Under the pieces are notes generated by a model that worked only from the letters and a program-made list of their open reading frames with translations, was not told the DNA's origin and searched no databases. From positions 1-43,735 of the forward strand of contig JAFZQO010000008.1 of the NCBI GenBank assembly GCA_017620335.1: a stretch of DNA of 43,735 nucleotides, given 5' to 3'. The translations under genes and the position numbers were made by a program. Of this stretch, positions 1 through 43,735 are shown one piece after another. The stretch comes from Bacteroidales bacterium (GTDB lineage Bacteria > Bacteroidota > Bacteroidia > Bacteroidales > UBA932). The stretch's first letter is position 1; the number at the start of each line of letters is the position of its first letter.

Positions 1-417
1 CTCATCGGCTTCATCGCCTTCTTCGTCGCCATCTTCTTCGCCACCCGCGTGGAGAACAGCGGCGCCCAGAAGGTGGGCGCGAGTGAGATCTGGAAGCGCT
101 TCCCGAAGTTCATCATCGGCTTCTTCGTGGCTTCCCTCCTGGCCTCCTTCCTGTTCCAGCCCATTTTCGGCGGCGACCAGGTGAGCGCCATCAACAAGGT
201 CCTCGACCAGTACAAGAACTGGTGCTTCGTGCTGGCATTCACCAGCATCGGCCTCGACACCAACTTCAAGGAGCTCGCCAAGCAGATGCAAGGCGGCAAG
301 GTCCTCTGGCTGTACATCGTCGGCCAGCTCTTCAACATCGCCCTGACGCTCTTCGCCGTATGGTTCCTGCTCAGCGGAGTCGTGTTCAAGGTGCCCGTGC
401 TTGACCTGTTCAAGTAG
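1..417 (+). CDS. Putative sulfate exporter, YeiH/UPF0324 family (C-terminal part)
   Basis: This is the 3' end of a gene that starts before the window. The frame is open from base 1 (L-I-G-F-I-A-F-F...), so a GTG at 49 is only an internal Val. Three or four hydrophobic segments are visible, and the stretches WKRFPKFIIGF and FVLAFTSIGLDTNFKEL match the conserved C-terminal half of the YeiH family (Cons_hypoth698), inner-membrane proteins annotated as putative sulfate exporters. The substrate assignment in that family is itself tentative. The stop codon TAG shares its last base with the GTG start of the next small gene, which suggests translational coupling. The family call is from memory of conserved residues; the missing N-terminal half prevents a length check. 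Confidence 0.8.
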   Translation, partial: LIGFIAFFVAIFFATRVENSGAQKVGASEIWKRFPKFIIGFFVASLLASFLFQPIFGGDQVSAINKVLDQYKNWCFVLAFTSIGLDTNFKELAKQMQGGKVLWLYIVGQLFNIALTLFAVWFLLSGVVFKVPVLDLFK

Positions 418-695
418 TGACCCCGAAAGGAAAGAAGACATTCAAAATAGCCACGGCGTGCGTCGCCGTGGCTGTTTTGGTTGTCGCTGTGATTATCATG
501 GTCCGGGGCGCGGGGCTCTCGCCCGACCTGGACTTCGGCGCCGGCGCCTACTACTACGCCGACATCCCCGACTTCGAGAAGTACGTCGGTGGCGAGAGCA
601 ACCCCACTTCCATCCCCTACTTCGTCTACGTCCTGCTCTTCCTCGCCTGGGGCGCCCTTATGTACGCCCTCTGGAAGTGGGTCGACAAGCACTGA
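417..695 (+). CDS. Small two-helix membrane protein, unknown function
   Basis: A 92-residue protein with a basic N-terminus, a membrane segment at about residues 8-28, a roughly 35-residue loop rich in Gly, Ala, Tyr and Asp (DFGAGAYYYADIPDFEKYV), and a second membrane segment at about 67-85 ending in WKWVDKH. I do not recognise the family. The start is GTG at 417, overlapping the stop of the exporter gene by one base. The first in-frame ATG (residue 28) would delete the first helix, so the GTG start is preferred. Close coupling suggests it acts with the YeiH-like transporter, perhaps as an accessory subunit, which is inference only. It ends two bases before the end of the convergent plug-like gene, leaving no room for a separate terminator. 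Confidence 0.6.
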   Translation: MTPKGKKTFKIATACVAVAVLVVAVIIMVRGAGLSPDLDFGAGAYYYADIPDFEKYVGGESNPTSIPYFVYVLLFLAWGALMYALWKWVDKH

Positions 696-697
696 GG

Positions 698-1270
698 CTA
701 TTTCTTCTGCGTAACGACGATCACGGCCCCCTTCGGGTTGATGTCGCCCGGGTATTTGCCCTGGTCCTTCAGGCCCTGGAGATACTTGGCGGCTGAGTCG
801 CCCTTCATCACTTCCACGGACTTGATGTTCTTGGGGTCTATTTTCTTGAACTCATCTGTAGTGATCTGCCTGCCGTCCACTATATAGACGATATCGTCCG
901 GGGACATGGACGGGTCGGTGGTCCTTACTTTAATCAGCGGCTGGTCCTTGTCCCCGACGGCAACGACGGTGCCGTTGCTGAAATCCTGGTCGAACATGAC
1001 TACGGTCGGAGCCTTTGCCTGGGCGGAAGCGGCAACTTCTCCGCCCTGGACGCTTCCAGTCGTAATGAAGTGCACGCGGACAGGAGTGTCCCCGACGTTT
1101 TCCCGACGGATGACATAAGAGTAGACGATCTTGCCCGCGAGCTGGGACCCGTTGAAGTTCTCGACCCTGACGTTATCTATAAGATAAATGTCGGTGGTGT
1201 CCGCCTGGGCGGGGAGGGATGCGGCGTTCAGCGCCAGGGCGCAAATTGTGGTAATGATAAAACTTGTCAT
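698..1270 (-). CDS. Secreted TonB-plug-like protein, paralogue A
   Basis: A 190-residue protein with a signal peptide (hydrophobic residues 4-20, likely cleavage AQA|D near residue 23). The C-terminal 65 residues resemble the plug domain of TonB-dependent receptors: IVYIVDGRQI, then NIKSVEVMKGDSAAKYL, then GAVIVVTQKK, matching the receptor pattern VDG...IESIEVLKD.SA..YG...GVIIITTK. No beta-barrel follows, so it is not a receptor. The N-terminal 50 residues (ADTTDIYLIDNVRVENFNGSQL) are shared with paralogues B and C; the middle differs. It is the last gene of a three-gene minus-strand unit ECF sigma - anti-sigma - paralogue A, 18 bases after the anti-sigma stop. A role as periplasmic signal or partner for the anti-sigma factor is a guess. 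Confidence 0.65.
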   Translation of the reverse strand: MTSFIITTICALALNAASLPAQADTTDIYLIDNVRVENFNGSQLAGKIVYSYVIRRENVGDTPVRVHFITTGSVQGGEVAASAQAKAPTVVMFDQDFSNGTVVAVGDKDQPLIKVRTTDPSMSPDDIVYIVDGRQITTDEFKKIDPKNIKSVEVMKGDSAAKYLQGLKDQGKYPGDINPKGAVIVVTQKK

Positions 1271-1288
1271 GATTCTGTTTGTTTTTGA

Positions 1289-1813
1289 TTATTCTGTTGA
1301 GGCCAGGGACAGGGTACCGGTATCCCCGTCCTTGGACATGATGAACGGCAGGTCAGTGCCATCCTTGAGGTGGACGGTCACAAGGATGTTGGCCCCCGAA
1401 GGGACCGCGGTGGCGGACTCTATGTCGCCCAGGCCGAGGTTGGAGATCATATTGAGGCTCTCGGCAATCTCCAGGGGGGTAAAAGGCGAGGACTCCCGGG
1501 CGGCGGGGCGCAGAAGGAGGAAGAGCGCGAGCGCGGCGGCCGCGGCGGCGCAGCTCCAGAGGAGCGGCCGCCTGGCGGGCGCGCGGCGCACGGGGCACTT
1601 TGCCGCCAGGCGGCCGAACTCCTGCTCGCCAGCCGCCAACAGCGCCTCCGGATGCTCCGCCAGGAGCATCTTCGCCACTGCGGCTTCATCTTCGTCCGGA
1701 GCGTGCCCGGCGTAATAGTCCGCCAGCAACGCTTCCTCCCGGACGTCGGTCTCCGCATCGAGGTAACGCTCAATAAGAGCACTGCGTATATTCCTGTCTG
1801 TCAATGATTCCAT
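1289..1813 (-). CDS. Probable anti-sigma factor, single-pass membrane protein
   Basis: A 174-residue protein. The N-terminal half (IERYLDAETDVREEALLADYYAG, residues about 14-37, quoted in part) resembles the short helical cytoplasmic domain of Bacteroidota anti-sigma factors. Residues 83-102 form one transmembrane helix after an Arg-rich stretch (positive-inside), leaving a periplasmic domain of about 70 residues. That domain has no recognisable FecR motif, so a SusC/SusD-type FecR partner is unlikely. It starts 40 bases after the stop of the ECF sigma gene and is followed 18 bases later by plug-like paralogue A, consistent with one transcript. By analogy with sigma/anti-sigma pairs it would hold the sigma factor inactive at the inner membrane. 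The assignment rests on position and topology more than on motifs. Confidence 0.6.
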   Translation of the reverse strand: MESLTDRNIRSALIERYLDAETDVREEALLADYYAGHAPDEDEAAVAKMLLAEHPEALLAAGEQEFGRLAAKCPVRRAPARRPLLWSCAAAAAALALFLLLRPAARESSPFTPLEIAESLNMISNLGLGDIESATAVPSGANILVTVHLKDGTDLPFIMSKDGDTGTLSLASTE

Positions 1814-1853
1814 TATCTATTTGCAATAAACTGTTCCTCTTGTTCCAAGAATG

Positions 1854-2348
1854 TCAAAGTTCCTGTTTCAATTTCTCGAGCATCTTCCTGCGCGCCGCGG
1901 AAATCGTCGACTTGACGCTGGTCTTAGGTTTCCCCGTCGTTTCCGCGATCTCATCGAGCGACAGCCCTTCCGCGTTCCTTAGTTCCAGACAGGTCCGTTC
2001 CGTTTCCGTCAGGCCGGCATAAAGCCTGCGCCGGATTGCGATGCTGTCTGACAGGTCCGTCGACACTGTGGCGGGAGTTCCTCCCTCGTAGGCGTCCCCC
2101 CGCAGGGGCTGCATCCGCAGCCTGCACTTCCGGAAACGCTCCACGCATTTTGTCTTCGCGACCTTGACTGCCAGCGCCTCCGCGTTCCGCACGGGATAGC
2201 CGCCTTCTGACAGTGTCCAAAGCGTCGTTAACGCTTCCTGGACGACGTCCTCCGCCTCCGTCCCGGACAAGCGGCCAAACGAACGCGCAACCGCCAGCAG
2301 CTTTGCGCGCACGCTTTCCGAGAACATATCGAACTCCTGCCTTGTCAT
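1854..2348 (-). CDS. ECF-type RNA polymerase sigma factor
   Basis: A 164-residue protein of the usual ECF length. Region 2 is visible at about residues 8-65, including GTEAEDVVQEALTTLW, the sigma-2 helix that contacts core polymerase and the -10 region. Region 4 is at about 110-160 (LTETERTCLELRNAEGLSL, DEIAETTGKPKTSVKSTISA), with the helix-turn-helix that reads the -35 region. The start is ATG at 2348. It heads the unit sigma - anti-sigma - plug-like protein. Upstream lies a 169-base gap holding the double-hairpin repeat, which should isolate it from paralogues B and C. It probably autoregulates this unit and may control the neighbouring plug-like genes. No operator could be identified. Confidence 0.9.
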   Translation of the reverse strand: MTRQEFDMFSESVRAKLLAVARSFGRLSGTEAEDVVQEALTTLWTLSEGGYPVRNAEALAVKVAKTKCVERFRKCRLRMQPLRGDAYEGGTPATVSTDLSDSIAIRRRLYAGLTETERTCLELRNAEGLSLDEIAETTGKPKTSVKSTISAARRKMLEKLKQEL

Positions 2349-2403
2349 TTCCGTCGTTTCTATATACTGGTAGCCAAATCTTCTTAAAGGTAAAACAAAA
2401 ACT

Positions 2404-2481
2404 GGAACGAAATTGCCTATTTCATTCCCAAATGCCCGAAAAAAAGCGAAACGGGAATGAAAACGCCCGTTTCATTCCCGT
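2404..2481. repeat. Double-hairpin repeat element, copy 1
   Basis: Two adjacent stem-loops are separated by an A-rich spacer. Hairpin 1 pairs GGAACGAAAT (2404-2413) with ATTTCATTCC (2419-2428), one mismatch. Hairpin 2 pairs ACGGGAATGAAA (2451-2462) with TTTCATTCCCGT (2470-2481), a perfect 12-base-pair stem with a 7-base loop. Read on the minus strand, hairpin 2 is followed by a T-rich run, so it should terminate transcripts from paralogue B. A similar arrangement with the same core sequences occurs at 33529-33610, so this is a dispersed element and not simply a local terminator. Confidence 0.75.
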
Positions 2482-2517
2482 CAGCAATAAAAAACCGATA
2501 CGGACCAGCAGGTCCTT

Positions 2518-3015
2518 CTACCTGCCCGTCACGACAACGACGTCGCGACTGACAGTCGGGCCATAAAACTTCCCTTCGTCCTTAAGGCCCTGGAGATATT
2601 CCGTCGCCGCCATTTCCTTTAAAACCTTCACGCCGCCGATGTCCTTGCCGCTCATGGACAAGAACGCCTCCTCGCTTATAAGTTCCCCGTCAAGGAAATA
2701 AACGACGTTTTTCAGTTCATTCAAAGGATAAGGGAGAAAATCCGTCGGCTTGGGGCCCGACGTTTCCGCCGGGGTGATGTTGATGGTCTTTCCGAAAGGC
2801 GCGGTTTTGATTATGTGCGTCCGTACTATCCTGGATCCTGCCGTGGACAGGGTGATATCATATGCCGAAATGGTCTTGCCGTTCAGCTGGGTGCCGCTGA
2901 AGTCCTTCACTTCGACATTGTCGATAATATAGACGTTCGTGGTGTCCGCATTGGCAGGAAGCGTTGCCGTGCCCAGAAATGCGGCGCATATGGTGGAGAG
3001 TATTATGCCTGCCAT
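2518..3015 (-). CDS. Secreted TonB-plug-like protein, paralogue B
   Basis: A 165-residue paralogue of the proteins at 698-1270 and 3037-3540. It has a signal peptide ending near LPANA|D, then the shared block ADTTNVYIIDNVEV and SGTQLNGKTISAYDI, a divergent middle, and a plug-like C-terminus (VVYFLDGELI, then GGVKVLKEMAATEYL, QGLKDEGKF, VVVVTGR). It begins 21 bases after the stop of paralogue C and ends 36 bases from hairpin 2 of the double-hairpin element, which probably terminates this transcript. The second residue pair and the final Lys of the receptor-type motif are less well kept than in A. Function unknown. Confidence 0.6.
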   Translation of the reverse strand: MAGIILSTICAAFLGTATLPANADTTNVYIIDNVEVKDFSGTQLNGKTISAYDITLSTAGSRIVRTHIIKTAPFGKTINITPAETSGPKPTDFLPYPLNELKNVVYFLDGELISEEAFLSMSGKDIGGVKVLKEMAATEYLQGLKDEGKFYGPTVSRDVVVVTGR

Positions 3016-3036
3016 GGTCTTTTCTTATTATACGGG

Positions 3037-3540
3037 TTAATTCCTGGATTTGGTCGTCACGATAACGACTGCGCGGCCTTCGGTCACGCCGTCATATTCC
3101 TTGTTGTTCTTGAGGGACTGGAGATATTCGGCCGCCTCTTCGCCCTTAAGCGTCTTTACGTCGGCAATGGTGCCGGTGTCCATGTAATTGAACGTCGTGC
3201 GGCTGACACGCGCCCCGTTGAGGAAGAAAACAGCATTGTTCATCTCTTCCGGGCTCAGGGAGACGAGCCCTTCAAGGCCGGATGACCACCCTCCCTCTTC
3301 GACCTTGACGGTGTTGCCGGAAAGGACGGTCTTGATGATGTGTCTGCGGAATGTCTGCGAACCTTCGGTTACCAGATTGATGTTGTATGTCGAGACGGTC
3401 TTGCCGACCAGCTGGGAACCGTTGAAGCCCTTCACTTCGGCATAGTCGATGATATAGACGTCGGTGGTGTCAGCCTGGACGGAGGGGGACGCCGCGCCCA
3501 AAGCGAGGGCACAAACGGTGGAAAGGATAAAGCTTGTCAT
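3037..3540 (-). CDS. Secreted TonB-plug-like protein, paralogue C
   Basis: A 167-residue paralogue with a signal peptide (MTSFILSTVCALALGAAS, cleavage near VQA|D) almost the same as that of paralogue A, the shared block ADTTDVYIIDYAEV and FNGSQLVGKTVSTYNI, and a plug-like end (AVFFLNGARV, ADVKTLKGEEAAEYL, AVVIVTTKS). It lies 36 bases downstream of galK and may be read from the galK promoter, or from an unseen promoter in the short gap. Nucleotide identity with paralogue A is high around the signal-peptide region, pointing to a fairly recent tandem duplication or gene conversion. No barrel, enzyme motif or lipobox is present. Function unknown. Confidence 0.6.
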   Translation of the reverse strand: MTSFILSTVCALALGAASPSVQADTTDVYIIDYAEVKGFNGSQLVGKTVSTYNINLVTEGSQTFRRHIIKTVLSGNTVKVEEGGWSSGLEGLVSLSPEEMNNAVFFLNGARVSRTTFNYMDTGTIADVKTLKGEEAAEYLQSLKNNKEYDGVTEGRAVVIVTTKSRN

Positions 3541-3576
3541 GATTCGTCAGTCTTTATTCTGTTGATGAAAAAAGTG

Positions 3577-4734
3577 TCAGTCAAGTTTGCGTGCACCGTC
3601 GGAGATGACGACGTCGTAAACCTTCGGCGCGTGGCCGAACTTCTCGGTGAACTGCTCTACGGCGGCGTCCACGAAAGGCTGGTACAGTTCTTTTTTCACG
3701 AGGTTGATGGTGCAGCCGCCGAAGCCGCCACCCATCACGCGGGAGCCGGAAACGTCCATCTTGCGGGCGAGTTTGTTCAGGAAGTCGAGCTCCTCGCAAC
3801 TCACCTCGTACAGGCGGCTCATCCCGAAATGCGTCTGGTACATCATCTCGCCGGCGGTCTCATAGTCACCGCGCTCCAGGGCGTCGCATACGTCCAGCAC
3901 GCGCTGGACCTCGCCAATGACGTACTCCGCCCGGAGGAAGTCCTCTTCCGGGATCTCAGTGCGGACCTCCTCCAGCCAGACGCGCTTGGCGTCGGAGAGG
4001 AACTCCACGTCAGGATGGTTCTTGCGGATGGCGGCTGCAGCGTTCTCGCAGGAGGCGCGGCGCTTGTTGTATGCAGAAGAGGCGAGTTCGTGCTTCACGC
4101 AGGAATCGAGCAGCACCAGTTTATATCCCGCGGCCTCGGGATTGAAGGGGAAATACTTGTATTCCAGCGTCTTGCAGTTGAGGCGGATGAGGCAGCCGGC
4201 CTTGCCGAAGCAGGATGCGAACTGGTCCATGATGCCGCATTTGACCCCACAGTAGTTGTGCTCCGTGGACTGGCCTATCTTGGCGAGTTCGAACTTGTCG
4301 ATACCATTGGCGTTCAGTTCGTTGATGGCGAAAGCAAAGGTGCTCTCGAGAGCGGCGGACGAGGAAAGGCCGGCGCCGAGCGGGACGTCGCCGGCGAAGA
4401 CCGTGTCGAAGCCGGCTACCTTGCCTCCGCGCTTGATGGTCTCGCGGCAGACTCCGAAGATATAGCGGGCCCAAGCCTGCTCCGGCTTGTCCTCCTCCTG
4501 AAGTCCGAACTCGACGTACTCGTCATAGTCAAGGGAGAAAGCCCTGACCTTTTCGGTCCCGTTGAGGGCTATCTCCGCCATGATGCCCTTGTCGATGGCG
4601 CCGGGGAAGACATAGCCTCCGTTGTAATCTGTATGCTCGCCGATAAGGTTGATACGGCCGGCCGAAGCGAAGACATCGCCGTCACGGCCGTAAAGCGTGC
4701 GGAATTTCTCCTGGATTCTTTCTTTCATTGACAT
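3577..4734 (-). CDS. galK: Galactokinase
   Basis: A 385-residue GHMP-family kinase that phosphorylates alpha-D-galactose at O1 with ATP, the first committed step of the Leloir pathway. The galactokinase signature GRINLIGEHTDYNGG is at residues 26-40, the GHMP ATP-binding motif PLGAGLSSSAALE at 118-130, the catalytic Asp region GIMDQ at about 167-171 (D170), and the third GHMP motif GGGFGG at 335-340. Length is normal. The start could be either ATG (residue 1 or 3). A TATATTTG -7 element lies 37 bases upstream. No other Leloir gene (galT, galE, galM) or galactoside transporter is nearby, so it appears separated from the rest of its pathway. Confidence 0.96.
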   Translation of the reverse strand: MSMKERIQEKFRTLYGRDGDVFASAGRINLIGEHTDYNGGYVFPGAIDKGIMAEIALNGTEKVRAFSLDYDEYVEFGLQEEDKPEQAWARYIFGVCRETIKRGGKVAGFDTVFAGDVPLGAGLSSSAALESTFAFAINELNANGIDKFELAKIGQSTEHNYCGVKCGIMDQFASCFGKAGCLIRLNCKTLEYKYFPFNPEAAGYKLVLLDSCVKHELASSAYNKRRASCENAAAAIRKNHPDVEFLSDAKRVWLEEVRTEIPEEDFLRAEYVIGEVQRVLDVCDALERGDYETAGEMMYQTHFGMSRLYEVSCEELDFLNKLARKMDVSGSRVMGGGFGGCTINLVKKELYQPFVDAAVEQFTEKFGHAPKVYDVVISDGARKLD

Positions 4735-4771
4735 GGTATCGTTTATTTGTGTTATTCAGTTCTATGTCTTA

Positions 4772-4779
4772 CAAATATA
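4772..4779 (-). promoter_or_regulatory. Bacteroidota -7 element for galK
   Basis: On the minus strand the bases read TATATTTG, a full match to the Bacteroidota -7 consensus TAnnTTTG, and lie 37 bases before the galK start. No clear -33 TTG was found at the expected distance. Confidence 0.55.
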
Positions 4780-4820
4780 CGAAAACACTTCAAATCTCGA
4801 GCCGTACACAAACTCGTTTT

Positions 4821-5810
4821 TCATTTTTCCAGGCGGACGAGGATCGGGCGGTGGTCGCTGACGCCTCCGAGGTAGCGGGGGCCGGAATAGGTGCGGAGTG
4901 GTTTGTCGCCGGAGTGGGCGGCGTCGCGCTCCGTCAGGAACGGAGGTTCCAGGACGGAGAATGACGCCGTCCCGGCCAGGGCGGGCGACACGAAGCACAG
5001 GTCGATGAGCTGCCATTCCCCGTTGAAGCGTATGCTGCCCCTGTTCCCGCTCGGGCCGCCGGTTTGGCGGCATAGCGAAAATGCCGGTTCCAGCGTTCTG
5101 AAAAGGGGATTCTCCGGAACATCGTTGAAATCTCCGACGGCGACTGTGCGGCCCCAGCCGGAGGCGGCGAGGGAGTCGCCCAAGGCCCGCAGTCGGGCCA
5201 CGGCGACCTCGCGCCGCCAGTCCGTATCCCCGTCACCGTATTTGGACGGATGGTGATTCACCAATACCGCGAGGCTGTCCCCGTCAAGTGTCCGGAACTG
5301 GGCCAGGAGGATGTCCCTGGTCTGCAGTCCCGGCGCGCTGACACGGCAGGGCTTCGCGCTCATCAAAGTGAGCCGCGAAACCCTGTACAGCAGCGCGCAG
5401 TCTATCCCCCTGGGGTCCGGCGAATCAAAGTGCACGATCTCATAATCCAGTTTCCGCAGCGCCGTCTTCGTGGCCAGCTGCCTCAGCACGAAACGGTTCT
5501 CCACCTCCGCCATCCCAACGATGTCCGGCACCCCCGCCCATAGTATAGTCTTAGCCACCGCGTGGCATTTGCGGTAGAACCGTTTCTTCGTCCACCTCCT
5601 CGGTCCCATTGCCGAGAACTCCGCATCCGACTCCCCCGCCCCGCCGTCCACGAAGTCGAAGAAATTCTCCAGGTTCCAAAACATCACCGTCACTCCCCCG
5701 GCCGCCGGTTCCAATCCGAAAGCCCCGCCTCCCACCGCCATCGCGGTACCCGCCAACACCGTCGCCAACCATAAAAAAGCCTTGCGGCCAGTTCCCTTCG
5801 CCTTTATCAT
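4821..5810 (-). CDS. Secreted endonuclease/exonuclease/phosphatase (EEP) family protein
   Basis: A 329-residue protein with an N-terminal signal peptide (basic start, hydrophobic residues 11-31) followed by one EEP domain. Family landmarks appear in order: MFWNLENFFD (first Asn ligand), GMAEVEN (metal-binding Glu), LVNHHPSK, VAVGDFNDVP (the GDFN motif) and GGVSDHRPI (catalytic SDH). EEP enzymes hydrolyse phosphodiesters or phosphomonoesters with a divalent metal; substrates include DNA, RNA, phosphoinositides and sphingomyelin and cannot be told from sequence here. Export implies scavenging or attack on an extracytoplasmic phosphodiester. It is separated from galK by 86 bases and is divergent from ychF. 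All catalytic landmarks appear intact. Confidence 0.85.
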   Translation of the reverse strand: MIKAKGTGRKAFLWLATVLAGTAMAVGGGAFGLEPAAGGVTVMFWNLENFFDFVDGGAGESDAEFSAMGPRRWTKKRFYRKCHAVAKTILWAGVPDIVGMAEVENRFVLRQLATKTALRKLDYEIVHFDSPDPRGIDCALLYRVSRLTLMSAKPCRVSAPGLQTRDILLAQFRTLDGDSLAVLVNHHPSKYGDGDTDWRREVAVARLRALGDSLAASGWGRTVAVGDFNDVPENPLFRTLEPAFSLCRQTGGPSGNRGSIRFNGEWQLIDLCFVSPALAGTASFSVLEPPFLTERDAAHSGDKPLRTYSGPRYLGGVSDHRPILVRLEK

Positions 5811-5879
5811 TCCACTCCCGTTTCCTTTGTCGCGTTTTGCAAAAATGGGAGAAGGATTCGTAAATAACCTACAAATTCG

Positions 5880-5887
5880 TAAATTTG
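5880..5887 (+). promoter_or_regulatory. Bacteroidota -7 element for ychF
   Basis: TAAATTTG, a full match to TAnnTTTG, is located 34 bases before the ychF ATG in an AT-rich gap between the divergent EEP gene and ychF. Confidence 0.6.
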
Positions 5888-5921
5888 CATTAAATAAATA
5901 TCTTTTTACAGACAGCAGCGT

Positions 5922-7025
5922 ATGTCACTGAAATGCGGAATCGTAGGGTTGCCCAACGTCGGCAAGTCCACCCTCTTCAACTGTGTCAGCTCAGGAAAGG
6001 CCCAGAGCGCCAATTTCCCTTTCTGCACCATAGAACCCAACCTCGGATCCACCAACGTTCCGGACAAGCGGCTTGAGGCCCTCTCGGACCTCTGCAAGCC
6101 GAAGCGGACCATCCCGGCCACCGTCGACATAGTCGACATCGCCGGCCTGGTCAAGGGCGCCAGCAAGGGCGAGGGCCTCGGAAACCAGTTCCTTGCGAAC
6201 ATCCGCGAAACCGACGCCATCCTGCACGTCCTGCGCTGCTTCGATGACGGCAACATCGTCCATGTGGACGGCAGCGTCGATCCGGTCCGCGACAAGGAGG
6301 TCGTGGACGCCGAGCTGCAGATCAAGGACCTGGAGACGGTAGAAGCGCGCCTGGCAAAGGTGCAGAAGCAGGCGAAGATGGGCAACGACAAAGATGCCCG
6401 CAAGCTTGCGGACCTGCTCGAACGCTACCGCGCCGCCCTTCTCGAAGGCAAATCGTGCCGCACGGTCGTCCCTGTCAACGAAGAGGAGGAGTCCCTGGCC
6501 AAGGACCTCTACCTGCTCACCAACAAGCCCGTGATGTACGTCTGCAACGTTGACGAGGCCTCGGCCTCCACGGGAAACGCCTACGTCGACGCCGTGCGCG
6601 AGGCCGTAAAGGACGAAAACGCAGAAATCCTTGTCATAGCCGCCAAGACCGAGTCGGAAATCGCCGAAATAGAGGATTATGACGACAGGCAGATGTTCCT
6701 CGAAGAGCTTGGTCTCGAAGAATCCGGCGTCGTCCGCCTGATCCAGGGAGCGTACCGCCTTCTGGGCCTCCAGACCTTCTTCACCGCCGGCGCCGACGAG
6801 TGCCGCGCCTGGACCATACGCAAGGGCGACAAAGCCCCTCGCGCCGCCGGTGTGATACATTCCGACTTTGAGAGGGGCTTCATCCGTGCCGAAGTCATCA
6901 AGTATGACGACTTTATGACCTACAAGACCGAGGCGGCCGTGCGCGCTGCGGGCAAGATGGGCATAGAAGGGAAGGATTATGTCGTCCAGGACGGCGACAT
7001 AATGCACTTCCTCTTCAACGTCTAG
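5922..7025 (+). CDS. ychF: YchF/OLA1 family P-loop ATPase
   Basis: A 367-residue protein of typical length. The N-terminal G domain shows G1 GLPNVGKS (residues 9-16) and G3 DIAGLVKGAS (about 66-75), where YchF is distinctive. A coiled-coil insertion with many Lys and Glu follows (about 125-170), and the C-terminal TGS-like domain ends in GKDYVVQDGDIMHFLFNV, the family's usual terminus. YchF is a TRAFAC-class protein that prefers ATP over GTP, binds ribosomes and is linked to oxidative stress and translation. It is one of the few plus-strand genes in the left part of the window. Its stop codon overlaps the stop of the convergent DUF6515-like gene by four bases. Confidence 0.97.
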   Translation: MSLKCGIVGLPNVGKSTLFNCVSSGKAQSANFPFCTIEPNLGSTNVPDKRLEALSDLCKPKRTIPATVDIVDIAGLVKGASKGEGLGNQFLANIRETDAILHVLRCFDDGNIVHVDGSVDPVRDKEVVDAELQIKDLETVEARLAKVQKQAKMGNDKDARKLADLLERYRAALLEGKSCRTVVPVNEEEESLAKDLYLLTNKPVMYVCNVDEASASTGNAYVDAVREAVKDENAEILVIAAKTESEIAEIEDYDDRQMFLEELGLEESGVVRLIQGAYRLLGLQTFFTAGADECRAWTIRKGDKAPRAAGVIHSDFERGFIRAEVIKYDDFMTYKTEAAVRAAGKMGIEGKDYVVQDGDIMHFLFNV

Positions 7026-8569
7026 TTCTGGAGCTGGCCGAGGACCTCGAAGAGGGCCTTGCCGTCGATGACGACGGTCCGGTACACCGTATCATCCACC
7101 TTATAATACTCATCCCCGTCGAGGACTACGATCTCGTAGTCGTCCGGAAGCTCTGCGACGAGCGCGCCGGCTGGGGGAACAATTGTCTGGTACTGGCCGT
7201 CGGGACCTTCGATGAAGAAGATGCCGTCGTCATAGTAGTACTGCTGGTTCGCGTTGGCGTAGCTCTGGAAGAGTCCGAGGCGCGTAGCGAGGTTGTAAGA
7301 GGCTTCCGCAGCAACGTTGCCGGAGGCGATGGCGGCATTCTGGGCCGCGATCGTTGCGTTGTTCTGCGCTATGATGTCGTTCTGGTCCGCAATGGTGCGG
7401 TAGTTCTCGTTGACGATCCTATAGCTGCGGCGCACGGTGTTATAGTACGCGAAGTCGCAGATCATGAGGTCGAGATTGTACAGGGCGCGGTCGAACAGGA
7501 TTCCGAAAGGAGGCCTGCAGACATAGTAGCAGTCATTCCACCAGCGGTAGTAGATGCCGTCGCAGATATAGTAGTCAATGCCCCAGTAAGGCCGGACGAT
7601 ATAACGTGCGGGAAGAACGCGTACGCGGTATCCGAAGAGGTGCGGTCCCCTGTGATAGAACAGGGAGGGACGTCCGTGCTCGATGAAGTCGCGGTCGCGG
7701 GGATGGACGCGCGGTCCGTTGTCGCGGGGCGGCTCGGAAGCGCGGACGCCGCCGCGGGTTCCCCCGCGGACTCCGGAGCGGGAACCGTCAGGGCGGGCCG
7801 GCGTCACGGTCCTGGAGGACCTGTTGCCGTTCGCCGCTGCGCGGCCCGCGGTCCCGGCGGAACGGGCCGCCGTAGAATTGGAGCGGTTGATGCCTGCGGA
7901 AGAGCGGTTGACATCGGAGGAAGGCCTTGCGACGCTGCCGGACGAACGGTTGGCGCCTGAGTTGGAACGCGACACGCTGCCGGTCGAACGCGAGGCGCTG
8001 CCGGTGGTCGTGGACCTGCGGCTCTGCGTACTGGTCGACGGGCGCGACGCCGCGCTGCCATTGGAGCGCGAAGCGCTTCCCGTTGAGCGCGAGACGCTGC
8101 CCGAAGAACGGCTGGAGCCGGAATTGGAGCGGCTGGCGGCGCTGCCGGAAGTCGTGGACCTGCGGTTCTGCGGGCTCACGGTAGAACGCGAGGCGGTGCT
8201 GTTGGAACGCGATGCGCCCGCCGTGGAGCGGGAAATGCTCCCGGAGGAACGGGACGCGCTCGAAGACGACCTCGAAACGCTTGACGACGGCCTCGACATG
8301 CTGCCGGTCGAACGCGATGCGGTGCCGGATGACCTGGAAACGCTTGAGGACGGGCGCGAGACACTGCCGGATGACCTGGAAGCGCCGCCCGAAGAGCGTG
8401 AAACACTGCCGGACGAACGTGCGCCGCCGCCGGATGAAGATGAACGCGAAACAGACGAAGAAGACGAGCGTCCTCCTCCTCCGCGTGACTGGGCGAAAGC
8501 CGCTTCCGGTGACATTGCCAGAGCCGCGACAACCGTTGCAGCAAGGGCTATTTTAAGGAATCTTTTCAT
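7022..8569 (-). CDS. Secreted Ser/Arg heptapeptide-repeat protein with DUF6515-like C-terminus
   Basis: A 515-residue protein. Residues 1-26 are a signal peptide (cleavage near AFA|Q). Residues about 38-285 are low complexity, built from a seven-residue unit of the form S-x-S-R-S-S-G (for example SVSRPSS, TASRSTG, GASRSNS) and strongly basic. The C-terminal half is rich in Tyr, Trp and Asp (WGIDYYICDGIYYRWWND), then a helical QNNATIAAQNAAIA stretch, then a block ending VPPAGALVAELPDDYEIVVL and DGDEYYKVDDTVYRTVV. This last block recalls DUF6515 proteins of Bacteroidota, an identification from memory. Probably exported to periplasm or surface; the basic repeat could bind acidic polymers, which is speculation. 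The repeat also keeps the opposite strand open over 300 codons, which I judge to be an artefact. Confidence 0.7.
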   Translation of the reverse strand: MKRFLKIALAATVVAALAMSPEAAFAQSRGGGGRSSSSSVSRSSSSGGGARSSGSVSRSSGGASRSSGSVSRPSSSVSRSSGTASRSTGSMSRPSSSVSRSSSSASRSSGSISRSTAGASRSNSTASRSTVSPQNRRSTTSGSAASRSNSGSSRSSGSVSRSTGSASRSNGSAASRPSTSTQSRRSTTTGSASRSTGSVSRSNSGANRSSGSVARPSSDVNRSSAGINRSNSTAARSAGTAGRAAANGNRSSRTVTPARPDGSRSGVRGGTRGGVRASEPPRDNGPRVHPRDRDFIEHGRPSLFYHRGPHLFGYRVRVLPARYIVRPYWGIDYYICDGIYYRWWNDCYYVCRPPFGILFDRALYNLDLMICDFAYYNTVRRSYRIVNENYRTIADQNDIIAQNNATIAAQNAAIASGNVAAEASYNLATRLGLFQSYANANQQYYYDDGIFFIEGPDGQYQTIVPPAGALVAELPDDYEIVVLDGDEYYKVDDTVYRTVVIDGKALFEVLGQLQN

Positions 8570-8631
8570 ATCTGCTGTCTATGTTTAGTTAACGAAACTT
8601 TCACAATAGACGAACGAAGCCTTAAAATGTT

Positions 8632-8666
8632 AAAAAGGGATGCACCCCGCGCGGGATGCATCCCTT
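8632..8666 (-). terminator. Intrinsic terminator after ppiD
   Basis: AAGGGATGCA (8635-8644) pairs with TGCATCCCTT (8657-8666), with an inner CCC/GGG extension and a GCGC loop. On the minus strand it is followed by a T run, 26 bases after the ppiD stop. Confidence 0.8.
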
Positions 8667-8691
8667 CGAAACCGGATATCCGGCGGTATTC

Positions 8692-10797
8692 CTAGAAGAA
8701 ACGGGCCCTGTTGTCCTTCACGTCGGCGTCATCCATCATGACGGACATGAGCATCTGGGCATTGTAAGCGTTCTTCTGCTGCTCGTAGAGAGCCGCATCG
8801 TCCTCGGTGTAGAAGGAACCGGTGTCGCGTCCCTTGACCTGGAACACATAGACGCCGATGTTACCTGCCACGGGGCCGCTAAGGACGCCGACGGGGGCGT
8901 TGACCACGGCACCGATGAACTTGGGATCGAGCACGCTGTTGCCAAGGGCGGAGAAAGTGACTCCGGACTGGCTGCTGACGGTGTAGCCAAGGGCGTCGGC
9001 AACATCCTGGATGTCGGTCATGCCCTTGATCTGCTCGGCGATCTCGGCGGCCTTCTTCTCGTTGGCCTTGCGGCTGAAGAGCAGCTCGCGGATGCTCTGG
9101 GCAGCCTCGTTGATGGTGGCATAGCCCTCCTCGTGGATGTCATTGACGGTAGCGACGAAGAAGTAGTTCTGGTTCACCGTGATGATGTCGGAAACCTGTC
9201 CGGGCTTGTGGTCGAAGATCCAGCGGGTAACCTCCCTGGCGTTGTCGATGGCGCCGTAGGAAGAGTTGGCCTCGTTCACCCTCGTCATGGGGTGGGAATA
9301 GACGCCAAGGGAGTCGACGGCGGCCATGTAGGCCTCGTGGCTGCCTCCCTTCTTGGTGCCGTGGGCGAGGGTGGCGAACTTGTTGGCCTGTGCATAGTAG
9401 CCGTTGTAGGTCTCGTTGCTGGGAACGGCGGTCTTCTCGAGGATGGCCACCTGCTTCTTCTGGATGGGGGCGGACTTCTTGGAGACGAGGATTACGTGGG
9501 TGCCATAGACGGTATTAAGGACATACGGCTTGCCGACCTGGGCCTCGATAACGGACTCGAAGCCGGGGATCATGTAATTCTGGGTCATCCAGCCGATGGT
9601 TCCGAGCTCGCCGTCCACGTTGGAAGACTGGTCGGCGGAGTATTCGGCCACGAGGTTGGAGAAGTTGACCCCGGGCTTGGAGGCCACCTGCACCAGGCTG
9701 TCGGCCAGGTGGGCGGCGTCGTCACCGGAGAGAAGGATGTGCTTGACATACGCGGAGTCGGGAACCATGGCGGTATCCATCACCCTGACCGCATAGAAGG
9801 TGTTGCCGTCGGAATAGACGGGGGATACACCGTCCTGGCCGGAGAACACGAAGGCGTCGATGTCGGAATTGAGGGAACTAAGCTCACCCTCCTTGTACCA
9901 GTAGGAATCCAGGGACCTGTCGGAGTTCTTGAGGAGGAAGTTCCTCATGTTGTCGGTGGCGGCGAACTCCTCGTAGACCTCGGAGACCTTGGCGTTGGCG
10001 GCGGCGATGTCGTCATCGGAAGGAATGACCTCGAACACCACATACTCCATGTCGCGGCTCTCGGTCTGCTTGAAGAAGTCCTTGTGGGAGTTATAATAGT
10101 CCTTGATCTCGTTGTCGGACACGACGACGGTGGTGTCGGTGGAGTAAAGGAGGGGGACCATCACGAAGTCCACGTCGGCGGTCTCGTTGTTCTCGGAGAT
10201 GGCCTTGCGGAGCATGAGGGGGTTCTGGTACGAGCTGGCGGTGAAAAGCGAGCCGTACTTCTCGTAGAACTGCTGGGTATAGACGGTGTTCTGGAGATAG
10301 TTCCAGTAAAGCTTGTAGTTGTCGTCGGCGCCGGTGAGCCTGACGAAGTCCACCACCTGGTCCGGGGCGAAATTGCCGTCGGCGTCAAGGAACATGGAGT
10401 TCTGGTAAATGACAGGGGAAGGGTTGGCTCCGGTGGTGAGGTCCACCATCTCATCCTCGCCGACGGTGATGCCGGCAGCCTTGGCCTGCTTTACGAAGAG
10501 GAACTTGTCCACGAGCGACTGCCATGCGGCGTTCCTGATCTGGGTGTGCTCCTCCTCGGAGGATGCGGAAGAACCGGTGGTCAGCTCATTGAGGGTGGTG
10601 AAACGGTCTACCTCTTCCTGGAAGTCCGTATAGGATATGGATTTGCCGTTGATCTTGCCGACGTCATACTTGGAAGACATGGACTGAACGGCCGACTGGA
10701 TCTGTCCGGGGTCGATGATAAACGAGAGAAGGCCCAATGCAACGATGATGGAGATTGCAAGGCCGAATTTAGTGCGTAGGGTCTGAAGAACAGCCAT
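8692..10797 (-). CDS. ppiD: Membrane-anchored periplasmic peptidyl-prolyl isomerase/chaperone, PpiD/SurA type
   Basis: The ATG at 10797 gives 701 residues beginning MAVLQTLRTKFG, the usual Bacteroidota PpiD start; a longer frame would need TTG at 10824. One N-terminal transmembrane helix (about 11-28) is followed by a SurA-N/PpiD-type helical domain (KINGKSISYTDFQEEVDRF) and at least one PpiC parvulin domain starting near residue 350 (YVKHILLSGDDAAHLADSL). The C-terminal half has a second parvulin-like segment and is rich in alpha-helix. It helps fold outer-membrane and periplasmic proteins and sits at the downstream end of an envelope cluster (coaX, barrel, TPR, lptC, ppiD). In relatives a CBS-domain hemolysin-like gene often lies between lptC and ppiD; it is absent here. 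It is bounded by its own promoter and terminator. Confidence 0.9.
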   Translation of the reverse strand: MAVLQTLRTKFGLAISIIVALGLLSFIIDPGQIQSAVQSMSSKYDVGKINGKSISYTDFQEEVDRFTTLNELTTGSSASSEEEHTQIRNAAWQSLVDKFLFVKQAKAAGITVGEDEMVDLTTGANPSPVIYQNSMFLDADGNFAPDQVVDFVRLTGADDNYKLYWNYLQNTVYTQQFYEKYGSLFTASSYQNPLMLRKAISENNETADVDFVMVPLLYSTDTTVVVSDNEIKDYYNSHKDFFKQTESRDMEYVVFEVIPSDDDIAAANAKVSEVYEEFAATDNMRNFLLKNSDRSLDSYWYKEGELSSLNSDIDAFVFSGQDGVSPVYSDGNTFYAVRVMDTAMVPDSAYVKHILLSGDDAAHLADSLVQVASKPGVNFSNLVAEYSADQSSNVDGELGTIGWMTQNYMIPGFESVIEAQVGKPYVLNTVYGTHVILVSKKSAPIQKKQVAILEKTAVPSNETYNGYYAQANKFATLAHGTKKGGSHEAYMAAVDSLGVYSHPMTRVNEANSSYGAIDNAREVTRWIFDHKPGQVSDIITVNQNYFFVATVNDIHEEGYATINEAAQSIRELLFSRKANEKKAAEIAEQIKGMTDIQDVADALGYTVSSQSGVTFSALGNSVLDPKFIGAVVNAPVGVLSGPVAGNIGVYVFQVKGRDTGSFYTEDDAALYEQQKNAYNAQMLMSVMMDDADVKDNRARFF

Positions 10798-10833
10798 TGT
10801 ATTGTAACTTTTGTTTAAACTCAATTTGGGCTG

Positions 10834-10841
10834 CGAAGATA
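10834..10841 (-). promoter_or_regulatory. -7 element for ppiD
   Basis: On the minus strand the bases read TATCTTCG, one base from TAnnTTTG and a common Bacteroidota variant, 36 bases before the ppiD ATG in the short gap after lptC. Confidence 0.5.
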
Positions 10842-10863
10842 GTGAATTTCTTTAAATACTTCA

Positions 10864-11466
10864 CTATTTTTTAGGAAAAGGACCTATAAAATTAACAGAA
10901 TCAATCATTACCACCGTGCTGTCCTGCACAACGACGCCGAAACTGTTGAAAGGCCGGAGGATGGTGGAATTCCTCGCGTGGTCGTCGGAACGCATCCCGT
11001 ACCCCTGCATGAAACCGTCCGGAGAATACATCCTGATATAGCAGTCCGTAAATATCTCACCGGTGGCGCGGTCCCAGTAAAGGGTGTCGGTTTCCATTAC
11101 CTCGCGTTTTATGACGTTCTGTATGACGACGTTGCCAAAAGCGGCCCACGTTTCATCGTCCTTGTCCTTGTACGTCTCGTGCATGGCGTCGTCGGAGAAG
11201 ATGGTGGTCTCGAGCAGCCCCTCGTCCGTGTAGCTGTACACGGCCATGCCCTTGGGGAAGGTCTCGCGCGAGACCGTATCGTTCTCGTAGCGTTCCATCA
11301 GGTCCGCCTCCATCCTCATCAGGACAACGCCGTTCTTGGTCTGGACGGCGAACATGTTGTCTATGGTCTGGAGCGGGACCGACGAAAGGTCGAGGGCGTC
11401 GGCTTCGGCAAGTTTCCCCTTGCATGAAAACAAGATGAAAGCAACCGCTACCGCGGTTGCCATCAT
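10864..11466 (-). CDS. lptC: LPS export lipoprotein LptC
   Basis: The ATG at 11466 gives 200 residues; the frame can extend only to a TTG at 11493, so the Met-Met start is preferred. A lipoprotein signal peptide (MMATAVAVAFILFSC, modified Cys 15) replaces the transmembrane anchor of the E. coli protein, a usual Bacteroidota form. The rest follows the LptC beta-jellyroll pattern with NMFAVQTKNGVVLMRMEAD, VYSYTDEGLLETTIFSDDA, WAAFGNVVIQN and DCYIRMYSPDG. LptC passes lipopolysaccharide from the LptB2FG inner-membrane complex to LptA. It follows the TPR gene by 35 bases and precedes ppiD. The usual hemolysin-like neighbour is absent. Confidence 0.85.
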   Translation of the reverse strand: MMATAVAVAFILFSCKGKLAEADALDLSSVPLQTIDNMFAVQTKNGVVLMRMEADLMERYENDTVSRETFPKGMAVYSYTDEGLLETTIFSDDAMHETYKDKDDETWAAFGNVVIQNVIKREVMETDTLYWDRATGEIFTDCYIRMYSPDGFMQGYGMRSDDHARNSTILRPFNSFGVVVQDSTVVMIDSVNFIGPFPKK

Positions 11467-11501
11467 CTTCAGAGTATGTGCCCGTGCAGGCAAGATGTCA
11501 G

Positions 11502-12824
11502 TTATTTCTGTGTCCTGACCGTGGTGGTCGCCCTCATGCCGCCGCAGGAGACGGTATAGGACTGGCCGTTGGTGAGGTCATACATGAAGGCCTCGGCGGT
11601 CTGTGGATAGTAGGCGGAGTAGGAGCCGATGAGCTTGTTGGCGTCGTCGGTGAGGGACGGATCGGCGGCCTTGGCCTTCTGCAGGAAGTCGACTGCTACC
11701 CAGTAAGGAGCCCTGCGCTCGATCTCGTTTCCGCCGCAGTTGGTGGAACCCCAGATGGTGCCCATCAGGAAGTAAGCCTTGCCAGAGAGGGTCGGATTGA
11801 GGTCGATGGCCTTCTGTGCCGCGGCGTAAGCCTTGGCGTTCTGGCCGTTCTTGGAGCAGAACACCGCAAGCTCGTAGTTGTAGTCGCCGTCGGTGGAGGC
11901 GTCGGACTCGGGATAGTTGATGGCTTCCTCGAGATACTTGATGGCGTCCGCGACGTTGCCCCTGGAGGAGTTGAGCCTGTAGAGGAAGTATGCGGAGTTG
12001 TACGAAGGATCGAGCTTGTACATGTTGGTGACGGCATTGAGATACAGGTCGTTGCCGGTGCAGTCGTCGGTGATGCTCATCATCTTGACGATGTTGTTCA
12101 CCAGGTCAAGGTTGTTGGGATCGGCCTCGAAACGGGGGGTGAAGAGGGCGATGAGGTTCTCGCAGGAAGCGACCTTGCTGGTGATGAACAGGGACTCGAC
12201 GTCGGTCTTGACCTTCTCGAGCTGCTCGGCGTCAGCCTCGTTCTCGGGGGTGGATGCGTTGAGCATCTCCATCGAGGACTGATAGGTGTTGATGACATCC
12301 TCGGCGGTGAGCTTGCCTGCCTGGAACAGGTCGATGGCGGCGTTCAGGTTGAACAGGAAGATAGAGGGCTTGGTGGCCTCCTTGAGCTCGCCGATGATGT
12401 TCTGGTAGGTGTCATACAGACGCTGGGGATTGTCCTTGATATAGTTGTACATATCGAGGCCCTTGTTGTTGAGGGCGGTCTCCTTGTTCTTCGGATAGTA
12501 CTCGGCCCTGACGTCATAGAGGTCCATGAGGGAATCGACGACGGCGCGCTGCGCCTCGGCGTCCTTGGTCTTGGCTATGACCTGCTTGAGCAGGGTGGAA
12601 CCATGGATCAGCATGTTCTGGTTAGCCGTAGGGGGACAGAGCTTGTAGGCTTTCCTCCAGTTGGGAAGAGCTTCGTCATAGTTCTTCTGCTTGTAGTACT
12701 CGGAGTAGTAGGAGAGGTACTTGATACACTCTGCGCTGTCGGCGCCGTATTTGCCCTGTGCCGACATCCTTGCTCCCGGGAAGAGCAGTGCAATGGTCAA
12801 AATTGCGTAAATAATTTTTTTCAT
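11502..12824 (-). CDS. Secreted TPR-repeat protein
   Basis: A 440-residue protein with a signal peptide (MKKIIYAILTIALLFPG, cleavage near residue 23). Tetratricopeptide-type repeats are seen near residues 40-60 (YYKQKNYDEALPNWRKAY) and again at about 270-380 (NSAYFLYRLNSSRGNVADAI, AYAAAQKAIDLNPTLSGKAY). The protein is highly helical with abundant Asn, Tyr and Asp. This position between a barrel gene and lptC is a known Bacteroidota arrangement, so a scaffolding role in outer-membrane or LPS assembly is plausible but not shown. The gene starts 24 bases after the barrel gene stops. Confidence 0.75.
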   Translation of the reverse strand: MKKIIYAILTIALLFPGARMSAQGKYGADSAECIKYLSYYSEYYKQKNYDEALPNWRKAYKLCPPTANQNMLIHGSTLLKQVIAKTKDAEAQRAVVDSLMDLYDVRAEYYPKNKETALNNKGLDMYNYIKDNPQRLYDTYQNIIGELKEATKPSIFLFNLNAAIDLFQAGKLTAEDVINTYQSSMEMLNASTPENEADAEQLEKVKTDVESLFITSKVASCENLIALFTPRFEADPNNLDLVNNIVKMMSITDDCTGNDLYLNAVTNMYKLDPSYNSAYFLYRLNSSRGNVADAIKYLEEAINYPESDASTDGDYNYELAVFCSKNGQNAKAYAAAQKAIDLNPTLSGKAYFLMGTIWGSTNCGGNEIERRAPYWVAVDFLQKAKAADPSLTDDANKLIGSYSAYYPQTAEAFMYDLTNGQSYTVSCGGMRATTTVRTQK

Positions 12825-12848
12825 ATCCTAAATAGTGTTAGTTTCAAA

Positions 12849-14177
12849 CTACCTGTAAGTAAACTTTCGGAACCACATGTCGTGGAAGTTGAACCCGACG
12901 GTGAAGTTCACGTATCTCTCCCGTATCAGGTTTCCGACGTCTGACGAACGCTGGCCCACGGCCACGGCGAACGTCACTGCGTTGTAGTTTTGCTGCAACA
13001 TCGGCAGGGATGCGCCCAGGGTCAGACCGAAGTCGTTTATCTGGTGTCCGTCCACCGCGAAGCCCGAATCCTTGTAGTAAGCACCGATCCGGTAGGTGCA
13101 ACGCTTTAAGTAGTACCTGACGTCGTTCCTGTTCGGAACTATTTCAAAGCCGGCCCTGAACTCCTGCGACAACCTGGTGTCGAAGACCGAAGAGCCTTTC
13201 ACTGCAAAGCCCTTCGCAACATCCATACCAGACTTTGTCCAATCGGCCCGGTAATAGTTGATTTCAGCGTGCCATTTGTCTGAATTGCTGAAAGATATGC
13301 CCGTTCCAATGGTCTCGGGGATGCAAACGTCCCCCTTACCGGCCAGTTCGTTGCGGGAATAGCTGAGGGTGTCGGTCTGCGAAGCTCCCGTGGAAATGCG
13401 GTAGTCCTCGACCGCACCCTTGAGGGCGATGCCGGTCTCGTAGGTGGCCCCGAGGCCGAGGCTCATGCCGTTGCCGAGGGGCTGCTCATACTGGACTCCC
13501 GCCTTGGCGGAATTACCCTTGAGGACGAGTTTGTATCCGGAACTGATGTCGCTGTAAGCAGACTTGGCGAAGGAGAAGACGTTCTCCTTGGCGATGTTGC
13601 CGAAGAGGGTGCGGCCCTCTATGCCGAGCGAAAGGCGCTTCCACAGGGTGACGCCGGCCGCGGCGAACAGCTGGTACGTTCCGCCCTTGCCGGCGGAATA
13701 ATACACGGCGTTGCCCGTCCTTCCGACGATCGACGGGTCTTCGAGCACATAGGAATAGCGGTACCCCGTCGAAGAATAAGGGGCTATGCCGAACATCATC
13801 GCCACGTCGGGATACTTTATCGGCATGGAGATGGTGATGTTGTTGACGTTGAAGGCGTTATTGACCGACGACTTGTCCCCCTGGGTGAACATGCGGTTGC
13901 TCTGGATCACCGACATCTCGGCCATGAACGACAGGGAGTCGCGCGCGGTGACCGCGGCGGGATTGAGGAAGTTGATGAGGCGCCTGTTCCTGGTGGCGAT
14001 GCCAACGCCTCCCATTCCGAGGTTGTACGCGGAACCCTGGGTATAGATGTCGCCTATTCCGAAGATGGAATACGGCGTGAAACCGGTATATGCCCCGTCC
14101 TGTGCCTGCATGGACAGTCCCGTCGCCAGGACTGCGAAGCACACGGCCAGTATCTTACTGAGTCTTCCTTTCAACAT
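12849..14177 (-). CDS. Outer-membrane beta-barrel protein (OmpP1/FadL-like)
   Basis: A 442-residue protein with a signal peptide (residues about 1-25, cleavage after MQA). The mature start YTGFTPYSIFGIGDIYTQGS, then GMGGVGIATRN and NFLNPAAVTARDSLSFMAEM, is typical of the Bacteroidota FadL/OmpP1-like family, and the remainder alternates polar and aromatic residues in strands. The last strand is FTVGFNFHDMWFRKFTYR, with aromatic residues near the end as in barrels but ending in Arg. Its start overlaps the end of coaX by 23 bases, and the TPR gene follows. Ligand unknown; the family transports hydrophobic compounds in proteobacteria, but this cannot be assumed here. Confidence 0.75.
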   Translation of the reverse strand: MLKGRLSKILAVCFAVLATGLSMQAQDGAYTGFTPYSIFGIGDIYTQGSAYNLGMGGVGIATRNRRLINFLNPAAVTARDSLSFMAEMSVIQSNRMFTQGDKSSVNNAFNVNNITISMPIKYPDVAMMFGIAPYSSTGYRYSYVLEDPSIVGRTGNAVYYSAGKGGTYQLFAAAGVTLWKRLSLGIEGRTLFGNIAKENVFSFAKSAYSDISSGYKLVLKGNSAKAGVQYEQPLGNGMSLGLGATYETGIALKGAVEDYRISTGASQTDTLSYSRNELAGKGDVCIPETIGTGISFSNSDKWHAEINYYRADWTKSGMDVAKGFAVKGSSVFDTRLSQEFRAGFEIVPNRNDVRYYLKRCTYRIGAYYKDSGFAVDGHQINDFGLTLGASLPMLQQNYNAVTFAVAVGQRSSDVGNLIRERYVNFTVGFNFHDMWFRKFTYR

Positions 14178-14883
14178 AATCGTCAGTGATTAAAGCCAAA
14201 CCGATCAATACCAGATTACAAACTACAAAGATGGAGTTTTTCATCCTTTTTGCAAAATAATTCGCATCTCCGCCTGTAAATACGACGATATTACCGGGTT
14301 TGGAATCGACGTACCCCTGTATTTCAAACATTATGCCCGAAACGACCCCGGCTTCGATCGAGGACTGCACCGAAGTGCCCACGGAAGGGGGATTGTCAGG
14401 GATATTGACTGAGGGCAATGCCTTGGAATAACGGTTCACGGCCTTGAAGCGGGTGCGGCATCCGAGGGATATGTTTCCGCCCTGCCAGGTGCCGTCCTCC
14501 CCGAGGAAATCGACCGTTAGCGTCGTGCCGAAATCCACCAGGGTGCAGGCCTTCCCCTTGAAAAGGTAGCGGGTTCCAATCAGGGCCGCCGCGCGGTCGA
14601 AGGTCAGGTGTTCCGGTATCCCGTACCTTCCGAGGACTTCCTTGTGGGAAGGGTCCAGGAGCAGCATGTCCGGACATGCCTTCCTCAGCCTTTTCTCCTC
14701 CGCGCCGGAAATGTCATAGACCGACGCCACCACCACGGTGGAAGGTTTCTCCTTCTCCACGAGTGAAAGGATGAATTCTGTTTTTTTCTCCCCCTGGTAA
14801 CGGAAGGTCTTTCCGAGGGTCATGCCTTCGGAAAGGGCCGCCTTCAGGGCGGTGTTGCCTATTTCTATGAGTAGATTCTGCAT
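14155..14883 (-). CDS. coaX: Type III pantothenate kinase
   Basis: The ATG at 14883 gives 242 residues beginning MQNLLIEIGNTALKAAL, the standard CoaX start with the Asn of the phosphate-binding loop; an upstream extension would need TTG. Further landmarks are GIPEHLTFDRAAALIGTRY (pantothenate-site region), LVDFGTTLTVDFL (the DxGT ATPase motif, here DFGTT) and GGNISLGCRTRF. CoaX phosphorylates pantothenate, the first step of coenzyme A synthesis, and belongs to the ASKHA superfamily. Length is typical. The end overlaps the barrel gene by 23 bases, so the two are co-transcribed. It starts 32 bases downstream of the mfd stop and may be part of one long minus-strand transcript from the mfd promoter region. 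Confidence 0.93.
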   Translation of the reverse strand: MQNLLIEIGNTALKAALSEGMTLGKTFRYQGEKKTEFILSLVEKEKPSTVVVASVYDISGAEEKRLRKACPDMLLLDPSHKEVLGRYGIPEHLTFDRAAALIGTRYLFKGKACTLVDFGTTLTVDFLGEDGTWQGGNISLGCRTRFKAVNRYSKALPSVNIPDNPPSVGTSVQSSIEAGVVSGIMFEIQGYVDSKPGNIVVFTGGDANYFAKRMKNSIFVVCNLVLIGLALITDDYVERKTQ

Positions 14884-14915
14884 CCTGCGTGTGTGGAAAG
14901 GCAAATTTACGCTTT

Positions 14916-17900
14916 TTATCGGAGTTTTGACAGGAGCGACCAGGCCTTTTTCATCGAATCCACGTTCCTGACCACTATCTTCAGTTTGTTCTCGACCTGC
15001 TTCAGATTGAAAACGGGGTTCTCCCCCACCCTCTCCAGGACCTTTGTGAAGGTGGACGAACGGTAGTACGGGGACATGGGGTTGGAGATGAAGAAGAATA
15101 TCATAAGGCCGTTCTTGATGATTATCTTCTCGAAGCCGAGCGAGGCACCGAGATTCCTTACCTTAACCACATACAGCAGGTTGTCCACCTCCGGCGGCAG
15201 CTTTCCGAAACGGTCGGCCAGCTGCGTCCCGAAACGGTCTATTTCTTTCTCCGACACCATGGAATCCAGCTGCTTGTAGATGCGTATCTTCTCGGCGTTG
15301 ATGTCGATGAAATCATCGGGAAGGAAGGCCGGCTGGTCCGTCTCTATGGTACAGTCCTCCACGAAGGTGTTGCGCATGTTCCTGGTCGTGATGCCAGTCT
15401 CAACTCCCAGTTCCTCCATTGCTTCGGCAAGGATCTTCTGGTAGGTCTCGTAACCCATGTCCATGATGAAACCGCTCTGCTCGGCGCCCAGGAGGTTGCC
15501 GGCGCCACGTATGTCGAGGTCCTGCATCGCAATGTTGAAGCCGCTTCCGAGATCGGAGAACTCCTCGATAGCCTTCAGGCGCCTCCGGGCATCGTCGGTG
15601 ATGGTGACGAGGGGAGGGACTATGAGATAGCAGAAAGCCCTCTTGTTGGAGCGTCCCACGCGGCCGCGCAGCTGGTGCAGGTCGCTAAGACCAATGTTCT
15701 GCGCCTGATTGATGATGATGGTGTTGGCGTTGGGAATATCAAGTCCGTTTTCAATAATGGTGGTGCACAGGAGCATGTCGTAGTCGCCCCGGATGAAATC
15801 CAACATGCGGTTCTCCAGCTCCTTGGACTCCATCTGCCCGTGCGCCACGCATATGCGCATGTCGGGCACGAGCCTGTGCAGGATTTCATAAATGGAGGGG
15901 AGTTCCTCCACCTTGTTGTGAAGGAAGAACAGCTGTCCTCCCCTGTTGAGTTCGTAGTTTATTATGCTCTTTATCTCCTTCTCGTCGAAAAGGATGATCT
16001 CAGTCTGGATGGGGATGCGGTTGGGAGGAGGGGTGTTGATGATGGAAAGGTCGCGGGCTCCCAGCAGCGAGAACTGGAGCGTGCGCGGGATGGGGGTGGC
16101 CGTCAGTGTAAGGGTATCCACGGACATCTTCATCTGGCGCAGCCTTTCCTTGGCCGCAACGCCGAACTTCTGTTCCTCGTCTATCACCAGCAGGCCCAGG
16201 TCCTTGAAATCAAAACCTTTAGCGAGTATTTTATGGGTTCCTATCAGAATATCTATCTGACCTTTGGCAAGCCTTTCCTGGATTTCCCTTATCTCCTTGG
16301 CCGTACGCAGGCGGCTCACGTAATCAACGGTGCAAGGAAGTCCCTTCAGGCGGGAGGTGAAGGTTGTGAAATGCTGGAGCGCAAGGATGGTTGTGGGGAC
16401 GAGCACCGCCACCTGCTTGTTGTCCGCAACGGCCTTGAAGGCGGCGCGGATGGCTATTTCAGTCTTGCCGAAACCGACGTCACCGCAGACCAGCCTGTCC
16501 ATCGGGCAGGAATCCTCCATGTCCTGCTTCACGGCGACGGTGGCCAGTTCCTGGTCGGGAGTATCCTCGTACATGAACGACGATTCCAACTCCTCCTGGA
16601 GATAGGTGTCTGGGGAGAAGGCGAATCCTTTGGAAGCCTTGCGCTTGGCGTAAAGTTGTATGAGGTCCTTTGCTATGTCCTTGACGCGGGACTTAGCGTT
16701 AGATTTGAGCGTCTGCCAGCTGCGGGATCCCAACTTGTTGATCTTCGGAGTCTCCCCTTCCCTGGGCTTGTAACGGGAAATCTTGTTCAGGGCATGGACC
16801 GAGACGAATACCACATCACCGTCCTTGTAAGTGAGCTTGACCACTTCCTTTACCCTGCCCACGTCGTCCCTCATGCGTACGAGGCCGCCGAAAATACCGA
16901 CGCCGTGGTCAATATGGACTATATAGTCTCCCACATTAAAGGAATTCAAGTCATTGAGGGTGAGTTGTTCGCTCTTGTCGACGGTTCTTCTGAGGCTGAC
17001 CCTGTGGAAACGGTCGAATATCTCATGGTCGGAATAGCAGCATACCTTGTTCTCCGCATCTATGAATCCATTATGGATGTTCTTCCCGTTCACGAACTGA
17101 GGTACAATACCGCCGTTCTGCAGCAGGATCGAGCGCAGGCGCTCCAACTGGGATTCCTTTTCACCGTAAATGAAAACCTTGTATCGGTTCTCTATCCTTG
17201 ACCGTATGTCCGCGGTGAGCAGTTCGAAATTCTTATTGAAGACCGGCTGGGGAGATATGGAGAAAACTATCTTGTCTTCTCCCCCGTAGGACATAGGTGA
17301 ATCTATATATACCTTGCGGAAACGTCTGAGCCCTTCGAAGAAATCCTTATGGGAATACATGTCAGAGGAATCGAGCCAGAGCACCGTATCGTCCGGAAAT
17401 ATCGAAGCCGGTTCAACAAGGGACTCCCCTTCCCCGTCTGACACCATGGATGAAATAATGTCTATCGACTCCACCTTCTCCTTGGACAACTGGGTGTTGC
17501 AGTCGAAGGTATGCATCTCTTCTATCTCGTCACCCCAGAAAGAGAGACGATATGGATCCGAAGATGAATATGAGAATATGTCCACGACCGATCCCCTGAA
17601 TGCAAACTGTCCGGGAGCGGATACGAAATCCACTTTTTCAAAACCACCTTCCGCAAGTTTTTCCTTCAGTCCTTCGTAATGGATTTCATCACCCGCCTTC
17701 AAGGTTAGTATGGAGGATTTTATTCTTCCCGGATCGGGAATACCCTCCTCCAGGGCCTCGGGGAACGTTACGAAAACATTGAAGGAATTTTCCTTCGAAA
17801 GCATTTGTCCTATAGCGGCCGTCCTCTGGACTCCAAGGGACGATTTATAGTTGCTTCTCTCAATACCCTTTCCCGATGAAGGAAGATAGAATACGTGGTC

Positions 17901-18101
17901 TCCCTCTATGAGGTTGTAAAGGTCTGCCGAACAGTATTCAGCCGCCTCCTTGTTGGGAAGAAGGACAACGTGGGTACCCGTATTTACGGCCTGGGACAAT
18001 ACGAACCATCGGGCTGAGAGGTACAGTCCGGAACAGTAGGTTTCCCGCTTCTCCGCAATACTTTCCCGGAGAACGGAAGTGGAGGTTGAACTTATCAACA
18101 T
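14916..18101 (-). CDS. mfd: Transcription-repair coupling factor
   Basis: The ATG at 18101 gives 1061 residues. The frame stays open to a TTG at 18248, but that extension runs through the repeated TTATCAACA boxes and is probably not coding. Domains: UvrB-homology N-terminal region (about 1-320, with FRGSVVDIFSYSS), CarD-like RNA polymerase interaction domain from about 385 (NVGDYIVHIDHGVGIF), and RecG-like SF2 translocase with Walker A GDVGFGKTE (about 540-548, Lys 546) and motif II DEEQ (about 640). The usual helicase motifs TATPIPRTLQFSL and QLRGRVGRS precede the C-terminal TRCF domain. Mfd removes stalled RNA polymerase and recruits UvrA. It is divergent from ruvB across the candidate origin. 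Length is slightly short for the family, so the start is not certain. Confidence 0.93.
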   Translation of the reverse strand: MLISSTSTSVLRESIAEKRETYCSGLYLSARWFVLSQAVNTGTHVVLLPNKEAAEYCSADLYNLIEGDHVFYLPSSGKGIERSNYKSSLGVQRTAAIGQMLSKENSFNVFVTFPEALEEGIPDPGRIKSSILTLKAGDEIHYEGLKEKLAEGGFEKVDFVSAPGQFAFRGSVVDIFSYSSSDPYRLSFWGDEIEEMHTFDCNTQLSKEKVESIDIISSMVSDGEGESLVEPASIFPDDTVLWLDSSDMYSHKDFFEGLRRFRKVYIDSPMSYGGEDKIVFSISPQPVFNKNFELLTADIRSRIENRYKVFIYGEKESQLERLRSILLQNGGIVPQFVNGKNIHNGFIDAENKVCCYSDHEIFDRFHRVSLRRTVDKSEQLTLNDLNSFNVGDYIVHIDHGVGIFGGLVRMRDDVGRVKEVVKLTYKDGDVVFVSVHALNKISRYKPREGETPKINKLGSRSWQTLKSNAKSRVKDIAKDLIQLYAKRKASKGFAFSPDTYLQEELESSFMYEDTPDQELATVAVKQDMEDSCPMDRLVCGDVGFGKTEIAIRAAFKAVADNKQVAVLVPTTILALQHFTTFTSRLKGLPCTVDYVSRLRTAKEIREIQERLAKGQIDILIGTHKILAKGFDFKDLGLLVIDEEQKFGVAAKERLRQMKMSVDTLTLTATPIPRTLQFSLLGARDLSIINTPPPNRIPIQTEIILFDEKEIKSIINYELNRGGQLFFLHNKVEELPSIYEILHRLVPDMRICVAHGQMESKELENRMLDFIRGDYDMLLCTTIIENGLDIPNANTIIINQAQNIGLSDLHQLRGRVGRSNKRAFCYLIVPPLVTITDDARRRLKAIEEFSDLGSGFNIAMQDLDIRGAGNLLGAEQSGFIMDMGYETYQKILAEAMEELGVETGITTRNMRNTFVEDCTIETDQPAFLPDDFIDINAEKIRIYKQLDSMVSEKEIDRFGTQLADRFGKLPPEVDNLLYVVKVRNLGASLGFEKIIIKNGLMIFFFISNPMSPYYRSSTFTKVLERVGENPVFNLKQVENKLKIVVRNVDSMKKAWSLLSKLR

Positions 18102-18350
18102 TCCCTTTATAATCCTGTTGAAAAACTGTTGACAACGATGTTGATAATAGGGGGTGGTTTTGTCAACTTCTTTTCCTTCTTTTTTATCAACAGTCCGCAA
18201 AGGATCCGGCCAACACTTTCCCAACAGTCTTAAATAATGTATAAGCAATTGATATATAGTCCTTTCACAGGATTTATCAACAATTCAACAGCTTTTACAT
18301 TACCATCATATAATAAAAATAAAAAACTATATTTGTATTTGTAAAAGATC
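18092..18350. other. oriC: Candidate chromosomal replication origin (DnaA-box-like cluster plus AT-rich region)
   Basis: The nine-mer TTATCAACA occurs exactly four times: 18092-18100, 18184-18192 and 18274-18282 on plus, and 18139-18147 on minus. Close variants are TTTTCAACA (minus, 18116-18124), TTGTCAACA (minus, 18127-18135) and TTGTCAACT (plus, 18160-18168). The nine-mer differs by one base from the E. coli DnaA box TTATCCACA. The last exact box is followed by a strongly AT-rich stretch (about 18290-18345) that could unwind. The region is the divergent gap between mfd and ruvB and the point where gene orientation flips. The function as oriC is inferred; a DnaA-controlled promoter region is the main alternative. 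Confidence 0.6.
18328..18335 (+). promoter_or_regulatory. Bacteroidota -7 element for ruvB
   Basis: TATATTTG, a full match to TAnnTTTG, lies 22 bases before the ruvB ATG inside the AT-rich part of the candidate origin. The leader would be very short. Confidence 0.6.
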
Positions 18351-18357
18351 GACGCTT

Positions 18358-19377
18358 ATGACCGACTTCGACCCCCGGAATACAAACGATTGCAAAGATA
18401 AGGAATTAGACGGAATAATAAGGCCGCAGGAGCTGGAAGATTTCACCGGCCAGAGGGAAATAGTGTCAAACCTGAAGATTTACATCCAGGCGGCGAAGAT
18501 GCGCGGGGAGGCGCTGGACCATACGCTTTTCCACGGTCCTCCCGGCCTCGGAAAGACCACCCTCGCGCATATCATTGCCAACGAGATGGGAGTCAACATG
18601 AAGATCACCTCCGGCCCCGTCCTTGACAAGCCTGGCGACCTGGCCGGCCTCCTAACTTCCCTCGAGGAAGGCGACGTCCTTTTCATCGACGAGATCCACC
18701 GTCTCTCCCCCGAGGTCGAGGAGTATCTCTACTCCGCCATGGAGGATTACGTGATAGACATAATGATAGACAAAGGGCCAGGCGCAAGGTCGGTCCGCAT
18801 TACTCTCAACCGCTTCACTCTTGTGGGCGCGACGACGCGGAGCGGCCTCCTGACGGCGCCGCTGCGCGAGCGCTTCGGCATCACTTGTCCCCTCGAATAC
18901 TATGATACCGAGGAACTTGTGAAGATAGTACAGCGAAGTGCATATATCCTTAAGGTGGGGATAGAGCAGCAGGCTGCGCGCGAGATCGCGATGCGCAGCC
19001 GCGGCACCCCGCGTATAGCCAACGCGCTGCTCAAGCGTGTCCGCGACTTCGCACAGGTAATGGGCGACGGGCACATTGACCTGCAGATAGCCAGGTATGC
19101 CCTGGACAAACTCAAGATCGACACTCTCGGACTCGATTCCATAGACCATAAGATACTCAAGACCATCATCACCACCTTCAAGGGAGGTCCTGTCGGTGCC
19201 GGCACCATCGCCACCGCCATCAGCGAGGATCAGGGCACCCTTGAGGAAGTGTACGAGCCTTTCCTGATCAAGGAAGGATTCATCGTCAGGACTCCGCGCG
19301 GACGCGTTGCAACAGAACTGGCTTACAAGCATCTCGGAGTGGACAGGTTTACTGACGAAGGCGGGAATCTTTTCTGA
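18358..19377 (+). CDS. ruvB: Holliday junction branch-migration motor RuvB
   Basis: A 339-residue AAA+ ATPase of normal length. It begins with the RuvB-type N-terminus [20 protein letters not shown], then Walker [10 protein letters not shown] (residues 60-68), Walker [16 protein letters not shown] (about 108-122), sensor 1 [14 protein letters not shown], and the C-terminal winged-helix domain ending [14 protein letters not shown]. RuvB hexamers pump DNA through RuvA-bound Holliday junctions. ruvA lies 8.5 kb away on the other strand (27919-28512) and ruvC is not in the window, so the ruv genes are dispersed, as is common in this phylum. It has its own promoter and is the first gene on the right of the candidate origin. 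Confidence 0.98.
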
Positions 19378-19390
19378 TAAATAAAAGAAA

Positions 19391-20626
19391 ATGAAAAGGT
19401 TATACTTTATACTATTGGTTGTTGCGGGATTGTCCTGCTGCATTGTTTCGCATGCCTGTACCACTGTGATCATATCCGGCAGCAAGACGGTGAGCGGACG
19501 TCCCCTAATGCTCAAGAACCGCGATACCGGTAATCTTGAGAACCGCATAGGGTATTTCCAGGGAGCCATTTACTCTTTCATAGGATTGGAGAATTCCGAT
19601 TCCGAAGGTGGTGAAGTATGGGCGGGAACCAATTCCGCCGGCTTCTGCATCATGAATACAGCCTCATACAACTTGAAGGATGATGACGTACCGGAGTCCA
19701 TAATGGACCGCGAAGGCAGCCTGATGTTCCGTGCCCTCGGAGTTTGCGCCACTGTAGGTGATTTTGAAAAATTCCTCGACAATATTTCCAAGCCCAGGGG
19801 CGTGGAAGCCAATTTCGGGGTCATAGACGCCTCCGGCGGTGCCGCCTATTATGAGGTTGACAATCAGGGATGGGTGAAATACGACGTAAATGAGATTCTG
19901 GAAGGCTACAGGGTTGTCACCAATTTCTCCGAGTCGGGACGTCCTGAGGATTACAAGGGATATGAGCGCTGGCTTACCGCCTCCGATATTATGAAGGAGT
20001 TTGAGGAAGGGGCTGTCGACGGGCTTCTGGATATTGGCCCGCACGACCTCCTTTACGGTTTTTCGCGCTCCTACCGCAGTACCATGACAGGTATAGACTG
20101 GCTTAATACTTTCCATACTCTGAAGAAGGATACCGGCTTCAACGGGATAATAGTGGACCAGGACTTCATTCCTCGCAGAAGCACTTCAGCGTCAATAGTT
20201 TTCGAAGGTGTGGAAAAAGGTGGGGATCCTCTCCATACCATCATGTGGACCACTCTCGGATATCCCTGCTGCACTGTCAGCGTTCCCCTGCTTGTAGGAG
20301 ATTCGGACATGATCCCTTCATTCATGAAGGCTTCCGCCACTTCCCCCAACGCCTGGATGAACGAGATAGCCATGAAAATAAAGGAAAAAAGTGTTTTCCG
20401 TTTCAAGTTAAGCAACGGTACCTCCTACCTTGACCTCAATAACGTGCTCGACCTTCTCCACAGCTGTCTGGCGGTGGAATCAAGGCTTGAGGGTGGCTGG
20501 CAGGGCCTTTACGGAAGATGGTCGGGAGGTTCCCTCGGTTTTGATGAATTCAAGGAAGACTATGCCTCCTTCTGCAACGAATACTTTGATGCCTATTTGG
20601 ATGAGTTTGCTTCTTTTATTCAATAA
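19391..20626 (+). CDS. Secreted Ntn-hydrolase family protein (acyl-transferase/choloylglycine-hydrolase-like)
   Basis: A 411-residue protein. The signal peptide (residues 1-22) ends SHA and is followed by CTTVIISGSKTVSGRPLMLK and NRDTG. A Cys at the new N-terminus (C23), then Thr-Thr and a downstream N-R-D, is the N-terminal-nucleophile layout of the C45/C59/C69-related amidase families (penicillin and bile-acid amide hydrolases, isopenicillin-N acyltransferase). Signal peptidase cleavage would expose the catalytic Cys directly. Later conserved-looking pieces are WAGTNSAGFCIMNTASYNL and ANFGVIDASGGAAYYEVDN. Likely periplasmic amide hydrolase of unknown substrate. It starts 13 bases after ruvB and is probably co-transcribed. 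A lipobox reading (Cys 16) was considered but fits poorly. Confidence 0.7.
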   Translation: MKRLYFILLVVAGLSCCIVSHACTTVIISGSKTVSGRPLMLKNRDTGNLENRIGYFQGAIYSFIGLENSDSEGGEVWAGTNSAGFCIMNTASYNLKDDDVPESIMDREGSLMFRALGVCATVGDFEKFLDNISKPRGVEANFGVIDASGGAAYYEVDNQGWVKYDVNEILEGYRVVTNFSESGRPEDYKGYERWLTASDIMKEFEEGAVDGLLDIGPHDLLYGFSRSYRSTMTGIDWLNTFHTLKKDTGFNGIIVDQDFIPRRSTSASIVFEGVEKGGDPLHTIMWTTLGYPCCTVSVPLLVGDSDMIPSFMKASATSPNAWMNEIAMKIKEKSVFRFKLSNGTSYLDLNNVLDLLHSCLAVESRLEGGWQGLYGRWSGGSLGFDEFKEDYASFCNEYFDAYLDEFASFIQ

Positions 20627-20708
20627 TCCAGTTGGTTGAATAGGTATTTTCGTTTAAAATGACTAAAATTGCGGATGATTTGGAATTACAATCTATAACT
20701 ACAATACA

Positions 20709-22655
20709 ATGGCCGATAAATTAATCTCCAAAATTCCTGACGGACCGCTCGCCGAGAAATGGACGAAGCGCAAGTCAGAAATTCATCTTGTCAGTCCCAA
20801 TAATAAGAGAAAGCTCGAGATCATCGTTGTAGGCACCGGACTCGGAGGCGCTTCTGCAGCCGCTTCCCTCGGTGAACTCGGCTACAATGTCAAGGTGTTC
20901 TGCATCAGCGATTCCCCCCGCCGCGCGCATTCCATCGCCGCCCAGGGTGGTATCAATGCCGCAAAGAACTACCAGAACGACAACGACTCCGTCTACCGCC
21001 TTTTCTACGATACGATCAAGGGTGGAGACTACCGCGCCCGTGAAGCCAACGTATATCGTCTTGCCGAAGTAAGCGCGGCCATCATCGACCAGTGTGTCGC
21101 CCAGGGCATCCCCTTCGCCCGCGAATACGGCGGCTACCTTGCCAACCGCTCCTTCGGAGGCGTCCAGGTGAGCCGTACCTTCTATGCGAGGGGACAAACC
21201 GGCCAGCAGCTCCTCCTCGGAGCCTATGCCGCGCTCAACCGCCAGATTGCCGCCGGAACGGTAAAGAGCTATCCCCGTTACGAGATGCTCGACCTTGTCC
21301 TGGTCAAAGGTGAGGCTAAGGGTATCATCGCCCGCAACCTTGTCACCGGCAAGCTTGAGCGTTTCGGCGCCCACGCCGTCATCATCGCTACCGGAGGATA
21401 TGGAAATACCTATTTCCTCTCCACGAACGCAATGAATTCCAACGGTTCGGCCGCCCTGCAATGCTACAAGAAGGGTGCATTCTTTGCCAATCCCTGCTTC
21501 GCGCAGATCCATCCTACCTGCATCCCCGTCCACGGCGAGCAGCAGTGTAAGCTCACCCTCATGTCCGAGTCGCTCCGCAACGACGGCCGTATATGGGTTC
21601 CCAAGAAACTTGAGGATGTGAAGAGACTCCGCGCCCATGAGATAAAGGCTTCCCAGATTCCTGAAGAGGACCGCGACTACTATCTCGAGCGCAGGTATCC
21701 CGCTTTCGGAAACCTCGTTCCGCGCGACGTCGCCTCGCGTGCCGCCAAGGAGCGCTGCGACGCCGGTTACGGTGTTAACGAGACCGGAAAGGCCGTGTTC
21801 CTCGACTTCTCCGAGGCTATCGAACGTCTTGGACACCAGAGGGTTGCGGAAAGGTATGGCAACCTCTTCGAAATGTATGAGAAGATCACCGCCACTTCCC
21901 CTTGGGAGGAGCCTATGATGATCTATCCCGCCATCCATTACACCATGGGAGGTATCTGGGTTGATTATGACCTCCAGACCACCATTCCCGGCCTTTATGC
22001 CATCGGCGAGGCCAACTTCTCCGACCACGGCGGAAACCGCCTCGGCGCTTCGGCCCTCATGCAGGGTCTTGCCGACGGTTATTTCGTTATCCCCGTCACC
22101 ATCGGCGACTATCTTTCCAAGAAATTCCTTGAGCCCAAGACCGATGTCGACACTCCTGAATTCGCAGCCGCTGAGAAGGCTGTCCAGGACCGTATTGACA
22201 GGCTGTTCGCCATCAACGGCAAGATGACCGTAGATTCCCTGCACAAGAAACTCGGCAACATCATGTGGGATTATGTGGGAATGGCCCGTGACGAGGCCGG
22301 CCTCAAGAAAGCCATCAAGGAGATAGCCGAACTTCGCAAGGAGTTCTATGCTAACGTCAAGGTCCCCGGATCGCAGTATGAGTTCAACCAGGAGCTTGAG
22401 AAGGCTCTCCGCCTCGAGGATTTCTTCGAGATCGGCACCCTCATGGCTTACGACGCTCTCAACCGCAACGAATCCTGCGGAGGCCATTTCCGCGTGGAGA
22501 GCCAGACAGAGGAAGGCGAAGCCAAGCGTGACGACGCCAACTTCATGTACGTTGCCGCATGGGAGTACAAGGGAGAAGGCGTTGAGCCCGAACTCCACAA
22601 GGAACCCCTTATCTACGAAAATATCAAGGTTGTCACCAGAAACTATAAAGACTAA
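20709..22655 (+). CDS. frdA: Fumarate reductase/succinate dehydrogenase flavoprotein subunit
   Basis: A 648-residue flavoprotein of the Bacteroidota size class. The FAD dinucleotide-binding motif is [15 protein letters not shown] (about 41-54). His 74 in [17 protein letters not shown] is the expected covalent flavin attachment residue. The capping-domain region has [19 protein letters not shown], and the substrate and flavin region [20 protein letters not shown] with [20 protein letters not shown]. It interconverts fumarate and succinate and, in anaerobic Bacteroidales, is mainly a fumarate reductase. frdB follows five bases later. The cytochrome b subunit gene that normally precedes frdA is not here: the upstream neighbour is the Ntn hydrolase, 82 bases away. 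A weak promoter-like TAAAATTG is at 20664-20671. Confidence 0.96.
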
Positions 22656-22660
22656 TTAAG

Positions 22661-23440
22661 ATGGAATTCAACTTAAAAATATGGCGCCAGAAGAACGCCA
22701 GGGAAAAAGGACATTTCGAGACTTATCATATTTCTGGTATAGAGGAAGATGCATCCTTCCTCGAGATGCTTGATATTCTCAATGAGCAGCTTATCCGCGA
22801 GGGTTGCGACCCCGTAGCGGTGGAGCGCGGGTGCAAGAGCAGCGGTCCGGTATCTTTCGACCACGACTGCCGCGAGGGTATCTGTGGAGCCTGCTCGCTC
22901 TATATAGACGGCCGTGCGCATGGTCCGGACGACCATGTGACTACCTGTCAGTTGTTCATGCGCCATTTCAAGAACGGTGCTACCATCACCGTGGAGCCCT
23001 GGCGCAGCGCGGCCTTCCCCGTCATCAAGGACCTCGTGGTCGACAGGGGTGCGTTTGACAAGATCCTCCAGGCCGGCGGTTTCATCTCCGTACGTACCGG
23101 TTCCGCTCAGGATGCCAACAATATCCTCATTTCCCACGACAAGGCCGAGGAAAGCATGGACGCCGCCGCCTGTGTCGGTTGCGGAGCCTGTGTTGCTACC
23201 TGTAAGAACGGCTCCGCCATGCTGTTCGTAGCCGCCCGCGTGAGTTCCCTCGCCCTTCTCCCCCAGGGCCGCCTGGAGGCAAAGAAGAGGGTCAAGGCCA
23301 TGGTAGCCAAAATGGACGAACTCGGATTCGGAAACTGCACAAATACGCGCGCCTGCGAGATGGAGTGCCCGAAGGGCATCTCCGTATCCCACATCGCGCG
23401 CCTGAACCGCGAATTCCTCAAGGCGAAGTTCTCCGACTAG
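22661..23440 (+). CDS. frdB: Fumarate reductase/succinate dehydrogenase iron-sulfur subunit
   Basis: A 259-residue iron-sulfur protein. The 2Fe-2S domain shows [15 protein letters not shown] followed by TTCQL. The C-terminal ferredoxin domain has [15 protein letters not shown] and then the cluster cysteines in [19 protein letters not shown], giving the 4Fe-4S and 3Fe-4S pattern. It carries electrons between quinol (through the missing cytochrome b partner) and the FrdA flavin at the inner face of the membrane. It starts five bases after frdA and so shares its transcript. It ends three bases before the convergent hflX stop with no terminator visible between them. Confidence 0.96.
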
Positions 23441-23443
23441 GAA

Positions 23444-24643
23444 TTACCATAGGAAATTATTGAAGGGATATCTTCCCGCATGTATCTCCGCAACCATCTT
23501 GTAAAGGTCGTTGCGGAGTTTTTCTATGTTGATTTTCTCCTTGGCTGAGATGAAGATGCAGGGACTCTTTTCGTCCGCTATCCAGAGGTTCTTCAACTCG
23601 TCGAGGGTTTGGTTGCGTTTGTCTTTAGGCTCGAGGGAGAACTCATCGTACTCTTCGTAGATATAGGCATCTATCTTATTGAAAACCACGTATATAGGTT
23701 TGTTTCCCGCGCCTATTTCGTTGAGGGTTTTCTCCACCACCTGCATCTGTTCCTCGAAGTCGCTGTGCGAGATGTCCACCACATGGACAAGTATGTCCGC
23801 CTCCCTGACTTCGTCAAGGGTGCTCTTGAAGGCTTCGATCAGTTGGGTGGGAAGTTTCCTTATGAATCCTACGGTATCGCTCAACAGGAAGGGAACGTTC
23901 TCTATTACGACCTTCCTGACAGTGGTATCAAGGGTGGCGAACAGTTTGTTTTCAGCGAAAACGTCGGATTTGGCGAGCAGGTTCATCAGGGTACTCTTCC
24001 CTACGTTGGTATATCCCACCAAGGCCAGGCGTACCATCCTTCCCCTGTTCCCGCGCTGGGTGGCCATCTGCCTGTCGACTTTCTTCAGCTGCTCCTTGAG
24101 CCTGGCTATCCTTTCCTTTACGATACGGCGGTCTATCTCTATCTGGGTCTCACCCATACCACCCCTGGTACCGATACCTCCCCTCTGTCTCTCGAGGTGG
24201 GTCCACATGCCGGCAAGTCTGGGAAGCATATAGTTGTACTGTGCCAGTTCCACCTGCATCTTGGCGTAGGATGTCTGTGCCCTCTGGGCGAATATCTCAA
24301 GGATCAGACTGGTACGGTCTATGACGTGGGAAGTCTTTATAACTTTCTCTATGTTACGCTGTTGCATTCCGGTGAGTTCGTCGTCGAATATGACATATTC
24401 TATGTCGTTCTCCTCACAGTACGATGCAATCTCCTCGAGTTTTCCGCTTCGGATATAGGTGGATTTCTCAGGTTTGTCGAGTTTCTGGACGAATTTCCTG
24501 TCGCCAGAAGCCCCCGCTGTCTCCGCGAGGAACTCCAGTTCATCCAGGTACTCCCCTACCCTTCTCTCGTCTTCGTTCTGCCTGACTATTCCGACGAATA
24601 CGGCTTTCCCGCTTCCGCTCTTGGTATTCTCTTCTTTCTTCAT
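23444..24643 (-). CDS. hflX: Ribosome-associated GTPase HflX
   Basis: The ATG at 24643 gives 399 residues starting MKKEENTKSGSG. A second ATG at 24664 lies inside the stem of the tonB terminator and is less likely. The N-terminal HflX domain includes DDELTGMQQRNIEKVI and the linker RGGIGTRGGMGETQIEIDRR, a family hallmark. The G domain has G1 GYTNVGKST, G3 DTVGFIRKLPTQLIEAF and G4 NKID. HflX splits stalled or hibernating ribosomes after stress. It is convergent with frdB and lies downstream of tonB on the same strand; a strong terminator separates them, so expression probably depends on read-through or an unseen promoter. Confidence 0.95.
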   Translation of the reverse strand: MKKEENTKSGSGKAVFVGIVRQNEDERRVGEYLDELEFLAETAGASGDRKFVQKLDKPEKSTYIRSGKLEEIASYCEENDIEYVIFDDELTGMQQRNIEKVIKTSHVIDRTSLILEIFAQRAQTSYAKMQVELAQYNYMLPRLAGMWTHLERQRGGIGTRGGMGETQIEIDRRIVKERIARLKEQLKKVDRQMATQRGNRGRMVRLALVGYTNVGKSTLMNLLAKSDVFAENKLFATLDTTVRKVVIENVPFLLSDTVGFIRKLPTQLIEAFKSTLDEVREADILVHVVDISHSDFEEQMQVVEKTLNEIGAGNKPIYVVFNKIDAYIYEEYDEFSLEPKDKRNQTLDELKNLWIADEKSPCIFISAKEKINIEKLRNDLYKMVAEIHAGRYPFNNFLW

Positions 24644-24652
24644 CTTCAACTG

Positions 24653-24681
24653 AAAAAAGGCCATCCCGAAGGACAGCCTTT
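24653..24681 (-). terminator. Intrinsic terminator after tonB
   Basis: On the minus strand AAAGGCTGTCC and GGATGGCCTTT form an 11-base-pair stem (two G-T wobbles) closed by a TTCG tetraloop and followed by a T run. It starts 20 bases after the tonB stop and overlaps one possible hflX start codon. Confidence 0.85.
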
Positions 24682-24701
24682 ATGATACTTTTCCGTGTGC
24701 T

Positions 24702-25394
24702 TTATCTCAGCTGGAAAATCACAGGGAAGGTGTAGGTGACCTTCACGGCGCGGTCCCTCTGCTTTCCGGGTTTCCACTTCGGGGAGCTGGAGACGACGCG
24801 GACAGCCTCCTTGTCGAGGGAGGAGTCAACACCGCGGAGAACCTTGACGTTGGAAACGGAGCCGTCGGGATTGACGGTGAACTGGAGGGTCACACGGCCC
24901 TGGACACCGTTCTCCTTGGCGATTTCGGGATACGAAAGGTGAGCGTTCACCCATTTCGAGAACTCGTTGGCATCACCACCCTGGAAGGTAGGTTTCTCCT
25001 CGACGAGCTGGAACGGAATGGCTTCCTCTTCCACTTCCTCCTCCTCGACAGCCTCGACGTAGTCCTGGATCTCCACACCGAGGTTGGCGTCATCCTCGAG
25101 GTTGAGCATCATGTTGTCATCAAGCTTGATGTCGTCATCGACAATGTCGATCTGGTCGGAAAGGACGGGGATTTTGGGGGCCTCCGGCGGCGGTGGAGGA
25201 GTCTCCTGGGTGATAGGAATGATCTCTTCCTCAATCAGTTCCTGATTGGTGTCAGCGAAAAGGTCGGTCTTCTTCTCCTTGCTGGTATAGGAAAATGCTC
25301 CCCATACTAACAGAAGCGAGAGGATGAAACCAATCTCTGCAAAGAGCAGCCTTTTGTTCTCGAGGCTGGCCTTGGGTGATTTCTTGACTTCCAT
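24702..25394 (-). CDS. tonB: Energy transducer TonB
   Basis: A 230-residue protein with the classic TonB plan: short cytoplasmic N-terminus, one transmembrane helix (about 16-36, LLFAEIGFILSLLLVWGAFS), a periplasmic linker with PPPPPEAP and a very acidic stretch (EAVEEEEVEEEA), and a C-terminal TonB domain (FQGGDANEFSKWVNAHLSYP, NGVQGRVTLQFTVNPDGSVS, then VVSSSPKWKPGKQRDRAV). It passes proton-motive energy from ExbB/ExbD to outer-membrane receptors. exbB and exbD are not in the window. It has its own promoter and terminator and is divergent from ybeY. This N-terminus is one of several TonB types in the phylum; which receptors it serves cannot be told. Confidence 0.93.
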   Translation of the reverse strand: MEVKKSPKASLENKRLLFAEIGFILSLLLVWGAFSYTSKEKKTDLFADTNQELIEEEIIPITQETPPPPPEAPKIPVLSDQIDIVDDDIKLDDNMMLNLEDDANLGVEIQDYVEAVEEEEVEEEAIPFQLVEEKPTFQGGDANEFSKWVNAHLSYPEIAKENGVQGRVTLQFTVNPDGSVSNVKVLRGVDSSLDKEAVRVVSSSPKWKPGKQRDRAVKVTYTFPVIFQLR

Positions 25395-25426
25395 ATAAAC
25401 GTTTTTAAAATTGTCGATTTACGTTC

Positions 25427-25434
25427 CAAAGATA
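25427..25434 (-). promoter_or_regulatory. Bacteroidota -7 element for tonB
   Basis: TATCTTTG on the minus strand, a full match to TAnnTTTG, 32 bases before the tonB ATG. Confidence 0.55.
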
Positions 25435-25476
25435 TAAATAATAAATTTCAAATCCAATAATTTGTTTTTTTAGTTG

Positions 25477-25484
25477 TAGATTTG
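25477..25484 (+). promoter_or_regulatory. Bacteroidota -7 element for ybeY-mnmG
   Basis: TAGATTTG on plus, a full match to TAnnTTTG, 15 bases before the ybeY ATG at 25500. The transcript would be nearly leaderless. Confidence 0.55.
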
Positions 25485-25499
25485 CACAAATTTCATGCT

Positions 25500-25925
25500 A
25501 TGATATCATATTTCAACGAAGATATTGCATTCCGCTTCAAGGGCAAGACCCTGAACAACCGGTGGCTGCGCATGGTGGCCGGAAGCGAGGTAAAAAGGGT
25601 AGGGGGCATCTCTATAATCTTCTGCTCGGACAACTATATCCTCGACGTCAACATGCGCTATCTCCAGCATGATTATTTCACCGACATCATCACTTTCGAC
25701 TATTGCGAGGGCAACGTCCTTTCCGGCGACCTTTTCATCAGCATCGACTCCGTCCGCGAGAACGCGATTTTCTACGGAGCCGAATTCGAGGACGAACTCA
25801 ACCGCGTCATCGTGCACGGCCTGCTCCATCTGATAGGATATGACGACCATACCGATGAGGAGAAGAGGATCATGCGTGAGAAGGAGGATTATTACCTTTC
25901 TCTCCGCAAATCCCTTATCGAATAA
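25500..25925 (+). CDS. ybeY: Endoribonuclease/rRNA maturation factor YbeY
   Basis: The ATG at 25500 gives 141 residues starting [11 protein letters not shown]; an upstream TTG extension would overlap the -7 element. The zinc-binding motif is [12 protein letters not shown], with H106, H110 and H117; the third His sits one residue later than in E. coli YbeY. Other landmarks are LNNRWLRMV and the [11 protein letters not shown] strand region with [11 protein letters not shown]. YbeY processes 16S rRNA 3' ends and takes part in ribosome quality control. mnmG follows two bases after the stop, giving a two-gene unit for RNA maturation and modification. Confidence 0.92.
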
Positions 25926-25927
25926 TT

Positions 25928-27889
25928 ATGCAGAATATTTATGATGTCATAGTCGTAGGAGGCGGTCATGCCGGCTGTGAAGCCGCGATGGCCGCTTCAA
26001 GGATGGGATCAAGCGTCCTTCTCATCTCCATGGACATGTTGGGTTTCGCCAAAATGTCTTGTAATCCGGCTGTTGGAGGAATAGCTAAAGGTCAGATAGT
26101 CAGGGAGATAGACGCACTCGGAGGATATACCGGAATGGTTACGGATGCTTGTACGTTGCAGTTCCGCATGCTCAATAAATCGAAGGGTCCGGCCATGTGG
26201 AGCCCCCGTGCGCAGTGTGATAAAATCCGTTTTTCCCTGTACTGGCGCAAAGTCCTCGAAAGTAATTGTAAATTAGATATTTACATCGATTCTGCCGTCT
26301 CTTTCCTCTTTGAGAATTCAAAAATCGCAGGAGTACGTACGACTACAGGGGCGATTTTCAAGTCTCGGACGGTTGTTTTGACCGCCGGAACATTCCTTAA
26401 CGGCAAGTTGTTCATAGGACGCACCCAGTTCGAAGGCGGCCGCATCGGCGAACTCTCTTCGCGCGGCCTGACCGAGCAGCTCGCTTCGATGGGTATCGCG
26501 ACCGAAAGGATGAAGACGGGAACCCCTCCCAGGATCGACATTTCCTCCGTAGACACTTCGTCGCTTACCGTCCAGGTCGGAGACGAACAGCCGGACAAGT
26601 TCTCCTTCCTGCCTTACCTGTCTTCCGTCCAGAACGGAACCCCGCAGATGCCATGCTTCATCCTTCACACCAACGTTGAGGTCCATGACATCCTCCGTTC
26701 GGGTTTCCAGGATTCCCCGCTGTTTTCCGGAATGATCCACGGCAGGGGTCCGAGATACTGCCCGAGTATCGAGGACAAGCTGAGGGTTTTTCCTGACAAG
26801 GATTCTCACCAGCTTTTCCTTGAGCCGGAGGGTAGGGGAACGAACGAATATTATCTTCAGGGGTTCTCCTCGTCACTTCCGCTTCAAACACAGCTGGATG
26901 CCCTCCATGCCATTCCCGGGTTGGAAAATGTCCGTATATTCAGGCCGGCTTACGCGGTGGAATATGACTATTTCGACCCCACCCAGCTGAAGGTTTCGCT
27001 TGAATCCAAGGTGGTGGAAAACCTTTTCCTGGCCGGCCAGGTCAATGGTACGACAGGCTATGAAGAGGCTGCCGCACAGGGGATTGTCGCTGGCATTAAC
27101 GCTCATCTGAAATGTGTGGAAAAGGATCCTCTCGTGCTCCGCAGGGACGAATCTTATATAGGGGTCCTTATAGATGACCTGGTTACGAAGGGTGTGGACG
27201 AGCCTTACAGGATGTTCACTTCCAGGGCGGAGTACAGGATACTTCTGAGGCAGGATAACGCCGACCTCAGGCTTACAGGCCTGTCCCATGAACTCGGACT
27301 GGCCGATGAATACCGCTATGCTTATACTCAGAAGAAGTATGAGGATATCGCGCGCCTGCGCAGATTCTGCGACTCGACGAATCTCACCCGTAAACAGGCG
27401 AATCCCTATCTGGAGAGCGTCGGTTCCGCCCCTATCACAGATTCAAAAAAGCTATCAGAACTAGCTTCCAGGCCGGAAGTCACCCTTTCCGACCTCCTGT
27501 CGTGTTGTCATTCCGGGCGTCTTTCCTGTCATTCCGAGCGAAGCGAAGGAATCTTCCCGGGGCAGGGGATTGACAATCCAGTTCTTCCTCCATCCCAGGA
27601 CGAAGAAAAGATACAGTCGATTTATCGGAAGGAAATATGCGATTCCGTAGAAATCTCAGTCAAATATCAGGGATACATCGAGCGCGAACAGAGGATCGCG
27701 GACAAGATAATGAGACTCGAAGACCTGAGGATTCCGGAAGGTTTTGACTTCGACAGCGTCTCCGGCTTGACAATAGAATGCCGTCAAAAGCTCAAGAAAT
27801 ACGCTCCATCCACGATTGCACAGGCGTCGCGTATTTCGGGTGTTTCTCCCGCGGATATTTCTGTTTTGCTGGTATATTTCGGAAGATAA
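25928..27889 (+). CDS. mnmG: tRNA uridine-5-carboxymethylaminomethyl synthesis enzyme MnmG, with in-frame repeat insertion
   Basis: A 653-residue FAD protein. The FAD motif is [15 protein letters not shown] (about 9-23). The family signatures are [32 protein letters not shown] and [19 protein letters not shown], and the MnmE-binding C-terminal domain ends [20 protein letters not shown]. With MnmE it makes the cmnm5 modification on U34 of certain tRNAs. The unusual part is near residues 525-560: where relatives have a short linker after [10 protein letters not shown] there is [20 protein letters not shown] and more, a translated palindromic repeat (27506-27556) that adds about 30 residues without shifting the frame. 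The homologous C-terminal domain resumes at [16 protein letters not shown] parS-like palindrome begins at the base after the stop. Confidence 0.95.
27506..27556 (+). repeat. Palindromic-repeat insertion translated within mnmG
   Basis: TGTCATTCCGGGCG (27506-27519) is followed 21 bases on by TGTCATTCCGAGCGAAGC and then GAAGGAATCTTC (27527-27556). The second unit occurs again, inverted, at 40126-40152, after manC. Both units are in the same reading phase in mnmG and translate as CHSGRLS and [10 protein letters not shown]. Confidence 0.85.
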
Positions 27890-27905
27890 TGTTCCACGTG
27901 GAACA
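27890..27905. other. parS: parS-like ParB binding site
   Basis: TGTTCCACGTGGAACA is a perfect 16-base palindrome that fits the bacterial parS consensus TGTTNCACGTGNAACA at every fixed position. It begins directly after the mnmG stop, in the 29-base gap to the convergent ruvA gene. Chromosomal parS sites bind ParB and are concentrated near the replication origin; this one is about 9.6 kb from the candidate oriC. No parA or parB gene is in the window. Confidence 0.85.
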
Positions 27906-27918
27906 AAAGTCCCTTAAA

Positions 27919-28512
27919 TCAAAGCATTTTCAGCGCAGCCTTGATAATCTCTTCCACCTTTGCTCCAGGGTTTTTCTTGAGAACGGCCTGAATGGCCTTG
28001 TTTACGTTGGGTTTTGAGAAGCCCAGCATAGTAAGCGCGCTGGTGGCTTCCTCTATATCCGAGTTGTTGTCCGCCTTGAAAATGACGTCCGAACCGGCTC
28101 CTTCGCCCTTGACGATCTTGTCCTTCAGTTCCAGGATCATCCTCTGGGAGCTCTTGAGTCCGATTCCCTTGATCGACTTGATCTTGTTGATGTTCTCCGA
28201 GATGATGGCCTCGCGGAATTCGTCTGCGGTCATGGCCGAGAGTATCATCCTGGCGGAAGCCGCACCGATGCCGGAAATTCCCACGATGAGTTCGAACAAC
28301 TCCCTTTCGTCCTTGGTGGCAAAGCCGTACATGACTTCGGTGGCATCCCTCTGGTTGATGGTGGTGAAGACATAGACCTTGGCTTCCTTGTAATTCCTGA
28401 GGGCCTCATAGGTCTGCAGGGAGATTTCCAAACCGTAGCCCATTCCGTGGTTGTCCACGACTATCCGGGTGGGGGAGAGGTCGGCTATGTTTCCGGAGAT
28501 ATATTCAATCAT
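27919..28512 (-). CDS. ruvA: Holliday junction-binding protein RuvA
   Basis: The ATG at 28512 gives 197 residues beginning MIEYISGNIADLSPTRIVVD, the standard RuvA start; a TTG at 28536 falls in the promoter. Domain I (OB fold, about 1-62) is followed by domain II with two helix-hairpin-helix motifs (VGISGIGAASARMIL and KSIKGIGLKSSQRMIL) and domain III (about 150-197, SALTMLGFSKPNVNKAIQ), which contacts RuvB. RuvA tetramers hold Holliday junctions for RuvB. It is convergent with mnmG and divergent from sufS, sharing a compact promoter region. ruvB is 8.5 kb away on the other strand. Confidence 0.96.
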   Translation of the reverse strand: MIEYISGNIADLSPTRIVVDNHGMGYGLEISLQTYEALRNYKEAKVYVFTTINQRDATEVMYGFATKDERELFELIVGISGIGAASARMILSAMTADEFREAIISENINKIKSIKGIGLKSSQRMILELKDKIVKGEGAGSDVIFKADNNSDIEEATSALTMLGFSKPNVNKAIQAVLKKNPGAKVEEIIKAALKML

Positions 28513-28533
28513 GGCGTATGAAATTGTCCTTCG

Positions 28534-28560
28534 CAAATTTATTTATAATTCTTAAATTTG
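28534..28560. promoter_or_regulatory. Divergent promoter pair, ruvA (minus) and sufS (plus)
   Basis: TAAATTTG occurs on minus at 28534-28541 (22 bases before the ruvA ATG) and again on plus at 28553-28560 (20 bases before the sufS ATG), with only 11 bases between the two -7 elements. Both fully match TAnnTTTG. The RNA polymerase footprints must overlap, so the two promoters probably compete. Confidence 0.65.
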
Positions 28561-28579
28561 CAAACTCACAGTTACGGTC

Positions 28580-29803
28580 ATGAATGTCGAAGAAGTAAGG
28601 AAACTGTTCCCCGGGCTGTCCGGGACGGTATATGGCAAGCCGCTTGTCTATCTGGACAATGCGGCCACCATACAGCGTCCCGCCTGCGTCATCGAGAAGT
28701 GGAACGACCTTTCCATCCATCATAACGCCAACCTTCACCGGGCCGTACACAAGATAGCCGCGGAGGCTACGGAGGAGTATGAGTCCGCCCGCGACACGGT
28801 GCGGGCCTTCCTCAATGCCGGAAGCCGCGAGGAGATAGTTTTTACTTCAGGAGCCACGGCGTCCATCAATCTCGTCGCCTTCAGTTTCGGCGAAGCCTTC
28901 GTCCGTCCCGGCGACGAGATCATAGTCGCGGAGAGCGAACACCATTCCAACATCGTTCCTTGGCAGATGATGTGCGGGCGCAAAGATGCCGTCCTCAAGG
29001 TCCTTCCCGTTGACGGGGACGGGCATCTGAGGATGGATTTGCTGGAGAGCCTCGTCACTGACCGCACCCGCCTGCTTTGTGTCGCCCAGATTTCCAACGT
29101 CCTGGGTATAGTAAACCCCGTCAAGGAGATTGTAAACATTTGTCACTCAAAAGGTTGCCTTGTCCTTGTCGACGGAGCCCAGGGTGTCGTCCACACCGGT
29201 GCCGACGTCCGGGACATGGGCTGCGACTTCTACGTTTTCTCCGGCCACAAGGTTTACGCCGCGCCCGGAACGGGCGTGCTGTACGGCCGCCGTGAACAGC
29301 TGGATCAGATGCCTCCTTACATGGGCGGCGGCGAAATGATAGAAACCGTGAAGTTCTCCGGTACGACTTACGCTCCGCTTCCGGGAAAGTTCGAGGCCGG
29401 CACCCAGAACATGGCCGGGACACCCACGCTCAAGCCTGCCTTGGAGCTGGCGGAAGCATTGAGGGACAAGGAGTTGACGGATTATACCGACAAGGTCAGG
29501 GACTATGTCCTGAACGCCCTTCTGTCGGATGAAAGGATAAGGCTTTACGGTGTTCCCCGTGGAACATTTAACAAAATACCCCTGTTTTCGTTTACTGTGA
29601 AGGGCGCCCATCACGAGGATCTGGCGCTGCTTCTGGACAAGATGGGAATAGCAGTCCGTTCCGGGCAGATGTGCGCCGAGCCGCTGATGGACCGCTACGG
29701 AGTGACGGGCATGCTGCGCGCTTCGTTCGCGCCTTACAACACGCTGGAAGAGGCGGAATATTTCATTAAATCGCTCGACAGGGCGATATCGATGCTGGTA
29801 TGA
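28580..29803 (+). CDS. sufS: Cysteine desulfurase SufS
   Basis: A 407-residue PLP enzyme of group II cysteine desulfurases. It starts in the usual way (VRKLFPGLSG, GKPLVYLDNAATIQRP). The PLP lysine is in FSGHKVYAAPGTGVLYG (Lys 224), and the active-site Cys is in RSGQMCAEPLMDRYG (Cys 365). It takes sulfur from L-cysteine for Fe-S cluster assembly and hands it to SufE, whose gene overlaps its stop by four bases. sufB, sufC and sufD, normally adjacent in this phylum, are not in the window. A parS-like palindrome with one mismatch lies within its coding sequence (29551-29566). Confidence 0.95.
   Translation: MNVEEVRKLFPGLSGTVYGKPLVYLDNAATIQRPACVIEKWNDLSIHHNANLHRAVHKIAAEATEEYESARDTVRAFLNAGSREEIVFTSGATASINLVAFSFGEAFVRPGDEIIVAESEHHSNIVPWQMMCGRKDAVLKVLPVDGDGHLRMDLLESLVTDRTRLLCVAQISNVLGIVNPVKEIVNICHSKGCLVLVDGAQGVVHTGADVRDMGCDFYVFSGHKVYAAPGTGVLYGRREQLDQMPPYMGGGEMIETVKFSGTTYAPLPGKFEAGTQNMAGTPTLKPALELAEALRDKELTDYTDKVRDYVLNALLSDERIRLYGVPRGTFNKIPLFSFTVKGAHHEDLALLLDKMGIAVRSGQMCAEPLMDRYGVTGMLRASFAPYNTLEEAEYFIKSLDRAISMLV
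29551..29566. other. Degenerate parS-like site within sufS
   Basis: TGTTCCCCGTGGAACA differs by one base (C for A in the central CACGTG) from the site at 27890-27905. It encodes part of YGVPRGTF in SufS, so codon constraint may limit it. Whether ParB binds here is uncertain. Confidence 0.45.
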
Positions 29804-30225
29804 CGAAGATGGTAAAGACATTGAAGGAAGTTCAGGAAGGGATAGTCGAGGATTTCTCGATGTACGACGAGTGGCTCGACAAGTACGAGTATCTGATAGA
29901 ACTCGGCAAGGGCCTCGCGCCTTACCCGGAGGAGAACAAGACCGACGACAGGCTCATAAAAGGCTGCCAGTCAAGGGTCTGGCTCGACTGGAAGATGGAA
30001 GAGGGGAGACTGTTGTTCTCCGCCGACAGCGACGCCATCATCACCCGTGGCATCATCTCTCTGCTCATCAGCGTCTATTCCGGCCGCACTCCTGAGGAGA
30101 TCGCCGCCGACGACTTCTCCTTCCTAGACCGCATAGGGCTTAAGGAAAACCTGTCCCCGACACGCGCGAACGGCCTCGTGTCGATGATACGGACCATCAG
30201 AAGGGCCGCAGAATCCAATCTCTGA
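29800..30225 (+). CDS. sufE: Cysteine desulfuration protein SufE
   Basis: A 141-residue sulfur acceptor. The conserved core is DDRLIKGCQSRVWLDWKMEE with the sulfur-accepting Cys 56, preceded by YEYLIELGKGLAPYPEENK and followed by SDAIITRGIISLLISVYSGR, and a C-terminal stretch GLKENLSPTRANGLVSMI. It receives persulfide from SufS and increases its activity. The ATG overlaps the sufS stop (ATGA), a sign of translational coupling; a second ATG at residue 4 is also possible. The gene is followed six bases later by the DUF59 protein gene. Confidence 0.95.
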   Translation: MTKMVKTLKEVQEGIVEDFSMYDEWLDKYEYLIELGKGLAPYPEENKTDDRLIKGCQSRVWLDWKMEEGRLLFSADSDAIITRGIISLLISVYSGRTPEEIAADDFSFLDRIGLKENLSPTRANGLVSMIRTIRRAAESNL

Positions 30226-30231
30226 ACCGCA

Positions 30232-30618
30232 ATGGGACTGTTTGAAAAGAAGGAAAAGCCAGAGGAGGAAGTCCTCACGGCCGAAGACATAAAGGAGATC
30301 GCCCCCTTGTACGAGAAGGTGATCCTCGCCCTCAAGCAGGTCTATGACCCCGAAATTCCGGTCAACATCTACGACCTGGGACTCATCTACGAACTTAACA
30401 TCCGCAAGTCGCGGGAAGTGTATATCAAGATGACGTTCACCGCGCCGAACTGCCCCATGGCCGACGAGGTCATGGCGGATGTCCGCCGCAGCGTGGAGGA
30501 CGTGCCGGGCGTGGCCGGATGCGAGCTGGAACTCGTCTTCGAGCCTGTCTGGGACCAGAGCATGCTCTCTGACGAAGCCCGCGTCATCCTTGGATACGAC
30601 ATCGATTTCGACGACTGA
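30232..30618 (+). CDS. DUF59/MIP18-family Fe-S assembly protein (SufT/PaaD-like)
   Basis: A 128-residue protein. The DUF59 core is visible from about residue 25: ALKQVYDPEIPVNIYDLGLI and YELNI, then KMTFTAPNCPMADEV with the conserved Cys, and VELVFEPVW-like strand (ELELVFEPVWDQSML). Members include SufT, PaaD and eukaryotic MIP18, all linked to Fe-S cluster delivery. Its place directly after sufS and sufE supports an Fe-S role. It lacks the extra C-terminal zinc-type domain of PaaD, so SufT-like is the better guess. The stop codon overlaps the folK ATG by one base. Confidence 0.85.
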   Translation: MGLFEKKEKPEEEVLTAEDIKEIAPLYEKVILALKQVYDPEIPVNIYDLGLIYELNIRKSREVYIKMTFTAPNCPMADEVMADVRRSVEDVPGVAGCELELVFEPVWDQSMLSDEARVILGYDIDFDD

Positions 30619-31103
30619 TGGTCCACCTCTACCTTTCCCTGGGCTCGAACATGGGCGACAGGCGCACGAATCTGGAGGCCGCCCTGGCGCTCCTCGACGA
30701 GGCGTTCGGCACGGGGTACAAAAGGCTCTCCGGCATCATTGAAACGCCCTCCTGGGGATTCGACGCCCCGGATTTCCTGAACTGCGCCGTGCTTTACGCG
30801 CTGCCCCGCAAGCGGGAAAGCGCCGAGGCGCAGGCGCTGGAAATCCTCGACACCGTCAAGGGCGTCGAGCGCGCTCTCGGCCGCGAGGAAAACGTCGAAT
30901 ACGATGCGGAAGGGGAGCGCATCTACCACTCGCGTCCCATCGACATCGATATCCTTTTCTTCGGCACGCACATCATCGACCACCCGCGCCTGCAGGTCCC
31001 GCACCCGCTCATGGCACAGCGCGATTTCGTCATGGTTCCGCTGCGCGAAATTGCAAATAAGCGTGTTCGGGCCTCTTTTCCAGACATTTTTAAAATGAAA
31101 TGA
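30618..31103 (+). CDS. folK: 2-amino-4-hydroxy-6-hydroxymethyldihydropteridine diphosphokinase
   Basis: A 161-residue HPPK that transfers pyrophosphate from ATP to 6-hydroxymethyl-7,8-dihydropterin in folate synthesis. The N-terminal strand and loop are YLSLGSNMGDRRTNLEAAL, and the signature RPIDIDILFF is at about 106-115, carrying the two magnesium-binding Asp residues. LQVPHPLMAQRDFVMVPLRE is the usual end of the domain. The start overlaps the DUF59 stop (TGATG), so the gene is translationally coupled to a SUF-type operon although its pathway is unrelated. The stop overlaps the -7 element region of glyS. Length is normal. Confidence 0.94.
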   Translation: MVHLYLSLGSNMGDRRTNLEAALALLDEAFGTGYKRLSGIIETPSWGFDAPDFLNCAVLYALPRKRESAEAQALEILDTVKGVERALGREENVEYDAEGERIYHSRPIDIDILFFGTHIIDHPRLQVPHPLMAQRDFVMVPLREIANKRVRASFPDIFKMK

Positions 31104-31104
31104 T

Positions 31105-31112
31105 TACTTTTG
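31105..31112 (+). promoter_or_regulatory. Bacteroidota -7 element for glyS
   Basis: TACTTTTG, a full match to TAnnTTTG, lies just after the folK stop and 20 bases before the glyS ATG. Confidence 0.55.
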
Positions 31113-31132
31113 CACGATAAACACATTTCGAT

Positions 31133-32671
31133 ATGACACAGGAAGAACTTTTCAAAGTACTCATCGCCCACTGCAAGGAATACGGTTTTATCTTCCCTTC
31201 CAGCGAGATCTACGACGGACTCGCCGCGGTGTACGATTACGGCCAGATGGGCGTGGAGCTCAAGAACAATATCAAGCAGTATTGGTGGAACGCTATGACA
31301 CGCCTCAATGAGAACATAGTAGGCATCGATTCCTGCATATTTATGCACCCCAGGATCTGGGAGGCGTCCGGCCACGTTGGAGCGTTCAACGACCCGCTCA
31401 TCGACAACAAGGACTCCAAGAAGCGCTACCGCGCCGACGTCCTCATCGAGGACTATCTCGGCAAGATAGAGGAAAAGATAAACAAGGAGGTGGCCAAGGG
31501 CCGCAAGCGTTTCGGCGAGAGCTTCGACGAGGCGCAGTTCCGCGCGACGAACCCCAACGTCCTCCGCGAGCAGGCCAAGTACGACGAGGTTCACAACCGC
31601 TACGTCGCGGCCGAGAAGGCCAATGATTTCGCCGAGTATCGCCAGATCATCATCGACTGCGGCATCGTCTGCCCCATCAGCGGCACCTGCAACTGGACCG
31701 ACGTCCGCCAGTTCAACCTTATGTTCAGCACCTCCATGGGCAGCACCGCAGAGGGCGCCAACACCATCTACCTGCGTCCCGAGACCGCCCAGGGCATATT
31801 CGTGAACTACCTGAACGTCCAGAAGACCGGCCGCATGAAGATCCCCTTCGGCATCGCGCAGATAGGCAAGGCCTTCCGCAACGAGATCGTCGCCCGACAG
31901 TTCATTTTCCGCATGCGCGAGTTCGAACAGATGGAGATGCAGTTCTTCATCAAGCCAGGCACCGAGCTCGACTGGTTCGCCAAGTGGAAGGAAATCCGCA
32001 TGAAGTGGCACGTGAACCTCGGCATGGGCGCCGAGAATTACCGCTTCCACGACCATGAGAAACTGGCGCACTACGCCAACGCCGCCACCGACGTCGAGTT
32101 CCAGTTCCCCTTCGGCTTCAAGGAGCTCGAGGGCATCCACTCCAGGACCGACTTCGACCTTGGCAACCATCAGAAATTCTCCGGCAAGAAGATCCAGTAC
32201 TTCGACCCCGAGCTTGGCGAGAGCTACACCCCTTACGTGATCGAGACCTCCATCGGCGTCGACCGCATGGTCCTGGCCGTCCTCTCGCACTCCTACAAGG
32301 AGGAGCAGCTCGAGAACGGCGAGAGCCGCGTGGTCCTCTCCATCCCCGCCCCGATCGCCCCGGTCAAGGCCGCGGTCATGCCGCTCGTCAAGAAGGACGG
32401 CCTGCCGGAGCTCGCCCAGCAGATCATGGACGACCTCAAATACGATTTCAACTGCCAGTATGACGAAAAGGATTCCATCGGCAAGCGCTACCGCCGCCAG
32501 GACGCCATCGGCACCCCGTTCTGCATCACCGTTGACCACGATTCGCTCGAGGATCATTGCGTGACCGTGCGCGACCGCGACACGATGCAGCAGGAGCGCG
32601 TCCCCATCGACAGCCTGCGCGCCCTCATCGACCGCAAGGTCAACCTCAACAACCTTCTCCGCAACCTTTAG
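31133..32671 (+). CDS. glyS: Glycine--tRNA ligase, homodimeric class II type
   Basis: A 512-residue enzyme of the alpha-2 type, as expected for this phylum, not the tetrameric alpha-beta type. Class II motif 1 region IYDGLAAVYDYGQMGVELKN opens the protein. Motif 2 is FRNEIVARQFIFRMREFEQM and motif 3 is in IETSIGVDRMVLAVLSHSY. A glycyl-specific insert with GTCNWTDVRQFNLMF precedes motif 2, and the anticodon-binding domain (about 395-512) includes IPAPIAPVKAAVMPLVKK and ends LRALIDRKVNLNNLLRNL. It charges tRNA-Gly. It has its own promoter after folK. Codon use is strongly C-ending, in line with high expression. Confidence 0.96.
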   Translation: MTQEELFKVLIAHCKEYGFIFPSSEIYDGLAAVYDYGQMGVELKNNIKQYWWNAMTRLNENIVGIDSCIFMHPRIWEASGHVGAFNDPLIDNKDSKKRYRADVLIEDYLGKIEEKINKEVAKGRKRFGESFDEAQFRATNPNVLREQAKYDEVHNRYVAAEKANDFAEYRQIIIDCGIVCPISGTCNWTDVRQFNLMFSTSMGSTAEGANTIYLRPETAQGIFVNYLNVQKTGRMKIPFGIAQIGKAFRNEIVARQFIFRMREFEQMEMQFFIKPGTELDWFAKWKEIRMKWHVNLGMGAENYRFHDHEKLAHYANAATDVEFQFPFGFKELEGIHSRTDFDLGNHQKFSGKKIQYFDPELGESYTPYVIETSIGVDRMVLAVLSHSYKEEQLENGESRVVLSIPAPIAPVKAAVMPLVKKDGLPELAQQIMDDLKYDFNCQYDEKDSIGKRYRRQDAIGTPFCITVDHDSLEDHCVTVRDRDTMQQERVPIDSLRALIDRKVNLNNLLRNL

Positions 32672-32686
32672 CCTTTCCTGTTGACT

Positions 32687-33517
32687 ATGAAGAAGTTAGT
32701 CTTGATACTGGCCGCCGTGCTCCTCCCCCTGGCGCTTTCCGCAAAGGTAGAGAAGGAGGGCGTCGTCGCCATGAGCTACAACATCCGTTACGGCACGGCC
32801 GACGACGGCACCAACTCCTGGCAGTACCGCTATCCCGCGTCGGCGATGATGCTCGACGAGCTTAAGCCCGACGTCGTCGGCCTCCAGGAGGCGCTCTCCT
32901 CGCAGGTCGAGTACCTGGCCACCACCCTCGACAAGACCTACAAGGCCGTTGGCGTGGGCCGCGACGACGGCAAGAAGGCCGGAGAGATCATGGCGGTCCT
33001 GTACAATTACAAGACGACCAAGCTCCTGAAATGGGGAACCTTCTGGCTCTCCGACACGCCCGACACGCCCAGCCGCGGCTGGGACGGAGCGTGCAACCGC
33101 TGCGCCACTTGGGCGGTCATGAAGGACAAGGCCACGGGAAAGAAATTCTTCTTCGTCAACACGCATATAGACCACGTGGGCCCCGAGGCCCAGCAGAAGG
33201 GCGTCAAGCTCATCGCGGACAAGATCGCGGAGATGAACAAGGACGGCCTCCCGGTCATCGTCACGGGCGACTTCAACATGGAGGTTTCCAACGATTTCCT
33301 GGCCCCGATGAAGGAGGGCTTCCAGAATGCGCGTACGGCCGCGGTCGTCACCGACGACCACTTCTCGTACAACGGCTGGGGCAGGGCCCAGAGCACGATA
33401 GACTATGTCTGGTTCAAGGGTTTCAGCTGCACCCGCTTCGAGACGGTCACCAAACCATACTACGAGCGCACCTTCATCTCAGACCACTTCCCGGTGAAGG
33501 CGGTGTTAGTGTTTTAG
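32687..33517 (+). CDS. Secreted endonuclease/exonuclease/phosphatase family protein
   Basis: The ATG at 32687 gives 276 residues; a TTG six bases earlier is unlikely. A signal peptide (MKKLVLILAAVLLPLALSA) is followed by a single EEP domain: MSYNIRYGTADDG (Asn ligand), VVGLQEAL (metal-binding Glu), FVNTHIDHVG, VIVTGDFNME (GDFN), STIDYVWFKGF and ISDHFPV (catalytic Asp-His). This short form is common in Bacteroidota, often near glycan or phospholipid degradation genes. Substrate unknown. It is different from the 329-residue EEP protein at 4821-5810, with little similarity outside catalytic motifs. It starts 15 bases after glyS and ends at the second double-hairpin element, which should stop this transcript. 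Confidence 0.85.
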   Translation: MKKLVLILAAVLLPLALSAKVEKEGVVAMSYNIRYGTADDGTNSWQYRYPASAMMLDELKPDVVGLQEALSSQVEYLATTLDKTYKAVGVGRDDGKKAGEIMAVLYNYKTTKLLKWGTFWLSDTPDTPSRGWDGACNRCATWAVMKDKATGKKFFFVNTHIDHVGPEAQQKGVKLIADKIAEMNKDGLPVIVTGDFNMEVSNDFLAPMKEGFQNARTAAVVTDDHFSYNGWGRAQSTIDYVWFKGFSCTRFETVTKPYYERTFISDHFPVKAVLVF

Positions 33518-33528
33518 AGCGCCCTCGC

Positions 33529-33612
33529 GGGAATGAAAAGAGCGATTTCATTCCCAAAAGACAGAAAAAAGACAAAACGGGAATAGAAAAGCCGATTCTA
33601 TTCCCGTTTTTC
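33529..33612 (+). repeat. Double-hairpin repeat element, copy 2, with terminator
   Basis: Hairpin 1 pairs GGGAATGAAA (33529-33538) with TTTCATTCCC (33546-33555), a perfect stem. After an A-rich spacer, hairpin 2 pairs AAAACGGGAATAGAA (33574-33588) with TTCTATTCCCGTTTT (33596-33610), a perfect 15-base-pair stem with a 7-base loop and a following T run, an efficient-looking terminator for the EEP gene. Layout and core match 2404-2481. Confidence 0.8.
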
Positions 33613-33633
33613 CTATTATTGATTATTTGTTTA

Positions 33634-33641
33634 TATCTTTA
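33634..33641 (+). promoter_or_regulatory. Possible -7 element for the rSAM/lipoprotein unit
   Basis: TATCTTTA, one base from TAnnTTTG, lies 62 bases before the lipoprotein ATG and just after the double-hairpin terminator. Confidence 0.35.
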
Positions 33642-33703
33642 CGCAGGATTTGAGGATTCCGTCAGTTATATCTTCAGATTTTGGAAAGAAATACTTGTCG
33701 TTT

Positions 33704-34075
33704 ATGAAATTCTTCAGGAACTTCCTCAAGGGCGCGTCGCTGACCACGGCCCTGTTCATATTCCAGGCCTGCTACGGCACCGGCCCGGACAGGATGGAAC
33801 CGGAGGTCGCTTTCAAGGTCGTGTCCGCGCTGGACGGCAGTCCGATCGAGGACATCAGCGTCTTTACGCGCGCGTCCAAATCGGAGATCCAGGACTGGAG
33901 CCTATGCGGCTATACCAACTACGCCGGCTATGCCCTGGTCTCGGCAAGCTCCGTGGCTGTGCCGGAACCGGAATTCCGCTTTGCTGACGAGAAGGGGGTC
34001 TACGCCGTCAAGGACACCGTCATCGCCGATTATTACAACAAGTCCATCGAGATCCGTCTCCAGAAGGCTGAGTAA
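33704..34075 (+). CDS. Putative lipoprotein of an rSAM/lipoprotein system
   Basis: The ATG at 33704 gives 123 residues; a longer frame would need TTG at 33650. A lipoprotein signal peptide (hydrophobic residues 11-20, then QAC with Cys 23) is followed by YGTGPDRMEPEVAFKVVSAL, a short immunoglobulin-like or carboxypeptidase-regulatory-like domain (DGSPIEDISVFTRA, CGYTNYAGYALVSAS) and the end KSIEIRLQKAE. Its stop overlaps the ATG of a radical SAM/SPASM gene. That pairing corresponds to what I remember as the NCBIfam rSAM-associated lipoprotein and its partner (TIGR04134/TIGR04133). Whether the enzyme modifies this protein is not known; no obvious modification site beyond the few Cys and Tyr residues could be named. 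Confidence 0.7.
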   Translation: MKFFRNFLKGASLTTALFIFQACYGTGPDRMEPEVAFKVVSALDGSPIEDISVFTRASKSEIQDWSLCGYTNYAGYALVSASSVAVPEPEFRFADEKGVYAVKDTVIADYYNKSIEIRLQKAE

Positions 34076-35151
34076 TGGCTTCTCCGGTCAAGGACTTCCT
34101 TTTCCGCCTCTTCAGGGCGAACGAAACCCGCGTCCACGAACTGAACTATCTTTTCTGGGAGTGCACCACCCGCTGCAACCTGCGCTGCAGGCATTGCGGC
34201 AGCGACTGCATGGCCGCCAGTCAGGATGTCGACATGCCCTTGGAGGACTTCCTGCGGGCGTTTGATACCATTCCGCGCAAAGAGATACCCCGCGGCTTCA
34301 CCGTGGTGCTGACCGGCGGCGAGCCGCTGCTCCGGCCGGACATCGAAGATGTGGGCCGGGCCATCCGCCGCCGCGGAGCCGGCTGGGGCATGGTCTCCAA
34401 CGGCTACTTCTACGACCGGGACATGCACCGCAAGCTTATGGGCGCGGGCATGGGCGCGCTGACCATCAGCCTTGACGGCCTGGAGGACGAGCACGACTGG
34501 ATGCGCGGGCGGAAGGGCAGCTTCAGCCGCGCCGTTCAGGCCATCGCCATCGCCGCGCAGGACGGGCGCATCAATTTCGACGTAGTGACCTGCGTGAACC
34601 GCCGGAACCTGGGCCGGCTGCAGGCCATCCACGACCTCCTGGCCTCGCTTGGCGTGAAGCAGTGGCGCATTTTCACCATAATACCCATCGGTCGGGCAAA
34701 GGACGACCCGGACCTTCATCTCTCCGATCCGGAGTTTGTTTCCCTGATGGAATTCATCAAGGAAAAACGCGAATACAAAGAGTCGGAGATGGCCGTCACG
34801 TTCAGCTGTGAAGGATATCTAGGAAAATACGAACGCAAGGTCAGGCAGAACCCCTATTTCTGCCATGCGGGCATCAACATCGCCTCAGTCCTGATCGACG
34901 GGCGCATCAACGCCTGCCCCAACATCGACCGCGATCTCTTCTCACAGGGCAATATCTATCAGGACAGCCTCTGGGACGTCTGGAACACGCGCTTTAAGCC
35001 TTTCCGCGACCGCGGCTGGGCCCGGAAAGGACAATGCCGGGACTGCCCCGTATTCCGGGACTGTCTCGGCAATGGGATGCACAACTGGCACGGCGACGCC
35101 TCGGAAGTGCTGAACTGCCATTGGCGTAAAACCCTTCAGAAATCCCTTTAG
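34075..35151 (+). CDS. Radical SAM/SPASM protein of the rSAM/lipoprotein system
   Basis: A 358-residue protein. The radical SAM 4Fe-4S motif CNLRCRHC (Cys 34, 38 and 41) sits in LFWECTTRCNLRCRHCGSDC, and the SAM-binding GGEP region in VVLTGGEPLLRPDIED. A TIM-barrel section follows (MVSNGYFYDRDMHRKLMGAG, LTISLDGLEDEHDWMRG). The C-terminal SPASM domain holds at least seven Cys residues (YFCHAGINIASVLIDGRIN, ACPN, GQCRDCPVFRDCLGNG, LNCHW), which should bind one or two auxiliary clusters. SPASM enzymes often modify peptides. Its ATG overlaps the lipoprotein stop by one base, so the two form a coupled pair. No protease, transporter or short precursor gene is nearby. Confidence 0.85.
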   Translation: MASPVKDFLFRLFRANETRVHELNYLFWECTTRCNLRCRHCGSDCMAASQDVDMPLEDFLRAFDTIPRKEIPRGFTVVLTGGEPLLRPDIEDVGRAIRRRGAGWGMVSNGYFYDRDMHRKLMGAGMGALTISLDGLEDEHDWMRGRKGSFSRAVQAIAIAAQDGRINFDVVTCVNRRNLGRLQAIHDLLASLGVKQWRIFTIIPIGRAKDDPDLHLSDPEFVSLMEFIKEKREYKESEMAVTFSCEGYLGKYERKVRQNPYFCHAGINIASVLIDGRINACPNIDRDLFSQGNIYQDSLWDVWNTRFKPFRDRGWARKGQCRDCPVFRDCLGNGMHNWHGDASEVLNCHWRKTLQKSL

Positions 35152-35160
35152 TAGCGTGTA

Positions 35161-35194
35161 CTCTTGACAATTAGCCTGCGAATGAGTAAATTTG
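35161..35194 (+). promoter_or_regulatory. Promoter of cdaA, near-identical to the mutS2 promoter
   Basis: TTGACA (35164-35169) and TAAATTTG (35187-35194) are spaced 17 bases and lie immediately before the cdaA ATG at 35201. The spacer contains AGCCTGCGAATGAG. The 34-base block matches 36006-36039 at 32 positions. Confidence 0.75.
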
Positions 35195-35200
35195 TGGGCT

Positions 35201-35998
35201 ATGATTTTGGAGATATTCGGTTTCTTGAGCCTGTCCGCCATGGACATCCTGGACATCCTGATGGTCGCGGCCATCTTGTATGTCCTGTTCCGCTGGATCA
35301 GGGGGTCGTCGGCGATGAACATTTTCATCGCCATCGTCATCCTGCTCATCGTCCGCGTGATCGTAGGCTCTCTGGGCATGAAACTGATGACTTCGCTGAT
35401 GGACACGCTCTTCGACGTGGGCCTCCTGGCGCTGATCATCATTTTCCAGCCGGAGATCAGGCACTTCCTGATGCGCCTCGGCGGCAGTTCAAGCTGGTGG
35501 CGCAAGGTCGTCGGCCGCCTTGTCGACAGCCGCGGCAGCAATGTCGCGGAAAAGGCTGTCGAGGAAATAGTCGAGGCCTGCCGCGTGATGGGGGAGCAGA
35601 AGACGGGAGCCCTGATAGTCATTCCCGGCCGGGATTCCCTGGAATATATCATCGAGACCGGGGACCGCGTCGACGCCATGGTGAGCCGCAGGCTCATCCT
35701 CAACCTTTTCTTCAAGAATTCCCCCATGCATGACGGGGCGATGATCATACGCGGCGACCGCATCCTGGCTGCCCGCTGCACCCTCCCCATCACGTCCCGC
35801 ACCGACGTCCCGGCCAGCTTCGGCATGCGCCACAAGGCCGCCATCGGCATCTCCGAGGAGAGCGACGCCACCGTGGTGGTCGTCTCCGAGGAGACCGGCA
35901 ACATCTCCTACGTCAAGGATGGCCGCCTCCGGGTCATCAAGGACATCTACGACCTCAAGCTCCTGCTCAGCCCGACCCTCGGAAAAGAAGAAGTGTAA
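35201..35998 (+). CDS. cdaA: Diadenylate cyclase CdaA
   Basis: The ATG at 35201 gives 265 residues starting MILEIFGFLSL; a TTG frame three codons earlier overlaps the -7 element. Three transmembrane helices occupy about residues 10-90 (MDILDILMVAAILYVLFRW; MNIFIAIVILLIVRVIVG; LFDVGLLALIIIFQ, then PEIRHFLMRLG). The DAC domain follows with SPMHDGAMII (DGA motif, about 175-180) and FGMRHKAAIGISEESDA (RHx motif near residue 210, here RHK). It makes cyclic di-AMP from two ATP, controlling ion and osmotic balance. No CdaR or phosphodiesterase gene is adjacent. mutS2 follows with almost the same promoter. Confidence 0.92.
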   Translation: MILEIFGFLSLSAMDILDILMVAAILYVLFRWIRGSSAMNIFIAIVILLIVRVIVGSLGMKLMTSLMDTLFDVGLLALIIIFQPEIRHFLMRLGGSSSWWRKVVGRLVDSRGSNVAEKAVEEIVEACRVMGEQKTGALIVIPGRDSLEYIIETGDRVDAMVSRRLILNLFFKNSPMHDGAMIIRGDRILAARCTLPITSRTDVPASFGMRHKAAIGISEESDATVVVVSEETGNISYVKDGRLRVIKDIYDLKLLLSPTLGKEEV

Positions 35999-36005
35999 CG
36001 AGATC

Positions 36006-36039
36006 CTCTTGACTTTTAGCCTGCGAATGAGTAAATTTG
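36006..36039 (+). promoter_or_regulatory. Promoter of mutS2, near-identical to the cdaA promoter
   Basis: TTGACT (36009-36014) and TAAATTTG (36032-36039) with the same 17-base spacer as at 35161-35194. Only two of 34 bases differ. The ATG of mutS2 is 30 bases further on. Confidence 0.75.
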
Positions 36040-36069
36040 CAGGTTGATTTGTTATTGAGCGGAATCGTA

Positions 36070-38601
36070 ATGGCGATAGATACAAGGCTGGAGGAAAAAC
36101 TGGGTTTCGACCGCGTCCGGAAGATCGTTTCGGACCGGTGCAGCACCGATTACGCGGCCGACAGGGTCGCGTCGGAACAGTTTTCTTCCGATCCCAGGAC
36201 GATACGCCACAGGCTCCTTCTGACCGACGAGATGAGGCTCATCGTGATGTTCGAGGAGTCTTTCCCCATGACCGGATATATCGACGCGCTACCGTTCCTG
36301 AAGCCTTTGCTGAAGGACGGTTACAGCATCGACCTGCTCTCGACGGGGAAGCTCCGGACGATGATCGGGACTCTGACCAAGGTCTCGTCTTTCTTCGCCG
36401 GAATGAAGGACGGCATCTATCCCCAGCTCAAGAAGATGGCCGCCCCGGTCGGGAACTTCAAGGAGGTACAGAAGAAGATCGACACCATCATCGACCGCTA
36501 CGGCGAGATGAAGGACACCGCCTCCGAGCAGCTTTACGAGATACGCAAGCGCCTGAAGGAGACCGAATCCGCCATTTCCCGCAGGGCGGGGGCGATACTT
36601 CGCAAGGCGCAGGAAGAGGGCGTGGTGGAGGCTGACGCTTCCGTCAACGTCCGCGACGGGAAGTTCCTCATCCCCGTCGCGGCCTCGGCCAAGCGCCGGC
36701 TCCAGGGCTTTGTTTATGATGAGTCCGCCTCCGGCAAGACCGTATTCATCGAGCCCGTGGAGATCATCGAGATGGAGAACGAGATCAGCACCCTGCGTTT
36801 CGACGAGTCCAGGGAGATCGCCCGCATCCTTTACGACTTCAGCGAATATCTCCGCCCGTTCGTGCCGGGCCTCATCGAGGCCGCGGCTTTCCTGGGCGAG
36901 ATAGACTTCCTCATGGCCAAGGCGCAGACGGCCCTCGACTTCATCGCCGGCATGCCGGTGATCTCGGAGGAGGGCGCGCTGCAGCTCCGCAAGGCGCGCC
37001 ACCCCCTCCTCGAACGCGCGCTCAAGAAGGAGGGCAAGGAGATAGTCCCTCTGACCCTCAAGCTCACCGCGGACAAGCACATCCTGGTCATCTCCGGCCC
37101 CAACGCCGGCGGCAAGTCGGTGTGCCTCAAGACCGCCGGCCTGCTCCAGTACATGTTCCAGTGGGGCATGCTGATACCGACTTCCGAGACCTCGGAACTT
37201 CCCGTCTTCAAGCGCATCATGGTCAGCATCGGGGACGACCAGTCCATCGACAACGACCTTTCGACGTACAGCTCCTTCCTGACGGACATGAAGGGGATGC
37301 TGGAGGTGGCGGACAAGGACAGCCTCGTGCTCATCGACGAGTTCGGCTCCGGGACGGAGCCAACCGCCGGCGGGGCGATCGCCGAGGCCATCCTCGGCGA
37401 GCTCGACCGCCGCGGCGTCTACGCCGTCATCACCACCCACTACACTAATCTCAAGCTGTACGCCGCCTCCGGCGACAACGGGGCGACCAACGGCGCCATG
37501 CTTTTCGACGCGCAGAACATCGCGCCGCTCTTCCAGCTGGAGATGGGCCTGCCCGGCAATTCCTTCGCGTTCGAGCTGGCCCGCAAGATGGGCCTGCCCG
37601 AGGCCATCGTGAGGGATGCTGAGGACCGCGCCGGCGAGGAGTTCGTGGGCATAGAGCGCAATCTAAGGCAGATCGCGCGCAACCGCCGCGTGCTCGACCA
37701 GAAGCTCCAGAAGGTCAAGGTCGCCGACCGCACCCTCGAAGGCCTGACCGGCAAGTACCAGAAGGAGTTGGAAGATTTGCAGAAGCAGCGCAAGGACATA
37801 CTCGCCGAGGCCCGCAAGGAGGCCGAGGAGATAGTCCGCGGCGCCAATAAGCAGGTCGAGACGACCATACGTACCATAAAGGAGTCGCAGGCGGAGAAGA
37901 CCCAGACCCAGGAGGCCCGCAAGGAGCTTCAGGGCTTCATTTCCGCCCTCGAGCAGCGCAAGAGCCGCCAGCAGAAGGAGCGCGACGCCTACATCGAGGG
38001 CAAGCTGGAGCAGCTGGGCAAGCGTCAGGAGAAGGAAAGGGTCAAAAAGGCGCGGCGCGCCGGGGCCTCCGGCCAGGAGGCGCTGGAGCGCGAAGCCGCC
38101 GAGAGCCGCCGGCTCGAGGCCTTCCGCACCGCCCCCCTCAAGGTAGGGGAGAAGGTCCGGGTCAAGGACAACGGCATGGTCGGCGAAGTGACCAAGGTCT
38201 CGGCCAAGGCCGTGACGCTCATAGTGGGCAACCTCAGCACGAAGATGCCCCTGAGCCGCGTGGAACGCATTTCCTCGAACGAGTTCAAGGAGGCGTCGAA
38301 GGCGGCTCCGCGGGTCCCGCAGCAGCGTGTGGACCCGGAGATCAACGCCAGGAAACTCAATTTCCACCCGGAACTTGACGTCCGCGGCGAGCGCCTGAGC
38401 GACGCGCTCGACATCGTCACGCACTACGTCGATGACGCGATGATGCTGGGCATGGGCTCCGTGCGCATCATCCACGGCAAGGGCACGGGAGTGCTCCGCG
38501 AGGAGATACAGAAATACCTGCGGACGATACCGGGCGTACGGTGCCATGACGAGCACATACAGTTCGGGGGCACCGGGGTGACGATAGTGGAATTCGACTG
38601 A
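36070..38601 (+). CDS. mutS2: MutS2 family endonuclease/ATPase
   Basis: The ATG at 36070 gives 843 residues starting MAIDTRLEEKLGFDRVRKIV; an upstream TTG overlaps the -7 element. Core and lever region fill about 1-310. The MutS-type ATPase has Walker A GPNAGGKSVCLKT (from about 343), Walker B LVLIDEFGSGTEP and GGAIAEAILGELDRRG. A long charged coiled coil (about 520-690) follows, then a KOW-like stretch (VGEKVRVKDNGMVGEV), and the C-terminal Smr nuclease domain (about 768-843) with LDVRGERLSDAL and IIHGKGTGVLREEI. MutS2 suppresses recombination and rescues collided ribosomes in some bacteria; which applies here is not known. yraN follows 13 bases later. Confidence 0.94.
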   Translation: MAIDTRLEEKLGFDRVRKIVSDRCSTDYAADRVASEQFSSDPRTIRHRLLLTDEMRLIVMFEESFPMTGYIDALPFLKPLLKDGYSIDLLSTGKLRTMIGTLTKVSSFFAGMKDGIYPQLKKMAAPVGNFKEVQKKIDTIIDRYGEMKDTASEQLYEIRKRLKETESAISRRAGAILRKAQEEGVVEADASVNVRDGKFLIPVAASAKRRLQGFVYDESASGKTVFIEPVEIIEMENEISTLRFDESREIARILYDFSEYLRPFVPGLIEAAAFLGEIDFLMAKAQTALDFIAGMPVISEEGALQLRKARHPLLERALKKEGKEIVPLTLKLTADKHILVISGPNAGGKSVCLKTAGLLQYMFQWGMLIPTSETSELPVFKRIMVSIGDDQSIDNDLSTYSSFLTDMKGMLEVADKDSLVLIDEFGSGTEPTAGGAIAEAILGELDRRGVYAVITTHYTNLKLYAASGDNGATNGAMLFDAQNIAPLFQLEMGLPGNSFAFELARKMGLPEAIVRDAEDRAGEEFVGIERNLRQIARNRRVLDQKLQKVKVADRTLEGLTGKYQKELEDLQKQRKDILAEARKEAEEIVRGANKQVETTIRTIKESQAEKTQTQEARKELQGFISALEQRKSRQQKERDAYIEGKLEQLGKRQEKERVKKARRAGASGQEALEREAAESRRLEAFRTAPLKVGEKVRVKDNGMVGEVTKVSAKAVTLIVGNLSTKMPLSRVERISSNEFKEASKAAPRVPQQRVDPEINARKLNFHPELDVRGERLSDALDIVTHYVDDAMMLGMGSVRIIHGKGTGVLREEIQKYLRTIPGVRCHDEHIQFGGTGVTIVEFD

Positions 38602-38614
38602 CCGTAACGGAACT

Positions 38615-38998
38615 ATGGAAACTTCAAGGATGAGACTGGGACGTAGGGGCGAGGACATCGCCTGCGAGTATCTGCTCGGCCGCGGCCACACGGTCGTGGA
38701 CAGGAACTGGCGGAGCGGACACCTCGAGATAGACATCGTCACGGTGGACCCGGCGGGCCTCCACTTTGTGGAGGTTAAGAGTCGGGTGGCCCCGGCCCCC
38801 GCCGCCCCGGAGGAGAATGTCGGATACCTCAAGCAGCGCAGGATAGTCACTGCGGCAAAGCGGTATCTGCATTCGGAGGAGAAGATGTCGCATTTTGGCC
38901 AGATGGAGGTCTTCTTCGACGTGTTTAGTGTGATTTTTGAAGGGGAAAAGGTTGAGGTGAATTACTTCCCTCAGGCCTATATCCCGGTGAATGTTTGA
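38615..38998 (+). CDS. yraN: YraN/UPF0102 family nuclease-like protein
   Basis: A 127-residue protein. It shows the UPF0102 pattern: RRGEDIACEYLLGRGHTVVD, RNWRSGHLEIDIVTVD and LHFVEVKSRV, which corresponds to the restriction-endonuclease-like core E...GEIDIV...FVEVK with Glu 19, Asp (in EIDIV) and Glu-Lys (in EVKSR). Function in vivo is unknown for the family, with links to recombination or DNA repair proposed. The start is ATG at 38615, 13 bases after mutS2, so the two are co-transcribed. The short gap to manC (27 bases) contains a doubled GATAACCA motif of unknown meaning. Confidence 0.9.
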   Translation: METSRMRLGRRGEDIACEYLLGRGHTVVDRNWRSGHLEIDIVTVDPAGLHFVEVKSRVAPAPAAPEENVGYLKQRRIVTAAKRYLHSEEKMSHFGQMEVFFDVFSVIFEGEKVEVNYFPQAYIPVNV

Positions 38999-39025
38999 TA
39001 ACCAACTGATAACCAAATAGTCTAT

Positions 39026-40126
39026 ATGGATGCCACTCATAATTATTGCGTAATCATGGCGGGAGGCATCGGCGCCAGGTTCTGGCCCGTGAGCCGCGAG
39101 GACCGGCCCAAGCAGTTCCTGCACATGAGCCTTGACAGGAAATCTTTCCTGCGCCTCGCCTACGAGCGCTTCTCCGCCATCTTCCCAGACGACCACATCA
39201 TCGTTGTATCGCAGCGTCGCTACCGGGACCTCGTGAAGGAGGACCTCCCCGAGATACTTGACGAGAACATCCTTCTCGAACCATACAGCCGCAACACCGC
39301 CCCGTGCCTCGCCCTTGCCGCATACACCCTGCTGAAGCGCGACCCCGAGGCCGTGATGGTAGCCACGCCTGCCGACCACATCATCCAGGACGAGGACATC
39401 TTCCGCGAGACCATCAACCGCGCCCTCTGCTACGCTTCTAAATCCGACGCGCTCATCACCCTCGGCATAGTACCTGACCACCCGGACACCAATTTCGGTT
39501 ACATCCAGGGCGTGCAGGACGGTTCCGAGGACGAGGGCAAGCCCATCAAGGTCAAGACCTTCACGGAGAAACCGGACGCCGAGCTGGCGGAAGTCTTCTT
39601 CCATAGCGGGGAGTTCTTCTGGAACTCCGGTATCTTCGTATGGAGGGCCGAGAGCATCTGCGAGGAACTGGAGAGGCACATGCCTGAGACCGCCATCCTC
39701 TTCCGCGGTTGGGAGAATGCGCTTGGTACTCCCGCCCAGGACGCTTTCCTGGAGCGCGTGTATTCGAGCATCAGCAAGATATCCATAGACTATGCGGTGA
39801 TGGAGAAGACCGGCAAGGCCTGGGTGTTCCCCTCCAAGTTCCGCTGGCACGACATCGGCAACTGGGAGGCGCTCTACAGTTTCGTCTCGTCCCTGAGGGC
39901 CGAGCCCGACGGCAACGTCACCGTCGCCGGCCCTTCGCTGTGCAAGGACAACCGCAACACAATCGTCTTCGCCTCGGACAAGAAGAAGCTCATCGCGGTC
40001 CGCGGCCTCGACAACTTCATCGTCGTCGATACCGGAGACGTCCTGCTTATATGCCCCCGCGACGAGCAGGCTGCCAAGGAAGTCATCGCCAACGTCGCCA
40101 TGCCGGAGTACGAGAAGTTCCGGTAG
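39026..40126 (+). CDS. manC: Mannose-1-phosphate guanylyltransferase
   Basis: A 366-residue nucleotidyltransferase that makes GDP-mannose from mannose 1-phosphate and GTP for surface polysaccharides. The N-terminal signature is VIMAGGIGARFWPVSRED followed by RPKQFL, with later motifs IVVSQRRYRDL, ATPADHIIQDED, NFGYIQGVQ, FTEKPDAEL, WNSGIFVWRAES and KFRWHDIGNWEALYSF. Length fits the monofunctional form without the C-terminal isomerase domain. It sits 27 bases after yraN. Its stop codon abuts a palindromic repeat and terminator. It occupies the position directly upstream of the ribosomal operon, where rpsJ would normally be. Confidence 0.95.
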   Translation: MDATHNYCVIMAGGIGARFWPVSREDRPKQFLHMSLDRKSFLRLAYERFSAIFPDDHIIVVSQRRYRDLVKEDLPEILDENILLEPYSRNTAPCLALAAYTLLKRDPEAVMVATPADHIIQDEDIFRETINRALCYASKSDALITLGIVPDHPDTNFGYIQGVQDGSEDEGKPIKVKTFTEKPDAELAEVFFHSGEFFWNSGIFVWRAESICEELERHMPETAILFRGWENALGTPAQDAFLERVYSSISKISIDYAVMEKTGKAWVFPSKFRWHDIGNWEALYSFVSSLRAEPDGNVTVAGPSLCKDNRNTIVFASDKKKLIAVRGLDNFIVVDTGDVLLICPRDEQAAKEVIANVAMPEYEKFR

Positions 40127-40196
40127 ATTCCTTCGCTTCGCTCGGAATGACACCCGTGTCATTCTGAGGAGGCCAAAGGCCGACGAAAGAATCTTC
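40126..40196. repeat. Inverted repeat related to the mnmG insertion
   Basis: GATTCCTTCGCTTCGCTCGG and AATGACA (40126-40152) are the reverse complement of the unit inside mnmG at 27527-27553. After CCCG, TGTCATTCTGAGG (40157-40169) begins a related arm ending CGACGAAAGAATCTTC (about 40181-40196), giving a hairpin of about 70 bases with an unpaired middle. It starts at the last base of the manC stop. Confidence 0.8.
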
Positions 40197-40227
40197 AGCC
40201 CGACCGGAAGGCCGGGCTTTCGCTTTT
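40197..40227 (+). terminator. Intrinsic terminator after manC
   Basis: AGCCCGACC (40197-40205) pairs with GGCCGGGCT (40210-40218), one mismatch, GGAA loop, followed by TTCGCTTTTT. Confidence 0.8.
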
Positions 40228-40249
40228 TAAATAATTGGTAGTTAAATGC

Positions 40250-40279
40250 TTGATATTTGGAAAAAGATTCGTATATTTG
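40250..40279 (+). promoter_or_regulatory. Promoter of the rplC ribosomal operon
   Basis: TTGATA (40250-40255) and TATATTTG (40272-40279) with a 16-base spacer fit the Bacteroidota -33/-7 promoter. A leader of about 55 bases with a small GCGC hairpin (CCCGCATTTTTGCGCGG region) precedes the rplC ATG. Confidence 0.75.
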
Positions 40280-40340
40280 CAGCCCGCATTTTTGCGCGGA
40301 TTTAGTTAAAGTATTAGTAATTAGTTAATTAATCACACCA

Positions 40341-40967
40341 ATGCCTGGATTAATTGGAAAGAAAATCGGAATGACTTCCGTTTTCGGTGCTGATGGTAAG
40401 AACATGCCATGCACCGTCATCGAGGCTGGTCCCTGCGTTGTCACGCAAATCCGTACGGTTGAAAAGGACGGTTACGCCGCCGTACAGCTTGCCTATGACG
40501 AAAAGAAAGAAAAGCAGACCAGTGCGGCCCTGAAGGGCCATTTTGAAAAGGCAGGAACTACTCCCAAGAAGAAGCTCGTCGAATTCCCGGCGGACTACTC
40601 GAGAGAGCTCCACCTTGGCGACGTTATCACCGTTGAGGACATTCTCAGGGCTGAGATCCCCTTCGTCGACGTCGTCGGTACTTCCAAAGGTAAGGGTTTC
40701 CAGGGAGTTGTACATCGCTACCACTTCCAGGGCGTAGGCGGCAAGACCCACGGTCAGCACAACCGTCTCCGTCACCCCGGTTCCATGGGTGCTTCCTCAT
40801 GGCCTTCCCGCGTGTTCCCCGGAATGCGCATGGCCGGCCACATGGGAAATGAAAGGGTGAAGGTTTTCAACCTCAAGGTGGTCAAGGTGATCCCTGAGCA
40901 CAACCTTCTCGTAGTTAAGGGCTCCGTTCCCGGAGCAAAGGGTTCTTATGTTTTAGTGGAGGCTTAA
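40341..40967 (+). CDS. rplC: 50S ribosomal protein L3
   Basis: A 208-residue protein starting [20 protein letters not shown], the usual L3 start. The signature region is [20 protein letters not shown], then [20 protein letters not shown] and [19 protein letters not shown], reaching into the peptidyl-transferase region. It is the first gene of the transcript: a promoter lies directly upstream and rpsJ, which opens the canonical S10 operon, is absent. rplD follows four bases after its stop. Confidence 0.98.
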
Positions 40968-40971
40968 GGAT

Positions 40972-41598
40972 ATGGAATTGGAAGTTTTGAAAATTGACGG
41001 ATCCGCATCCGGAAAGAAAGTGGTTCTCCCCGAGAACGTATTCGGAGTAACCCCCAACGACCACGTCATCTATCTCGACGTCGTCCAGTACCTCGCCAAC
41101 CAGCGTCATGGCAACGCCAAGACCAAGGACCGCAGCGAGGTCGCGTACAGCACCAAGAAACTCGGTCGCCAGAAGGGCGGCGGCGGCGCACGCCACGGCT
41201 CCCTCAAGGCCAACATCTTCGTAGGCGGTGGCCGCGTGTTCGGTCCCGTTCCGCGTTTCTATCACACCAAGCTCAACAAGAAGGTCAAGAGCCTCGCCCG
41301 CGTTTCCGCCCTTTCCTACAAGGCGCAGGACAACGCCATAACCCTGGTCGAGCCTTTCACCATGGAGGCCCCCAAGACCAAGGAGTTCATCCAGATTCTC
41401 AACAACATCAAGGCCGGTGACAGGAAGGTCCTCGTCGTTCTCCCCGAGAACTCCGACAACATCTTCCTCTCCGCACGCAACCTTGACTGGGCCAATGTCA
41501 TCACTGTCGACGAGATCAACACCTACGCCATCATGAATGCCAATTCTCTGGTGCTGGTGGACGGCGTCCAGGACATCCTCGCCGAGAGAGTAAAGTAA
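40972..41598 (+). CDS. rplD: 50S ribosomal protein L4
   Basis: A 208-residue protein. The conserved central loop that lines the exit tunnel is KKLGRQKGGGGARHGSLKAN, with TKDRSEVAYSTKK just before it, and the globular C-terminus holds VVLPENSDNIFLSARNLDWA. In E. coli L4 also represses its own operon; whether this happens here is not known, and the short leader shows no obvious matching structure. It lies four bases after rplC and 24 before rplW. Confidence 0.97.
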   Translation: MELEVLKIDGSASGKKVVLPENVFGVTPNDHVIYLDVVQYLANQRHGNAKTKDRSEVAYSTKKLGRQKGGGGARHGSLKANIFVGGGRVFGPVPRFYHTKLNKKVKSLARVSALSYKAQDNAITLVEPFTMEAPKTKEFIQILNNIKAGDRKVLVVLPENSDNIFLSARNLDWANVITVDEINTYAIMNANSLVLVDGVQDILAERVK

Positions 41599-41622
41599 GA
41601 CCACCTTTAAAAAGAAAGAAAG

Positions 41623-41913
41623 ATGGGTATCATCATTAAGCCAATAGTTACTGAGAAGCTGACGGATCAGGGCGAGAAATTGAACCGTTATGGCTTTATC
41701 GTAGACCGTAAGGCCAACAAGCTTCAGATCAAGTCGGCGGTCGAGCAGATGTACAACGTCACCGTCGCCGAAGTCAATACCGCAAATTATCACGGAAAGA
41801 GGAAGAGCCGCTACACCAAGGCCGGCCTTCTCCGTGGTCGCATGAATCATTTCAAGAAGGCTTACATCACCCTTGCCGGTGACGATAAGATCGACTTCTA
41901 CGCTAACATTTAA
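41623..41913 (+). CDS. rplW: 50S ribosomal protein L23
   Basis: A 96-residue protein starting [20 protein letters not shown], with the typical [20 protein letters not shown] core and the [20 protein letters not shown] extended loop, which reaches the tunnel exit where trigger factor and SRP dock. Length is normal. rplB follows 14 bases later. Confidence 0.97.
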
Positions 41914-41927
41914 GGGAGGGACAGACA

Positions 41928-42752
41928 ATGGCAGTCAGAAAATACAAGCCGGTAACCCCCGGCCAGAGAAACAAGGTGATCAGCGCTTTCGACGACATCA
42001 CCGCGAAGAAGCCTCAGAAATCATTGCTTGAGCCCCTCAAGAGCACCGGTGGCCGCAACAACACCGGCCAGATGACCGTCCGCTACATCGGCGGCGGCCA
42101 CAAGAGGATGTACCGCATCATCGACTTCCTCCGCGACAAGGACGAGTGCACCGCAACGGTCCAGACCATCGAGTATGATCCGAACCGCTCCGCCCGCATC
42201 GCCCTCGTGCAGTACGAGGACGGCGAGAAGCGCTATATCATCGCTCCCAACGGCATCAAGGTAGGCCAGGTCATCGCATCGGGCCACGGTGTCGCCCCCG
42301 AGGTCGGCAACGCCCTTCCTCTCAGTGAAATTCCTGTCGGTACGCTCGTGCACAACATCGAGCTTCGTCCAGGCCAGGGTGCCGCAATGGCACGTTCCGC
42401 CGGTACTTTCGCGCAGCTCGCCGCCCGCGAAGGCAAGTATGCCGTCCTCCGTCTGCCTTCGGGCGAGACCAGGATGGTGTCCGTCGCCTGCCGCGCCACG
42501 GTCGGTACCGTTTCCAACCCCGATCACAACCTCGAGTCGTTCGGTAAGGCCGGTCGCAGCCGTTGGCTGGGCCGCCGTCCGCACAACCGCGGTGTCGTCA
42601 TGAACCCTGTCGACCACCCGATGGGTGGTGGTGAAGGCCGTGCTTCCGGAGGTCACCCGCGTTCCCGCAAGGGACTCCCTGCAAAGGGCTACAAGACCCG
42701 TAATCCGAAGGCCGCTTCCAACAAGTTCATCATCGAAAGAAGAAAGAAATAA
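41928..42752 (+). CDS. rplB: 50S ribosomal protein L2
   Basis: A 274-residue protein with the L2 landmarks [40 protein letters not shown] and the C-terminal signature [20 protein letters not shown] followed by [16 protein letters not shown]. The His in [10 protein letters not shown] is the residue discussed for peptidyl transfer. Length is normal for the bacterial protein. rpsS follows 20 bases later. Confidence 0.98.
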
Positions 42753-42772
42753 CAGGATAAAACTTTGAGATT

Positions 42773-43045
42773 ATGAGTCGTTCTTTAAGAAAAGGTCCCT
42801 ATATCCAGGAAGCCCTGGAAAAGAGAGTTCTTGCTATGAATGAAGGTAGCAAGAAGAAGGAGGTGGTCAAGACCTGGTCCCGCGCCAGCATGATCTCCCC
42901 TGACTTCATCGGCCATACTATCGCAGTTCATAATGGAAACAAGTTCATTCCTGTTTACGTTACTGAGCAGATGGTGGGTCACAAGCTGGGCGAGTTCGCT
43001 CCCACCCGCAACTTCAGAGGTCATTCAGGTAACAATAAGAAGTAA
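42773..43045 (+). CDS. rpsS: 30S ribosomal protein S19
   Basis: A 90-residue protein starting [20 protein letters not shown], with the rRNA-binding core [20 protein letters not shown] and the signature [21 protein letters not shown]19 sits in the head of the small subunit beside S13. The window shows the expected order rplB-rpsS-rplV with five bases to the next gene. Confidence 0.98.
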
Positions 43046-43050
43046 TCACT

Positions 43051-43467
43051 ATGGGAAAGCGTAAAAGACTTATGGCAGAAGGCCTCAAGGAGGCCAAGAA
43101 GGTTACAGCTATTGCCAAGCTGAATGACGTCCCCACTTCCCCCCGTAAAATGCGTCTGGTGGCCGACACCATCAGGGGCGTCGAGGTCAACCGCGCTCTC
43201 GACCTGCTGAAGTTCTCCAAGAGGGAGGCTTCCATCCGTCTCGAGAAGCTTCTCCGCAGCGCCATCGCCAACTGGGAGGCCAAGAATCCGGAGAAGAGCA
43301 AGGAGCTCGACAACGGCAATGTCTATGTCAAGACCATCATGGTCGGCGAAGGCCGCACGCTGAAGCGCATCCGTCCCTGCCCTCAGGGCCGTGCCGGACG
43401 CATCCGCAAGCGTTCCAACCACGTGACCATCGTTCTCGATGTTAAACCAGCAGCAGTGGAGGAGTAA
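43051..43467 (+). CDS. rplV: 50S ribosomal protein L22
   Basis: A 138-residue protein, longer than the 110 residues of E. coli as is usual in Bacteroidota. An N-terminal basic extension ([18 protein letters not shown]) precedes the core, which includes [20 protein letters not shown] and the tunnel-lining hairpin [20 protein letters not shown] followed by [13 protein letters not shown]. It precedes rpsC by four bases. Confidence 0.97.
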
Positions 43468-43471
43468 TAAT

Positions 43472-43735
43472 ATGGGACAGAAAACTAATCCTATCAGCAA
43501 CAGAATCGGTATCACCCGTGGTTGGGATTCCAACTGGTGTGGTGGTAACTACGCAGAGAAGATCGCCGAGGACTACGAGATCCGCAAGTACCTCATGAAC
43601 CGTCTTTCGAAGGCCAGCCTTTCCAAGATCGTCATCGAGCGTACCCTCAAGCTCATCACCGTCACCATCCACGCCGCACGTCCGGGTGTCATCATCGGCA
43701 AGGGCGGCACCGAGGTCGACAAACTCAAGGAAGAG
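43472..43735 (+). CDS. rpsC: 30S ribosomal protein S3 (N-terminal part)
   Basis: The first 88 codons are in the window. The start [20 protein letters not shown] and the KH-domain stretch [20 protein letters not shown] are standard for S3. The gene continues past the window end, where rplP and rpmC would be expected from the conserved operon order. Confidence 0.97.

Follow-up and report, generated by a model that had tools for sequence, protein, structure and literature searches.

The E. coli oriC is flanked by mnmG and mioC and lies apart from dnaA. Its DnaA boxes, of the form TTATCCACA, stand in arrays on both strands, and one of them, R1, points to an AT-rich unwinding element. In most bacteria a parS site near the origin is usual, although not required. 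For the basal unwinding system (BUS), the relevant part of PMC8287927 gives the rule that one or two co-oriented boxes are followed, after a spacer of at most 16 bases with a peak at 10-13, by a series of triplets. In H. pylori, the upper strand reads 5'-CTA-3' after a box whose lower strand carries protected G at positions 2 and 4, and reversal of the trio polarity stopped opening (PMC8235120). In B. subtilis, strand separation was slower when A17 of the first trio was replaced by T, and Asn187 of DnaA contacts the adenine (PMC10721633). The annotated trio of T. maritima is described as only supportive (PMC10316083), hence the DnaA-trio rule is not absolute. The preliminary description of the DNA studied here had stated that origins apart from dnaA are known in this phylum; the account of Prevotella intermedia OMA14 in PMC4755523 calls a location far from dnaA common among Bacteroidetes origins. 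The OMA14 origin, found with Ori-Finder and E. coli boxes, is likewise a DnaA-box cluster with dnaA not nearby, placed at a skew transition (PMC4755523); the locus presented here differs from it in its TTATCAACA boxes, its mfd-ruvB setting and its parS-like sites, and its unwinding side has been aligned.

We analysed a window of 43,735 nucleotides, the whole stretch of DNA presented above, from an uncultured gut Bacteroidales bacterium. Comparison of its sequence with that of relatives suggests that the gap between mfd and ruvB (approximately 18092-18357) is very probably the chromosomal oriC of this organism. The gap had been proposed as a candidate origin in the preliminary description, a proposal now supported by conserved boxes, by parS-like sites, by the remoteness of dnaA and, in some relatives, by a switch of T-A skew; our confidence is slightly lowered by the disagreement of the G-C scan with that of T-A. 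The parS-like pair in the window, the base-level anatomy of the locus and the inverted triplets described below go beyond that description. If correct, the reading gives a large and mostly uncultured lineage of Bacteroidales a likely oriC, a box sequence and a parS motif, of use in growth-rate estimates from metagenomes and in building replicating vectors. No mfd-ruvB origin was found in those parts of the literature that were available, and predictions of it may be listed in DoriC or in supplements, or related ones among the 2070 origins of PMC8287927.

DnaA boxes in the mfd-ruvB gap

The gap is bounded on the left by mfd (14916-18101, minus strand; TIGR00580 over cut-off) and on the right by ruvB (18358-19377, plus strand; family search over cut-off), both transcribed away from it. 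Four exact copies of TTATCAACA and three variants lie within it, spanning 18092-18282; the span of 191 bases bears out the earlier count of four exact boxes and three close variants in about 190 bases. The leftmost predicted box is an exact copy on the plus strand (18092-18100). It is followed on the minus strand by a trio with spacings of 11 and 12 bases, made up of the variants TTTTCAACA (18116-18124) and TTGTCAACA (18127-18135) and an exact copy (18139-18147). The variant TTGTCAACT (18160-18168) and the two remaining exact copies (18184-18192 and 18274-18282) are on the plus strand. The last of these adjoins an AT-rich stretch and points into it, sitting in what we take to be the place of E. 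coli R1. The locus thus shares with E. coli oriC, as generally known, a box pointing to an AT-rich element, boxes on both strands and distance from dnaA, whereas its flanks are mfd and ruvB (mnmG starts 7.6 kb away), its box is TTATCAACA rather than TTATCCACA, and parS-like sites are present. TTATCAACA has been published as one DnaA box of a Cyanothece linear chromosome (PMC4674748).

Whether the cluster is intergenic depends on the start of mfd. The automatic mfd ORF (14916-18248) opens at a TTG at 18248 and covers most of the boxes, and there is only one in-frame ATG ahead of the conserved part of the protein, at 18101-18099. Homology among 46 close relatives begins at residue 28 of the long ORF or later in 43, the exceptions being residue 1 in one locus (L035) and residues 18 and 22 in two others. 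Residues 33-49 of the long ORF are the box trio read as protein, so that some of the N-terminal similarity may be box DNA. We consider 18101 the likely start, the automatic one being probably about 49 codons too early. Provided that mfd starts at 18101, the box cluster is intergenic and its first box overlaps the mfd start codon; annotation of mfd from the TTG would conceal most of the origin inside a gene.

The clustering had been claimed to exceed chance. In 20,000 dinucleotide shuffles of 18091-18357, exact boxes averaged 0.009 and loose boxes 0.14, and none of the shuffles reached the observed four exact or seven loose boxes; chance clustering was accordingly rejected. A genome-wide count of the box, which had been proposed as a check, was made in the organism's own assembly (2.76 Mb, 54 contigs, 96.6% complete). 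TTATCAACA occurs there 18 times, four of them in the gap, and the rest of the window holds no exact copy. The other 14 copies count as background, since the pattern read backward is equally common (20 against 18). No further exact box lies within 300 bases of any of these 14 sites, and one of them (L016) has one additional loose box; a second exact-box cluster in the assembly was therefore rejected. Boxes are thus not equally common elsewhere, nor did a better origin with the same box emerge: the assembly has no other exact-box cluster, and the parS-like sites of all seven genomes searched are near this locus.

That dnaA is not nearby had also been claimed. Its single copy in the assembly is on a different contig and lacks good boxes in front; the first 700 bases of L019 hold one weak TTTTTCACT only, and an origin beside dnaA was rejected. 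The distance between dnaA and ruvB is 777 and 596 kb in two single-contig relatives. The box-reading part of all nine Bacteroidales DnaA proteins compared (L019, L276-L283) contains HATV, against HTTV in 1j1v, which we take to be the solved E. coli DnaA domain. HATV is possibly tied to the preference for TTATCAACA.

To follow the locus among relatives, as had been suggested, 80 ruvB loci were gathered with the RuvB of the window as query, all from Bacteroidales or related metagenome assemblies. The nearer loci include Candidatus Cryptobacteroides, and the nearest 46 (L020-L065) are the close relatives referred to throughout. Of these 46, 43 have TTATCAACA in the 350 bases upstream of ruvB; of 1260 background tiles, 4 contain it. 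When nine-mers were counted in the same loci with no prior motif, the promoter-like TATATTTGT came first, upstream of ruvB in 44 of 46, and TTATCAACA second, tied at 43. Nine of the other 34 loci, which are more distant, carry an exact box in the 1 kb upstream of ruvB; the remaining 25 do not. Same-strand box pairs at most 60 bases apart in these gaps are spaced by 11-12, 22-24, 33-35, 43-44 or 52-55 bases in 64 of 78 cases, near whole helical turns, with a further class at 8 bases; through shared ancestry the 78 pairs are not independent. The boxes, like the triplet adenines described below, are better conserved than neighbouring alignment columns.

The 46 near loci all have mfd facing ruvB. 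In five of the others (L067, L069, L070, L072 and L077) mfd lies beyond ruvB, with the boxes still upstream of ruvB, an arrangement that reads as a rearrangement with one end near the origin.

The AT-rich stretch, the tandem boxes and the triplets

The stretch next to the last box (18283-18345) has an A+T fraction of 0.83, compared with 0.37-0.51 in 2-kb windows of the contig, in agreement with the earlier remark on an AT-rich stretch beside the boxes in a GC-rich window. It is a candidate DNA-unwinding element. Directly after the box at 18274-18282 comes a weaker second box in tandem, ATTCAACAG (18283-18291, plus strand; consensus in relatives TTTCAACAG). From the box pair a 12-base spacer leads to triplets, which in the window read CAT-TAC-CAT-CAT (18298-18309, plus strand) with the middle A on the box strand; the first triplet place conserved in relatives, 18295-18297, is TTA in the window. 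At the end of the AT-rich stretch, 22 bases before ruvB, stands the promoter-like element TATATTTG (18328-18335, plus strand), which fits the Bacteroidota -7 promoter consensus.

The tandem pair, recognised by at least 12 of 17 matching bases, is present in 53 of 55 own-genus and close sequences and, for the other genera of the family, in 18 of 24 sequences. It served as the anchor for aligning the unwinding side, the two and six sequences that failed the anchor being dropped before counting. The order of box, box, spacer and triplets is conserved. At offsets 22, 25, 28, 31 and 34, adenine is found in 0.87, 0.83, 0.94, 0.92 and 0.83 of the 53 sequences, whereas at the ten positions between these offsets it is found in 0.13-0.68, and none of 2000 shuffles matched the phase. 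The adenine pattern was little changed in a redundancy-reduced set (less than 80% alike, 46 sequences). A frequency table built with another anchor kept 42 of 48 sequences (the window and L020-L066). The 15 bases beyond the triplets showed no such three-base phase in 42 sequences. A coding cause of the period-3 adenines was rejected, each one of the three frames containing a stop in 32-41 of the 53 sequences. In the other genera of the family the phase is weaker and shifted by one base, and 35 of 2000 shuffles reached it. The gap holds a conserved cluster of boxes on both strands, and the AT-rich stretch to which the tandem pair points carries the conserved triplet repeat.

The orientation of the triplets appears to differ from that published. 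At least three NAN on the box strand occur in 50 of the 53 sequences and at least three NTN in 10; correspondingly, the published trio pattern (at least three 3'-NAN-5' on the strand opposite the TTATCCACA reading) was found in 10 of 53. In so A-rich a stretch, runs of at least four NAN are weak evidence by themselves: 45 of 53 sequences contain one, and so does a fraction of 0.49 of the shuffled sequences. The evidence lies in the fixed phase. With the BUS of B. subtilis and H. pylori the locus shares tandem co-oriented boxes with the better one upstream, the 12-base spacer and triplets with a conserved middle base, as far as described in PMC8287927 and PMC8235120. The published triplet is 3'-GAT-5' on the strand opposite the box reading, a polarity that we infer from the H. 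pylori strand data in PMC8235120, whereas here it is the box strand that has the adenine. On the strand that DnaA is published to bind as ssDNA, the middle base would consequently be thymine. DnaA differs as well: the residue aligned with B. subtilis Asn187 is Thr in this DnaA, as it is in seven of the nine Bacteroidales proteins, the other two having Val.

The new part of the anatomy appears to be this triplet variant, with a conserved adenine on the strand opposite that of published DnaA-trios. We put forward, tentatively and with less than even confidence, that origins of the family use a strand-inverted trio, on which the filament would either grow along the other strand or capture thymine, matched by Thr or Val for Asn187 in the initiator-specific motif of DnaA. 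If functional, the inverted triplets would be a lineage-wide exception to the DnaA-trio rule, which was predicted for 85% of the 2070 origins in the survey reported in PMC8287927.

parS-like sites and strand composition

A search of seven genomes for GTTTCACGTGAAAC, the classic parS core, gave a match in one only (G119, 11 kb from ruvB). That match suggested the symmetric pattern GTTCCACGTGGAAC, which was searched in the seven genomes with at most one mismatch. Fourteen sites were found over all seven, every one of them 8.8-16.1 kb from ruvB and on its ruvB side. The pattern was picked after one match, yet the site positions in the other six genomes could not follow from that choice. The control pattern, read backward, matched in G119, once forward and once in reverse, and in none of the other six genomes. 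The organism's own assembly has two sites of this type, both in the window: GTTCCACGTGGAAC at 27891-27904, in the mnmG-ruvA gap, and GTTCCCCGTGGAAC at 29552-29565, one mismatch from GTTCCACGTGGAAC and inside a sufS-family gene. Each genome has one ParB-family gene, located elsewhere. In our view the parS-like sites lend the origin reading its strongest single support. As a separate observation, ruvA (27919-28536, minus strand) lies beside the first parS-like site, 8.5 kb from ruvB and not in a ruvAB operon.

Cumulative GC skew was followed along three relatives assembled as single contigs, with 20 stretches of 20 kb sampled per genome. The minimum in G221 is at ruvB (0.672 Mb; stretches at 0.555-0.686 Mb), with the maximum at 1.67-1.89 Mb. 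In G010, where ruvB is at 1.494 Mb, a shallow minimum lies 0.13 Mb off at 1.34 Mb, the maximum is at 0.37 Mb, and a second dip at 2.20 Mb is nearly as deep. G001 has ruvB at 0.016 Mb, its minimum about 0.17 Mb off at 2.48 of 2.66 Mb and its maximum at 1.24 Mb. The maxima are roughly opposite the minima in all three. Raw cumulative GC skew in the window has a peak, not a dip, at the gap, which probably stems from gene direction. As codon bias ties skew to gene direction, we used fourfold-degenerate sites corrected for gene strand, at which the preliminary description had suggested looking for a switch. In G102 (the same as L033, of the same genus, on a 577-kb contig), fourfold T-A skew is negative in all 12 genes left of the gap (18 kb) and positive in all 19 genes to its right (22 kb), whatever the gene strand; the sign flips between mfd and ruvB.

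A change-point scan of gene-level fourfold skew was run on eight relatives and the window, with 500 shuffles that ignore correlation between neighbouring genes. For T-A, G221 (131 genes) and G187 (46 genes) have their best break at the mfd-ruvB gap itself; in G102 (245 genes) the best interval brackets the gap. No shuffle was as strong in any of the three. The best break falls 14 kb from the gap in G172, 29 kb in G173 and, in G119, 2-22 kb left of ruvB within a stretch that was not sampled; in G073 it is at least 40 kb away, and G118 has no significant T-A break. T-A skew therefore breaks at the gap in three of the eight relatives, within about 30 kb in three and in neither place in two. In the window itself T-A skew does not switch at the gap; the best break is at 36 kb, and 34 of 500 shuffles reached it.

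For G-C, the best break falls in the gap in none of the eight relatives. It is about 4-11 kb off in G172, G173, G221 and G187 (57 of 500 shuffles reached it in G173 and 31 in G187). In G102 and G118 it lies far away, as it does in G119 and G073, where its sign is also opposite; no shuffle was as strong as the breaks in G102 and G119. In a left-right comparison over 10 kb, within 5 kb of ruvB, at up to 24 close loci, T-A was positive in 13 of 24 (p 0.13) and G-C in 17 of 23 (p 0.01), and the same behaviour was seen at distant loci that have few boxes or none (8 of 10 and 7 of 8). Of the suggested switch, then, the T-A part stands in G102, G221 and G187; the window's own sequence lacks it and G-C disagrees.

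Origin, promoter or titration site

The boxes could instead belong to a DnaA-controlled promoter of ruvB, mfd or both, tying DNA repair genes to the level of DnaA, with the origin elsewhere. The conserved promoter-like TATATTTG so close before ruvB speaks for this, as does the fact that the boxes stay with ruvB even where mfd has moved; yet such a promoter does not predict a T-A switch in the gap, parS-like sites nearby in seven of seven genomes or the conserved order of box, box, spacer and triplets, and seven boxes over 191 bases seem beyond the need of a repressor site. We regard it as very unlikely in place of an origin; a DnaA-regulated ruvB promoter may be present in addition to one. Slighter still are the chances of a DnaA-titrating site near, not at, the origin, comparable to E. 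coli datA. It would account for dense boxes without dnaA nearby, for T-A breaks 2-29 kb off in G172, G173 and G119, and for G-C breaks outside the gap, but the T-A flip of G102 lies between mfd and ruvB, the best break of G221 and G187 is the gap, and titration has no need of a triplet element oriented to a box pair. One could finally suppose that skew switch and parS indicate an origin region only in a general way, the boxes being a by-product of an AT-rich intergenic base composition. The gap is indeed AT-rich within a GC-rich genome; shuffles that keep its dinucleotides, however, hardly ever yield an exact box, and boxes and triplet adenines are conserved above surrounding columns, so that we give this account almost no credence.

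If the gap is the origin, DnaA made from its distant gene would bind the boxes, and the pair at 18274-18291 would guide a DnaA filament onto one strand of approximately 18295-18345, which would open. Helicases would then load and two forks depart, one towards mfd and one towards ruvB, while ParB on the sites at 27891 and 29552 would help to segregate the new origins. The AT-rich opening would adjoin the candidate ruvB promoter.

Other features of the window were observed in passing. The mnmG gene has an apparent in-frame insert near its C-terminus (27494-27608), and its family match ends at residue 528 of 653. A short repeat in this insert, GTCATTCCGAGCG, recurs inverted at 40138-40151, after a mannose-1-phosphate guanylyltransferase-like gene (below family cut-off), and is perhaps a REP-type repeat. 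The ribosomal protein genes for L3, L4 and L2 (40341-42752, plus strand) begin 22 kb from the proposed origin and point away from it.
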